From positions 1 through 52,339 of the forward strand of contig JAJYIM010000009.1 in the NCBI GenBank assembly GCA_021790115.1: 52,339 nucleotides of DNA. Direction: 5' to 3'. Shown piece after piece: positions 1 through 52,339 of this stretch (within the stretch, counting starts at the first letter, position 1; the number at the start of each line of letters is the position of its first letter). Source of the stretch: Actinomycetes bacterium. GTDB lineage: Bacteria; Actinomycetota; Thermoleophilia; BMS3ABIN01. A model generated the notes under the pieces. It was not told the DNA's origin, made no database searches, and worked only from the letters and a program-made list of their open reading frames with translations. Position numbers and translations under genes: made by a program.

Positions 1-236
1 GTTCCCTCGGGGAAATGAATCTCCGGGGCGAAATAAGGCGAGCGGAGCTGACTGACCGACCGGCGCATATGCCAGATATTCCACAGGTTCTGGATTCCGT
101 CGCCCTGGTCCCCGTATAAATGACTGCTGAACTCCGTTATTGCGGGGAAAGTCAGCAGGCAAAAACAGGCAAAGTAAATTAAGAGCGGCAGTCCAAAGAC
201 AAGAAAGCGGCGGCGAGAGGCTAGACGCCGCAGCAC
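1..236 (-). CDS. Partial membrane protein, glycosyltransferase-39/YfhO-like N-terminus (runs off window edge)
   Basis: Manual translation of the minus strand from a GTG at 236-234 overlapping the secA stop: MLRRLASRRRFLVFGLPLLIYFACFCLLTFPAITEFSSHLYGDQGDGIQNLWNIWHMRRSVSQ...; 'GDGIQNLWNIW' resembles the first luminal loop of large membrane glycosyltransferases. Confidence 0.55.
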   Translation of the reverse strand, partial: MLRRLASRRRFLVFGLPLLIYFACFCLLTFPAITEFSSHLYGDQGDGIQNLWNIWHMRRSVSQLRSPYFAPEIHFPEG

Positions 237-2818
237 TTCTTGTACTTCTTGCCTGAACCGCAGGGGCAGGGCTCGTTACGCCCCACTTTCTGCGACTTTA
301 GCTGGGTAACCGCGGCTGCGGCAGGGGCTGCGCCGGCAGCCCCTGCCGCCGCTGCTCCTGCCGCAGGAGCAGCCTCGGCGCCGGCAGCGAGCGGCGCCGG
401 CGTGTAGCCGTCATCATAACTGTAGCTCAGGTCCTCCTGGCGCCGCTGGGGCATCTGTTCGGCCGGAATGCGCTTCATGTGGAAAATCGTCCTCGCGAAG
501 TCTTCTTTAATGGCGGCCAGCAGTTCCTGGAACATGTTAAAGCCTTCGGTCTTGTACTCGGCCAGCGGGTCCCGCTGCGAGAGGCCACGCCAGTGGATTC
601 CCTCCCGCAGGTAATCCATGTCGTAGAGGTGTTCCCGCCAGCGGCTGTCAATCACGCCCAGCAGGACCAGCCGCTCCAGTTGGCGCATGTGCTCGGAGCT
701 GAAGTCCTGTTCTTTGCCGGCGTACTGCGACCGGGCGTCCTCGACCACCCGCTCCACCAGCTCGTCGGGAGTTGCGTCTTCAATGTCAACATCTTTCTTG
801 CCAAATGAAATTTCATAAATTCCGCCGAGGGCGGCAAACAGCGCATCCCAGTCCCAGTCCTCCGGGTAAGTGTCCTTGTCGGCATATTCAAGCGCCGTGG
901 CAGCGAGCACGTCCTCAATGATATCCTGCGCGTCTTCGCTGATATCGCCCCCTTCAAGAATCTTCTTGCGCTGCTCGTAAATAACTTCGCGCTGTTTGTT
1001 CATGACGTCGTCGTACTCAAGCACATGCTTGCGCGTCTCGAAGTTTTGCTGCTCAACTTTTCTTTGCGCGTTCTCCACGGTCTTGCTCAGCATTTTATGT
1101 TCGATGGGCGTGTCCTCGTCCGGTCCCAGCCGGTCCAGGATGTTGTAAATCCGGTCGCCGGCAAACAGGCGGATGAGGTCGTCCTCGGCGGAAAGGTAAA
1201 AGCGCGACGCGCCGGGATCTCCCTGGCGGCCGCTGCGGCCGCGCAGCTGATTGTCGATGCGGCGGCTCTCGTGACGCTCTGTACCCAGCACATACAGGCC
1301 GCCCAGCTCCCGCACTCCCTCACCGAGCTTGATGTCAACGCCACGCCCTGCCATATTTGTCGCTATCGTCACCGCTCCCCGCTGGCCGGCGTCCTTGATG
1401 ATCTCTGCTTCCTTTTCATGATGCTTGGCGTTGAGGACATTATGCTTGACCCCGCGGCGCGTAAGCTTGCCGCTCAGATCCTCGCTGGTTTCAATCGATA
1501 TCGTGCCCACCAGCACCGGCTGGCCCCGCTTGTTGCACCCGGCGATGTCATCGATGACGGCGTTGAACTTTCCCTTCCTTGTTTTGTAGATAAAGTCATT
1601 GCGGTCGTCGCGGACCATTGGCTCGTGCGTGGGAATGGAAACGACTTCGAGTTTATAGATATGCATGAACTCGTCGGCCTCGGTCGCCGCCGTGCCGGTC
1701 ATGCCGGCCAGTTTCTCGTACATGCGGAAATAATTCTGTAGCGTGATGGTGGCCAGCGTCTGGTTCTCCTCACGAATGGTCACCTTTTCCTTGGCCTCGA
1801 TTGCCTGATGCAGGCCCTCGGAGTAGCGGCGGCCCTCCATGATGCGGCCGGTGAACTCGTCCACAATCAGAACCTCGCCGTCTCTGACTACGTAGTCAAC
1901 ATCCTTCTGGAAAAGAGCATGGGCGCGCAATGCCTGCATCAGGTGATTTACCAGCTGGCCGTTTTTTGACTCATAAAGGTTCTCGAGACCCAGCTGTTTT
2001 TCCACCTTGGCTACGCCGGACTCGGTCACTGAGACCGTGCGGTGCTTCTCATCAACCTCGAAGTCGTCTTCCTCGCGCAGCAAAGGCACAATGGCGGCAA
2101 ATTTGTAGTAGGTGGCAGCCGCCTGCTCCGGAGCCCCGGAAATAATAAGTGGTGTGCGCGCCTCATCAATGAGAATACTGTCCACTTCGTCGACGATGGC
2201 AAAGCTGTGCCCCCGCTGGACACGGTCTTCGATATGCAGGGCCATGTTGTCGCGCAGGTAATCGAAGCCAAACTCCGAATTGGTGCCATAGATGACATCG
2301 CAGGCATATGCCGCCAGACGCTCATCGGCGGGCATCATATTCCTGAGCGTGCTGACTTCCAGCCCGAGGAAATTGTAAATGGGGCCCATCCATTCGGCAT
2401 CGCGCTTGGCAAGATAATCGTTGACAGTGACTAAGTGCACCTGGTCGCCGCCAAGGGCATTGAGGTAGACGGGCAGCGTCGCCACCAGTGTTTTGCCCTC
2501 GCCGGTTCTCATCTCCGCAATCTTGCCTTCGTGCAGGGCGATGCCGCCCATCAACTGGACGTCAAAATGCCGCATGTTAAGAGTTCGGCCGGCAACCTCG
2601 CGCACAACCGCGAATGCCTCGGGCATGATGTCTTCAAGGGAGGCGCCGTTTTTTAGGCGTTCCTTAAACTCGGGCGTCTTGGCCTTCAGCTCGGCGTCAC
2701 TTAAGGATTTGATCCCATCTTCAAAAGCAGTGACGGACGCAACCTGCTCCGTGAGCTTCTTCAGCTTCTTTCCCTCGCCGGCTCGAAGGACTTTGTCAAT
2801 GAATTTAGGCATGGCCAA
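221..2818 (-). CDS. secA: Preprotein translocase subunit SecA
   Basis: DEAD motor motifs (MRTGEGKTLVATLP, DEVDSILIDEARTPLIISG, GRSGRQGDPG) and C-terminal SEC-C zinc motif CPCGSGKKYKKCC. Confidence 0.98.
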   Translation of the reverse strand: MAMPKFIDKVLRAGEGKKLKKLTEQVASVTAFEDGIKSLSDAELKAKTPEFKERLKNGASLEDIMPEAFAVVREVAGRTLNMRHFDVQLMGGIALHEGKIAEMRTGEGKTLVATLPVYLNALGGDQVHLVTVNDYLAKRDAEWMGPIYNFLGLEVSTLRNMMPADERLAAYACDVIYGTNSEFGFDYLRDNMALHIEDRVQRGHSFAIVDEVDSILIDEARTPLIISGAPEQAAATYYKFAAIVPLLREEDDFEVDEKHRTVSVTESGVAKVEKQLGLENLYESKNGQLVNHLMQALRAHALFQKDVDYVVRDGEVLIVDEFTGRIMEGRRYSEGLHQAIEAKEKVTIREENQTLATITLQNYFRMYEKLAGMTGTAATEADEFMHIYKLEVVSIPTHEPMVRDDRNDFIYKTRKGKFNAVIDDIAGCNKRGQPVLVGTISIETSEDLSGKLTRRGVKHNVLNAKHHEKEAEIIKDAGQRGAVTIATNMAGRGVDIKLGEGVRELGGLYVLGTERHESRRIDNQLRGRSGRQGDPGASRFYLSAEDDLIRLFAGDRIYNILDRLGPDEDTPIEHKMLSKTVENAQRKVEQQNFETRKHVLEYDDVMNKQREVIYEQRKKILEGGDISEDAQDIIEDVLAATALEYADKDTYPEDWDWDALFAALGGIYEISFGKKDVDIEDATPDELVERVVEDARSQYAGKEQDFSSEHMRQLERLVLLGVIDSRWREHLYDMDYLREGIHWRGLSQRDPLAEYKTEGFNMFQELLAAIKEDFARTIFHMKRIPAEQMPQRRQEDLSYSYDDGYTPAPLAAGAEAAPAAGAAAAGAAGAAPAAAAVTQLKSQKVGRNEPCPCGSGKKYKKCCGV

Positions 2819-2913
2819 TAACTATTTTAGCAAATGGGTGCGGTGCGGGAGCACGCGGCAGGCAGCGCTTGGTGTTTCTTGCAGTGAAACGCTGAGATAA
2901 ATTCTAAATGGAT

Positions 2914-3468
2914 TTACTTTGGCTCTATCAGCCCGTAATTGCCGTCTCTGCGGCGGTAGATGACATTGGTATCGTTGGATTCGGAGTTGCGAAAGACAAA
3001 GAAATCATGGCCGATCATCTCCAGCTGCAGGGCTGCTTCCTCGGCAGACATCGGCTTTACTGTAAAGGATTTGGTTTTAACAATCGTCGGCCCTTCTGTT
3101 CCCCCGGGCTCGTTTTTCATCTCAAGCCCAGCCGGCTCCGGCGGCAAGGAGCCGCGCACGTGCGCGTTATGGCTGATTAACTTGCTGCGATATTTCTTTA
3201 CCTGCCGGCTCAGTTTGTCGGCAACCAGGTCGATGGAAGCGTACATGTCAGTGGAGGCGCCCTTGGCCCGGATCACAGGCCCCTTGGTGAAGATCGTCGC
3301 CTCGGCTACCTGGTTATCTGCGATGCTGGGGTTTTTCTCGCAGAAAAGCTCTACTTCCATGGTGCTGGCGCTGTTTAAATTCTTACCCAGCCTGGCCAGC
3401 TTGTCGCTCGCATAGGAGCGCAAAGTTTCCGTAACCGTGATATTCCTGCCCTTGACCTGAAAGTTCAT
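2914..3468 (-). CDS. hpf: Ribosome hibernation promoting factor, long form
   Basis: N-terminal HPF/RaiA domain (MNFQVKGRNITVTETLRSYASDKLARL) plus C-terminal dimerisation domain (VKTKSFTVKPMSAEEAALQLEMIGHDFFVFRNSE). Confidence 0.93.
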   Translation of the reverse strand: MNFQVKGRNITVTETLRSYASDKLARLGKNLNSASTMEVELFCEKNPSIADNQVAEATIFTKGPVIRAKGASTDMYASIDLVADKLSRQVKKYRSKLISHNAHVRGSLPPEPAGLEMKNEPGGTEGPTIVKTKSFTVKPMSAEEAALQLEMIGHDFFVFRNSESNDTNVIYRRRDGNYGLIEPK

Positions 3469-3510
3469 CTGGTTCCTCCACTGCCAATTTGCAAATTCTT
3501 AGGTCAAACT

Positions 3511-4263
3511 CTATCCCTTCACCGTCCTGGCGAAGGTCCAGACATCGACTTCAACCCCCAGGCCTTTCCTGAGAGCACGGGAGCACTCGGCCGCTGTTGA
3601 TCCGGTAGTGTATACATCGTCTATCAGCAGGACCCTGCCGTTGCCAGTTTTAGCGCCCTCGCGAAGGGCAACGCTGCCCGCCAGATTTTTTCGGCGTTGT
3701 TTGGAATTGAGCCGGTTTTGAGGCGGGGTGGGAAACTGCTTCTCAAGGAGGCCCTTGTGCGGTAGGCCCAGGAGCCGGGAAAGCGCCTTGGCGTACAGTT
3801 CCGCCTGGTTAAATCCGCGGGTGGCCAGCTTTGATCTGTGCAGGGGCACATGGGTTAGAGTAACATCTTTCTCCAGCACAGTCAAACGGGCAGCGCCAAA
3901 GGAAATTGCGGCCATCAGCATGGCCAAGCGCCGCTGGCCGCCGAACTTGAGGGCATGAACGAGGCTGCGCCCCGGCCCCTCAAAGTGGAAAGCCGCCCGG
4001 GCAGAGCCAAACGGCAGGCTACGCCCGCGGCACTCGGGGCAATCAGGCACTTTGTAAAGGCTGGGCTTGCCGCAACGGCTGCAATTCTCGGGCCCCACCG
4101 GAATCAACGCCCCGGCGCAGGCCCGGCATAGCCAGTTTCCGGAAGCGCCACAATGCACGCACCGCAGCGGAAAAAGAACCGATAACAGGTTGTCGAAAAA
4201 GCCCGGTCCGGGCAGATGAACTGTTAGATTACCATCCTCCACGGCAGCCTTTGTCGCTTCCAC
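3511..4263 (-). CDS. ComF family phosphoribosyltransferase-like protein
   Basis: N-terminal zinc-finger Cys pairs (CVHCGASGNWLCRAC, CSRCGKP..CPEC) and PRPP loop VLLIDDVYTTGSTAAEC. Confidence 0.9.
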   Translation of the reverse strand: MEATKAAVEDGNLTVHLPGPGFFDNLLSVLFPLRCVHCGASGNWLCRACAGALIPVGPENCSRCGKPSLYKVPDCPECRGRSLPFGSARAAFHFEGPGRSLVHALKFGGQRRLAMLMAAISFGAARLTVLEKDVTLTHVPLHRSKLATRGFNQAELYAKALSRLLGLPHKGLLEKQFPTPPQNRLNSKQRRKNLAGSVALREGAKTGNGRVLLIDDVYTTGSTAAECSRALRKGLGVEVDVWTFARTVKG

Positions 4264-4372
4264 TTGAATTGACAGCGAGCGGGAGGATCATTTTCTCAAA
4301 CAGGCTATATCAATGCAAGCAGACGAATCGACTGATTTGGTTTTTATCCAGAATCCAGAATCAAACATCCGC

Positions 4373-4557
4373 TTAGAGCTTATCCCGGTAGGTTATTCGT
4401 AGCGAGGCCGAGCGAAAAGTCGATGGGCAAGGACGCAGGAGTAAAAAGCCCGCAGTCGTACCCGCTGCGGTACGTCGAGGACTTTTTGCTCCGAGGACGC
4501 CGCCCATCGACTTTGCAGCCGGCCGCAGCAGAATGCGTCTACCGGGATAAGCTCTTA
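4373..4557. repeat. About 185-bp palindromic element with TTAGAGCTTATCCCGGTAG terminal inverted repeats
   Basis: Left end TTAGAGCTTATCCCGGTAGG, right end CTACCGGGATAAGCTCTTA; interior also inverted (AAGTCGATGGGC / GCCCATCGACTT). Confidence 0.8.
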
Positions 4558-5670
4558 CTCCATATGGCTCTCCGCCTCAATTACCGTGAACGGCTCCAGT
4601 TTGACTTTGGAGTCGATGACGCTGCCGGCGCCAATGACGCAACGATCACCCACCACGGCATTCTGGCCGATGCGGACGTCATCGCGGATGTAAGCCCCCT
4701 TGCCAATGATGCCACCCATTACCTTGGCGCCGGCCCCAGTCTGGGCCGCTCCCCATTTTATGACCCCTTCGAGCGACGCCCCTGCTTCGATGACACTGTG
4801 ATCGCCGATGATCAAAGGCCCGGTGAGCTTCACATTTTCGTCAACGCGGCAGTAGTCGCCCAGCAGCACCGGGGGCTTTATTTTGGCCGATGCTGAAATC
4901 CGGGTGGCTTTGCCCACGTAAATCCCGGGCCGGCGCTCTTTCCCTGGTATCTTAACCTTAACTTTCCCGGTGAGCGCGTCAAAGTTGCCGATGCGGTACT
5001 GCTCCAGGCTGCCCACGTCGTTCCAGTAGCCTTCTGTTTCGAAGCCGTGAAACGGAATATTCTTTGTTGCCAGTTCGGGAAACAGCTGTTTGCCAAAGTC
5101 ATAGAACGCATTCTTGGGAATGTAATCGAAGATTGCAGGCTCAAACAGGTAAATGCCACAGTTGCAAAGCCTGCTGAGCTCCTCGCCAGGGGCCGGTTTT
5201 TCCTGGAAGCCCAGGATGCGGTTCCCCTTGTCGCGGATGACAACCCCGAAACGGCTGGGATCTTCCACCTCTTTCAACGCCAGGGAAGCGATGCCCCCCG
5301 CCTGCTTGTGCTCGCGAAGAAATTTTGTCAGATCCATATCAGTGAGAGCGTCGCCACTGATGACAAGGAATGTTTCGTTGCCAAAAAATTTTTGCACATT
5401 CTTGACTCCGCCGGCGGTGCCCAGCAATTCTGGCTCCAGTGAATAACGCAGCTCGACGCCGACTTTCTGGCCGCGGCCAAAATAGTTGGTGATGGCGTGG
5501 GGATGATAATGAAGGTTGGCGACTGCCTCATCAAACCCATGTTTTTTGATCAAGCGGAGGATATGGTACATAACCGGACGGTTGACAATGGGAGCCATCG
5601 GCTTGGAGATGGAGCCGGTGAGCGGCCTCAAGCGGGTGCCCAGCCCCGCCGCCAGTACCATTGCTTTCAA
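4555..5670 (-). CDS. NDP-sugar nucleotidyltransferase with left-handed beta-helix domain (mannose-1-phosphate guanylyltransferase-like)
   Basis: MKAMVLAAGLGTRLRPLTGSISKPMAPIVNRPVMYHIL signature plus C-terminal hexapeptide repeats. Confidence 0.9.
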   Translation of the reverse strand: MKAMVLAAGLGTRLRPLTGSISKPMAPIVNRPVMYHILRLIKKHGFDEAVANLHYHPHAITNYFGRGQKVGVELRYSLEPELLGTAGGVKNVQKFFGNETFLVISGDALTDMDLTKFLREHKQAGGIASLALKEVEDPSRFGVVIRDKGNRILGFQEKPAPGEELSRLCNCGIYLFEPAIFDYIPKNAFYDFGKQLFPELATKNIPFHGFETEGYWNDVGSLEQYRIGNFDALTGKVKVKIPGKERRPGIYVGKATRISASAKIKPPVLLGDYCRVDENVKLTGPLIIGDHSVIEAGASLEGVIKWGAAQTGAGAKVMGGIIGKGAYIRDDVRIGQNAVVGDRCVIGAGSVIDSKVKLEPFTVIEAESHME

Positions 5671-6723
5671 CTATTTGCCTTTCTTGGCCGCCGCCAGGCT
5701 TTCCCGGTATGGTTCCCGGTGGACTCCAGCTTCAGTAATAATGGCAGTCACGTTTTCATGAGGCGTCACATCAAAGGCAGGATTGCAGACTGGAGTGCCC
5801 GTCGTCGCGCACCGGGAGCCCTGGAAATGTGTAACCTCGGCGGGATCCCGCTCTTCAATCGGAATATGATTCCCATCAGGAAGACTCATGTCCACAGTTG
5901 ATGTGGGCGCCGCCACATAAAATGGCACGTTGTGCACCTTCGCCAGCACGGAAACAGTATAGGTGCCTATCTTGTTGGCGACGTCGCCATTGGCGGCAAT
6001 ACGGTCAGATCCAACCACGACTGCGTCGATCTCTCCTTCTTTAAAGAAATACCCGGCCATATTATCTGTGATCAGGCAATAGGGAATGCCCTCCTGTTTA
6101 AGCTCCCAGGCGGTCAGGCGGGCGCCCTGCAGGAACGGGCGCGTCTCATCAACATATACCATGATGTTTTTATCCCGTTTAAACAGCGAGCGAATAACGC
6201 CCAAAGCAGTGCCGTAGCCTGCGGTAGCCAGCGCGCCGGCGTTGCAGTGCGTCAGGATGCGGGCTCCCTGGGGAAACAAGGGGGCGCCGTGCTCACCCAT
6301 GGCCACACACATGGCAATGTCTTCCTCCAGAATTTCCTGCGAGCGCTGCTTGAGGCGGCGGCGGATCTGGCCGGGGTCGCCCTCCTTTTCGTAGATTTGA
6401 GCCTGTTGCTCAAGCGCCCAGCCGAGATTATAGGCGGTGGGCCTGGTTTCAAACAGGCCCCTGGCGGCCGCGTCAAGGTCTTTCTTAAGCTCGGCGTAGG
6501 TGTCTGCCGGCGATTGCATGGCCGCCAGTGCCATGCCCATGGCGGCCGCCACACCGATAGCAGGGGCGCCGCGGATCACCATTGTTTTAATTGAATTTGC
6601 TACTTCCTGCCAGGTTTGATGGTGAATGTACTTTTCATCAAGTGGCAAGAGGCGCTGGTCGATCATGACAACCTCGTCTCCCTGCCACTCGATCGTTTTG
6701 ACGCTATAACCTGTTTTCGACAC
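5671..6723 (-). CDS. mtnA: S-methyl-5-thioribose-1-phosphate isomerase
   Basis: eIF2B-like family motifs: [75 protein letters not shown]. Confidence 0.96.
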
Positions 6724-6819
6724 TGTTTTCCTTCAAAGTAATATTGTCCAGAAAGGAATCCCGCCTTCAGTACCCATTTAAATGGTTTAGGTTTAATCCA
6801 CCATCCAGGATCCGCCTTG

Positions 6820-8136
<1,317 letters not shown>

Positions 8137-8331
8137 TTAATTCTAAATACGCCTCATAAGGTGCGTAGGCTGGCAGCTCCTGACTGCGCGATCATTTAAA
8201 GCAAGCTGCAGCAGAAGCTTCAATCGAAGGCGGACAAAAAAATGGACATTTTCGCGGTAGAAGTATACTAAAAGCTACCGAGTTAGGGTAGGCGACGCGC
8301 CGGCTGACAGGAACACCTCTCCTTTACGGCG

Positions 8332-9390
8332 TCAGGCCAGCTGGTTTTTTAGCTCCTCGATTCTGATGACGGGCGATGGATCGAGTCCGTTCAGGAAAGC
8401 AAGGTAGAGGGAAACATAATCACCCATGAGGATGCTGGAAAACAAGCGCGCCAGGCGGCTGCGGCCGGAAGTGTGGCATTCAAGTATCTCTCCAGCGTAG
8501 TCCTTCAGAAGATCCGCAGTTATCTCCATCCGCTTCTTGTTCTGGTCATGCAAAAACTCATCTTTTAAATAAATAACACGGAATTTTTCCATCAGCGCCG
8601 CCGGGTGCTGCCAGCCGACAATCTCGTTGTGATTAAGTTCGGGAAACTCGTTTGAAAAAGCCATCATTTTTGAGTTTTCGTTGATTTGCGTTTTCCAGCG
8701 GCGGGCGGCGACAGCGGTTACCTCGGAGCCGTAAATGACAGGAACCCGGTCAAACAGTTTTGCCGCCAGCTCCTTGGCCGGGTTGCTTGCCAGCGGCATC
8801 TCCGGATCGTAAAGCTCCGCTAGCAGCGACAGCACGCCGGCCGTCTCTTCGACGTCGGCCTCCACTTCAGCGGCCAGGCCCAGGCTCTCCAGGCAGGCGG
8901 CGATGGGAATAGAGAGGTAGCCGCTGGCCGCCCGCGGCTGCAAGCCCGCGGGAATTTTGACCAAAGGCAACTCTTCACCGGCGGCGATGTCGGAGATAAC
9001 GCCGCCGGAGCTGATGCAAACTATGCGGCAGCCGCGCTCAAGGGCTTCCTTTAGACAGCTGATTGTTTCCTCTGTGTTGCCTGAGTAGCTGGCGGCGAAA
9101 ACCAGGCTGCGGCTGGTGATCCATTTTGGCAGGTGATAGCCGCGAATTGTGACCATCGGGCTGGGTATTGAAGCCTCATACGCACCGGCGGCAATATCGC
9201 CGCCAATGGCGGAGCCACCCATGCCGGCGACGGCGATGCCGCCCACCTCGCCGCTGCCCTCTTTCATTACGTCACGCCCAGCGGCATAGGCCTCGCGCAC
9301 CTGCTCCGCCAGCCCGGCCACCATGCCCAACTGGTTCTGACCATCCAGTTTTCTGATTTCTTCAAGGTTGTCAAGTAAACTATTGACCAA
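8332..9390 (-). CDS. Bifunctional phosphoglucose/phosphomannose isomerase
   Basis: SIS-domain architecture: GMGGSAIGGDI, SYSGNTEETISCL, ENSKMMAFSNEFPELNHNEIVGW. Confidence 0.92.
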   Translation of the reverse strand: MVNSLLDNLEEIRKLDGQNQLGMVAGLAEQVREAYAAGRDVMKEGSGEVGGIAVAGMGGSAIGGDIAAGAYEASIPSPMVTIRGYHLPKWITSRSLVFAASYSGNTEETISCLKEALERGCRIVCISSGGVISDIAAGEELPLVKIPAGLQPRAASGYLSIPIAACLESLGLAAEVEADVEETAGVLSLLAELYDPEMPLASNPAKELAAKLFDRVPVIYGSEVTAVAARRWKTQINENSKMMAFSNEFPELNHNEIVGWQHPAALMEKFRVIYLKDEFLHDQNKKRMEITADLLKDYAGEILECHTSGRSRLARLFSSILMGDYVSLYLAFLNGLDPSPVIRIEELKNQLA

Positions 9391-9410
9391 TTCGCACCCG
9401 CCCGAAATTG

Positions 9411-11006
9411 TTAGAAATATCCCAGGTCTTTGAGCATCCGCCTTACCGTGAGCTCATCAGGGAAGTTTGCCTGATCTGGCTTATCTGCCGCGGCGGTCTT
9501 GCGCCTGAAGATTTTTTCCGTGCTGACCGCCTGCGAGTTTATTTCATGGATCAACTCGACCATAGGCAAGTCTGCGGCGTCCAGTTCAGTTAATGGATTT
9601 TCTTCACCTGGATCGCTGCGCAAATCATACCGGAATGGCACCCGGGATTTATATTGCTCAAGACCGAGAAAGCGGTCGACCAGCTCCTTCCGCGTCAGGC
9701 TGCCGTCATCCAACGGATTCAAGTACTGCTCAATGCCGGCGGCAGCATCAGGCCAGCCAAGAAGCTCCCTGTACAATGCCTTGATGAACTGTTTGTTTGA
9801 CAGGCCGCCGGACGAGTCCAGCAGCGCCTGTGCATCGCCGCGGTACCACACCACCAGCTTTGACTTGTCTGTCCTTAGTGCCATCTGCGACAAGGCGCAT
9901 TCCGGAAGCACCGGAACTTCAGTAGCAAGAGTCTGCTCATCTATCAGGTTGTTTTCAAGCTGGTCAATTGAAATCCAGTTTTCGGCATAACAGGAACCCC
10001 TTGTTTCTGACAGGCAATTGGTGCCGTTGAAATCCGCCGCGCCGCTGCCGATGCCCAGTAGCGATAGCGCCGTGGGCGCGATGTCGACGACGCTGGTCAG
10101 GCTGCCGGACTCTCCGGGTTTCAAGTCCGGGTGGGAGATCATTAGCGGCACCCTGATGACATCGTCAAACAGCTCGCCGGCATGGCCAAAGTAGGATCTA
10201 TTATTCTGCGAGCATTTGCCTTCGCCGTGATCGGAGAAGACGACCTCGAGGCAATCATCGAGGAAACCGAGTTGGTCCAGGCCGTCAATGAAAACGGCAA
10301 AACGCCCCGAATCGAACTTGGAGACCCCTTTGACGTACAGGGGCAGCAACGCGTCAAGACGCCTGTCGCTCAGCGGCCCCGTCCTCACCAGCCGGTTCCA
10401 GATCTCTCCCGTGCTGCTGCCCGCGGCAAAGTTACCGGCGAAGCCGCAGTAATCATAAAGAGCCTGCATTTCCTGCAGGTAGTCGTCATTGCTTCCCTGC
10501 CGGTAGTTGTTGGTGTTATGCATAAACGGCTCGTGGACATCGTACATATGCACGAAGAGGAAAACTTTTTCTTCCCGGAGATCGTCCAAAAGACCTAGCA
10601 GCCCGGCATCATCGCTGGTTTCGCACAGATCAAAGCCACGGTCAAGACCAATATATTGCTTGAAGAGCCAGCTGGTGTCGGTGTAGAGGATGGTGCGGTA
10701 GCCGTTCTCTTTGAGAATCTCCGCCAGGGTTGCTGCTTCCGGGTTAAGCGTGGTGTCAAAAAAAGGTCTGACGCCGTGCCGGGGAGGGATTAACCCGGTG
10801 AGAATGCTTGCGTGAGCGGCAGTCGTATAAGTGTTTGTGCTAATGCACTGCGTAAAGCAGAGGCTCTTTTCGGCAATTGCGTCAAGCGTTGGCGTCTGCA
10901 GGAATCTGAGGGCATCGTGCTCTTCCAGCTCGCTCTGGTCGGGCTGAAACCCCACGCAGTCAAAGCGAAGATTATCGATTGAGAAAAAGAGGATGTTTTT
11001 TGTCAT
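9411..11006 (-). CDS. Sulfatase-fold / alkaline phosphatase superfamily hydrolase
   Basis: NILFFSIDNLRFDCVG, TPTLDAIAEKS, TYTTAAHASILTGLIPPRHGV, FSDHGEG, FGHAGELFDDVIRVPLMISHP. Confidence 0.88.
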   Translation of the reverse strand: MTKNILFFSIDNLRFDCVGFQPDQSELEEHDALRFLQTPTLDAIAEKSLCFTQCISTNTYTTAAHASILTGLIPPRHGVRPFFDTTLNPEAATLAEILKENGYRTILYTDTSWLFKQYIGLDRGFDLCETSDDAGLLGLLDDLREEKVFLFVHMYDVHEPFMHNTNNYRQGSNDDYLQEMQALYDYCGFAGNFAAGSSTGEIWNRLVRTGPLSDRRLDALLPLYVKGVSKFDSGRFAVFIDGLDQLGFLDDCLEVVFSDHGEGKCSQNNRSYFGHAGELFDDVIRVPLMISHPDLKPGESGSLTSVVDIAPTALSLLGIGSGAADFNGTNCLSETRGSCYAENWISIDQLENNLIDEQTLATEVPVLPECALSQMALRTDKSKLVVWYRGDAQALLDSSGGLSNKQFIKALYRELLGWPDAAAGIEQYLNPLDDGSLTRKELVDRFLGLEQYKSRVPFRYDLRSDPGEENPLTELDAADLPMVELIHEINSQAVSTEKIFRRKTAAADKPDQANFPDELTVRRMLKDLGYF

Positions 11007-11042
11007 TCAACCAGCCTTTAGCGTTGCCGCAAGGACGCTTTC

Positions 11043-12422
11043 TTAGGCATCCAGGTTGGCGGCCACTGACGGAAACCGGCTTAGTTTCGACATGATCAGA
11101 TCCCTGATCTCATCGCGCCGCTCTGGGGTTTTGGCTTCGCAGCGAACTACCACCACCGGCGAAGTATTGGAGGCGCGGACCAGTCCCCAGCCGTCCGGAA
11201 AGACTACCCGGGCCCCGTCAATATCTATCACTTCGTGGTCGCGCGAGAAATCTTTTTTTATCTTATCAACAACTTGCCACTTTTCTTCTTCGCTTGACTC
11301 AATGCGCAACTCGGGAGTGGCATAGTACACGGGCATGTCAGCCAACAGCTGTGAAAGTTTTCGCCCGCTGCGGCTCAAGCATTCCACCAGGCGGCAGGCC
11401 GCGTAAACGGCGTCGTCATAGCCAAGGTAGCGGTCGGCAAAGTAAATGTGGCCGCTCATCTCTCCGGCCAGCAAGGCTTTTTCCTCCCGGATCTTTGCTT
11501 CGATTAAGGAATGGCCTGTTTTCCACATCAGCGGCCTGCCGCCGTGGACCTTAATGTCTTCGACAAGCGCTTGCGAGCACTTGACCTCAAAGATGATTGT
11601 GCCGCCGGGATGCTGCTCGAGGATGTCGCGGGAGAAAATTATCATCAGCTGGTCCCCCCAGACAATGGCGCCGTTGTCGGCGATGGCGCCGATCCGGTCG
11701 GCGTCGCCGTCAAAGGCAACGCCCAGGTCGGCACCCAAATCAGCCACCCTGGCCTGAAGATCCTTGAGATTTTCTGGGACTGTCGGATCGGGGAAGTGGT
11801 TAGGGAAGTTGCCGTCAAGGTCGCAGTAAAGCTCGGTAACCTCACAGCCGAGTCTTCGCAGCAGCTCGGGAGCGACCTTGCCGCCAACTCCATTGCCGGC
11901 GTCGATTATTATTTTAAGATGATGGTCGATTTTGACGTTATTACAGATATAGTCAAGATAAGCTGGAACGGGGTCAACCGGCGAAACGCTTCCCTTGCCG
12001 GTTGAGAAGCTGCCCGCAGCAATTATTCTTTTTACTTTTTGGATCTCTTCGCCATAGATGGTGCCGTGACCGCGGCAGAGCTTAAATCCATTGTACTCGG
12101 GAGGATTGTGGCTGCCCGTGATCATGACCCCAGCCTGCTTGCTGTATTGGTGAAGTGAAAAGTAAAAAACCGGAGTGGGCACCTCGCCAACGTCGATGAT
12201 TCCGCAACCGGTGGAAGTTATTCCCGTGACAAGGGCGTCACGGTAGGACTTTGAACTGGGCCTGTTGTCCCGGGCGATAATGGCTTCGCTGATGCCGAAA
12301 GACTGGACATAAGTTCCGTAGGCCTTCCCCAATAACTCCACAGTTTCTTCGCTTAAATCCTGATCTACGATGCCACGGACATCATACTCACGGAAAATCC
12401 GAGCATTAACTTTGATGGTCAA
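11043..12422 (-). CDS. Phosphomannomutase/phosphoglucomutase
   Basis: REYDVRGIVDQDL, active serine loop GVMITGSHNPPEYNGFK, GVAFDGDADRIGAI, phosphate loop VRASNTSPVVVVRCE. Confidence 0.95.
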   Translation of the reverse strand: MTIKVNARIFREYDVRGIVDQDLSEETVELLGKAYGTYVQSFGISEAIIARDNRPSSKSYRDALVTGITSTGCGIIDVGEVPTPVFYFSLHQYSKQAGVMITGSHNPPEYNGFKLCRGHGTIYGEEIQKVKRIIAAGSFSTGKGSVSPVDPVPAYLDYICNNVKIDHHLKIIIDAGNGVGGKVAPELLRRLGCEVTELYCDLDGNFPNHFPDPTVPENLKDLQARVADLGADLGVAFDGDADRIGAIADNGAIVWGDQLMIIFSRDILEQHPGGTIIFEVKCSQALVEDIKVHGGRPLMWKTGHSLIEAKIREEKALLAGEMSGHIYFADRYLGYDDAVYAACRLVECLSRSGRKLSQLLADMPVYYATPELRIESSEEEKWQVVDKIKKDFSRDHEVIDIDGARVVFPDGWGLVRASNTSPVVVVRCEAKTPERRDEIRDLIMSKLSRFPSVAANLDA

Positions 12423-12558
12423 GTGTTCCTCCTGGCGAAACCGGCTTTACAAAGTTTGGCGGGTGCGAGCATCTTGTCACAAAAAAGCTGCGCTGTACTA
12501 TAGCTGATGATGACCACTAAAGACAATCGCCGTCAGGCTTTCCTGACAATAATTACAA

Positions 12559-13331
12559 TTATCTTACAAGTTTGCCCGGTTGCCGGGACCGGTGGCCCGA
12601 GATTTTCTTTTTGATGAAAGCTTTGCTGCGGGCCACGGTCATCCGGGTTCCGCTTGTTCTAAGATGGTAGCGCAGCCTTCCCAGATAATGGAGAAAGCCT
12701 TGCCCCGGCTCCGCAGCCGGCATTTTTGCCTTGCTGTACGTTGTGCCGCGATCAGCGGCAAAGTGGGGTGAAGCGCAAAAACCTGCCAGCGGTTTTAATA
12801 TCCTGCACGCGCTTGCTTCGGGATTGACACTGCCGCCGGCAGGCAAAGCCACCACGTCAATCAGCCCTCTCAACTCCTTGTCGCGCTTGCGTGTTTCGGG
12901 ATTTATGCGGCCGCAATGACCTAGCGCCTTGAGCCAAATGCGACGGGACCGCTCATCGGGACAAAAAAAGAAATCAGCCACCGCCAGAACGGCTTCAATG
13001 CCGGCTTCCGGAAGGGGCCGCCGGCCGCCGGAACTGCCGCCAAGTCAACTGCTACCGGTGTTCCTGCATTTATTAGAGATGGATGAGCCTTAACCACATC
13101 AGGGTCGCAGATAACGACGTCCGAGTCGCGCGCGATCATATCAATGTTACGATGATTGTAGTATACAACAGCAAAACTTGAGTGAGATGCGCCGGTCAGG
13201 CTGGGCCCGGCCAGAATAACATCTTCATCCAGGCCAAGCGATTCGGCCAGGCCCCAGCTTCGATTGTCTTGCTTGTTGTCCGGAATGGCCCCGCTGCTTA
13301 TTACAAGCACCCTGTTGCCGCTTTTTTTCAT
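12559..13331 (-). pseudogene. Decayed glycosyltransferase (frameshifted and internally shortened)
   Basis: ORF 12921..13331 carries a GT-like N-terminus (RVLVISSGAI...VVICDPDVVKAHPSLINAGTPVAVDLA); ORF 12559..12981, read upstream in frame as PEAGIEAVLAVADFFFCPDERSRRIWLKALGHCGRINPETRKRDKELRGLIDVVALP, carries the continuation in another frame. Confidence 0.7.
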
Positions 13332-13500
13332 GGTTATTAGAGTTTACGCCTCCCGCCTGCTTAAAGTCGAATAACATCCGGGATAGGCGCTGGCAAACCG
13401 TTGCGGCCCTGAGAGCCAATTTGCCTGCTTTTGTAGGCAATCCCTTCTTTCCTGACAATTCTTATCCTTGACGTAGGCTAAAATTGCGTGTGATAATTAA

Positions 13501-13514
13501 TACCCATGCGGGTA
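13501..13514. promoter_or_regulatory. Candidate CsoR-family operator TACCC-ATGC-GGGTA
   Basis: Perfect inverted repeat TACCCatgcGGGTA about 75 bp upstream of the CsoR-family gene. Confidence 0.45.
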
Positions 13515-13587
13515 GGGCTCCCGCGGCTCTTGGGGTAGCTTTTCCAAAATCGGTGGGGGATAATGTCGCAGCGGTTTCAGCTCCGCG

Positions 13588-13908
13588 GTGGTAATATTAT
13601 TCCCATTTAATTACGGGGTGATTGATACGGTTGCAAAGACAGACACAGAAAAGGTGATCAACAGGCTCCGCCGGATTGAAGGTCAGGTGCGCGGGCTGCA
13701 AAGGATGATTTCCGAGAACAAGCCATGCGAGGACGTGCTTACCCAGCTGGCCGCGACCAGGGCTGCTCTTGACCGGGTTGGGGTTTTTCTAATCAGCAAC
13801 AGGATGAAAGAGTGCCTGCGCAACAGCACTGACGAAATGGGGCTGGACGACATTGCAGTGGAAGAGGCGTTCGAGGTCTTCATGAAGTATATTCAGCATG
13901 TAAAGTAG
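13588..13908 (+). CDS. CsoR/RcnR/CstR family transcriptional repressor
   Basis: VINRLRRIEGQVRGLQRMISENKPCEDVLTQLAATRAALDRVGVFLISNRMKECL; the true start may be internal. Confidence 0.9.
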   Translation: MVILFPFNYGVIDTVAKTDTEKVINRLRRIEGQVRGLQRMISENKPCEDVLTQLAATRAALDRVGVFLISNRMKECLRNSTDEMGLDDIAVEEAFEVFMKYIQHVK

Positions 13909-13959
13909 CGTTGTTAAGATCCTGTTGAGATAGGCTCTTAAAGGCGGCAAACCCTCCAA

Positions 13960-15963
13960 ATGCCACGTCGGCGAAAGTACAACAGGCGCAGAAAAAGACA
14001 ATCTTTCAGAACAATCGGCATTGCTGTTTTTGCTGCCGCGCTTTTGTTCGCCTCCCTGATCGGAGTCCAGACCGTTCAGGCCGTTGTTCACGATCTGCCC
14101 AAGCTGGACCAGGAGAATTACCTCGCTCTTGGGCAGACCTCCAAGATTTATGCTGCTGACGGCAGCCTGCTGGCCGAGATCTACGGCAATGAAAACCGCA
14201 CCGTCGTTCCTTTGGATGAGATACCTGCTTATTTGAAAGATGCCACCATCGCCATTGAAGACGAGCGTTTTTACCAGCACGGCGGCGTCGACTACCAGGC
14301 AATTTTACGCGCCCTGGCGACGGATATAAGCGAGGGGCGGCTGGCGGAAGGCGGAAGTACTATAACACAACAACTTGTCAAGAAAGTTTACATAACTGAC
14401 GAGCATTCTTTTACGCGCAAGATTGTCGAGGCGATACTGGCCACTGAGCTGGAACGGATCACCACCAAGGACGCGATCCTGGACCGGTACTTGAACACAG
14501 TCTATTATGGTGCCAATGCTTATGGAGCCGAAGCAGCCGCGCGCACCTATTTCGGCAAAAGCGTGACCCAGCTGGACCTGTCCGAATGCGCGACGCTTGC
14601 CGGCCTGCCTCAGGCCCCATCCGCCTTCTCGCCCAAATACGATCTTAAGGCGGCAACAGCCCGCCGCAACGCCGTCTTGCAAAAAATGGCCGATCTGGGC
14701 TATATAAGGCAATCCGAAGCTCATTACGCGGCTTCCATACCTATTGACGTCAGCAACGCAAATAGCACGCCAACGGCGGACTCTTATTTTGTCGAATATG
14801 TTAAACAGCAGCTAATTGAAAAATATGGCGACAAAAAGGTCCTGGGAGGAGGGCTGCGCGTTTACACGACGATCGATCCGCGCCTTCAGGCCGCGGGCCT
14901 GGAAGCAATCAAAAACACGCTTAATGAAGCCGGCGACCCGGCAGCGGCTCTGGTTTCGATTGACCCCGGCAATGGTTATATCAGGGCGATGGTTTCCAGC
15001 CAGGACTTTAAAAAATCACAGTTCAACCTGGCCGTGCAGGGGCTGCGGCAGCCGGGCTCCTGCTTTAAGCCTTTTGTTCTGACGGCGGCGGTGGAAGAGG
15101 GCGTAGATCCCAAGAAGACATATTACATGTCAAAAGAAATTGATATTCCCCTTCCCGGGGGCGGGCCTCCCTGGCATGTATCCACCTGGAATTATCACTA
15201 TTATGGCGTTTCCAACCTCGAGGACGCGATGATTCGCTCGGACAATACCGTCTACGCTCAGTTGATAATGGATATTGGGCCCGACAAGGCCCGCGACGCC
15301 GCCGAAAAGCTGGGCATCAGGAGTTATATTCCGTCAAATCCATCGATTGCGCTGGGCGGCCTGGATCAGGGAGTTTCAGTACTTGACATGTCCTCCGCCT
15401 ATGCAACATTGGCCGGGGGCGGTTTGTACAATAAGCCAATTGCCATCACCAAGGTAGAGTTGCCGGACGGCACGGTAGACTACCAGGCCAGCCCGCAACC
15501 AAAGAGGGTTATCAGCGACGCAGTCGCCTTTACTGTTACTCAGGTCATGGCTGAGGACATCAAACGCGGAACTTCTTCAAGAGCCAAGATCAACAGGCCC
15601 GCCGCCGGGAAAACCGGCTCAACAGAAAATCTCCAGGATGCCTGGTTTGTTGGCTATACCCCTGATTATTCAACGTCAGTGTGGATTGGGTATCCTGACA
15701 AGCAAATTCCGATGACGGATGTGCATGGAACCAGCGTCTGGGGCAGTGGGTTTCCCGTCGATATCTGGAAAAGTTTCATGCTCACTGCCGAGCAGGGCCT
15801 GCCGGTGAGGGATTTTCCGCAACCGAAAGACCAGATCGCGTTTAAAAAACTGACAGGCCAGTATGTGCTTTTCTCGGGAGGCGATAATCCGAATGCCCGC
15901 GGGGATGCATATGGACAATCCGGCCGCACGACGCCCGACGCCGCTGCTGGCCAGAATCAATGA
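13960..15963 (+). CDS. Class A penicillin-binding protein (transglycosylase/transpeptidase, PBP1A family)
   Basis: GT51 motifs (ATIAIEDERFYQHGGVDY, EGGSTITQQLVKKVY) and transpeptidase motifs (RQPGSCFKPFVL, SDN, KTGSTENLQDAWFVGYTP). Confidence 0.96.
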   Translation: MPRRRKYNRRRKRQSFRTIGIAVFAAALLFASLIGVQTVQAVVHDLPKLDQENYLALGQTSKIYAADGSLLAEIYGNENRTVVPLDEIPAYLKDATIAIEDERFYQHGGVDYQAILRALATDISEGRLAEGGSTITQQLVKKVYITDEHSFTRKIVEAILATELERITTKDAILDRYLNTVYYGANAYGAEAAARTYFGKSVTQLDLSECATLAGLPQAPSAFSPKYDLKAATARRNAVLQKMADLGYIRQSEAHYAASIPIDVSNANSTPTADSYFVEYVKQQLIEKYGDKKVLGGGLRVYTTIDPRLQAAGLEAIKNTLNEAGDPAAALVSIDPGNGYIRAMVSSQDFKKSQFNLAVQGLRQPGSCFKPFVLTAAVEEGVDPKKTYYMSKEIDIPLPGGGPPWHVSTWNYHYYGVSNLEDAMIRSDNTVYAQLIMDIGPDKARDAAEKLGIRSYIPSNPSIALGGLDQGVSVLDMSSAYATLAGGGLYNKPIAITKVELPDGTVDYQASPQPKRVISDAVAFTVTQVMAEDIKRGTSSRAKINRPAAGKTGSTENLQDAWFVGYTPDYSTSVWIGYPDKQIPMTDVHGTSVWGSGFPVDIWKSFMLTAEQGLPVRDFPQPKDQIAFKKLTGQYVLFSGGDNPNARGDAYGQSGRTTPDAAAGQNQ

Positions 15964-16015
15964 GGAATACATTCGGACCCCTTGAAGAGGAACTTCCGCA
16001 ATGACCCGGGCAAGA

Positions 16016-16074
16016 TTAGAGCTTATCCCGGCAGGTTATTCGTAGCAGAATGCGCCTACCGGGAAAAGCTCTAA
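16016..16074. repeat. Short copy (59 bp) of the TTAGAGCTTATCCCGG palindromic element
   Basis: TTAGAGCTTATCCCGGCAGGTTATTCGTAGCAGAATGCGCCTACCGGGAAAAGCTCTAA; same ends as 4373-4557. Confidence 0.8.
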
Positions 16075-16403
16075 GCACGGGCAAGGGACAAAATAGCGGG
16101 GTCTCCCGCCAGGGCAAGAAAGACTTCTTTTGTCAAGGGGGCCAGGATTAAGCCTTGCCTGCTAACCTCAAGTGAAAGAATCCGGGGCGGCCCGCCAAGC
16201 TCTTCGGCAAGGACGTTAATAACAGCCAAGGCCGAAGCGGAATGAGCCGCCAGGGCTTGCATGTCAATCTCTTCGCCCCCCGCGACAGTTACCAGCAGCC
16301 CGTCGGTCGACACCAGCGCCGCAGTAGTGACGCCTTCGATTTCCAGATAGGGCGATACAATTTTTGTCAGCGAACCATAGCTTTTCCCCCCGTCAGGCGT
16401 CAA
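16071..16403 (-). CDS. Roadblock/LC7 domain protein
   Basis: VSPYLEIEGVTTAALVSTDGLLVTVAGGEEIDMQALAAHSASALAVINVLAEELG. Confidence 0.75.
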   Translation of the reverse strand: MTPDGGKSYGSLTKIVSPYLEIEGVTTAALVSTDGLLVTVAGGEEIDMQALAAHSASALAVINVLAEELGGPPRILSLEVSRQGLILAPLTKEVFLALAGDPAILSLARA

Positions 16404-17284
16404 TGATTTTCCTCAAGCGCATCGATGATGCGGTGAAGCTCTGCATCACTGTTAAACTCCAGCTCAATGCGACCGCCCCTGGCGCCCCAGTGGACCTTGA
16501 CCGGCAGACGAAATGCGGAATAGAGGGCGTCTGTTGTTTCATCCATTAGCTCCTGGCCCACCGGCATAGTGCGCGGCTCCCTGGCTGGATGCCGGACGGC
16601 GGTTTCGTGTTTGACGCTCGCTTCCAGCTGCCGCACGGACATGCTGGAGGCTGCAGCCTTCGTGGCCAGCCGGCGCTGCCGGAGACGGTCCGGCACAACC
16701 AGCAGGGCGCGTCCGTGCCCTTCAAATAATCTGCCTTGCTCAATAAAGGACTGGATTTCGTCTGGAAGGTCAAGCAACCGCAAGGTATTGGCCACCGCCG
16801 AGCGGCTGCGGCCCAGCTTTGCCGCCAGCTCTTCCTGAGTAATGCCAAAATCTTCCTGCAGGCTCGCATAAGCGCGGGCGGCGTCAATCGGATTTAAATC
16901 CTCCCGGCTCAGGTTTTCAATCAGGGCTAACTCCAGGGACTCGGCATCCCCTGCTTCCCTGACCACGGCAGGAATTTTTCTCAGGCCGGCCATGCGGGCT
17001 GCGCGCCACCTTCTCTCGCCGGCGATAATCTCAAAACCGGCGGCTGTGCGGCGCACAACAACCGGCTGGACAATGCCGACGGCCTTGATAGATGCCGCCA
17101 GTTCCGAGAGGGCATCATCGTCAAAAGCCCGGCGGGGCTGTCCCGGATTTGAAACGATTTTATCGATGGCTATTTCTTGGTATTGTTCTGAACGTTGTAA
17201 GTTGTTAGAATTGTTTTGATCTATATTCTTATTTGTGCCAATTAATGCTTCCAGGCCCCGGCCCAAACCCTTATTGTTATTCAC
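16400..17284 (-). CDS. parB: Chromosome partitioning protein ParB (start probably GTG at 17284)
   Basis: VNNNKGLGRGLEALIG, IVSNPGQPRRAFDDDALSELAASIKAVGIVQPVVVRR, GERRWRAARMAGL, HTH ITQEELAAKLGRSRSAVANTLRLL. Confidence 0.95.
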   Translation of the reverse strand: MNNNKGLGRGLEALIGTNKNIDQNNSNNLQRSEQYQEIAIDKIVSNPGQPRRAFDDDALSELAASIKAVGIVQPVVVRRTAAGFEIIAGERRWRAARMAGLRKIPAVVREAGDAESLELALIENLSREDLNPIDAARAYASLQEDFGITQEELAAKLGRSRSAVANTLRLLDLPDEIQSFIEQGRLFEGHGRALLVVPDRLRQRRLATKAAASSMSVRQLEASVKHETAVRHPAREPRTMPVGQELMDETTDALYSAFRLPVKVHWGARGGRIELEFNSDAELHRIIDALEENH

Positions 17285-18158
17285 GCTCGACCACCTCCGT
17301 TGCGAGATCAAAGTATGCATCCGAGCCGGCGCAGGTGGGATCATATCTGGATATCGGTTTACCATGGCTCGGCGCTTCACTCAACCTGACATTGCGGGGT
17401 ATGACAGTTTTATAGATTAGTTCCGGAAAATGAGAGCGGACCTGGCTTACCACCTGGCTTGATAAATTGGTGCGCGCATCAAACATGGTCATCACCAGGC
17501 CGGCAATTTTGAGATGGGGATTAAAGTTGCTTTGCACTGCCGCGACGGTAGAAAGCAGTTGACCTAATCCTTCCAGAGCGTAATATTCACATTGGACCGG
17601 GATAATGAGTTTGTCGGCGGCAACGAGGCCGTTAAGTGTAAGCAGACTGAGGGACGGCGGGCAATCGATAAAAAGATAGTCAAAATCAGACGCGATGCTT
17701 TGCAAACATTGAGCGACGACAAACTCGCGGTCCTCACGGAGGGGAAGTTCAACTTCGGCTCCGGCAAGATGAGGTGTCGAGGGGACCAGGAACAAATGTG
17801 GCACCTGCGTGCCAATAATTGTTGATTCCACGGGCGCACCGCCGGCAATGACGTCGTAGACGGTCCGAGACGGAGAATCGTGGATTCCGAGACCATGAGT
17901 TGCATTACACTGCGGGTCGAGGTCAATTACCAAAACAGTAGCGCCGGCTTCCGCGAGACAAACAGCAGTGTTAATGCAGGTTGTTGTCTTGCCCACGCCG
18001 CCTTTTTGGTTGGCAACTGCGTAGGTTTTTCCTAAACCCGCCCTCTCACGAAAAGAATTAGCCTGCACGATGAGAATTTTAGCAGATGGCCGCAGCGGTG
18101 GCCAGATGTCGGCATTGCCTCCAAGGGCCGAATTTGACAGGTCGTTACTTAAATCCAC
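17277..18158 (-). CDS. parA: Chromosome partitioning ATPase ParA/Soj
   Basis: AVANQKGGVGKTTTCINTAVCLAEAGATVLVIDLDPQ, FIDCPPSLSLLTLNGL; the true start is probably internal. Confidence 0.95.
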   Translation of the reverse strand: MDLSNDLSNSALGGNADIWPPLRPSAKILIVQANSFRERAGLGKTYAVANQKGGVGKTTTCINTAVCLAEAGATVLVIDLDPQCNATHGLGIHDSPSRTVYDVIAGGAPVESTIIGTQVPHLFLVPSTPHLAGAEVELPLREDREFVVAQCLQSIASDFDYLFIDCPPSLSLLTLNGLVAADKLIIPVQCEYYALEGLGQLLSTVAAVQSNFNPHLKIAGLVMTMFDARTNLSSQVVSQVRSHFPELIYKTVIPRNVRLSEAPSHGKPISRYDPTCAGSDAYFDLATEVVERE

Positions 18159-18160
18159 CG

Positions 18161-18206
18161 CCGCGCCGCCGCAGCAGAATATGCTGCGCTTTGAGATAAA
18201 TTCTAG
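18161..18206 (-). repeat. Copy of the TTAGAA...TATTCTGCTGCG element between rsmG and parA
   Basis: Minus strand CTAGAATTTATCTCAAAGCGCAGCATATTCTGCTGCGGCGGCGCGG. Confidence 0.65.
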
Positions 18207-18898
18207 GCCAGTGGCCTTTTTTTAGCCATGCCTGGCTTGCGCGGAAAGCGTGCAGGAGTAAGCGCCTCCTTTTTTATCAGCCATACGTGAAGATTTGTAG
18301 CGTAATCATAAGGGCTTACGCGAACAATGCGGTCAATGGACCCATTAAGTGCCCGCGCTGCTCGCTTGGCTTTTCCGTTATCATCTTGCTCTCTTTTGCC
18401 CCGCAGCAGCAGAGCAAAGCCTCCGGGACGCACGAGCGGCAGCGAGTATTCAATCGCGGCGGAAAGCGGCGCCACCGCCCTTGTCACGGAAAAATCAAAA
18501 GAATCTCTTAATTGAGAAGAAGCAGCTTCTTCGGAGCGCAATTCCAGGGCCGCTGCATTTTTCAGGCCTAAGGCCTCGATGACTTTCGAAATAAAGGCGC
18601 ATTTCTTCCGGTTAGCTTCGATCATCGTTAGATCGAGGCCGGGTCTGGCGATGGCGAGCAGCATTCCGGGAATACCGCCGCCGCTACCGATATCGACTGC
18701 TTTTGCAGCTTCAAGTGCTTCCGGGAGATCGAGAAGCACCAGGCTGTCACGAAAAAGAACATCAATAATTTTGGATTCATCTTTAATTGCCGTGATGTTG
18801 ATTTCCCTAGCCGAGCTTAAAAGCAAACAGAACCGCTCGAGAAGCAAAAGCTGGCTATCGTTGAGACCGAACCGTGATTTAAAGTCCTGCTGCCACAT
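18203..18898 (-). CDS. rsmG: 16S rRNA (guanine-N7)-methyltransferase RsmG
   Basis: NITAIKDESKIIDVLFRDSL, AVDIGSGGGIPGMLLAIARPGLDLTMIEANRKKCAFI; ATG at 18898 lies one base past the mnmG stop. Confidence 0.95.
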   Translation of the reverse strand: MWQQDFKSRFGLNDSQLLLLERFCLLLSSAREINITAIKDESKIIDVLFRDSLVLLDLPEALEAAKAVDIGSGGGIPGMLLAIARPGLDLTMIEANRKKCAFISKVIEALGLKNAAALELRSEEAASSQLRDSFDFSVTRAVAPLSAAIEYSLPLVRPGGFALLLRGKREQDDNGKAKRAARALNGSIDRIVRVSPYDYATNLHVWLIKKEALTPARFPRKPGMAKKRPLA

Positions 18899-18899
18899 T

Positions 18900-20780
18900 T
18901 TACCGGTCTGACCGTAAATACAGGCAAAGCACGGAAATATCCGCGGGGGAAACGCCTGCAATGCGCGAAGCCTGACCCAGATTGGAAGGACGGATACGGG
19001 CCAATTTTTCGCGGGCTTCGTTTGTTATCCCGCGCAGGTGCTCAAATGACATGTTTGCGGGAATAGGAGTTTCTTCCATGCTGCTCCGGCGGTTGATATC
19101 GTCCAGTTGGCGGCTAATGTAGCCTGAATACTTAATTTCGATTTCCGCGCGGTTGAGAATCCCGTCGTCCTCCGTAATCGGCTTGTCCAGCACGGGCAAC
19201 AAATCCTTTAGCCTGGCCTCGGGACGTTTAAGCAATTGCTCGGCCGAGCAAGATTCTGGCAAAGTCGCTGTGCCGAGGCCCGTCAGCAACCGGTCCACGC
19301 TTGCGCCGGGCTGAACTTTTGTTTTGGACAAGTTTGAAATCAAATTATCAAGCCGTCTCTGCTCGTCTGAAATACGGAAGAAGGCCGAGTCCGAAACAAG
19401 GCCCAGGCTGTTGCCAAAAGATGCCAGCCGCGCATGCGCATTGTCATGCCTTAGCAGAAGGCGGTATTCGGCTCTGGAGGTAAATATGCGATATGGCTCA
19501 TCAACTTCCTTTGTCACAAGATCATCTATTAACACCCCGATATAAGCCTGGCTGCGCTTCAGTGTAAAAGGAGCTTCTCCCCTTACTGAAAGGACAGCGT
19601 TTATGCCGGCAATTAAACCTTGGGCGGCGGCTTCCTCATAACCCGATGTGCCATTAATCTGGCCGGCAAGAAAAAGGCCGGCAATTATTTTGGTTTCCAG
19701 TGATAACTTCAATTGGCTGGGAATCACGTAATCATATTCAACTGCGTAGCCCGGGCGCATCAACCGGGCGTCTTCCAGGCCAGGCGTTGCGCGCACAATT
19801 TTTTCCTGGACCCAAACCGGGAGGCTGGTCGTCAGGCCCTGTAAATACACCTCTTTTGTACGCTGCCCTTCTGGCTCCACGAAAACCGGATGCCGGTTCC
19901 TGTCCGGAAAATTAATGACCTTGCGATCAATTGATGGGCAGTAGCGGGGACCGGCGCCGCTTATCGAGCCTGTTTTTATCGGAGAAAGATGGAGGTGACT
20001 GCGAACGACCTCGTGCGTTTTCTCAGTGGTGTATGTAAGATAGCACGGCAGCTGGGCTTGCCGGTTTGGTTTAGAGGAGGGAGAAAACGTGGCGGGATTC
20101 TGGTCGCCGGGCTCGATCTGCATTTTGTCTGTGTGCAAAGACCTTGCGTCTACGCGTGGAGGAGTTGCCGATTGGAACCTGCTGAGCTTGAGGCCTGCTT
20201 TAATCAGGCTCAAGGATAATTCGCGAGCAGGCGCCTCTCCCATTCTTCCTGCAGGGAAGAAGCGGTCTCCGATGACGATCTTGCCACGGAGAAAAGTGCC
20301 GCAGGCCAGAATTACTGCCTTTGCAGGTATAAAGCTGCCATCTTTTAGCTTAACGCCAACAATTGTTTCACGTGAAACAATTATTTCCGTCGTGACGCCT
20401 TCAAGGACTTGTAACAACGGCTCTGCAATCAGAGCGTGTTTCATATTGTCTTCATAAATTTTTTTGTCTGTCTGCGCTCTGAGGGCTTGCACAGCAGGCC
20501 CTTTTCCTGTATTCAGCATTTTCATTTGAATAAATGAACTGTCGGCGTTCTTGCCTTGTTCGCCACCGAGCGCATCAATTTCGCGGGTTAACTGTCCTTT
20601 GCCAATCCCACCTACTGCCGGATTGCATGGCATGAGGGCGATTTTTCCCAAGTTAAGCGTAAGCAGCAGCGTTGAGCAGCCCATGCGGGCCGCAGCCAGG
20701 GCCGCCTCACAGCCGGCGTGTCCGCCGCCAACGACCACGACATCAAAAGCAGGAACTGAATGCATGCCGGTTTTTGTCAT
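18900..20780 (-). CDS. mnmG: tRNA uridine-5-carboxymethylaminomethyl modification enzyme MnmG
   Basis: DVVVVGGGHAGCEAALAAARMG, PCNPAVGGIGKGQLTREIDALGG, GPRYCPSIDRKVINFPDRNRH, C-terminal SYEEAAAQGLIAGINA and tRNA-binding domain. Confidence 0.98.
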   Translation of the reverse strand: MTKTGMHSVPAFDVVVVGGGHAGCEAALAAARMGCSTLLLTLNLGKIALMPCNPAVGGIGKGQLTREIDALGGEQGKNADSSFIQMKMLNTGKGPAVQALRAQTDKKIYEDNMKHALIAEPLLQVLEGVTTEIIVSRETIVGVKLKDGSFIPAKAVILACGTFLRGKIVIGDRFFPAGRMGEAPARELSLSLIKAGLKLSRFQSATPPRVDARSLHTDKMQIEPGDQNPATFSPSSKPNRQAQLPCYLTYTTEKTHEVVRSHLHLSPIKTGSISGAGPRYCPSIDRKVINFPDRNRHPVFVEPEGQRTKEVYLQGLTTSLPVWVQEKIVRATPGLEDARLMRPGYAVEYDYVIPSQLKLSLETKIIAGLFLAGQINGTSGYEEAAAQGLIAGINAVLSVRGEAPFTLKRSQAYIGVLIDDLVTKEVDEPYRIFTSRAEYRLLLRHDNAHARLASFGNSLGLVSDSAFFRISDEQRRLDNLISNLSKTKVQPGASVDRLLTGLGTATLPESCSAEQLLKRPEARLKDLLPVLDKPITEDDGILNRAEIEIKYSGYISRQLDDINRRSSMEETPIPANMSFEHLRGITNEAREKLARIRPSNLGQASRIAGVSPADISVLCLYLRSDR

Positions 20781-20790
20781 CGTAAGTTAA

Positions 20791-21951
20791 TTATGTTGGT
20801 ATATCTGTGGGATGTTGCCGGACTGTTGCGGGCCTTTTGTTATCATTTGCCACAGCACGGCAGAGCTTGGAAACAAAATTGTTAGATGATGTCAACGTAG
20901 CCGGCCCTGGTTTTCCGGCCCGGGCGGCCGCATTTCTTCCGGCTATCGCTCCCAGGGCGGCAGCTTCCGAAAAGTAGCTGCACCCTGCCACTCTGCCGGC
21001 AAAAAACAGCCCCGGCAGACCGTTAGCCTCCAGATTATCGCCGATCTGGTTAACAGACAGAATCTGATGATGAATCGCATAGCCGGCACGTGTTATCCAC
21101 ACTTCTGGAAAACTGGCGCGCAGGCCGGCCAGAGCCGCTGCCCGGTTTCCCTCAGTTATGATATTTTTTCCATAAAGCTCCCCCAGTTGGCCATCAGGGG
21201 TCAGCCCCTCAGCACCAAAGCCTTCTGCTTTCAAACTTCTGGAGTCGAGATGGGGAAAGCTGGCCGACCGGACACGCTCGGTTTTCACGCCCATGCTATC
21301 CAGACGCCGCGCCAGGGCATTGGCGGGAATTTCACCGTAACGCCCGCCGGGATAAAAAGCGCCGGCTTCTTCAATCAATCCGAGCAGGAAAGTGCCGACC
21401 GCCAGAATGATGCAGGCGCCATTAAAGCTCTCGCCCAGTTTGGTGTGAGCAGTCCAAATTTCTGCTTCGGGCCTGATGGAGACTACCAACCCCTGCCTCA
21501 CTGCTACGTCTCCAGATTCCAGCGCTTCCTTATAGGCGAGACTGAGCTGACGCTTGTCAATCACGATCTTTCTGCTGGAAGAAAGGCTGGCAGAAACTCC
21601 TTCGCGGCGGAGAAGTCCGGGCAGCATTCCGCCCATATTGTGCAACTCTCCAAGAACGTGATAACGGGCATCGTCAATCCCGTCAGCCAGCACCGGACAG
21701 CCCGGGTGCAGCCCAATGGTGTCGAGATTAATGCTTATACATAAAACCGTGGCGCCGGCGCTGGCCGCAGCAGCGGAGGCTTCGCAGCCCGCAGGACCGC
21801 CGCCGATTACCAAGACGTCGTAATTAAGGCGGTTCGTGTAATCAAGAGGTTTCAGATCACGGCCCCTGACAGTCTGAAGCGGGAGTGGGATATTCTGCAG
21901 GCGTCGCCTAAAAAAAGAAGCTGGCAGTGAAATCCTTATTTGCCAACACAA
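20791..21951 (-). CDS. MnmG-like FAD-dependent oxidoreductase paralogue lacking the C-terminal tRNA-binding domain
   Basis: YDVLVIGGGPAGCEASAAAASAGATVLCISINLDTIGLHPGCPVLADG, YSEAAALGAIAGRNAAARAG; similar fold order to MnmG but 386 aa and missing the GPRYCPS region. Confidence 0.8.
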   Translation of the reverse strand: MCWQIRISLPASFFRRRLQNIPLPLQTVRGRDLKPLDYTNRLNYDVLVIGGGPAGCEASAAAASAGATVLCISINLDTIGLHPGCPVLADGIDDARYHVLGELHNMGGMLPGLLRREGVSASLSSSRKIVIDKRQLSLAYKEALESGDVAVRQGLVVSIRPEAEIWTAHTKLGESFNGACIILAVGTFLLGLIEEAGAFYPGGRYGEIPANALARRLDSMGVKTERVRSASFPHLDSRSLKAEGFGAEGLTPDGQLGELYGKNIITEGNRAAALAGLRASFPEVWITRAGYAIHHQILSVNQIGDNLEANGLPGLFFAGRVAGCSYFSEAAALGAIAGRNAAARAGKPGPATLTSSNNFVSKLCRAVANDNKRPATVRQHPTDIPT

Positions 21952-23312
21952 AATTCACGAAAAATTGTGTCCAGCATGTCCTCCATAATTTCTTCACCGG
22001 TAATTTCTCCCAGCGCCGCCACAGCAGCACGCAGCTCCTCTGAGATTATCTCTTCTCCCAAGCCTACCCTAAGGCCTTGCTGGGCGGTTAGCAGCGAGCT
22101 GGAGGCGGCGGCTAGCAGCCGGCGATGCCGCTCCAGGGTGACAACCGGGTTTGCAAGTGTGGGAAATTCCTCCCCTAAAACCAAGCGTGATATTTTTTCT
22201 TTAAGATCGCGCAGGCCCTGCCGCGTGAGTGCGGAAATAACGACAGGCTGTGATGGCAAGAGCCCTCTGTTGAACGAAGGAGGACGGCCGCGGAACCTGT
22301 CACATTTGTTTATTACATAGATAGTTTTTTCCGGCGGCACCGAGGTCAGCAAGGCGCGGTCATGGTCATCCTCGCGCGTGCTGCCGTCAAAGAGGCAGAG
22401 AATCAAGTCTGCTTCCTTAAGGGCCTTACGGCTGCGCTCAATGCCGATCTGCTCAACCATATCACCTGCAGGTCCCAGGCCGGCCGTGTCAATCAGTTGC
22501 AGGGGGACGCCGCCGACGTTGATGATCTCCTCGATGGTGTCGCGGGTCGTGCCGGGCATTTCTGTGACAATCGCCCTTTCCCGCATCAGCAGCGCATTTA
22601 ACAGGCTTGATTTGCCCACATTGGGTTTTCCGACAATGGCGGTGCGGACGCCTTGGCTCAGGATACGGCCGGCAAAGGCAGACTCGATCAGCTCATCCAG
22701 GCGCTCCTTGATTTTGGCCAGGCGGGCTTCGGCCCCGCCCCGGTCAAGTTCTTCAACGTCTTCATCAGAAAAATCGAGGCCTGCTTCCAAGGCGGCCAGC
22801 ACTGCCAACATCTCCTGGCGCAACGATTTTATCTCGGTTGAAAGCGATCCCTCCAGCTGAGCCATTGCCAGTTTAAGCGCCGCCTCAGTCTTGGCTGAAA
22901 CGACCTGAGCGACGCTCTCGGCCTGAGCTAAGTCGATCCTGCCGTTAAGAAAGGCGCGCTTGGTAAATTCTCCCGGCGCAGCCAGGCGCGCCCCTTGGTC
23001 AAGCAGCAGCGCCAATATCTTTTGTTGCGCTACCGGCCCGCCATGGCAGTTAATTTCCACCATATTTTCGCGGGTGTAGGTTCCCGGCGCCTTCATAACC
23101 GAAACCAGAACCTCGTCGATTGCTTCTCCGGAATCGGGGTCTATAATTACGCCATATTGAAGCGTGTGAGAGCTTGCTTCTTCAATCCGGCTCTGACTGC
23201 GGAACAGCCGGGTGCAAATAGCAATTGCCGCCTGGCCCGTCATCCGAACGATGCCGATGGCGCCGGCGCCCAGAGGAGTCGAGATTGCAGCTATGGTCGG
23301 AGATTCCTGCAT
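21936..23312 (-). CDS. mnmE: tRNA modification GTPase MnmE
   Basis: IAAISTPLGAGAIGIVRMTG, GKPNVGKSSLLNALLMRERAIVTEMPGTTRDTIEE, C-terminal FCVGK. Confidence 0.98.
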   Translation of the reverse strand: MQESPTIAAISTPLGAGAIGIVRMTGQAAIAICTRLFRSQSRIEEASSHTLQYGVIIDPDSGEAIDEVLVSVMKAPGTYTRENMVEINCHGGPVAQQKILALLLDQGARLAAPGEFTKRAFLNGRIDLAQAESVAQVVSAKTEAALKLAMAQLEGSLSTEIKSLRQEMLAVLAALEAGLDFSDEDVEELDRGGAEARLAKIKERLDELIESAFAGRILSQGVRTAIVGKPNVGKSSLLNALLMRERAIVTEMPGTTRDTIEEIINVGGVPLQLIDTAGLGPAGDMVEQIGIERSRKALKEADLILCLFDGSTREDDHDRALLTSVPPEKTIYVINKCDRFRGRPPSFNRGLLPSQPVVISALTRQGLRDLKEKISRLVLGEEFPTLANPVVTLERHRRLLAAASSSLLTAQQGLRVGLGEEIISEELRAAVAALGEITGEEIMEDMLDTIFREFCVGK

Positions 23313-23428
23313 AACGCATATTATAACAACGGATATCGGCTATTGGATTTTGGATATTGGAGAAACTTTTGGCCGGTTTGAGCTTTGCCGCCCATTATCG
23401 TTTAAAATAACCGGGTTCTGACAATTCC

Positions 23429-25243
23429 ATGCTGAGGCTTATGGCGGTTCGAAAAAAACAAACTGAGGCGCCTTTCACTTTTTCGCCGCGGCCAAACCGG
23501 GCGGCGGAGATAAAGTGGCGGCCGTGGGGCGGTGCGGCCCTGCGGCTGTCGCGGGAACAGGGAAAGCCGGTGTTGTTGGCCATCTCTGCTTCGTGGTGTC
23601 ACTGGTGCCATGTAATGGATGAAATCTGTTTTTCTGACGCAGGAGTGATTAGGCTGATCAACGACAAATTCATCCCGGTGCGGGTTGACAGTGATCGAAG
23701 GCCTGATATTAACAGCCGCTATAACCTGGGTGGATGGCCGACTTTGGCGTTCCTGACTCGTGATGGCGAGATGATTGCTAACACCACTTATATTCCAACT
23801 GATCAATTTAGTCGCCTGCTGGGTGATATCGCCGATCTTTATATTTCGAACTGGGACAAGGTCGAGGCGGCCGCCCTGGCAATCCGGCAGCAGCGCCAGG
23901 ACCTCCCCCGGCTTCAGCCGGCAAAGCCGGGCCGGGCAGTCATGTCTGATGTGCTCAAGGTTATCAGCGAGAGTTATGACCAGGAATTTGGCGGCTTTGG
24001 CTGGGAGCCAAAGTTCCCGTATGCGCCTGCCCTTTCTTTTCTGCAAACTACGCTCGCAGACGGAGATATCGAGACTCTTGACCAGATGCTGAGGACGACG
24101 CTTGACGCCATGGCGGCCGGCGGCATGTATGACCGCGTTGAGGGAGGTTTTTTCCGTTACTCAACCACAAGGGACTGGTCCATACCCCATTTTGAAAAGT
24201 TGTTGGAAGACAACGCCGCCTTGATGGCCGTTTACGCCGACGCGTTCCTGCTTACCGGGGACAAGGGCTACGAGAGTGTGGCCAGCGATGTTTACCGTTA
24301 CTTGTGCACGGTCCTCCTCGACCCGCAAACGGGCGCGTTTGCCGGCAGCCAGGACTCTGACGAGCGCTATTATTCGTTGGGTGCCGGCGACCGGGCGGAA
24401 ACTGAAGCGCCGCGTTTGGACCGCACAGTTTACGCTAGCCAGAATGCAGCAACCGCATCAGCGCTTCTCAGGTGTTTCCAGGCATTTGGCGATCCGCAGT
24501 TTCACGGCAGGGCTATTGCTGCGCTTGAGTTTATCTGGCGGCGGTTGTGGGGCGATGATGTGGGGCCGAGCCATTACCATGACGGAAAGCCGCACCTGAG
24601 CGGGTTGCTCGCAGATGCGTCCCGGTTATTTACGGCTTGCATGGATGCTTATGAGAGCGGCGCCGGTGAAGCCTGGCTGGAGAGGGCCATCAGTGTGGCG
24701 AAGTGGCTGCTGGCAAACCTTGAAGATAAGGAGAGCGGCGGTTTTTTTGATTGTCTCACGCCACTGGGCAGCGGGGGCCTGCTTGCCGAGCGCGACAAGC
24801 CAATAATGGAGAATAGCGTGGCGGCTGCCTCCCTCATCCGCTTGGCCCAGTCAACCGGACAGCCACATTTTGGCGAGGCTGCGCGCCGGGCACTGACTTT
24901 TTTTGGAGACTCTTACAAACAGAAAGGTATTATGGCGGCTGGATATGCGGCGGCGGTTCAGCGCCTGTTTGATCCGCCTGTCCGCGTGACAATTGTTGGA
25001 CCGGCCGCTGCCGACGCCACCGGGATGATGATTGGGGCTGCGCACCGGGCCCGCATCCCGTTTCGCTCTATCGAGATTGTTGATCCGGAAACCCATAGCG
25101 AGGAGCTTGAAGCGGCAGGCTATGGTTTTCGAGGACAGCCTGTTGCCTATGTTTGCATTGGGACAAGTCGCCAGGAGCCGGTCATCGACCCTTCCATTCT
25201 TTCCGACCGGCTTGAAAAAAGGCGGCGGCAATTTCGTGTATAA
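23429..25243 (+). CDS. DUF255 (YyaL/SSP411-like) thioredoxin-domain protein
   Basis: KPVLLAISASWCHWCHVMDEICFSDAGVIRLINDKFIPVRVDSDRRPDI followed by an (alpha/alpha)6-like region. Confidence 0.92.
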   Translation: MLRLMAVRKKQTEAPFTFSPRPNRAAEIKWRPWGGAALRLSREQGKPVLLAISASWCHWCHVMDEICFSDAGVIRLINDKFIPVRVDSDRRPDINSRYNLGGWPTLAFLTRDGEMIANTTYIPTDQFSRLLGDIADLYISNWDKVEAAALAIRQQRQDLPRLQPAKPGRAVMSDVLKVISESYDQEFGGFGWEPKFPYAPALSFLQTTLADGDIETLDQMLRTTLDAMAAGGMYDRVEGGFFRYSTTRDWSIPHFEKLLEDNAALMAVYADAFLLTGDKGYESVASDVYRYLCTVLLDPQTGAFAGSQDSDERYYSLGAGDRAETEAPRLDRTVYASQNAATASALLRCFQAFGDPQFHGRAIAALEFIWRRLWGDDVGPSHYHDGKPHLSGLLADASRLFTACMDAYESGAGEAWLERAISVAKWLLANLEDKESGGFFDCLTPLGSGGLLAERDKPIMENSVAAASLIRLAQSTGQPHFGEAARRALTFFGDSYKQKGIMAAGYAAAVQRLFDPPVRVTIVGPAAADATGMMIGAAHRARIPFRSIEIVDPETHSEELEAAGYGFRGQPVAYVCIGTSRQEPVIDPSILSDRLEKRRRQFRV

Positions 25244-25306
25244 GGTTCAACTTTAGGTTTACATCTTGGCCGACTGAAATTTTGCAATTTGCGCGATAAA
25301 CTTTAT

Positions 25307-25327
25307 CCCCCGGCCCTTTACCGGGGG
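25307..25327. terminator. Strong hairpin CCCCCGG-ccctttA-CCGGGGG downstream of the DUF255 gene
   Basis: Perfect 7-bp GC stem, 7-nt loop; no U-tract, so terminator function is uncertain. Confidence 0.4.
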
Positions 25328-25372
25328 TCACCTGCGTTATAGCATTCAAGCGAGCAGGAAAAATCCCTTAGG

Positions 25373-25388
25373 CCACGAAATGTTGTGT
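25373..25388 (+). promoter_or_regulatory. Candidate NrdR box upstream of nrdR-nrdJ
   Basis: CCACGAAATGTTGTGT matches the acaCwAtATaTwGtgt consensus at about 12/16 positions; no convincing second box found. Confidence 0.3.
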
Positions 25389-25435
25389 ATTGAAAGTCCA
25401 TGTTACCCAACATCTAGTTAGAATCAGGCAACTTC

Positions 25436-25879
25436 GTGAAGTGCCCTTTTTGTGAATCCCAAGAGACAAGGGTCGTTGATTCCCGTGATAATGAGGTCCG
25501 GGACGCGATTCGCCGGCGGCGGGAGTGCCAGGAGTGCGGCCGCCGGTTTACAACGTATGAGCGGGTTGAAGAAATCCCCATGTCTGTGATCAAGCGGGGT
25601 GGCGAGCGGGAGGTCTTCTCCCGCGCCAAACTGCTTGAAGGTTTGATGCGGGCATGCGAAAAGCGCCCTGTCGGCGCCGTGGTGCTGGAAAGATTTGTGG
25701 ACGCGATTGAGGCAGACCTGCGTAATGAATTTAAGACCGAGGTGCCTTCCGTGGAGATCGGTGAGCGGACGTTGGCAAAGTTAAAAGGCGAGGACAAAGT
25801 GGCATATGTTCGTTTTGCATCTGTGTACCGGCACTTTGAGAACGTGGAAGAATTTCAGAAGGAACTTTCCGAATTGTGA
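25436..25879 (+). CDS. nrdR: Transcriptional repressor NrdR
   Basis: MKCPFCESQETRVVDSRDNEVRDAIRRRRECQECGRRFTTYERVEE. Confidence 0.98.
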   Translation: MKCPFCESQETRVVDSRDNEVRDAIRRRRECQECGRRFTTYERVEEIPMSVIKRGGEREVFSRAKLLEGLMRACEKRPVGAVVLERFVDAIEADLRNEFKTEVPSVEIGERTLAKLKGEDKVAYVRFASVYRHFENVEEFQKELSEL

Positions 25880-25995
25880 CATAGTATTGCTTTCATGGTG
25901 GGGGACCCATGGGCAGAAGCCTCAGCGCCGGTCATGTCTGTCCGGCGGACGGCTTATAATAGTTCACCGGCGATACGCTGAAAGGGGAAAAACAG

Positions 25996-28287
25996 ATGCT
26001 AGTCAACCAGCCTCAAAAAGTGGCGGGCAAGGGTCCCCGTATTTCTTCCCTGCCATTGCAGCCTCAACTTTCTCCCAACGCCATGAAGGTGTTGGAGAAA
26101 CGGTACCTGAAGAAGGATGAGGAAGGCAGGCCAATAGAGACCCCGGCAGAGATGTTCCGGCGAGTGGCCCACACAATTGCTGAGGCAGACCTGATTCACA
26201 GCGCGGATGCTGATGTGGCCGCCACTGAGGAAAAATTTTACCGCATGATGACGAGGCTTGAATTCCTCCCCAATTCCCCCACCCTGATGAACGCCGGCCG
26301 GGAGCTGGGGCAGCTGTCCGCCTGTTTTGTCTTGCCCGTTGGCGATTCGATGGATAGCATCTTTACCGCCATTAAAAATACTGCCCTGATTCACAAGAGC
26401 GGCGGCGGCACCGGCTTTTCTTTCTCCCGCATTCGGCCCAGCAAGGATGTGGTGTTGTCAACCAAGGGGGTCTCCAGCGGGCCCATCTCTTTCATGACAG
26501 TTTTTGACGCCGCCACCGAGACCATCAAACAAGGCGGCACCCGCCGCGGCGCCAACATGGGTATTCTGCGGGTGGACCACCCTGATATTATCGGTTTCAT
26601 CACAGCCAAACAGAGCAACGACCGCCTTAACAACTTCAACATTTCCGTGGCGCTAACGGAGAATTTCATGGAGGCGGTGGAGCTGGATGGTGAGTACGAC
26701 CTTGTAAACCCGCGCACCAGGCAGACGGTAAAAACACTGAAGGCGCGGCGTGTTTTTGAAATGATCGTCAACCTGGCCTGGAAAAATGGCGATCCCGGCA
26801 TCATCTTCATCGACAGGATAAACCGCGACAACCCCACCCCCCGCATTGGTGAGATCGAAAGCACCAATCCCTGTGGCGAGCAGCCTTTGCTGCCATATGA
26901 ATCCTGCAATCTCGGCTCGATCAATCTTGTGCGGGTCGTTGACTCTTCCGGTGAGGTTGACTATCAGCATCTGGGCCGGCTCGTGGACAGCGCGGTGCAT
27001 TTCCTCGACAATGTCATTGATGTTAACAAGTACCCTCTTGCTGAAATAGAGCAGACGACCAAAGGCAACCGCAAGATTGGGCTGGGGCTGATGGGGTTTG
27101 CCGACATGCTCATCGAGCTGGGCATCCCTTACAACTCTGAGCAAGCCGTGGCTGTGGCGGAGGAAGTGATGGCTTTTGTTCAGGAGCAGGCGCGCCTGAG
27201 CTCGGCGCGGCTGGCTCAGGAGCGGGGGTCCTTTCCGAATTATGCCGGCAGCGTCTTTGATGCCAATGGCGATCCCGGGATGCGCAACGCCACTACCACC
27301 ACAATCGCTCCCACGGGCACACTGAGCATTATCGCCAATTGCTCCAGCGGTATTGAGCCGCTGTTTGCCGTTTCCTATATCAGGAACGTCCTTGATAACA
27401 CCGAGATGGTAGAGGTTCACCGCACCTTTGAGCAGATGGCCCGGGACGGCGGTTTTTACAACGAAGAATTAATGAAAGAGATCGCCAAGAAGGGAGGCAT
27501 CCAGGATTTGCCTGAAGTATCGGATGATATCAAGTCATTGTTTGTTACTGCGCATGACGTTTCCCCCGAGTGGCACATTCGCATGCAGGCTGCTTTCCAG
27601 AAATACACCGATAATGCCGTCTCGAAAACGGTTAATTTCGCTCATGACGCCACGACTGCAGACGTAGAGCAGGTTTACAAGCTTGCCTACCGGACAGGGT
27701 GCAAAGGCGTCACCATCTACAGGGACGGCAGCCGCGAGGTGCAGGTGCTTAACATTGGCGGCGTTAAAAAAGAGAGTGAGCCGGAAGCCGTGCCGGGCCA
27801 GGTAAAACCGCGGCCACGGCCCGGCTTCATCACGGGCGGCACTCACAAGCTCGCTTCCGGCTGCGGCAACATCTACGTGACCATCAACCAGGATGAGCAT
27901 GGCCTCTTTGAGGTCTTCTCTTCAATGGGGCTCGCCGGCGGCTGCAAGGGAGCTCAATCAGAAGCAATAGCCAGGTTAATTTCCCTGGCCCTCAGGTCTG
28001 GAGTTGCGGTTGATGCGGTTGTGAAATCGGTTAAGGGAATTCGCTGCCCGACTCCCGGATTCGGGGAAGGAGTCAAGATACATTCTTGTCCGGACGCGAT
28101 AGCGCAGGCGCTGCTTGCGCATATGGAAAAAGTGCCTGGGCTGGCTGATGGCGCCGTTGCGGCAGGACTGCCGTCCGCAGCAGAGCAGGCTCACTGTCCG
28201 GAATGTCCCGAGTGCGGCAGCACCGGCCTGGAGTTTGGCGAAGGGTGTGTTTTTTGCCATTCTTGCGGTTTCTCGCGGTGCGGCTAG
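25996..28287 (+). CDS. nrdJ: Adenosylcobalamin-dependent ribonucleoside-diphosphate reductase (class II)
   Basis: [74 protein letters not shown]-terminal [30 protein letters not shown]. Confidence 0.97.
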
Positions 28288-28462
28288 CGGCACGGATAAA
28301 CAGTGGAATTTTACAAATCTGTCAAAAAGTCGTGTAGGGCAACGTCGAGAAGTCGAAGCCCGGTCACCGCTGCCAGCCGCGCCAGAACATGTGGTTTTTA
28401 GTAATAGATCAAAAAGGAAAAAGCTTAAGAGGGGAGTAATTGAAGCTTATGATTTTAAGCAT

Positions 28463-29476
28463 ATGCTCATGACCTCAGGGGAAGACACGCGCTCGCTTGA
28501 TTGCCGGCGGCCAGTGAAAGCTGCCAGGCCGGCTGCTACCCGGAAGCGCAGGTCAGGAGGAAGCCGTTCAGCCGCCAGGCCTTCGGTCAAGCAGCCTGCC
28601 TTCAGCAAGCCTGGTTACGGCTCCAGACCCGGCAGCATTGGCAACAAGCTGGCAAGCCGCCGCGTGCAGGTTCTGGCAATCATCAGCGCCGCCTTTTTCT
28701 TCCTCTGGATTGGCCTTAAGGCAATGGGGCTGGCAGACCTTTGGCCGCTTCTGGCGGCGCCAATTTTGTTGTCGGCTTGGTTTTTCTATGAAGCCGGAGT
28801 GATGGTGGCAGTGTTTTTAACCACACTGCTTTTAGTCCAGACCTCTTTTGAAAAAAGCCCGGCGTTGATAATCGCCCTGATGACATTTACGGCAACGGGG
28901 CTGGGATTGGGATGGGGCCAACGGCGGCAAAAGCTTGCCCACCGCCACACACTCCGCTCGTCGCTTACCGATTCGCTCACCGGTCTTTATAATTACGGAC
29001 ATTTTATGGAATGTCTTGACCGCGAGATCCACCGTGCCGGCAGATACGGCGGCGCCGTCACACTTGTAATGTTTGACGTTGATCACTTCAAGCATTTCAA
29101 TGATCACTTCGGGCACCAGGCGGGCAACAAAGCTTTAAAGGCAATTGCCTCCACATTAAAACGTGAAAAACGGGAATCTGATATCGCCGCCCGGTTTGGC
29201 GGCGAGGAGTTCGTGCTCCTGATCCCGGGCGATGAGTCTGCAGGCATCGAAACGGCCGGGCGCCTGCGCCGGTCAATATCCCGGATGCAAGTGCCGGTTG
29301 GCGGCGGGGCCGCCGCCGGGATTACCGTCAGCGCCGGTGTGGCCAGCTATCCTTTGGGTGCGTCATCCCGCGAAGAGTTGCTTGACAAGGTCGACCAGCT
29401 TCTCTATGTTTCCAAAAATGCCGGCCGCAACAGGATAAGCATTGCCCACAACAAGCGGCGGCTGGCTGTTTCCTGA
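28463..29476 (+). CDS. Membrane-associated GGDEF diguanylate cyclase (start inferred)
   Basis: DSLTGLYNYGHFMECLDREIHRAGRYGGAVTLVMFDVDHFKHFNDHFGHQAGNKALKAIA...FGGEEFVLLIPG; predicted TM segments N-terminal. Confidence 0.88.
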   Translation: MLMTSGEDTRSLDCRRPVKAARPAATRKRRSGGSRSAARPSVKQPAFSKPGYGSRPGSIGNKLASRRVQVLAIISAAFFFLWIGLKAMGLADLWPLLAAPILLSAWFFYEAGVMVAVFLTTLLLVQTSFEKSPALIIALMTFTATGLGLGWGQRRQKLAHRHTLRSSLTDSLTGLYNYGHFMECLDREIHRAGRYGGAVTLVMFDVDHFKHFNDHFGHQAGNKALKAIASTLKREKRESDIAARFGGEEFVLLIPGDESAGIETAGRLRRSISRMQVPVGGGAAAGITVSAGVASYPLGASSREELLDKVDQLLYVSKNAGRNRISIAHNKRRLAVS

Positions 29477-29537
29477 ATGCTTCAAAATCTGGCGTGCCGG
29501 CGGGCGCAAGCAAGCTTCACGCTGGCCGTGACTGGCC

Positions 29538-29795
29538 ATGGTCAAATTAAAAACAGAGAATATAAAGGTCAGAATTGAAACCGGGCGCCATATCATCATC
29601 GGTACTGTGCATCCGCCTGCGGTAGCCTATCGCAGCCGCCTCTCAGACTTGCTTAACCAGAAAGAAGTTTCCTTCATTTCGGTAACGGATGTGGAAGTTT
29701 ACCAAAACGGACAGCCCGAAGCCCCTCTGTATTCTGCTGCTTTTCTGGCCTTAAATCTGAGAAAAATTGAGATGATCACACCGATTGAAGAATGA
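29538..29795 (+). CDS. Conserved small hypothetical protein (DUF6812-like)
   Basis: MVKLKTENIKVRIETGRHIIIGTVHPPAVAYRSRLSDLLNQKEVSFISVTDVEVY; own ATG, consistent with a compact beta domain. Confidence 0.55.
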   Translation: MVKLKTENIKVRIETGRHIIIGTVHPPAVAYRSRLSDLLNQKEVSFISVTDVEVYQNGQPEAPLYSAAFLALNLRKIEMITPIEE

Positions 29796-30318
29796 CAAGG
29801 CCGGCGCTGAGGCTTTTTTCGCTGAATGTTGCCGCCAAAAAATTCCCGGCAAGAAGAGCGTTGCGGCTTACTTGAGCGGCAGCCTGGGGCTGCAACAGTA
29901 AGAAAACGACGTAAGTCAAAAAAACAATCTCCACGAAAGTTAACGTGGCCGTAAGCCAGATGAGAAAACGGGCGGCGCCGGTCCTGGTTGTTCCTCGCCA
30001 AAGCCTTCTTTTTTCCATGCGGCTGGCAACCAGGTAGCCGATATGAATGATTCCAAATACAAATCCTCCATAGAAGAACTGCCATTCAGGGCCGCCAAAA
30101 CTCAATAGCAGATAATAATAAATGATTTCCGTCAGCAACAGGAAAACATTTACCCGGTAGCCTGCCTCTACCATCGCCTCAAAACTTGCCGAGGGCGCTT
30201 CTTGCTGTAGGCGTTGGCGCTCCCGACCGAGATCTTTTAGGGCGCGCGGCACCAGCCCCAGCGTAAAAACGCTAATTGTCAACATGAAAAAGGTGTAGAT
30301 AAACAAAAAGATGCGCAT
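29776..30318 (-). CDS. Hypothetical four-TM membrane protein
   Basis: Four hydrophobic segments in the 180-aa ORF. Confidence 0.6.
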   Translation of the reverse strand: MRIFLFIYTFFMLTISVFTLGLVPRALKDLGRERQRLQQEAPSASFEAMVEAGYRVNVFLLLTEIIYYYLLLSFGGPEWQFFYGGFVFGIIHIGYLVASRMEKRRLWRGTTRTGAARFLIWLTATLTFVEIVFLTYVVFLLLQPQAAAQVSRNALLAGNFLAATFSEKSLSAGLVILQSV

Positions 30319-30337
30319 GGCATTTCAGGCGCTCATC

Positions 30338-30988
30338 TTAACCAATATGCTTTTCCTTGTTATAGTTCTGTTCTTCCAGAAACCTTTGATAAAGCAGGTC
30401 GGCATTTGCCGATACGAAGGAAATGGAAAGCAGAGGAAGTGCAGGCACTCCTTTGTTAAAGGCAATTCCTGCGATCATGGTGCCAATAAATGAAACTGTC
30501 ATTGCCAACACAGTAATAACACGCCGCAGCCGGTACGTCAAGCTGCAGGCGATGAACAGGGAAAAAAAGATCATGTCGCTAACTCCCAACCTCGAGACTG
30601 CCGGCGCTCCAAACACGGGCAAGTTAATGGTTAAATAGTCGATCCAGTTGCTGCCGCTCTCAATAATCTTTTTTGTCGGGCCCAGGAAGACGCTGTAAAA
30701 ATCCACGATTATGATTAGCCCGCTGATCAGCAGGATCTGGCTGATGGAAGTCAGCATCAACCCAATCCATAAACCGGCGCTGGCGGCAAAAACGAGCTTG
30801 GCAAGAAGCTCAACTGTTCCCCAACCGGCAACGATTGCGCCTGCAGAGGCGAGGCCGGCGAGGAGGGCTAAAAATAACAGCCGGTGTCCCAGGCCTGCCA
30901 GGAAAGACAAGGTGGAGACAAAGGCGCAAGCGATCAGAAAACCCAGGACAAAAACCAGCGCAAGGCCGGCGTCCGAGTCCGCCGCCAC
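30338..30988 (-). CDS. Presenilin-like (A22-type) intramembrane aspartyl protease homologue; N-terminus probably incomplete as called
   Basis: IIIVDFYSVFLGPTKK (first Asp), RLGVSDMIFFSLF (second Asp, GxxD type), GVPALPLLS (PAL motif), multi-TM. Confidence 0.6.
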   Translation of the reverse strand: MAADSDAGLALVFVLGFLIACAFVSTLSFLAGLGHRLLFLALLAGLASAGAIVAGWGTVELLAKLVFAASAGLWIGLMLTSISQILLISGLIIIVDFYSVFLGPTKKIIESGSNWIDYLTINLPVFGAPAVSRLGVSDMIFFSLFIACSLTYRLRRVITVLAMTVSFIGTMIAGIAFNKGVPALPLLSISFVSANADLLYQRFLEEQNYNKEKHIG

Positions 30989-31162
30989 TTTTCCGGTCCG
31001 TGTCAGGATGAGGTCAGCCGTGGCGGATGAAATGACCAGGCAGAAAAACAGAAATGCGGTGACAAGCTCCGTGTTTAAATCGAGGTTTGGCTTTCGGATC
31101 GCGTTTCCTTTCCGGTCTTTCCGGTCGGCCCCGCGCCCTGCATGCGGACCGCCTTCTTTTAC

Positions 31163-31780
31163 CTAGTAAGGAGGAAGTGACTCGTACCAATCCCCAAGCA
31201 CCTTGAAGGCTTTCCAAAAGCTTGTTTTTTGGCGTTGGTCATTCAGGGACTTATCAATTTCCGGAGTGACCAGAGCTTCAGTGGTTGGAGTCAGTGGCTG
31301 CACTACGCCTGGGCTGAACTCAAGTTTGTGTGCCAACGGAAAGTCCAGTTGGTTGAACGCTGCCACGGATTGCTCGCCCATGATCACCACCATCTTTGGC
31401 TGGACGATCATCAGCTCCCTGACCAGGTAAAGCGGGCAGTGCTGCAGCGCTTCTTTTTCCGGAACATTTGCGCATTTGATGATATCGGTACCGTAAAGAA
31501 TCAGTGAGTCAATGCCAATCTTTTGACAGCTTTTCATGACTGCCTCGCCCGAGCGGCCGAAAAAAGCTACTCCCTCAGACGTCTCACTAGGAAGGGTGCG
31601 GTACTTGATCAGGAATATGTCCGCAAGAGGATGACCTGATCCAATCACGGGCACTGCCGGCCCATGAGTACATTTTTGGCAGTGAGTCAGCTCCCGGCAG
31701 AGTTCATTGATTTCAGCAATGGCGCGGGAAAGCTGCTTGTCGTATAAGTTGTCTTCGGGTCTCGACAAATCGAACCTCAA
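31163..31780 (-). CDS. Degenerate uracil-DNA glycosylase (family 4/5-like) fold protein
   Basis: CQKCTHGPAVPVIGSGHPLADIFLI..., GVAFFGRSGEAVMKSCQKIGI, YGTDIIKCANVPEKEALQHCPLYLVRELMIVQPKMVVIMGEQS. Confidence 0.65.
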   Translation of the reverse strand: MRFDLSRPEDNLYDKQLSRAIAEINELCRELTHCQKCTHGPAVPVIGSGHPLADIFLIKYRTLPSETSEGVAFFGRSGEAVMKSCQKIGIDSLILYGTDIIKCANVPEKEALQHCPLYLVRELMIVQPKMVVIMGEQSVAAFNQLDFPLAHKLEFSPGVVQPLTPTTEALVTPEIDKSLNDQRQKTSFWKAFKVLGDWYESLPPY

Positions 31781-31906
31781 AATGGACCGCTACCGCCGGA
31801 TGCTTAGAGCCAGAGGAAATGGGGAAAAGCGCTCTTTGCCCCGGCCAGTCAAGGGCCAGGCGTGAAGTCGAAGCGGCCGCCCTGCGCCACTGCCCTGGCA
31901 AAGTAG

Positions 31907-33355
31907 TTATTTGCCGCATGCAGGGGGAATCCTTCCATTCGCATTTCCTGATCGCGTTTCCCTGCAGGCCGGCATCCTTGTCCTGTCAAACCGGGCGACA
32001 GCCTCAATGTGCGGCGTGTTGGGAAACATGTCAACTGCCCCCGCTCGTGTCAGCCTGTAGCCGCCTTCTGCAAGCACGGCAGCGTTGGCGGCCATGGTGG
32101 CGGCATTGCATGAAACATACACAATCCTGGAGGCTCCCAGTTTTATAATGCGCTCGATTTCTTTTTTGCTGGCGCCTGCCCGAGGAGGATCAAGAACAAC
32201 CAGATCGGGAGGCGCTTCTTCTCCCGACGCTGTTTCCTCAATGACCTGTTTGAGCAGGTTTCTCACTTTGCCGGCCTTGAAAAAAGCGTTTTCCAGCCCG
32301 TTCACGCGGGCATTTTCAGCCGCCAAGCGGGTGGCCTCCTCCCCAATTTCGATGCCGAAGGCCCGGCGGCAGCGGCCGGCAAGCAGAAGAGCTATCGAAC
32401 CAACGCCGGAGTACAAGTCAAAGGCAAGGCCGCCGGCGGCGGGGCCGGCGTAATCAAGCATCTTTCCGTACAGGCGTTCTGCCATCAAGGTATTTGTCTG
32501 CAGGAATGAGGCCGGAGAAACCTTCAGCATCAGGCCGCAAATTTCTTCATTGATATGGTCACGCCCTGCCAGAACTTCAAAGGGAAAACCGGTAGCGACC
32601 GAGGCCCGGGTGCCGTTTAAGCTCCAGAGCAGTGACTTCACCTGCGGGAAGGCGGTCAGAAGCTCGCCGGCAAATCTCTCCCTATTTGGAAACCGCCCCG
32701 GCGCTGTTACCACGTTCACCATGACCTCACCGGTATGAATTGCTTCGCGCAAAACAAGGTGACGCCAAAACCCGCTGCCACTGCCCTGGTCGTAAACACC
32801 CGCGCCGCTCGACCGGACAAATTCTCGCACATGGTTGCGGATTTGGTTGGTAAGCTGCGAATGCAGCAGGCAGTCCTCAACATTAAAAACGCGGCGCCAT
32901 TGCCCCGGCAAGTGAAAGCCCAGGGCCGGTCCGTAGCCATCATCAGCAAAAGAAAACTCAACTTTGTTGCGATAACGCCAAAGCCTGGCAGCTGCCAACG
33001 GCATGTCGTTCTCAACGTCGGACAGCCCGCCTATATGGGCCAGACACTCGGCCACCTGGCTTTGCTTGAACTCAAGCTGCGTTTCATAGGCGAGCGTTTG
33101 CCAGGCACATCCCCCGCAGATATCAAAGTGGCGACAGACAGGCTCAACCCTGGCCCTGGAAGAATCGAGCACCCTGACAGTTCTGGCCTCAGCATGCGAG
33201 CGCTTGGACCTGGTCACCCGGGCGCGGACCAGATCTCCCGGCAGCGCCCCCTCAACGAAGATGACAAATCCATCCAGGCGGGCAACGCCCCGACCTCCGA
33301 AGGCGAGGCTTTCTATCTTGAGGTCGAGCTCTTTTGCGGGCTTGAGTTTCTCCAT
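31907..33355 (-). CDS. rlmD: 23S rRNA (uracil-5-)-methyltransferase RlmD/RumA family
   Basis: TRAM-like N-terminus (LDLKIESLAFGGRGVARLDGFVIFVEGALPGD), CRHFDICGGCAWQ, FDLYSGVGSIALLLA, VLDPPRAGASKKEIERI, YVSCNAATMAAN. Confidence 0.92.
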   Translation of the reverse strand: MEKLKPAKELDLKIESLAFGGRGVARLDGFVIFVEGALPGDLVRARVTRSKRSHAEARTVRVLDSSRARVEPVCRHFDICGGCAWQTLAYETQLEFKQSQVAECLAHIGGLSDVENDMPLAAARLWRYRNKVEFSFADDGYGPALGFHLPGQWRRVFNVEDCLLHSQLTNQIRNHVREFVRSSGAGVYDQGSGSGFWRHLVLREAIHTGEVMVNVVTAPGRFPNRERFAGELLTAFPQVKSLLWSLNGTRASVATGFPFEVLAGRDHINEEICGLMLKVSPASFLQTNTLMAERLYGKMLDYAGPAAGGLAFDLYSGVGSIALLLAGRCRRAFGIEIGEEATRLAAENARVNGLENAFFKAGKVRNLLKQVIEETASGEEAPPDLVVLDPPRAGASKKEIERIIKLGASRIVYVSCNAATMAANAAVLAEGGYRLTRAGAVDMFPNTPHIEAVARFDRTRMPACRETRSGNANGRIPPACGK

Positions 33356-33475
33356 GGAGACTAACAATTTACAACATCTGCAGGGAAAAGGTGATCTTGG
33401 CGCTATATGCAAGCTGACATGATGAGATGTGATTTTCTCTGTACCAAATAAAAAGAATGAGCTATCATTGGTAAT

Positions 33476-34417
33476 GTGACCGTTCTTAGAATCTATCTCA
33501 AGAGGCGTATTCTGCTGCGGTCGGCGCTTTTCCTTTTGGCTTTAATGACGCTCGCCCTTTCAATTACAGCCTGCGCCGGCAATGAAAAGGCGTCGACGGC
33601 GTCGGCGGAGCCCGCTGCTGCCACAGGTGTAATCCGCATATCCATCGATGGCATGTTCACTCCCAAGGAGTCTTATTCGGTTTACTCGCAACTGCTGGAC
33701 TATATTGCCGAAAAAACAGGGCATCCCACCGTGTTGCAGCAGACCGGCAGCTATTCCGAAGTAAACGATTTGCTGGCGCATGGAGGGACTGATGTCGCCA
33801 TCCTCTGTTCCGGCGGCTATATCAAGGCTTTTGATAAACTTGGCTTACCCCCGCTGGTTGCGCCGGTAGCGAATGGGCAACCTCTCTATTACTCATATAT
33901 TGTCACCCGCAGCGGCAGCGGTATCAGAAAGTTTGAGCAGTTGCGCGGCCACCCTTTTGCTTTTAGTGATCCCATTTCACTCACCGGAACACTCTACCCG
34001 GAATCCCGCGTCGTTGGCCTTGGTTATCAGCCAAGCGCCTTTTTTAGCCATATCGTTGTTGCAAACAGTCATGATAATTCCATCAAGGCGCTCAAAGAAG
34101 GGGTTGTTGATGGCGTTGCCGTCGACAGCTACATATATGATTACATGAAGGCCAATGAACCGGCCAGCGTCAGCGGCCTCGACATTATCGAGAAATCACC
34201 GCCGTTTGGCTCTCCTCCGCTGGTGACACGTCCAGGCATGCCCAAGGGGCTGCGGAACCAGTTATTAAGCGTCCTGACGGGAATGGACAGCGACCCGCAG
34301 GGGAAACAGATTTTATCAAAGCTGAGAATAGAAAGATTTATTCCTGTTGACAAGTCTCTCTATGACTCCGTTGGCGGCCTTGAGGCAAATCTTGTCAAGG
34401 CGCACGTAATCCAGTGA
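33476..34417 (+). CDS. PhnD-like periplasmic substrate-binding lipoprotein
   Basis: n-region KRR, lipobox-like SITAC; GVIRISIDGMFTPKESYSVYSQLLDYIAEKTGHPTVLQQTGSYSEVNDLLAHGGTDVAILCSGGYIKAF. Confidence 0.88.
   Translation: MTVLRIYLKRRILLRSALFLLALMTLALSITACAGNEKASTASAEPAAATGVIRISIDGMFTPKESYSVYSQLLDYIAEKTGHPTVLQQTGSYSEVNDLLAHGGTDVAILCSGGYIKAFDKLGLPPLVAPVANGQPLYYSYIVTRSGSGIRKFEQLRGHPFAFSDPISLTGTLYPESRVVGLGYQPSAFFSHIVVANSHDNSIKALKEGVVDGVAVDSYIYDYMKANEPASVSGLDIIEKSPPFGSPPLVTRPGMPKGLRNQLLSVLTGMDSDPQGKQILSKLRIERFIPVDKSLYDSVGGLEANLVKAHVIQ
33486..33531 (+). repeat. TTAGAA...TATTCTGCTGCG element fragment forming the 5' coding end of the PhnD-like gene
   Basis: TTAGAATCTATCTCAAGAGGCGTATTCTGCTGCGGTCGGCGCTTTT; aligns with 36769-36828. 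Confidence 0.65.
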
Positions 34418-35928
34418 CAATCTTTCGGCGTCTCAGAAATTATTTTAATAACCTCGGGCTGGGCAAGAAGGTTGTGATTATTCTCTCAGTCACAACGGCG
34501 CTGGCAGGCATCTTGCTATCAGGGCTGGGAACGGAAAGGTTAAACTCGTTGCTTGTCGATCAAAAGATCAATTCATCAACTGAAATTGCCAACACGTTGG
34601 CGGCTACTGCGCTTCCGGACCTGTTGACAAACGACTTCGTTGATCTGCAGGATAGCACCGACGGCGTGGTGGCGCGTGACGACAGGCAGGAGATTGTTTA
34701 CGTTGGGGTTTACGATACCGCAGGCAAGCTCCTGGTTCATTCTTCACGCCAGGCAGGCAAACAAACTCCGGCCGAAAGCGCGGATATGATCAAAACCAGC
34801 GTGCCGCTGTCGATTAACGGCAGGAATTTCGGCAGGGTCGACATGTATGTTTCGCTGAGCCGCATCAAGAGCAACGTTCTGGCGGTGGTGCTCTCCCTTG
34901 CCGGCCTGCTTTTGCTTGTCATTGTTGCATCGGCGGCGGCAACGGCGTTTGTGGCCATGCGCATGATTGTCAAGCCGGTACGAAACCTGGCTGCCAGCGC
35001 AAAACAGATTTCTGAAGGAAATCTTGATTTTAAGATACCGGTTAAATCTGAAGATGAACTGGGCGAACTGTCACAGGACTTCAATCATATGGCACAGATC
35101 CTCAAGGAGCGCCAATCGGAACTCAGGGTGGCCTATGAAAAGCTGGAGCGGAATTATAAAGCCATTCGGGAGGCCTACAAGGAGCTGCGTGAGCTGGACC
35201 ACATGAAATCCGGTTTCATCGCCGTGGTATCCCACGAGTTGAAGACGCCTCTGTCTCTAATCAAAGGGTACATTGAAACAATTTTGGCCGGGAATCTGGG
35301 AAAAGCCAATGCCAGGCAGCGGGAAAAACTGGCTCTGGTCATGAACAGCGTGGACAGATTGTCGGACATTGTTGACAAGTCTCTCGATTTTTCAATCATT
35401 GAACGGGGAAGCCTCGTCATTGAGCAGCAGAATCTGGCGTTGAGCAAGGTGCTCGATGCCGTTGTTGATGAATTTGCCCTGGAGGCTTCCGAGCGAGAGC
35501 TTGATCTTGAAAAGGACATTTCTGACGGATTGCCGCACTTGGCCGGCGATGAGATTCGCCTGCACCAGGTGTTTCACAATCTGGTCGCCAATGCGATTGA
35601 TTTTACTTCAGCGGGCGGAACCGTGAGGGTCCATGCTTATTTTGATGCGGAACACCGGCAGGATATAGTCGAAATTTCCGACACAGGCTCCGGTATTCCC
35701 AAGAAAGAATTAAGATACCTGTTCACACCGTTTTATCAAGTTGAAAGTCCCACAACCCGCAAGCATCCGGGAATGGGCCTGGGACTCGCAGTTGCTAAAG
35801 GAATTGTCGAAGGGCACGGGGGGACCATCACCGTGTCAAGCCGCGTCGGCAAAGGATCAATTTTTTCCATTGCCTTGCCCGTTCTTGACGGTGACGGGGC
35901 CGGCGCCGCAGCCGATAATATTAAGTGA
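34414..35928 (+). CDS. Membrane sensor histidine kinase (HAMP-HisKA-HATPase)
   Basis: HAMP region MIVKPVRNLAASAKQISEGNLDFKIPVKSEDELGELSQDFNHMA; H-box FIAVVSHELKTPLSLIKGYIE; N, G boxes. Confidence 0.95.
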   Translation: MTIFRRLRNYFNNLGLGKKVVIILSVTTALAGILLSGLGTERLNSLLVDQKINSSTEIANTLAATALPDLLTNDFVDLQDSTDGVVARDDRQEIVYVGVYDTAGKLLVHSSRQAGKQTPAESADMIKTSVPLSINGRNFGRVDMYVSLSRIKSNVLAVVLSLAGLLLLVIVASAAATAFVAMRMIVKPVRNLAASAKQISEGNLDFKIPVKSEDELGELSQDFNHMAQILKERQSELRVAYEKLERNYKAIREAYKELRELDHMKSGFIAVVSHELKTPLSLIKGYIETILAGNLGKANARQREKLALVMNSVDRLSDIVDKSLDFSIIERGSLVIEQQNLALSKVLDAVVDEFALEASERELDLEKDISDGLPHLAGDEIRLHQVFHNLVANAIDFTSAGGTVRVHAYFDAEHRQDIVEISDTGSGIPKKELRYLFTPFYQVESPTTRKHPGMGLGLAVAKGIVEGHGGTITVSSRVGKGSIFSIALPVLDGDGAGAAADNIK

Positions 35929-35961
35929 GATATAAATTGGTTTTTTGAGGGCAGCAAACAA

Positions 35962-36729
35962 ATGGAAATGATAATACCAAAGAAGATTCTTGTTATTGAT
36001 GATGAACCCGGGATTTGCGACATAGTCTGTCTCAATCTTGAAAGCGAAGGATATCAGACCGACTGCGCCCAAAGCGGGCAAGATGCTTTGATCAAGGTCA
36101 GAGCCGCAAATCCCGACGCAATTATCCTGGATATCATGATGCCGGGAGTTGATGGTTGGGAAGTGCTATCGCACATCAAAAACAATCCTGCTTCCCGCGA
36201 CATCCCGGTTATCCTGCTGTCGGCCAAGGGCGAAGAAATTTCCAAGTTGCTGGGATTTCAGCTCGGCGCGGATGATTATATTACTAAACCTTTCAGCGTC
36301 AAGGAGCTGACTGCGCGTGTCAAAGTCGTCTTGGATCGGTACGGCGCCAAACAGGCGGAGACCAGGCAGGCAGCGTCTTCACCGGATGGCAATAAAATAA
36401 TGGCCCACAAGGGGAGGGAGATTTTTTTTGTTGATATTTCCAGTATTTTTTTTGCGGCTGCCGACAAGAATTACACTTATCTTCATACAAACGATGACAA
36501 ATATGTATTGCGCCGCAACATCAGCCAGGTTGAAAACCAACTGCCACGCAACTTTATGCGTGTGCATAAAAGCTTCATTGTCAACTTAACCAAGGTCAGC
36601 AAGCTGTTTTCTTTAAAGCGCGGCTCGTATCTTGTGGAGCTGACCGATGCGCGCCGGTCCCGGATACCTGTTAGCAGAAGCAAGCTGGTACAACTGCGGC
36701 GGGCAATTTCAGGCCGGCCGGCGCCCTAG
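35962..36729 (+). CDS. Response regulator, REC plus LytTR DNA-binding domain
   Basis: REC: ILVIDDEPGICDIV...AIILDIMMPGVDGWEVL...DDYITKPFSVKEL; LytTR: IFFVDISSIFFAAADKNYTYLHTNDDKYVLRRNISQVENQLPRNFMRVHKSFIVNLTKV. Confidence 0.93.
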   Translation: MEMIIPKKILVIDDEPGICDIVCLNLESEGYQTDCAQSGQDALIKVRAANPDAIILDIMMPGVDGWEVLSHIKNNPASRDIPVILLSAKGEEISKLLGFQLGADDYITKPFSVKELTARVKVVLDRYGAKQAETRQAASSPDGNKIMAHKGREIFFVDISSIFFAAADKNYTYLHTNDDKYVLRRNISQVENQLPRNFMRVHKSFIVNLTKVSKLFSLKRGSYLVELTDARRSRIPVSRSKLVQLRRAISGRPAP

Positions 36730-36768
36730 CTCTTTGGGTGGGTGCCGGGCCCGGCGCCTGGTTTCGTT

Positions 36769-36828
36769 TTAGAACCTATCTTAAAAAGCATATTCTGCTG
36801 CGAACAGCCTTTTAAGATAGATTCTTAA
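36769..36828. repeat. TTAGAA...TATTCTGCTGCG palindromic element between convergent genes
   Basis: TTAGAACCTATCTTAAAAAGCATATTCTGCTGCGAACAGCCTTTTAAGATAGATTCTTAA; ends inverted. Confidence 0.8.
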
Positions 36829-36838
36829 CGATCCTGCC

Positions 36839-38350
36839 TTACGGCGTTCCGGCCAGCTCATTAAAGCTGTTCTTGTAAATAACCCTTTGGCTAACGAGCA
36901 GTAGCTGCCCCGAAGTGCAATTAAAACAGCCGACATAAACGGGTCCTTTCATCAGGTTGGCGAAGTGAGGCGTAATGATGCTTCCCGCCCCGACGGGAAA
37001 GTGAGTATTGCCGGTCGCCGGATTGATCATGCTTGAGCCCCCGATTGTAATGTTGGCGTCGGCCGGCGTGCCGCCCAGATTCGCGATCAGAATCCAGTCG
37101 CCGGCCATATTATTAGCCGGTTTGGAGTCATACCAGTTGAACCAGGCGTCAGTACCGATGTCAGTTGAAGGCAGCCATGGAATTGTCTGGGTTGGTCCGG
37201 GCACGGGAATGGGATAGGTCCAGGTGTTGCTGCCGAAGGTGCTGCCGGCAGGGTCAAGAAAAATCCCGTCTTCCTCGTGGAAGGAATTCTTAAATATTAC
37301 TCTTTGACTTATAATCAATTTCTCGCCGTTATTGCAATCCTGGCAGGTAACATACACCGGCCCTCCCATGCGCCCCGGGAACTGGGGCGTAATCCGTCCC
37401 CGCGGGGCAATTACAAGGAAATTGTTGCCGGGGTTTTGCGGGTCATTCATAATCTTGCCGCCGATGCTTATCTGTACGCGGACAGGATTGAAATCGCTAT
37501 TATTGGCCACCAGCACCCAGTCTCCGTTCATTCCGGCTGACTGTTTGTCGTACCAGGGAAACACGGCTCCCGCGCCCAGCTTTGAGGCCGCCACCCCTGG
37601 GACCTCAGAGAAACTGTCTTTAAAAAGCGACCGCTGACCGGCAAGAAAAGGATTGCCCGACGGCGACGACACCCTGACAGGGCCATTGGCGAGGCGCGCC
37701 GGCAACTGCCACTCAACGTGTTGACCCGGAGCGAGCGGGCCAAGCGTTGCCACTGGCGTCGCGCTGTCTGTTACATCACCGATGTAGATATTGATCAGGG
37801 TGGGCTTATCGCCCGTATTTGCTACACAGATCCAGTCTCCGTTCATTCCCCAGGAAGCAATATTGTCATACCAAGTAAAGAAGTAGTCGGTTTCCAGCCG
37901 CGCGGCGGGCACGGAATTAATCTCCTGGAAGGAATCTTTAAAAAGCACACGCTGACTGACATTTAAGGGCTCGCCGTTTGTCGACGACACTTTTACCGGG
38001 CCGTTTGTAAGGACTTTTGGCGAGTGCCACTCGACATGGCCACCGGGGGCGATGGCAGTGCCATGAGCGGCGTCAAAAGAAGCCACTGTTGTTTGCCCCA
38101 CCTCGATATTCACATCTGCGCTGCCGGCGCCGCGGTTGGTGATAAGTATCCAGTCCCCATTCATCCCCCAGGCGGCATTGTTGTCATACCAGGGGAAGTA
38201 GTAATCGTACTGGCTGGCGGCAGCAGATACTGGAGCGGGAACTGTTATTAGCAGCAATGCAGCAAGCGCCATCAACGGCAGCATAATGAATGGCGCCAGC
38301 TTGGCCGCGCGCCTTGCGGAATTTCTTGAGGTCTTTCCGGATCTCCCCAT
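36839..38350 (-). CDS. Secreted protein with four tandem repeats (WYDN..GMNGDWI...SQRV.FK.SF.E)
   Basis: N-terminal signal/TM (LAPFIMLPLMALAALLLITVPAPVSAAAS); four repeats of roughly 115-135 aa visible by eye. Confidence 0.75.
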   Translation of the reverse strand: MGRSGKTSRNSARRAAKLAPFIMLPLMALAALLLITVPAPVSAAASQYDYYFPWYDNNAAWGMNGDWILITNRGAGSADVNIEVGQTTVASFDAAHGTAIAPGGHVEWHSPKVLTNGPVKVSSTNGEPLNVSQRVLFKDSFQEINSVPAARLETDYFFTWYDNIASWGMNGDWICVANTGDKPTLINIYIGDVTDSATPVATLGPLAPGQHVEWQLPARLANGPVRVSSPSGNPFLAGQRSLFKDSFSEVPGVAASKLGAGAVFPWYDKQSAGMNGDWVLVANNSDFNPVRVQISIGGKIMNDPQNPGNNFLVIAPRGRITPQFPGRMGGPVYVTCQDCNNGEKLIISQRVIFKNSFHEEDGIFLDPAGSTFGSNTWTYPIPVPGPTQTIPWLPSTDIGTDAWFNWYDSKPANNMAGDWILIANLGGTPADANITIGGSSMINPATGNTHFPVGAGSIITPHFANLMKGPVYVGCFNCTSGQLLLVSQRVIYKNSFNELAGTP

Positions 38351-38498
38351 TATTTTTTAGCTTCTTGTTTCGTCGCTTTACCCTCCGGCCAGCGGCCAGC
38401 ATCGTGCCGTTACCAACTGTGAATATTATCCATATTGTTTGACAATATCAAGACGAGCTGCTATTAATTGTGCGGAAAATATACCGTAAGGGGTAAAA

Positions 38499-38516
38499 AT
38501 CAGGGAATTCCCTGAT
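38499..38516. promoter_or_regulatory. Perfect 18-bp palindrome ATCAGGGAATTCCCTGAT in the long AT-rich leader of the cytochrome operon
   Basis: ATCAGGGAA|TTCCCTGAT read directly. Confidence 0.4.
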
Positions 38517-38770
38517 AGTAAATAAAATTTAATAAATGTACTATTGAATTCCTTTTCGGATTAAGTGTGATAATCAATGATATTAAGATACCTCTGGTGC
38601 TGAATTGTGTAAATACGCTAGTGGTTCACACAGCTCATGGAATAATGACAACACTACGCATGACTCCAATCGTGAGGAGGTGGAGAATTATTTAAAAGGG
38701 TGAGGGGTTCAAAAACCACCAGCTTTACGAGATCAAAAACCAACTAAGAAAGAGTTGAATTTACCGGGAG

Positions 38771-39709
38771 GTGAAGGAATTGATATTTAAGGCAAAGGCC
38801 GCCATTTTAAAGAAAAAGGCCGCTATCATTGTGGCCTTGGCGATAATCTTTGTGTTTGCCGTTGGTGTGGGCGTACTTTATGCTACTTCGGCTGCGCCGG
38901 ACGCCCCCCATTACAATTATTCCGAGTGTGTGAGTTGTCATTCGGATGTGGCTAACTATCATACAAACGCTGGCATTCAGCAGTACTCCGATTGCATCAG
39001 CTGTCACGGTGACAAGGTCAGCAGCCCCGATGACAAGTCCTTGTTCGATGCCGTTCACAATCAATATTATGACACTCCCCACAGGGCGCACCTGACCTCA
39101 AGCCTGCTCTCGTTCACTTGCACTACCTGCCATCAGTCGGTAGACGTCAGGGAGGAATCCGCGGCTTCTGTCCGGCGGCAGGTTGACATCACGTTGTGCG
39201 CGAAATGCCATAGTCCTTTTCCGGCGACGATGAACCCCACCTGGGCAACACAGGACTGCACGACCTGTCATTCCGACTGGCAGAGCCAGCATGCGAGCAA
39301 AGCTCCGTATGTTAATAACGCAAATATCACGGCGAGCAACTGTTACGGCTGCCACGGCGGCAGAGCCTGGTACCTAAGCGGCGCGGCTGCCCTTGGGCTG
39401 AACCGCGGCAATATCTACTGGAACGGCCTGAGCGATTACGCGGCCGGGAAGCTGTCGGTGGACTTCTCCATCACAAACAGCGGTTCGGGAACTGCGAATG
39501 GTTTGAACATCTCACAGGTCCTGTCAACAAACGGCGTTGGCGTAGCCACCCCGATGCCGTTGCCGCTGGGAGATGTGGCGGAGGGCGGCTCCAGCAATTT
39601 TACGCTGGTGTATTCAGTGCCAGGCACAGTCAGCTTGTTCTATACAACCCTGTACGCCAACGCTGTCAATGATGACAATCAGACGCAATACTGGCCTTCC
39701 AAGCCGTAG
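38771..39709 (+). CDS. Membrane-anchored hexaheme cytochrome c with C-terminal beta domain
   Basis: Six CxxCH motifs: CVSCH, CISCH, CTTCH, CAKCH, CTTCH, CYGCH; N-terminal hydrophobic anchor. Confidence 0.93.
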   Translation: MKELIFKAKAAILKKKAAIIVALAIIFVFAVGVGVLYATSAAPDAPHYNYSECVSCHSDVANYHTNAGIQQYSDCISCHGDKVSSPDDKSLFDAVHNQYYDTPHRAHLTSSLLSFTCTTCHQSVDVREESAASVRRQVDITLCAKCHSPFPATMNPTWATQDCTTCHSDWQSQHASKAPYVNNANITASNCYGCHGGRAWYLSGAAALGLNRGNIYWNGLSDYAAGKLSVDFSITNSGSGTANGLNISQVLSTNGVGVATPMPLPLGDVAEGGSSNFTLVYSVPGTVSLFYTTLYANAVNDDNQTQYWPSKP

Positions 39710-39771
39710 CCATCTCCACGAGAAGTCAAAAGTAAGGTTGCTTTTTGAAAATGAACGGAGAAAGGACTGAC

Positions 39772-39927
39772 ATGGAAGCCTTGATAAGGAAACCTGAACC
39801 GGCTGCAGACAGACTAAAGGACTATGCGCCGCCGGCTGTCGCACGGCTTGGCAACATTGCGGAGGTCACCCGCGAGTGCTCCAACTGGCAGTGCAGCGTG
39901 GTGGTGCCGCCGGCGCCACCGTCATAA
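39772..39927 (+). CDS. 51-aa putative RiPP precursor-like peptide with lasso-type leader motif
   Basis: MEALIRKPEPAADRLKDYAPPAVARLGNIAEVTRECSNWQCSVVVPPAPPS; YxxPxVxxxGxxxxxT matches exactly; AAAGGA Shine-Dalgarno-like site 5 nt upstream of ATG. Confidence 0.6.
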   Translation: MEALIRKPEPAADRLKDYAPPAVARLGNIAEVTRECSNWQCSVVVPPAPPS

Positions 39928-39935
39928 GGCAGGAG

Positions 39936-40022
39936 ATGAAGCGAGTGAAAAAATCCAACCTGGAAGAAAACATGCGCCATGGCAGCAGCGGCGCCGAGAG
40001 CGAAATGAAAGAGGTGAGCTAA
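39936..40022 (+). CDS. Tiny ORF (28 aa, or 25 aa from GTG 39945) abutting the molybdoenzyme gene
   Basis: MKRVKKSNLEENMRHGSSGAESEMKEVS; AGGAG about 9 nt before GTG 39945; stop directly precedes the GTG of the next gene. Confidence 0.3.
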   Translation: MKRVKKSNLEENMRHGSSGAESEMKEVS

Positions 40023-42632
40023 GTGACAGATGTTAACAGCAAGGGCGGCCTGAAATTAAATCCGACTGTTTCCCGCCGCGCCTTTCTGCAATGGGGAAGC
40101 GCCATCAGCGGGACTGCGGTAGCAAGCACCCTGTTGCCCGGGGGCCTTCTGCGGCAGGTCTTCGATTCCGACAAGGCGAAAGCCGACGACGCCGGAACCT
40201 GGATATACAGTGCATGCAACATGTGTGGCGGCTGCTCGGGCATCAATGTAAATGTCGTTGACGGCGCGGTCAGGAAAATCGAGCCTAACCCGTACAATGC
40301 GGCTGGCGTCAGCAATACCTGTATTAACGATACTAATGACTCAGCTGACTTTGTTAACGCCACGAGCGGGTGGGGCGCCGGCATGTGCCCCAAGGGCAAC
40401 TCCGGGTATAAGTCGCTTTACGACCCGGACCGCATCAAGACGCCCATGAAGCGGGACCCGAGCAGTCCCCGCGGCGTCGGCGCAGTCTTCAATCCCATCA
40501 CTTGGGATGACGCCCTGAACGAGATCACAACGTATCTGCAGGGCCTCAAGGCCGAGCAAAGCGGTAATGGCGCCCATCAGCTGCTCTTCTTCTCTGAGGA
40601 CGGCATAACCGGCAATAATCCACAGCAGGATTTTTGCAAAATGTACGGAACGCCGAACTATATCCAGCACACCAGCTTATGCGACGTCGCCAGGAAGAGG
40701 GCCTTCAGCGTCCCCTTCGGCGACGAGCGGCCTGTGCCGGATTTCGCCCACGCCAAATATGCTCTTATCTTTGGCTGGAACTTCCTTTCCGCCACCAAGT
40801 GGTCGCACTTGCCCCGCATTGCGCGCCAGTTCTTTGACAACGGCGGGCGGATGGTGGTCATTGACCCTGTTTTCAGCAATACAGCGGCGGTAGCCTGCAG
40901 GAACGGCGGTCAGTGGGTGCCGATAAAACCGGGCACCGACGGGGCCTTGGCGCTGGCACTTGCCTACGTGCTTATCAATGAGAATCTCTATAATTCTGCC
41001 TTCGTCAATGCCAACGTAATCGGTTTTCAAGCGTTTAGCGATTATGTAAAAGGCGTCAGCGACGGCACCGCCAAGGATCCTAACTGGGCCGAAGGCAAAA
41101 CGGGCGTGCCGGCCGCCACAATCGTCAGCCTTGCCCGTGAAATCGGCGATTCCAACAACTACCCGGCAGTGATCGACACCTGGTCGGGGCCGGGGCATCA
41201 CACCAACGGCACCCAGGGCGGCCGGGCCATCTCGGCGCTGCTGGCCTTGACCGGCCAGATAGGCAGCAAGGGCAACCAGGTGTTCACCAACCGCTTGGGT
41301 CCATCGGCGCGGACGGCCACCAACACCCACGATAGCTCCTTAAACCGTCACCGCATCGATGGCCTGGGACAGCCGTTTAGCCAAAACGGCTTCCCCCTGG
41401 GTCATGGATCGGGAATCGTCCTTCGCGCCCGCGACGTTATCTATGATTCTGACCTCTCAGCAGATCAGTACTATGCCAAGTACCCCTATCTGGGAAGCAG
41501 CGCAGCGGACGCAGATACAAACCGGCCCAAAGCAGCCATCTTTGTCTTTGACAATCTGGCCATGAACTCATCGAACGTTCAGAAGAACATCGACGCCTTG
41601 AACAAGCTGCAATACGTTGTCTCAATCGATACGCATCTGAGCGAGACCGCCCAAATGGCTGACATCATACTCCCGGGCGCCAACTATCTGGAGCGCTACG
41701 ATTTCACAGTCAACTGGGTCACGTTTTACAGCTTCGGCCTGCGGCAACCGACTGTCGGCTCCTGGGTGGGGAATCCCTACCGCGATGAAATCGGCATCAT
41801 TATGGAGCTGGGCCGGAGGCTCGGACTCAAAGGCGACGCCGGCAGCACGGCTCCCGGTGACTTCAGCATGACGGAAGAGCAATATCTGGGCCAGCAGTTG
41901 CTGCTGAATTCCACGATCAAGGGGAACCTGTATCCCTCGGGAGACCCCACGAATATGGCCGACTGTGACGCAGCCCTGAACGCTCTTAAGGCGCTGCCGG
42001 GAGCGGTTTGGCCAACCCTGAATGATCTTGTGGCCAATATCAGCAAGTGGGGCACCACGTATGGAATAATCAGCAGACTTAAGACGGTTGTTGGCGGCAG
42101 CCAGAAGATCGTCCTCAATTCCTACAGTGGCACCGACGCCGGATCCGGCACCGCCGACGCCATTGCTGGTTATAAGTCTCTGCAAACGGCAGGCTACGAC
42201 GCTCTGCCCGCTTACAGCGACCCGGTCGACGCTCCCGGACAGCTTGGCTACGACGGCTATCCATTCCACATGGTCTCCTGGAAACAGTCTGAACACACTC
42301 ACACGCGCACGTTCAACAATGTCTGGCTGATGGAGATGAAGGGGACCAATCCCTGCCTGATCAACAAGTCGGTCGCCGACAGCATGGGCATCAAGAACGG
42401 CGACGCCATCAAAATCGAATCTCCCATTGCGACAGTGGACGCCACTGCTTTCCCGGTAGAGGGAATCGAGCCGACTACCGTCGGTGTCATGCATGGTTTT
42501 GGCCACTGGGCCTTGGGATCAGTCGCCGAAGGCAAAGGCACGGCTGCGGGGCGCTTGATGCCCGGCAAGCCTGAAGCAATATCCGGCCAGGGGATCAGCA
42601 AGGAAGTGGCCGTAAAAGTCTACAAGGCTTAG
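40023..42632 (+). CDS. Tat-exported molybdopterin-dependent oxidoreductase catalytic subunit (DMSO reductase superfamily, Cys-ligand Psr/Phs/Ttr/Arr-like)
   Basis: Tat signal VSRRAFLQWGSAISG; 4Fe-4S CNMCGGCSG...MCPKG; SLCDVARKRA around the Mo-ligand position; ADIILPGANYLER. Confidence 0.93.
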   Translation: MTDVNSKGGLKLNPTVSRRAFLQWGSAISGTAVASTLLPGGLLRQVFDSDKAKADDAGTWIYSACNMCGGCSGINVNVVDGAVRKIEPNPYNAAGVSNTCINDTNDSADFVNATSGWGAGMCPKGNSGYKSLYDPDRIKTPMKRDPSSPRGVGAVFNPITWDDALNEITTYLQGLKAEQSGNGAHQLLFFSEDGITGNNPQQDFCKMYGTPNYIQHTSLCDVARKRAFSVPFGDERPVPDFAHAKYALIFGWNFLSATKWSHLPRIARQFFDNGGRMVVIDPVFSNTAAVACRNGGQWVPIKPGTDGALALALAYVLINENLYNSAFVNANVIGFQAFSDYVKGVSDGTAKDPNWAEGKTGVPAATIVSLAREIGDSNNYPAVIDTWSGPGHHTNGTQGGRAISALLALTGQIGSKGNQVFTNRLGPSARTATNTHDSSLNRHRIDGLGQPFSQNGFPLGHGSGIVLRARDVIYDSDLSADQYYAKYPYLGSSAADADTNRPKAAIFVFDNLAMNSSNVQKNIDALNKLQYVVSIDTHLSETAQMADIILPGANYLERYDFTVNWVTFYSFGLRQPTVGSWVGNPYRDEIGIIMELGRRLGLKGDAGSTAPGDFSMTEEQYLGQQLLLNSTIKGNLYPSGDPTNMADCDAALNALKALPGAVWPTLNDLVANISKWGTTYGIISRLKTVVGGSQKIVLNSYSGTDAGSGTADAIAGYKSLQTAGYDALPAYSDPVDAPGQLGYDGYPFHMVSWKQSEHTHTRTFNNVWLMEMKGTNPCLINKSVADSMGIKNGDAIKIESPIATVDATAFPVEGIEPTTVGVMHGFGHWALGSVAEGKGTAAGRLMPGKPEAISGQGISKEVAVKVYKA

Positions 42633-42650
42633 AAAGGAGGATGATTATTC

Positions 42651-43202
42651 ATGGCTGCTAATCCTAATCAGCTCGGCTTTCAGCTAGATATGGAGCATTG
42701 CATTGGCTGCCGGGCCTGTCAGGGAGCCTGCAAACAGCAGAACCAGGTTGAGCTGGGAGCTGAATACCGCCGGGTCGAGACGTTCGACGGTGGCACGTAT
42801 CCATCGCCCTTCCGGAACTTCATGTCAATGTCGTGCAATCACTGTGAGTCGCCTGCCTGCATAAAATCATGCCCGGTGGGAGCGATCACCAAAAGGGATA
42901 CCGATGGGATTGTCATTTTGGATACCAATGTGTGCAACGGCTGCAAGCGCTGCATGGAGGCATGCCCGTATGGGGCGCCCCAGTTCAACCCCGTCACCAA
43001 GAAAGTTGAAAAGTGCCACATGTGCTATCAGCGGATTGATGCCGGCCTGCCGCCAGCATGCGTGCAAACATGCATGGCCCGGGTGCTCAAATACGGTAAG
43101 CTGTCCGGGCTTGCCGGCGACACCGGCAAGCACATAAATCACTTTGCTGATCCAAAGTATACGCATCCGTCAATACGGATCATCCCGCCAAGCGAACAAT
43201 AG
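42651..43202 (+). CDS. 4Fe-4S dicluster electron-transfer subunit (DmsB/PsrB family)
   Basis: CIGCRACQGACKQQN, CNHCESPACIKSCPVGAI, CNGCKRCMEACPYGAPQF, CHMCYQRIDAGLPPACVQTC. Confidence 0.95.
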   Translation: MAANPNQLGFQLDMEHCIGCRACQGACKQQNQVELGAEYRRVETFDGGTYPSPFRNFMSMSCNHCESPACIKSCPVGAITKRDTDGIVILDTNVCNGCKRCMEACPYGAPQFNPVTKKVEKCHMCYQRIDAGLPPACVQTCMARVLKYGKLSGLAGDTGKHINHFADPKYTHPSIRIIPPSEQ

Positions 43203-43215
43203 GAGGGAGAAAAAG

Positions 43216-43848
43216 ATGTTAGTCGGTGAGGAGAAAGCCATAGAGCCGGAAACACATAGCAGGGTCGTAATCTACGACTTCCTCAGGCGTGCTTTTCTTC
43301 ACGAACCGACGGAAGAGTTCTTTGCCGGCCTGTTGGAGAGCAGGCTCTTGGAAGAGTTGATAGACCTTCCCGGTGTCAGAGAGATGAACGAATGCGTTGA
43401 GAGCGAGCTTTCGTCCGGGAATCTCGATGGTGTCCGGCAGGATTTCTATCAGCTCTTCCATGGCCCCGGCCACGTCAAAGCACCGCCCTGGGAGTCCGTT
43501 TATACATCAAAATTCCGATTAGTCAACCAAGAGTCCACGGTGGCGGTGCGGAAGTTGTATGCGAGGTATGGTTTTGAAACCGGAGCCGGTGAGTTGGAAG
43601 ATCATTTTGGCACTGAATGTGACTTCCTCTTCAGATTGTGCAGCCTTATGCTGGTCGCCGATGAAGATCACCGGTCTGACTTGATTAAAGTACAGAAATA
43701 CTTTATTAAAGATCATCTATTAAAATGGGCGCCCAGCTTTGCAAAAGATATTATCAGTAACGCCCGCACATGCTACTTAAAGGGACTGGGAAAATTTATA
43801 GAGTATTGGGTGCGTCGCGAAGCGGAATACCTGGACGGGATCGCCTAA
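43216..43848 (+). CDS. TorD/DmsD family molybdoenzyme chaperone
   Basis: All-helical ORF after the FeS subunit: RVVIYDFLRRAFLHEPTEEFFAGLL...YQLFHGPGHVKAPPWESVYTS...DHLLKWAPSFAKDI. Confidence 0.85.
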   Translation: MLVGEEKAIEPETHSRVVIYDFLRRAFLHEPTEEFFAGLLESRLLEELIDLPGVREMNECVESELSSGNLDGVRQDFYQLFHGPGHVKAPPWESVYTSKFRLVNQESTVAVRKLYARYGFETGAGELEDHFGTECDFLFRLCSLMLVADEDHRSDLIKVQKYFIKDHLLKWAPSFAKDIISNARTCYLKGLGKFIEYWVRREAEYLDGIA

Positions 43849-43891
43849 TGTCCAGCTTGCGGCGCGCCGGAATTTAAGCCTTAATATTGCA

Positions 43892-44290
43892 ATGCGGGAG
43901 AGTTCCAGCGAGAAAATGGAAATTCGGTCAAAAATTTGGGTTGAAGTAGATGGGGAACCGGTATTCAGCAAGGGGCGATCCTTGTTGCTGAAGGCCATCG
44001 ACAAATACGGGTCGATAAACAGGACTGCCATGGAGACAGGAATTTCCTACCGGCGTGCGTGGGGCTATGTCAAGGCGATGGAAAAGAGGCTGGGAGTGGA
44101 TCTGGTCAGGACACGAACCGGTGGCGCCGGCGGCGGCGGAGCGGCGCTCACGGAAGACGCGCGTCATTTTCTAATAATGTACGAGAACCTCGAGTCCGGG
44201 ATTGATGAGATGGTTGATCAACGTTTCAGGGATATTTTCCAGACATCAAAACCGTTTCATTTGGCTGGGCGCTATGCAGAATTGTCATAA
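43892..44290 (+). CDS. ModE-like winged-helix regulator (N-terminal domain only)
   Basis: KGRSLLLKAIDKYGSINRTAMETGISYRRAWGYVKAMEKRLGVDLVRTRTGGAGGGGAALTEDARHFL. Confidence 0.9.
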   Translation: MRESSSEKMEIRSKIWVEVDGEPVFSKGRSLLLKAIDKYGSINRTAMETGISYRRAWGYVKAMEKRLGVDLVRTRTGGAGGGGAALTEDARHFLIMYENLESGIDEMVDQRFRDIFQTSKPFHLAGRYAELS

Positions 44291-44307
44291 CCATTGCGGC
44301 TGAGGGT

Positions 44308-45369
44308 TTGGAGGGAAGCATGTGCGAGACAGAGCAAGAGATAATTTCCGTAAAAGAAGCCGTGGGCACCGTGCTGAGCCATGATATCACTGAGGTGAAT
44401 CCCGGAATTGGCTTTAAGGGAGCCCGGTTCCGGCGGGGCCATGTCGTTAGCAAAGATGACGTGGAAAAGCTGTTGGATCTGGGCAAGGAGCACTTATATG
44501 TCCTGCAAATACAGGAAAACCAAATGCATGAAAACGACGCTGCGGTCATGATGGCCGGGGCAATTGCCGGAACAAATGCCGTTTTTAAGCCGGAGCCCAG
44601 AGAGGGGAAAATCGACATCGCTGCCGGCGTCAGCGGCGTCCTGAAGGTTAACGTCGAGGCGCTGGAGCGTTTCAATGGCGTGGGGGCGGTAATGTGCGCG
44701 ACGCGCCATAACAACACGGTCGTGGCTGAAGGCGAGGCCGTTGCGGGCACGCGCGCCATTCCGCTGGTTGTTGAAAAAAAACCGGTGCATGATGCAGTTG
44801 CTATTGCGGAGGCGGCCGGCGGCATTGTCTCGGTCCTTCCCTTGCGCAAGGCGCGCGTTGGTTTGGTCATCACCGGAAACGAAGTATTCAGTGGCAGGAT
44901 CAAGGATGCGTTTGAGCCGGTAATAACGGAAAAGGTGGTTGCCCTGGGTTCTTCAGTGGTGGAAGTTGTGAAATGCCCTGACGATGTGGGGCAGATCCGG
45001 GCGGCTTTGGAGAAGGTCAGGAGCAGCGGGGCTGACCTTGTCGTGATGACCGGCGGGATGTCGGTTGACCCCGATGATGTCACCCCGCTGGCGGCGCGCG
45101 CCGCGGGCGCCGACATCACCGCCTATGGTTCCGCTGTGTTGCCGGGTTCGATGTTCATGGTCGGCTATTTCGAGGAAGGCACGCCGGTGCTAGGCGTGCC
45201 CGCCTGTGGAATTCATCATCCGCGCACGATATTTGACCTTATCCTGCCCCGGGTGCTTGCGGGGGAAACAATCACCGGGGCGGACATCGCCCGCCTGGGC
45301 CACGGTGGCATGTGTCTTGACTGTCCCGAGTGCAGGTTCCCTGTTTGTCCATTCGGCAAGGGTTGTTAG
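44308..45369 (+). CDS. MoeA/MogA-like molybdopterin-binding protein with C-terminal Cys cluster
   Basis: LVITGNEVFSGRIKDAFEPVITEKV, LVVMTGGMSVDPDDVTP; C-terminal GHGGMCLDCPECRFPVCPFGKGC. Confidence 0.88.
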   Translation: MEGSMCETEQEIISVKEAVGTVLSHDITEVNPGIGFKGARFRRGHVVSKDDVEKLLDLGKEHLYVLQIQENQMHENDAAVMMAGAIAGTNAVFKPEPREGKIDIAAGVSGVLKVNVEALERFNGVGAVMCATRHNNTVVAEGEAVAGTRAIPLVVEKKPVHDAVAIAEAAGGIVSVLPLRKARVGLVITGNEVFSGRIKDAFEPVITEKVVALGSSVVEVVKCPDDVGQIRAALEKVRSSGADLVVMTGGMSVDPDDVTPLAARAAGADITAYGSAVLPGSMFMVGYFEEGTPVLGVPACGIHHPRTIFDLILPRVLAGETITGADIARLGHGGMCLDCPECRFPVCPFGKGC

Positions 45370-45379
45370 GAAATCTGTC

Positions 45380-46000
45380 ATGAAGACGCTAAAAGAGCAG
45401 CTGGCTGAATCGGCGGCTTTCCATGGAGAGGGCTGTCCGGGCCAGACCCTGGGAGTCAGGCTGGCCAGGGCCGGCCTTCAGAGGATTGGAATTGATGATC
45501 CGCTGTCCGAGCGGTGGCGCAAACAACTGATTGTCTACGTGGAGATTGACCGCTGCGCGGCTGACGCAGTGATGAGCGTCACTGGCTGCCGTGTGGGAAA
45601 ACGGACGCTAAAAATTGTTGATCACGGCATCATGGCTGCTGGATTCCTGAATCTTGAAACCGGCAAGGCGGTGCGGGTCGTGGCGCGGGAAGAGGCCAGG
45701 AAGCTGGCAGCAAAGTACGCGCCAGGGATTCAGGACAAATATGAGCGCCAGCGGCAGGCCTATGAAGTTATGCCCGATGAGGAACTGTTCGATTTTGAAG
45801 ACGTCAACATCGAGGTTCCGCGGCAGGACATGCCTGGAAGCCCGGTTTCACGCGTTGAGTGCAGCAGTTGTGGAAACGCTGTTCAGGATCTGCGGGAAGT
45901 CCGGCGGTCGGGTGCGCTTCTTTGCAAGCCGTGTGCTGAAGGCGGTTACTTTACTCCCGCTATCAGCCCTGAGATGGAACCCGGGGTGTCTTCAAGCTAA
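45380..46000 (+). CDS. FmdE family protein with C-terminal zinc-finger
   Basis: FHGEGCPGQTLGVRLARAGLQRIGI, CAADAVMSVTGCRVGKRTLKIVDHG, CSSCGNAVQDLREVRRSGALLCKPC. Confidence 0.88.
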   Translation: MKTLKEQLAESAAFHGEGCPGQTLGVRLARAGLQRIGIDDPLSERWRKQLIVYVEIDRCAADAVMSVTGCRVGKRTLKIVDHGIMAAGFLNLETGKAVRVVAREEARKLAAKYAPGIQDKYERQRQAYEVMPDEELFDFEDVNIEVPRQDMPGSPVSRVECSSCGNAVQDLREVRRSGALLCKPCAEGGYFTPAISPEMEPGVSSS

Positions 46001-47229
46001 TGCGCCAGGATTCTTCCACCAGCAAGGGCGCAGGCGTGCCGGCCTTGATGTTTGACCGGCGGGAACTGGCGGGAGCGCTGGGTGATATCGGCGTCCTGCT
46101 GCCGCTTATGGCAGGACTAATTATAGTCTGCGGCGTTTCCGCGTTTATGGTTTTTCTGTTAACGGGGCTGGTTTATATCGCCTCGGGTACATATTTCCGG
46201 CTGCCGGTTCCCGTGCAGCCTCTCAAGGCCATGGCTGCAATTGCAATTGCCGGCGGCGCCAGCGCCGGCGAGGTGGCCGCTGGCAGCATGATCATGGGAG
46301 CGATCCTGTTGCTAACCAGTGTGACCGGCCTGGCTTCGCGCCTGTCAAGGTTGTTTGCCCCCTGGACAGTTAAGGGCGTGCAGCTGGCCGTTGGGTTAAT
46401 GCTTATTCAGGGAAGCCTTTCCTTTATTGGAATCGGCGGCATGGCGAAATGGAAGGGCGTGGCTGTGCCGGGTTTGCCGCCGTCAGCAGCGCTGGCCATG
46501 GCGGCAGGATGCTTGCTGCTGTTATTTTTTCTTGGCCGCAGCCGGAAATTCCCTGTGACTCTTATGATAGTTGGCGCTGGGCTGACCCTGGGCTTTTTTA
46601 TTGCCGGCCACAACGTAATCGGGCACCTGCATTTATTAGGTCTGGGTCTGCCGTCACTAACACTTCCCAGCCGGGCGGCCTTTGCTGCTGCCTTCTTTCT
46701 CCTGGTGATTCCGCAAATACCCGTAACCTTTGGCAATGCTGTCATTGCCACCGCCGATGTTTCCCGGAACTATTTTCCGAAGCAGTCGCGCCGGGTGACG
46801 CCGCGGGCTCTTTGCGCTTCGCTCGGAATTGCCAACACGGTCATTGGCCTGTTGGGCGGCATGCCTGTCTGTCATGGCTCCGGCGGCATGACTGCGCATT
46901 ACCGGTTGGGCGCCCGCTCTGGTGGCGCCATGGTGATGATTGGAGCATTGCTGGTAGCCATGGCCCTGTTGTTTGGCGACTCGGCCGTTTACGCAATCCT
47001 GATGTTGCCGCTCCCGGTCTTGGGAGCCCTCTTGTTTTACGTGGGCGTTGAGCATGCCCGTCTGGTTTTGAGCCTCGACAGCAGATTTGCCATCCTGGCC
47101 GCAGTGCTTATCGGCGTGGTGTCGTTAATCTGGAGCAATGTGGCGCTGGGGATGGCTGTCGGGCTTGGCTTCGGCTTCCTGGCCGGGACCGCCAGGCTAA
47201 CGCGCCGCTTGCTGTCGGCTCCCGGTTAA
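46000..47229 (+). CDS. MOT1-like molybdate/sulfate transporter
   Basis: FDRRELAGALGDIGVLLPLMAGLIIVCG, RLPVPVQPLKAMAAIAIA, GGMPVCHGSGGMTAHYRLGARSGGA; multi-TM. Confidence 0.88.
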   Translation: MRQDSSTSKGAGVPALMFDRRELAGALGDIGVLLPLMAGLIIVCGVSAFMVFLLTGLVYIASGTYFRLPVPVQPLKAMAAIAIAGGASAGEVAAGSMIMGAILLLTSVTGLASRLSRLFAPWTVKGVQLAVGLMLIQGSLSFIGIGGMAKWKGVAVPGLPPSAALAMAAGCLLLLFFLGRSRKFPVTLMIVGAGLTLGFFIAGHNVIGHLHLLGLGLPSLTLPSRAAFAAAFFLLVIPQIPVTFGNAVIATADVSRNYFPKQSRRVTPRALCASLGIANTVIGLLGGMPVCHGSGGMTAHYRLGARSGGAMVMIGALLVAMALLFGDSAVYAILMLPLPVLGALLFYVGVEHARLVLSLDSRFAILAAVLIGVVSLIWSNVALGMAVGLGFGFLAGTARLTRRLLSAPG

Positions 47230-47248
47230 TAAGAAAGGAAAGCAGGAC

Positions 47249-48439
47249 GTGAAAGGAAAAAGCACAGAATCGAAATTCTCAGTCGCTATCCTTGCCGGCG
47301 GGGAAAGCAGGCGCATGCAAAGGAACAAAGCGCTGGAGATGCTTGTGGGCAAACCGCTTATCTCTCATATAATCGACCCGCTCAGGCTGACAACTAACGA
47401 GATGTTTATTGTTGCAAAGGAAACAGCTGGTTATGAGAAGTTCGGATTGCCGGTTTGCGTGGACCGCTATAACTTTCATGCTTCGATTGTCGGCATTCAC
47501 GCTGCTATTGCTTTTTCACGTCAGAGCCGCTGTCTCGTGGTTGCGTGCGATATGCCGTTTGCCGAGCCGGCTCTGGCAGATCTGCTGGCCTCCTTTCCGC
47601 AGGGGTATGACGCTGTCGTGCCGCTAAGCCGGCGTGGACGTGAACCGTTGCTGGCGCTTTATTCAAAGTCCTGCCTGCCAGGAATACAGGCCCGCATTGA
47701 GAAAGGCGATTTGAGCATTCAGCGCCTGATTGACGCCTTGAGGACCAGATACGTTGAGACTGATGAAATAGCCGGCCATTGTGATCCCTTCCAGGCGTTT
47801 ACAAACGTGAATAGTGATACAGAACTGAAAGTTGCCCGCGCACTTTACCCCAAGGTAATCAAACGCCGCCAGCGGCAAGGCTCGGCGGGCTTGCGATACG
47901 GCGCCCGTCCGCTTGTCTGTTTCGTCGGGAAAAAGAACTCCGGTAAAACCACTTTTTTGGAAAAACTGGTGCAGGAGCTCAAATTCAGGGGCCTGCGCAC
48001 CGCATATTTAAAACACGATTCGCACGGGTTTGAAATGGACCGTGAGGGGACGGACACTTGGCGGATAGCACGGGCGGGTGCGCATTCGGTTGCCATTACT
48101 TCGCCGGTTGCCTCAGCTTCCCTGGAAACTGCCCTGCGAGAAAGAAGCCTCGAGGAACTGGCAAGCCGGATTGACGGGCCCGTGGACATCATTTTAGCAG
48201 AAGGGTTTAAATGGTCCACCGCCGACAAATTGGAAATATCCCGCAGCGAGCGAAGCTGTTCTCTGGCCTGCGGGGAAGAGGAGCTGCTGGCGGTAATATC
48301 GGACCGCCACGATGCAGCCGCGGCGGTGCCGGTATTCAATCTTGATGACGTGAGCGGTGTCGCTGATTTTCTGCTGCACCGCTATGGCCTTAATTTTGCC
48401 ATGCGAGGAAACCATGTTGGCGTCCAGCAGGAAAACTAG
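47249..48439 (+). CDS. MobA-MobB fusion (molybdenum cofactor guanylyltransferase plus MobB GTP-binding domain)
   Basis: MobA: VAILAGGESRRMQRNKALEMLVGKPL; MobB: RPLVCFVGKKNSGKTTFLEKLVQELKFRGLRTAYLKHDSHGFEMDREGTDTWRIARAGA. Confidence 0.92.
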   Translation: MKGKSTESKFSVAILAGGESRRMQRNKALEMLVGKPLISHIIDPLRLTTNEMFIVAKETAGYEKFGLPVCVDRYNFHASIVGIHAAIAFSRQSRCLVVACDMPFAEPALADLLASFPQGYDAVVPLSRRGREPLLALYSKSCLPGIQARIEKGDLSIQRLIDALRTRYVETDEIAGHCDPFQAFTNVNSDTELKVARALYPKVIKRRQRQGSAGLRYGARPLVCFVGKKNSGKTTFLEKLVQELKFRGLRTAYLKHDSHGFEMDREGTDTWRIARAGAHSVAITSPVASASLETALRERSLEELASRIDGPVDIILAEGFKWSTADKLEISRSERSCSLACGEEELLAVISDRHDAAAAVPVFNLDDVSGVADFLLHRYGLNFAMRGNHVGVQQEN

Positions 48440-49409
48440 AAACAGAAAAATTTGCAGCCGCAAGCGGCGGGTCATAGATTATCTGCGCATTTCCATCACC
48501 GACCGCTGCAATTTCCGCTGCCTGTACTGCATGCCTCCCGAAGGGATCGGCTTCAAGGCGCACGAGGAGATCCTCAGCTACGAGGAGATTGACCGCTTTG
48601 CAAAGGTGGCTGCCTGGCTGGGCATTTCCCGCGTCCGCGTGACAGGCGGGGAGCCGCTCGTGCGCCGGGGATGCCCGGAGCTGATGAAGCGTTTGGCAAT
48701 GATTCCGGGCATAAAGGACCTGTCGCTCACAACCAACGGGGCTTTGCTGGAAGGATATGCAGACGAGCTAAAAAAAGCCGGGGTCAGCCGCGTCAATATC
48801 AGCCTGGATAGCCTGCAAGCCGGGAGGTTTTCGCAGATTACCCGGGGAGCCTCGCTGGCGCCCGTGCTTGCCGGTTTGGAGAAAACGCTGCAGCTAGGAT
48901 TTTCTCCGGTTAAGGTAAATGCTGTCATGACAGAGGGAATTGAGCAGGAACTCCATGATTTCGTGGCTTTGGCACAGGAGTGGCCCGTGCATGTCCGCTT
49001 TATTGAATTCATGCCTATCGGGAATCGGATTCGAGGAATCCGAAAGTTTATCCCCCGAGAAAAGATTCTTGACAGGCTGCACGGGTTTGGCAACTTAAGG
49101 CCGGTCGGCTCGCCGCCGGGCGGCGGCCCCGCCCGCTATTTCAGATATGCAGGCGCGCAAGGAACTATTGGCTTTATCAGTTCCGTCAGTGACCATTTTT
49201 GCCATGACTGCAACAGGCTGCGGCTGACCGCGGATGGCAAATTGCGCAACTGTCTTTTTTCCAGTGCTGAAGTTGACGTGCGTCCTTATATAAACAGGGA
49301 CCCGGGTGAGCTCGCAGGCGTCATAATTGATTCCATGAATAGCAAAAAGTTTGACCGGCGGCAGGAAAAGCCTGCTTCTGAGCGGTTGATGTCACAGATC
49401 GGTGGCTAA
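48414..49409 (+). CDS. moaA: GTP 3',8-cyclase MoaA
   Basis: DYLRISITDRCNFRCLYCMPPEGIGF, RVTGGEPLVRRG, C-terminal cluster FCHDCNRLRLTADGKLRNCLFS. Confidence 0.96.
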   Translation: MLASSRKTRNRKICSRKRRVIDYLRISITDRCNFRCLYCMPPEGIGFKAHEEILSYEEIDRFAKVAAWLGISRVRVTGGEPLVRRGCPELMKRLAMIPGIKDLSLTTNGALLEGYADELKKAGVSRVNISLDSLQAGRFSQITRGASLAPVLAGLEKTLQLGFSPVKVNAVMTEGIEQELHDFVALAQEWPVHVRFIEFMPIGNRIRGIRKFIPREKILDRLHGFGNLRPVGSPPGGGPARYFRYAGAQGTIGFISSVSDHFCHDCNRLRLTADGKLRNCLFSSAEVDVRPYINRDPGELAGVIIDSMNSKKFDRRQEKPASERLMSQIGG

Positions 49410-49465
49410 TCAGTAAATCTGCATTTCTTGACGCAAAACATGACTGGGCAGGTGTTTATCGGCGT

Positions 49466-49987
49466 ATGAAACGAGATTTTTCGCATATTGATAAGGAAGG
49501 CAAGAGCCGTATGGTTGACATTGGCGCTAAGCCCGTAACGGCGCGGACCGCCCGCGCAGCGGGAACCGTCTTCATGGGCCCGGAGACCGTTCGGCTGCTG
49601 GCTAAACGGGCGCTGCCCAAGGGTGATGTCTTGTCTGTGGCGCGCGTGGCGGGAATCATGGCGGCAAAAGAGACATCCCGCCTAATTCCGATGTGCCATC
49701 CGCTTGCCATTGAGCACGCGGCCGTTGACTTTGAGATTGATCATGAACGTTCCGCCGTTAATATCGAAGCTGCGGTGCGGGTTCTCGCCAAAACCGGCGT
49801 GGAGATGGAAGCTCTGACGGCGGTCACGGTGGCCGCCCTCACTATTTATGACATGTGCAAGGCGGTTGATAAAGGGATGGTGATTAGTGACGCCAGGCTG
49901 CTGGAAAAGCGGGGCGGCTCTTCCGGCCGGGAAGATCCTGCTCGCCGGGCGAGTGAGGGAGTTGCAGGGAGCCAGACAGGAATATAA
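49466..49987 (+). CDS. moaC: Cyclic pyranopterin monophosphate synthase MoaC
   Basis: FSHIDKEGKSRMVDIGAKPVTARTARAAG, AAKETSRLIPMCHPLAIEHAAVDFEID, GVEMEALTAVTVAALTIYDMCKAVDKGM. Confidence 0.97.
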   Translation: MKRDFSHIDKEGKSRMVDIGAKPVTARTARAAGTVFMGPETVRLLAKRALPKGDVLSVARVAGIMAAKETSRLIPMCHPLAIEHAAVDFEIDHERSAVNIEAAVRVLAKTGVEMEALTAVTVAALTIYDMCKAVDKGMVISDARLLEKRGGSSGREDPARRASEGVAGSQTGI

Positions 49988-50026
49988 AGGCCGGGAAATC
50001 CAGCCAGCAAATTGGGAGAACAGGGC

Positions 50027-50482
50027 ATGAGCGGGACAAAGGTCGCGCGAATCATATCAATAAATACCTCTCGCGCTAAAGGAGAACGCAAGCAGCCTGC
50101 CGGCAAGGGTGAGCTTAAACCCGGGCATGGAATCGTGGGAGACGGTCATGCGGGAAAGTGGCACCGGCAGGTGAGCTTGCTGGCGATGGAAAGCATCGAG
50201 AAAATGAGAGGGAAGGGGCTCGCTGTTGGCCCGGGCGATTTTGCCGAGAACGTGACCACTAGCGGCATCGATTTGCCAGTTCTGCCCGTGGGAACGAGGC
50301 TCTCGCTGGGGGGCACGGTAGTCGAGGTGACGCAGATTGGCAAGAAGTGCCATAGTCGCTGTGAGATCTACCGCCAGGCGGGAGACTGCGTTATGCCAAA
50401 AGAAGGCATTTTTGTAAAAGTAATTTCTGGCGGCGTTATCCGGGATGGAGATCCGGTCGGTTTGCTGAATGGGGGTGGATAA
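50027..50482 (+). CDS. MOSC domain protein
   Basis: VGDGHAGKWHRQVSLLAMESIEKM, GDFAENVTTSGIDL, GKKCHSRCEIYRQAGDCVMPKEGIFVKVISGG. Confidence 0.92.
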   Translation: MSGTKVARIISINTSRAKGERKQPAGKGELKPGHGIVGDGHAGKWHRQVSLLAMESIEKMRGKGLAVGPGDFAENVTTSGIDLPVLPVGTRLSLGGTVVEVTQIGKKCHSRCEIYRQAGDCVMPKEGIFVKVISGGVIRDGDPVGLLNGGG

Positions 50483-50986
50483 ATGAGTTTTACTGCCGCC
50501 ATTATAACAGTGAGTGACAAGGTTGCCGGCGGCAAGCGCGAAGACGAAAGCGGCCCGGCCCTGGAGCGGCTGTTGTTGGAAGCCGGGGCGAAGTCGGTGG
50601 TTCGCGCCGTGGTGCCCGATGAAAGAGAACAAATAGCTGCAGCGCTGCGCGGACACTGTACGCAAAGGCGCGTTGACCTTGTCATCACTACCGGCGGCAC
50701 CGGCATGGCTCCCCGCGACGTCACGCCGGAAGCGACCAGGGACGTCATTGACCGGGATGCGCCGGGCTTTGCTGAGGCGGTCCGCGCCGAGTCGCTTCGG
50801 GTAACGGCGCGGGCGATGCTTTCACGCGCCGTAAGCGGCATCTGCGCCTCCACTCTTATTATCAACTTCCCCGGAAGCCCGATGGCGTGCGAGGAATCGT
50901 TCGCGATAGTCAGGCCGGCCCTTGGCCATGCTCTCGAATTGCTGGGCGGCGCCGGGGTGGATTGCGCCCGCAAGCAGCCTTATTGA
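50483..50986 (+). CDS. MogA/MoaB family molybdopterin adenylyltransferase
   Basis: AAIITVSDKVAGGKREDESGPALERLL, DLVITTGGTGMAPRDVTPEATRDVIDRDAPGFAEAVR, LIINFPGSPMACEE. Confidence 0.94.
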   Translation: MSFTAAIITVSDKVAGGKREDESGPALERLLLEAGAKSVVRAVVPDEREQIAAALRGHCTQRRVDLVITTGGTGMAPRDVTPEATRDVIDRDAPGFAEAVRAESLRVTARAMLSRAVSGICASTLIINFPGSPMACEESFAIVRPALGHALELLGGAGVDCARKQPY

Positions 50987-51160
50987 GGCGAAGGGGTGCA
51001 TTCAGAAAGCGGGGAGAGCACTTGAGATCAACCGACCGTTTCAGAAGCAATATTGTCGGCGAATTGGAGGAAATTTTGGACAATTGACACCTTAAGAGCA
51101 GTAGCCTAGTATTAAGTGCAGTTGTTTTATCTCATTATTTCTTAAGTGAGGGGTATTATT

Positions 51161-51412
51161 ATGTTTGGCGATTTATTTACACCAATGCACATGCTGTTTG
51201 TACTAATTATTGTGCTGGTCATCTTTGGCCCAAAGCGGTTGCCGGAGATTGGCCGCTCGCTTGGCAGGGGCATTCAGGAGTTTAAAAAATCAACCAGTGA
51301 ATTGCAGGAACATATCACGGAAGAGAAAAAAACTGACTCCGCGCCCCAGCCGCAGGAAAAAGTTACTACAGAAGCCACCCATAAAAACCCGCCGGAAGCC
51401 ACAGGGTCTTAA
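51161..51412 (+). CDS. tatA: Sec-independent protein translocase TatA
   Basis: MFGDLFTPMHMLFVLIIVLVIFGPKRLPEIGRSLGRGIQEFKKS. Confidence 0.95.
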   Translation: MFGDLFTPMHMLFVLIIVLVIFGPKRLPEIGRSLGRGIQEFKKSTSELQEHITEEKKTDSAPQPQEKVTTEATHKNPPEATGS

Positions 51413-51449
51413 CGACCCGGCGGCCGGTTGCATTCATTACACATAAGCT

Positions 51450-52223
51450 GTGCCTGATTACCGTGATTTCCGTATGTCCTTGCTCCAGCACCTAGAGGAG
51501 CTGCGCAAGCGGTTGGTCACTTCCATCATCGCCATCGCCGTGGGGATGGCGGGATGTTTTATCTTCAAGGGCAGACTGCTGGCGCTGCTGGTAAAACCGC
51601 TGGGCGGCCGGCATCTGATCACCCTTACTCCCACTGAATCGTTCATGACCACTTTTAAAGTGTCTGCTTACGCGGGCTTGATTGTTGCTTCCCCGGTTGT
51701 TATTTACCAGATCTGGGCTTTTGTGGCGCCCGGGCTTAAAGCCAGGGAGAAGCGCGTCGTATATTTTGCTACTGTTTTCACAAGTCTGCTGTTCTTGGGC
51801 GGAGTGGCGTTTTCCTGGTTCCTGGTTCTTCCCCGGGCGCTAAATTTCCTCTTGACCTACCAAAGTGATTTTTTCAATCAGCAGGTGCAGGCCGCCACGT
51901 ATTTCTCATTTGTCGCCCTGTTTCTTTTGGCCTTCGGCCTGATTTTTGAATTGCCGGCGCTGATTCTTACCCTGGCCAGGCTGGGCATTGTTGATGCAAA
52001 GTGGCTGGCAAAAAACAGAAAGTATGCAATTCTGGCCGGCGCAATTGCGAGCGCTGCGCTCACGCCCAGTCAAGACTTCTTCTCCGTAACCGCCATGGCT
52101 GCGCCTTTTATTGTCTTGTATGAACTTAGCATCCATCTAAGCAGGCTGGTTCAGAAAAAGGCCGGGGTTAAAACAGCCGGGGTAATGGAAAAGGATCCCG
52201 GGGGAGAAACAGCGGACTATTGA
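51450..52223 (+). CDS. tatC: Sec-independent protein translocase TatC
   Basis: MSLLQHLEELRKRLVTSIIAIAVG, TPTESFMTTFKVSAYAGLIVASPVVIYQIWAFVAPGLKAREKR. Confidence 0.96.
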   Translation: MPDYRDFRMSLLQHLEELRKRLVTSIIAIAVGMAGCFIFKGRLLALLVKPLGGRHLITLTPTESFMTTFKVSAYAGLIVASPVVIYQIWAFVAPGLKAREKRVVYFATVFTSLLFLGGVAFSWFLVLPRALNFLLTYQSDFFNQQVQAATYFSFVALFLLAFGLIFELPALILTLARLGIVDAKWLAKNRKYAILAGAIASAALTPSQDFFSVTAMAAPFIVLYELSIHLSRLVQKKAGVKTAGVMEKDPGGETADY

Positions 52224-52287
52224 TTACTGCATAACTAATGTCCTGTAATATCCGGGCAGAAGGTTACCCTGCTTTAGGAGGTGGCAC

Positions 52288-52339
52288 ATGAGGCCATTCG
52301 GAAGCCCGGAGCAATTGGAACGCCGCCGTTTGAAAGCTA
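52288..52339 (+). CDS. Partial CDS at window edge; possible HTH/IS630-like transposase N-terminus
   Basis: AGGAGG Shine-Dalgarno then ATG: MRPFGSPEQLERRRLKA...; resembles N-termini of IS630-type helix-turn-helix proteins, but only 17 codons are visible. Confidence 0.4.
   Translation, partial: MRPFGSPEQLERRRLKA

Follow-up and report, generated by a model that had tools for sequence, protein, structure and literature searches.

RiPPs are usually regarded as secreted specialised metabolites with a conserved leader and a variable core. The linear polyphosphorylated peptides (LPPs; Popov et al. 2026) belong to systems that combine an HprK-like kinase, a discrete RRE, an NTP transferase and a YxxP leader, and that have no macrolactam cyclase (PMC13381572). 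LPPs occur only in Bacillota, where their distribution is patchy, they are associated with a SipW-like signal peptidase and an MsbA exporter, and they are phosphorylated at S3; their precursors are clustered and have variable C termini (PMC13381572). Like the paeninodins, they are found in capsule loci, and the roles of both are unknown (PMC13381572).

The window, i.e. the whole stretch of 52,339 nucleotides that was analysed, contains on its plus strand an ATG-initiated gene for a class 1 precursor peptide of 51 aa (39772..39927), preceded by the ribosome-binding site GGAGAAAGG (39758..39766, plus strand, recognised by its sequence). As the initial annotation had stated, it lies between the genes of a hexahaem cytochrome and a molybdopterin oxidoreductase, 62 nt behind the end of the former and 95 nt ahead of the start of the latter. 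The secreted c-type cytochrome (38771..39709, plus strand), which is the protein paired with this peptide, has six CXXCH motifs and scores above the Pfam cut-offs for Cytochrome_C7 and Cytochrom_c3_2; it ends with a domain, termed CTD below, at 39380..39709 (plus strand; CTD profile match 39380-39697, E 1.0e-41, 141.7 bits). The molybdopterin oxidoreductase (40023..42632, plus strand) belongs to the operon context and stands outside the peptide system; it is syntenic in two other MAGs, L034 (94% identity) and L037 (68%). The leader MEALIRKPEPAADRLKDYAPPAVARLGNIAEVTR (39772..39873, plus strand) contains YAPPAVARLGNIAEVT, which indeed conforms to the lasso-leader motif YxxPx(L/V)xxxGxxxxxT that had been claimed for it, and the NCBIfam model NF033521 (lasso_leader_L3) matches residues 18-34 with 19.3 bits, just over its curated cut-off of 19. 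If cleavage takes place as is customary for lasso B2 peptidases, the Thr of this leader would be at -2, followed after one residue by the core ECSNWQCSVVVPPAPPS (39874..39924, plus strand). Between the peptide gene and the molybdoenzyme gene there is also a 28-aa ORF, MKRVKKSNLEENMRHGSSGAESEMKEVS (39936-40022), with its own ribosome-binding site and a TAAGTG end at the molybdoenzyme start; it is conserved in L034, is shorter in L037, and is perhaps a translational-coupling leader. The minus strand encodes, at 36839-38350, a secreted protein with ~4 repeats of FxWYDxxxAxxMNGDWILIAN that is 85% conserved in L034 and is not a CTD protein.

The peptide is no orphan, as it had been labelled. Used as a query, it found nine matches in its own genome, and a profile of those nine found 12, about ten of them full-length (E 5e-28 to 2e-7), with incomplete copies on contigs C30 (cut by the contig end) and C12 (core lost). 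A scan of GTDB genomes gave 28 loci. One of them, L061, has neither leader nor core and was rejected as a chance hit; the other 27 come from uncultured actinobacteria (labelled Thermoleophilia, Actinomycetes, Actinobacteria or BMS3Abin01). When whole genomes were searched, the peptide turned up in all 19 members of the window's GTDB family (hereafter f1; seven genera), at 4-12 copies each, and in none of 41 genomes from other families of the same class. Across a phylum sample of 396 genomes, full-length matches are confined to f1. Leader-only matches in another family, f12, were not accepted as members, as they are ordinary tandem peptides with lasso-like leaders, other cores and no CTD. Outside f1, L166-L168, which come from a different family of this phylum, contain small peptides in tandem of the type YxKPElxEHENLNEVTKG with diverse short cores, some of which adjoin genes whose products resemble B12-binding radical SAM proteins. 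L034 and, from a different genus, L037 preserve the synteny of the whole window operon including the peptide, and all ten peptide pairs compared have a dN/dS below 1 (0.06-0.64; 0.44 for the window peptide against L034). A chance ORF, which the initial annotation had still allowed for, is ruled out by these paralogues, orthologues and dN/dS values; what exists is a gene family with a common leader/core anatomy that is restricted to one GTDB family. A dispersed noncoding repeat of ~150 bp (..GAGCGAAAAGGCGATGGGCAAGGACG..), possibly a MITE/REP-like element, lies near several peptide loci (L032 end, L027:8207-8488, L010:7815-8507, L099).

Most copies, across seven genera, lie directly downstream of a gene for a secreted protein. 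In their main parts the paired proteins are unrelated (multihaem cytochrome c, rhodanese, YVTN propeller, NosD beta-helix, Ig-like), and all of them carry the same C-terminal beta-sandwich of ~107 aa, the CTD; in the window cytochrome this is the last third of the protein. The CTD is not covered by any model of Pfam or NCBIfam; AF2 predicts an Ig-like beta-sandwich with high confidence (pLDDT about 95), and a fold search returned generic Ig-like neighbours only (TRAP subunits, ApaG, adaptin ears). There are 11-39 CTD copies per f1 genome and, marginal hits aside, essentially none outside f1 in the 396 genomes of the phylum. In 48 CTD-peptide pairs the distance from the CTD stop to the peptide profile match is 13-112 nt, and at 40 loci from further genera the gene directly upstream encodes a CTD protein in 25 cases, a LOG-like (LOG/TIGR00725-like) protein in 5 and EF-G in 4, the last two names having been assigned by reading the sequences and not by a tool. 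About half of the CTD genes have no peptide gene behind them. Peptide genes and CTD-bearing secreted proteins are genetically paired, and we found no description of such a pairing in open-licence papers. The initial annotation, correct as to the genes of the locus, missed both the CTD of the cytochrome and the paralogous peptides, and the respiratory or molybdoenzyme function that it considered is not supported: the cytochrome is merely one of many partners, and what the partners have in common is the CTD and not redox chemistry. When CTD and peptide were modelled as one read-through chain, AF2 gave a pLDDT of about 95 for the CTD and of 71-81 for the core, with a strand at SCSVT, which suggests that the core may contact the CTD; the docked strand was seen only when the alignment was larger, and some peptide columns of that alignment wrongly contained a few CTD residues; in a first model, from a 7-row alignment, the peptide had a pLDDT below 50.

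The family leader reads YxxPx[LV]xxxxN[LI]xx[IVL]T, where Y, P and T are the same in all 48 sequences, and continues into the core with the consensus YxKPxLvKHxNLKxxTFEC. The core is almost invariant, E-C-x-x-W-x-C-S-V-x-V-P, and C2, W5, C7, S8, V9, V11 and P12 do not vary at all in the 48 CTD-peptide pairs; the absence of Asp and Glu from core positions 7-9, noted before for the window peptide, extends to the whole family, which has C-S-[VI] there. Core position 4 is N, D, Q, A or G according to the species. Core identity is 0.88 within genomes and 0.76 between genomes, whereas the leader, with 0.65 and 0.64, differs little. Gene conversion was considered as the source of this homogeneity and rejected, since synonymous-codon divergence is almost as high in the core (0.39) as in the leader (0.46), and in genome G013 the identical Ala4 is even written by GCA, GCC and GCG. 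Being alike at the protein and not at the codon level, the cores are under selection for their protein sequence, and their homogenisation within genomes indicates that selection favours a single peptide per species, shared by all copies. Such a pattern would be expected if all copies supplied one pool of one peptide that is recognised by a common partner, and the peptides behind LOG-like genes have the same core as the rest of their genome. The leader alone tracks its paired CTD gene (Mantel r 0.35, 0/3000 within-genome shuffles), as is expected of pairs that are inherited together. Pairwise coevolution of core and CTD was rejected, as the 48 pairs show no covariation beyond genome identity, which is consistent with a shared peptide and yet gives no signal of pairwise binding. 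The f1 genomes also contain class 2 precursors (L172-L186, L086:6500-6667), which have the same leader, retain only WxCS of the core and end in His/Asp/Gly- or Ser/Asp-rich tails of metal-binding appearance; CTD genes are found near 6 of 15 loci of this class. Because WxCS is retained here, it is likely the modification site. In EF-G-associated copies of several genera (L124, L135, L141, L153), Phe replaces the Trp of the core (ECPxFxCSI).

The window itself encodes no RRE, B2 or cyclase, which agrees with the initial annotation. The rest of its genome does have RREs and a B2, in the form of three PqqD-type proteins and one Transglut_core3 protein (B2) on other contigs. Contig C58 has adjacent genes for an HprK-like kinase, a lasso-type PqqD protein and the lasso B2; the B2 scores 38.9 bits with lasso_biosyn_B2 (cut-off 33), and the RRE best resembles lasso PqqD models. 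Of 12 f1 genomes, 11 have B2, the exception being 92% complete, and none of 7 genomes outside f1 has it. It neighbours HprK and RRE genes in every fetched stretch except L092, and the Cys/His of B2 and the His-Lys-Asp-Asp motif of the kinase (as described in PMC9266682) are invariant. A DUF2079 membrane protein is often encoded near the B2 cluster, which is surrounded by glycosyltransferase genes; of 13 f1 genomes, 10 have NTP_transf_5, which shares a contig with the B2 cluster in seven of these; it was not found in the window's own genome. Neither a SipW/SpI-like leader peptidase nor an MsbA-like exporter was seen around the B2 clusters examined, where B2 takes the place of the peptidase, and no candidate exporter was found. 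The HprK-RRE-B2 cluster is conserved in the same genomes as the peptide, and the cyclase that a lasso peptide needs is absent. As the cluster usually lies apart from the precursor genes, the link between them depends on this co-occurrence and on neighbours: seven genomes have a CTD gene inside the fetched B2 neighbourhood, and several have a second HprK gene between a CTD-peptide pair and the following CTD protein. The window's own genome contains two more loci of interest. At the edge of contig C57 (L028:4-1817), the contig end cuts a set of genes for an HprK-like kinase, a PqqD-type RRE and a family-2 glycosyltransferase that weakly resembles the peptide S-glycosyltransferase SunS; at the end of contig C39 (L029:8962-10591), a PqqD-type RRE, a radical SAM/SPASM protein and a Cys-rich 61-aa peptide (..RRPYRAPAVERVPLVAEEAVLFNCKCQAPQVSGPPTGWCSG..) form a candidate separate RiPP cluster.

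How might these components act together? We regard it as rather likely that the 51-aa ORF encodes the precursor of an RRE-guided linear RiPP that is made in trans and whose product has CTD surface proteins as targets or partners, both the RiPP chemistry and the CTD binding being what we infer from the genomic data. The earlier idea of an RRE-guided precursor with Cys-based chemistry would stand in so far as the peptide appears to be RRE-guided and non-lasso and has two invariant Cys residues in a C-x4-C core, with RRE and B2 encoded on other contigs. About ten dispersed and nearly interchangeable precursors would give rise to a single linear RiPP per species. By analogy to its homologues (PMC9266682, PMC13381572), the stand-alone PqqD-type RRE would bind YxxPx[LV] of the leader; the B2 cysteine peptidase, again judged by its homologues, would cleave after Thr-x and leave a core of ~15-17 residues (ECxxWxCSVxVPxxP), and HprK-like kinases would, as their homologues do, phosphorylate this core; the invariance of WxCS makes its serine, Ser8, the most probable site. 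The neighbouring DUF2079 and NTP-transferase enzymes may add a sugar to the core. Once mature, the peptide would serve at the surface as an anchor, tag or assembly factor that works with the Ig-like CTD of the secreted proteins encoded beside it and perhaps supplies this domain with a beta-strand. The position of the genes behind CTD genes would match the supply of peptide to that of surface proteins, with the peptide itself being shared in trans. As a tentative and more specific proposal, the one modified peptide of each species, encoded by many dispersed genes, could bind or be joined to the CTD of unrelated secreted proteins and thereby anchor, complete or tag them.

Could the peptide still be a true lasso precursor whose cyclase is encoded elsewhere? 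The YxxPx[LV] leader with Thr at -2 and the presence of B1 (RRE) and B2 in the genome are lasso features, and most of these genomes have Asn-synthase genes. We nevertheless reject this reading as extremely improbable, as the acceptor carboxylate at core positions 7-9 and the cyclase are both missing: the paralogue ACSNWSCSVTVPPAPAP is devoid of any side-chain carboxylate, the lasso cyclase model NF033535 reached its cut-off in none of 10 f1 genomes, and it had no match whatever in G001, which is 98% complete and contains B2 and ten or more peptides. The Asn synthases of the window's own genome (contigs C34 and C20) remain under the lasso cut-off and score higher with asparagine-synthase and EPS models (asn_synth_AEB, eps_aminotran), and the close spacing of two Asn synthases in other f1 genomes suggests that they belong to a polysaccharide locus. 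A peptide that serves only the cytochrome-molybdoenzyme complex, in redox chemistry, metal handling or maturation, could explain why the peptide is retained in the operon of L034 and L037, and C-x4-C with Trp could bind metal, in line with weak zinc-ribbon-like Pfam matches under cut-off. It is a very unlikely explanation all the same, since the same core is found behind rhodanese, NosD-type, propeller and Ig-like proteins, which share no respiratory role, and also behind LOG-like and EF-G genes.

Two further explanations accept the association with surface proteins and give it another meaning. The peptide could be a free secreted RiPP, i.e. a signal, an antimicrobial or a polysaccharide-bound product, that is only co-transcribed with surface proteins and does not have the CTD as its target; LPPs and paeninodins are located in capsule loci (PMC13381572), the B2 cluster lies amid glycosyltransferase genes, and some peptide copies are away from CTD genes. 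This appears unlikely, as CTD and peptide have been attached independently to many unrelated proteins, as class 2 precursors are likewise near CTD genes, and as a lineage-wide, multi-copy peptide with a conserved core does not resemble patchy, variable antimicrobials. A small protein that acts alone and unmodified, be it as a CTD chaperone or as a translational-coupling element, with a RiPP leader only by resemblance, would agree with the small size and with the site just behind the CTD gene. Against it, and making it distinctly improbable, are the YxxP, Thr and lasso_leader_L3 match of the leader, the co-occurrence of B2 and RRE with the peptide, and the different evolution of leader and core with a border at Thr-x.

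If the proposed linear RiPP indeed anchors, completes or tags CTD proteins, this would be a principle of protein sorting or decoration without earlier description. Compared with the usual view of RiPPs, the f1 peptides stand apart by their 4-12 precursor copies, by a core that is conserved above the leader, by homogenisation at the species level through selection, and by the tie to a new CTD. If the peptide works on the CTD, a RiPP would have a housekeeping role at the cell surface, and cyclase-less HprK/RRE systems would gain a testable function.

In PEP-CTERM/exosortase, GlyGly-CTERM and type IX CTD systems, one C-terminal domain is common to many unrelated secreted proteins. The f1 CTD is likewise found on many unrelated secreted proteins, but it is a folded domain of ~107 aa at the very C-terminus, has no visible transmembrane tail, and is encoded by genes that pair with those of RiPP precursors; none of the described CTERM or anchor models of Pfam or NCBIfam matches it, and no sorting enzyme was identified. 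With the HprK-related/PqqD systems of NCBIfam (TIGR04352, ScmC/ScmD), the f1 kinase and RRE partly score, in all cases under the curated cut-offs. Phosphorylated lasso peptides of the paeninodin/pseudomycoidin type share with the f1 set the HprK-like kinase with His-Lys-Asp-Asp, the RRE (B1), B2, the Thr at -2 and, in many genomes, a nearby nucleotidyltransferase, whereas the f1 set lacks the cyclase and the acceptor Asp or Glu and has its precursors outside the cluster. LPPs share the HprK-like kinase, the discrete RRE, the YxxP leader, the absence of a cyclase and, in many f1 genomes, the NTP transferase, and the LPP core AQSNWK resembles f1 ECSNWQ. In contrast to LPPs, the f1 set has a B2 peptidase, dispersed multi-copy precursors and CTD partners, is found in one actinobacterial family, and has a near-invariant core in which S8 is invariant and S3 is not; the LPP leader YxxPxVLxHQxIxFETxxS is also not matched by the f1 consensus, which has no FET ahead of the cleavage site. 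As it misses several LPP features and two lasso features, we place the f1 set in neither class, and by analogy its mode of action would most resemble that of a B2-processed, LPP-like linear RiPP.
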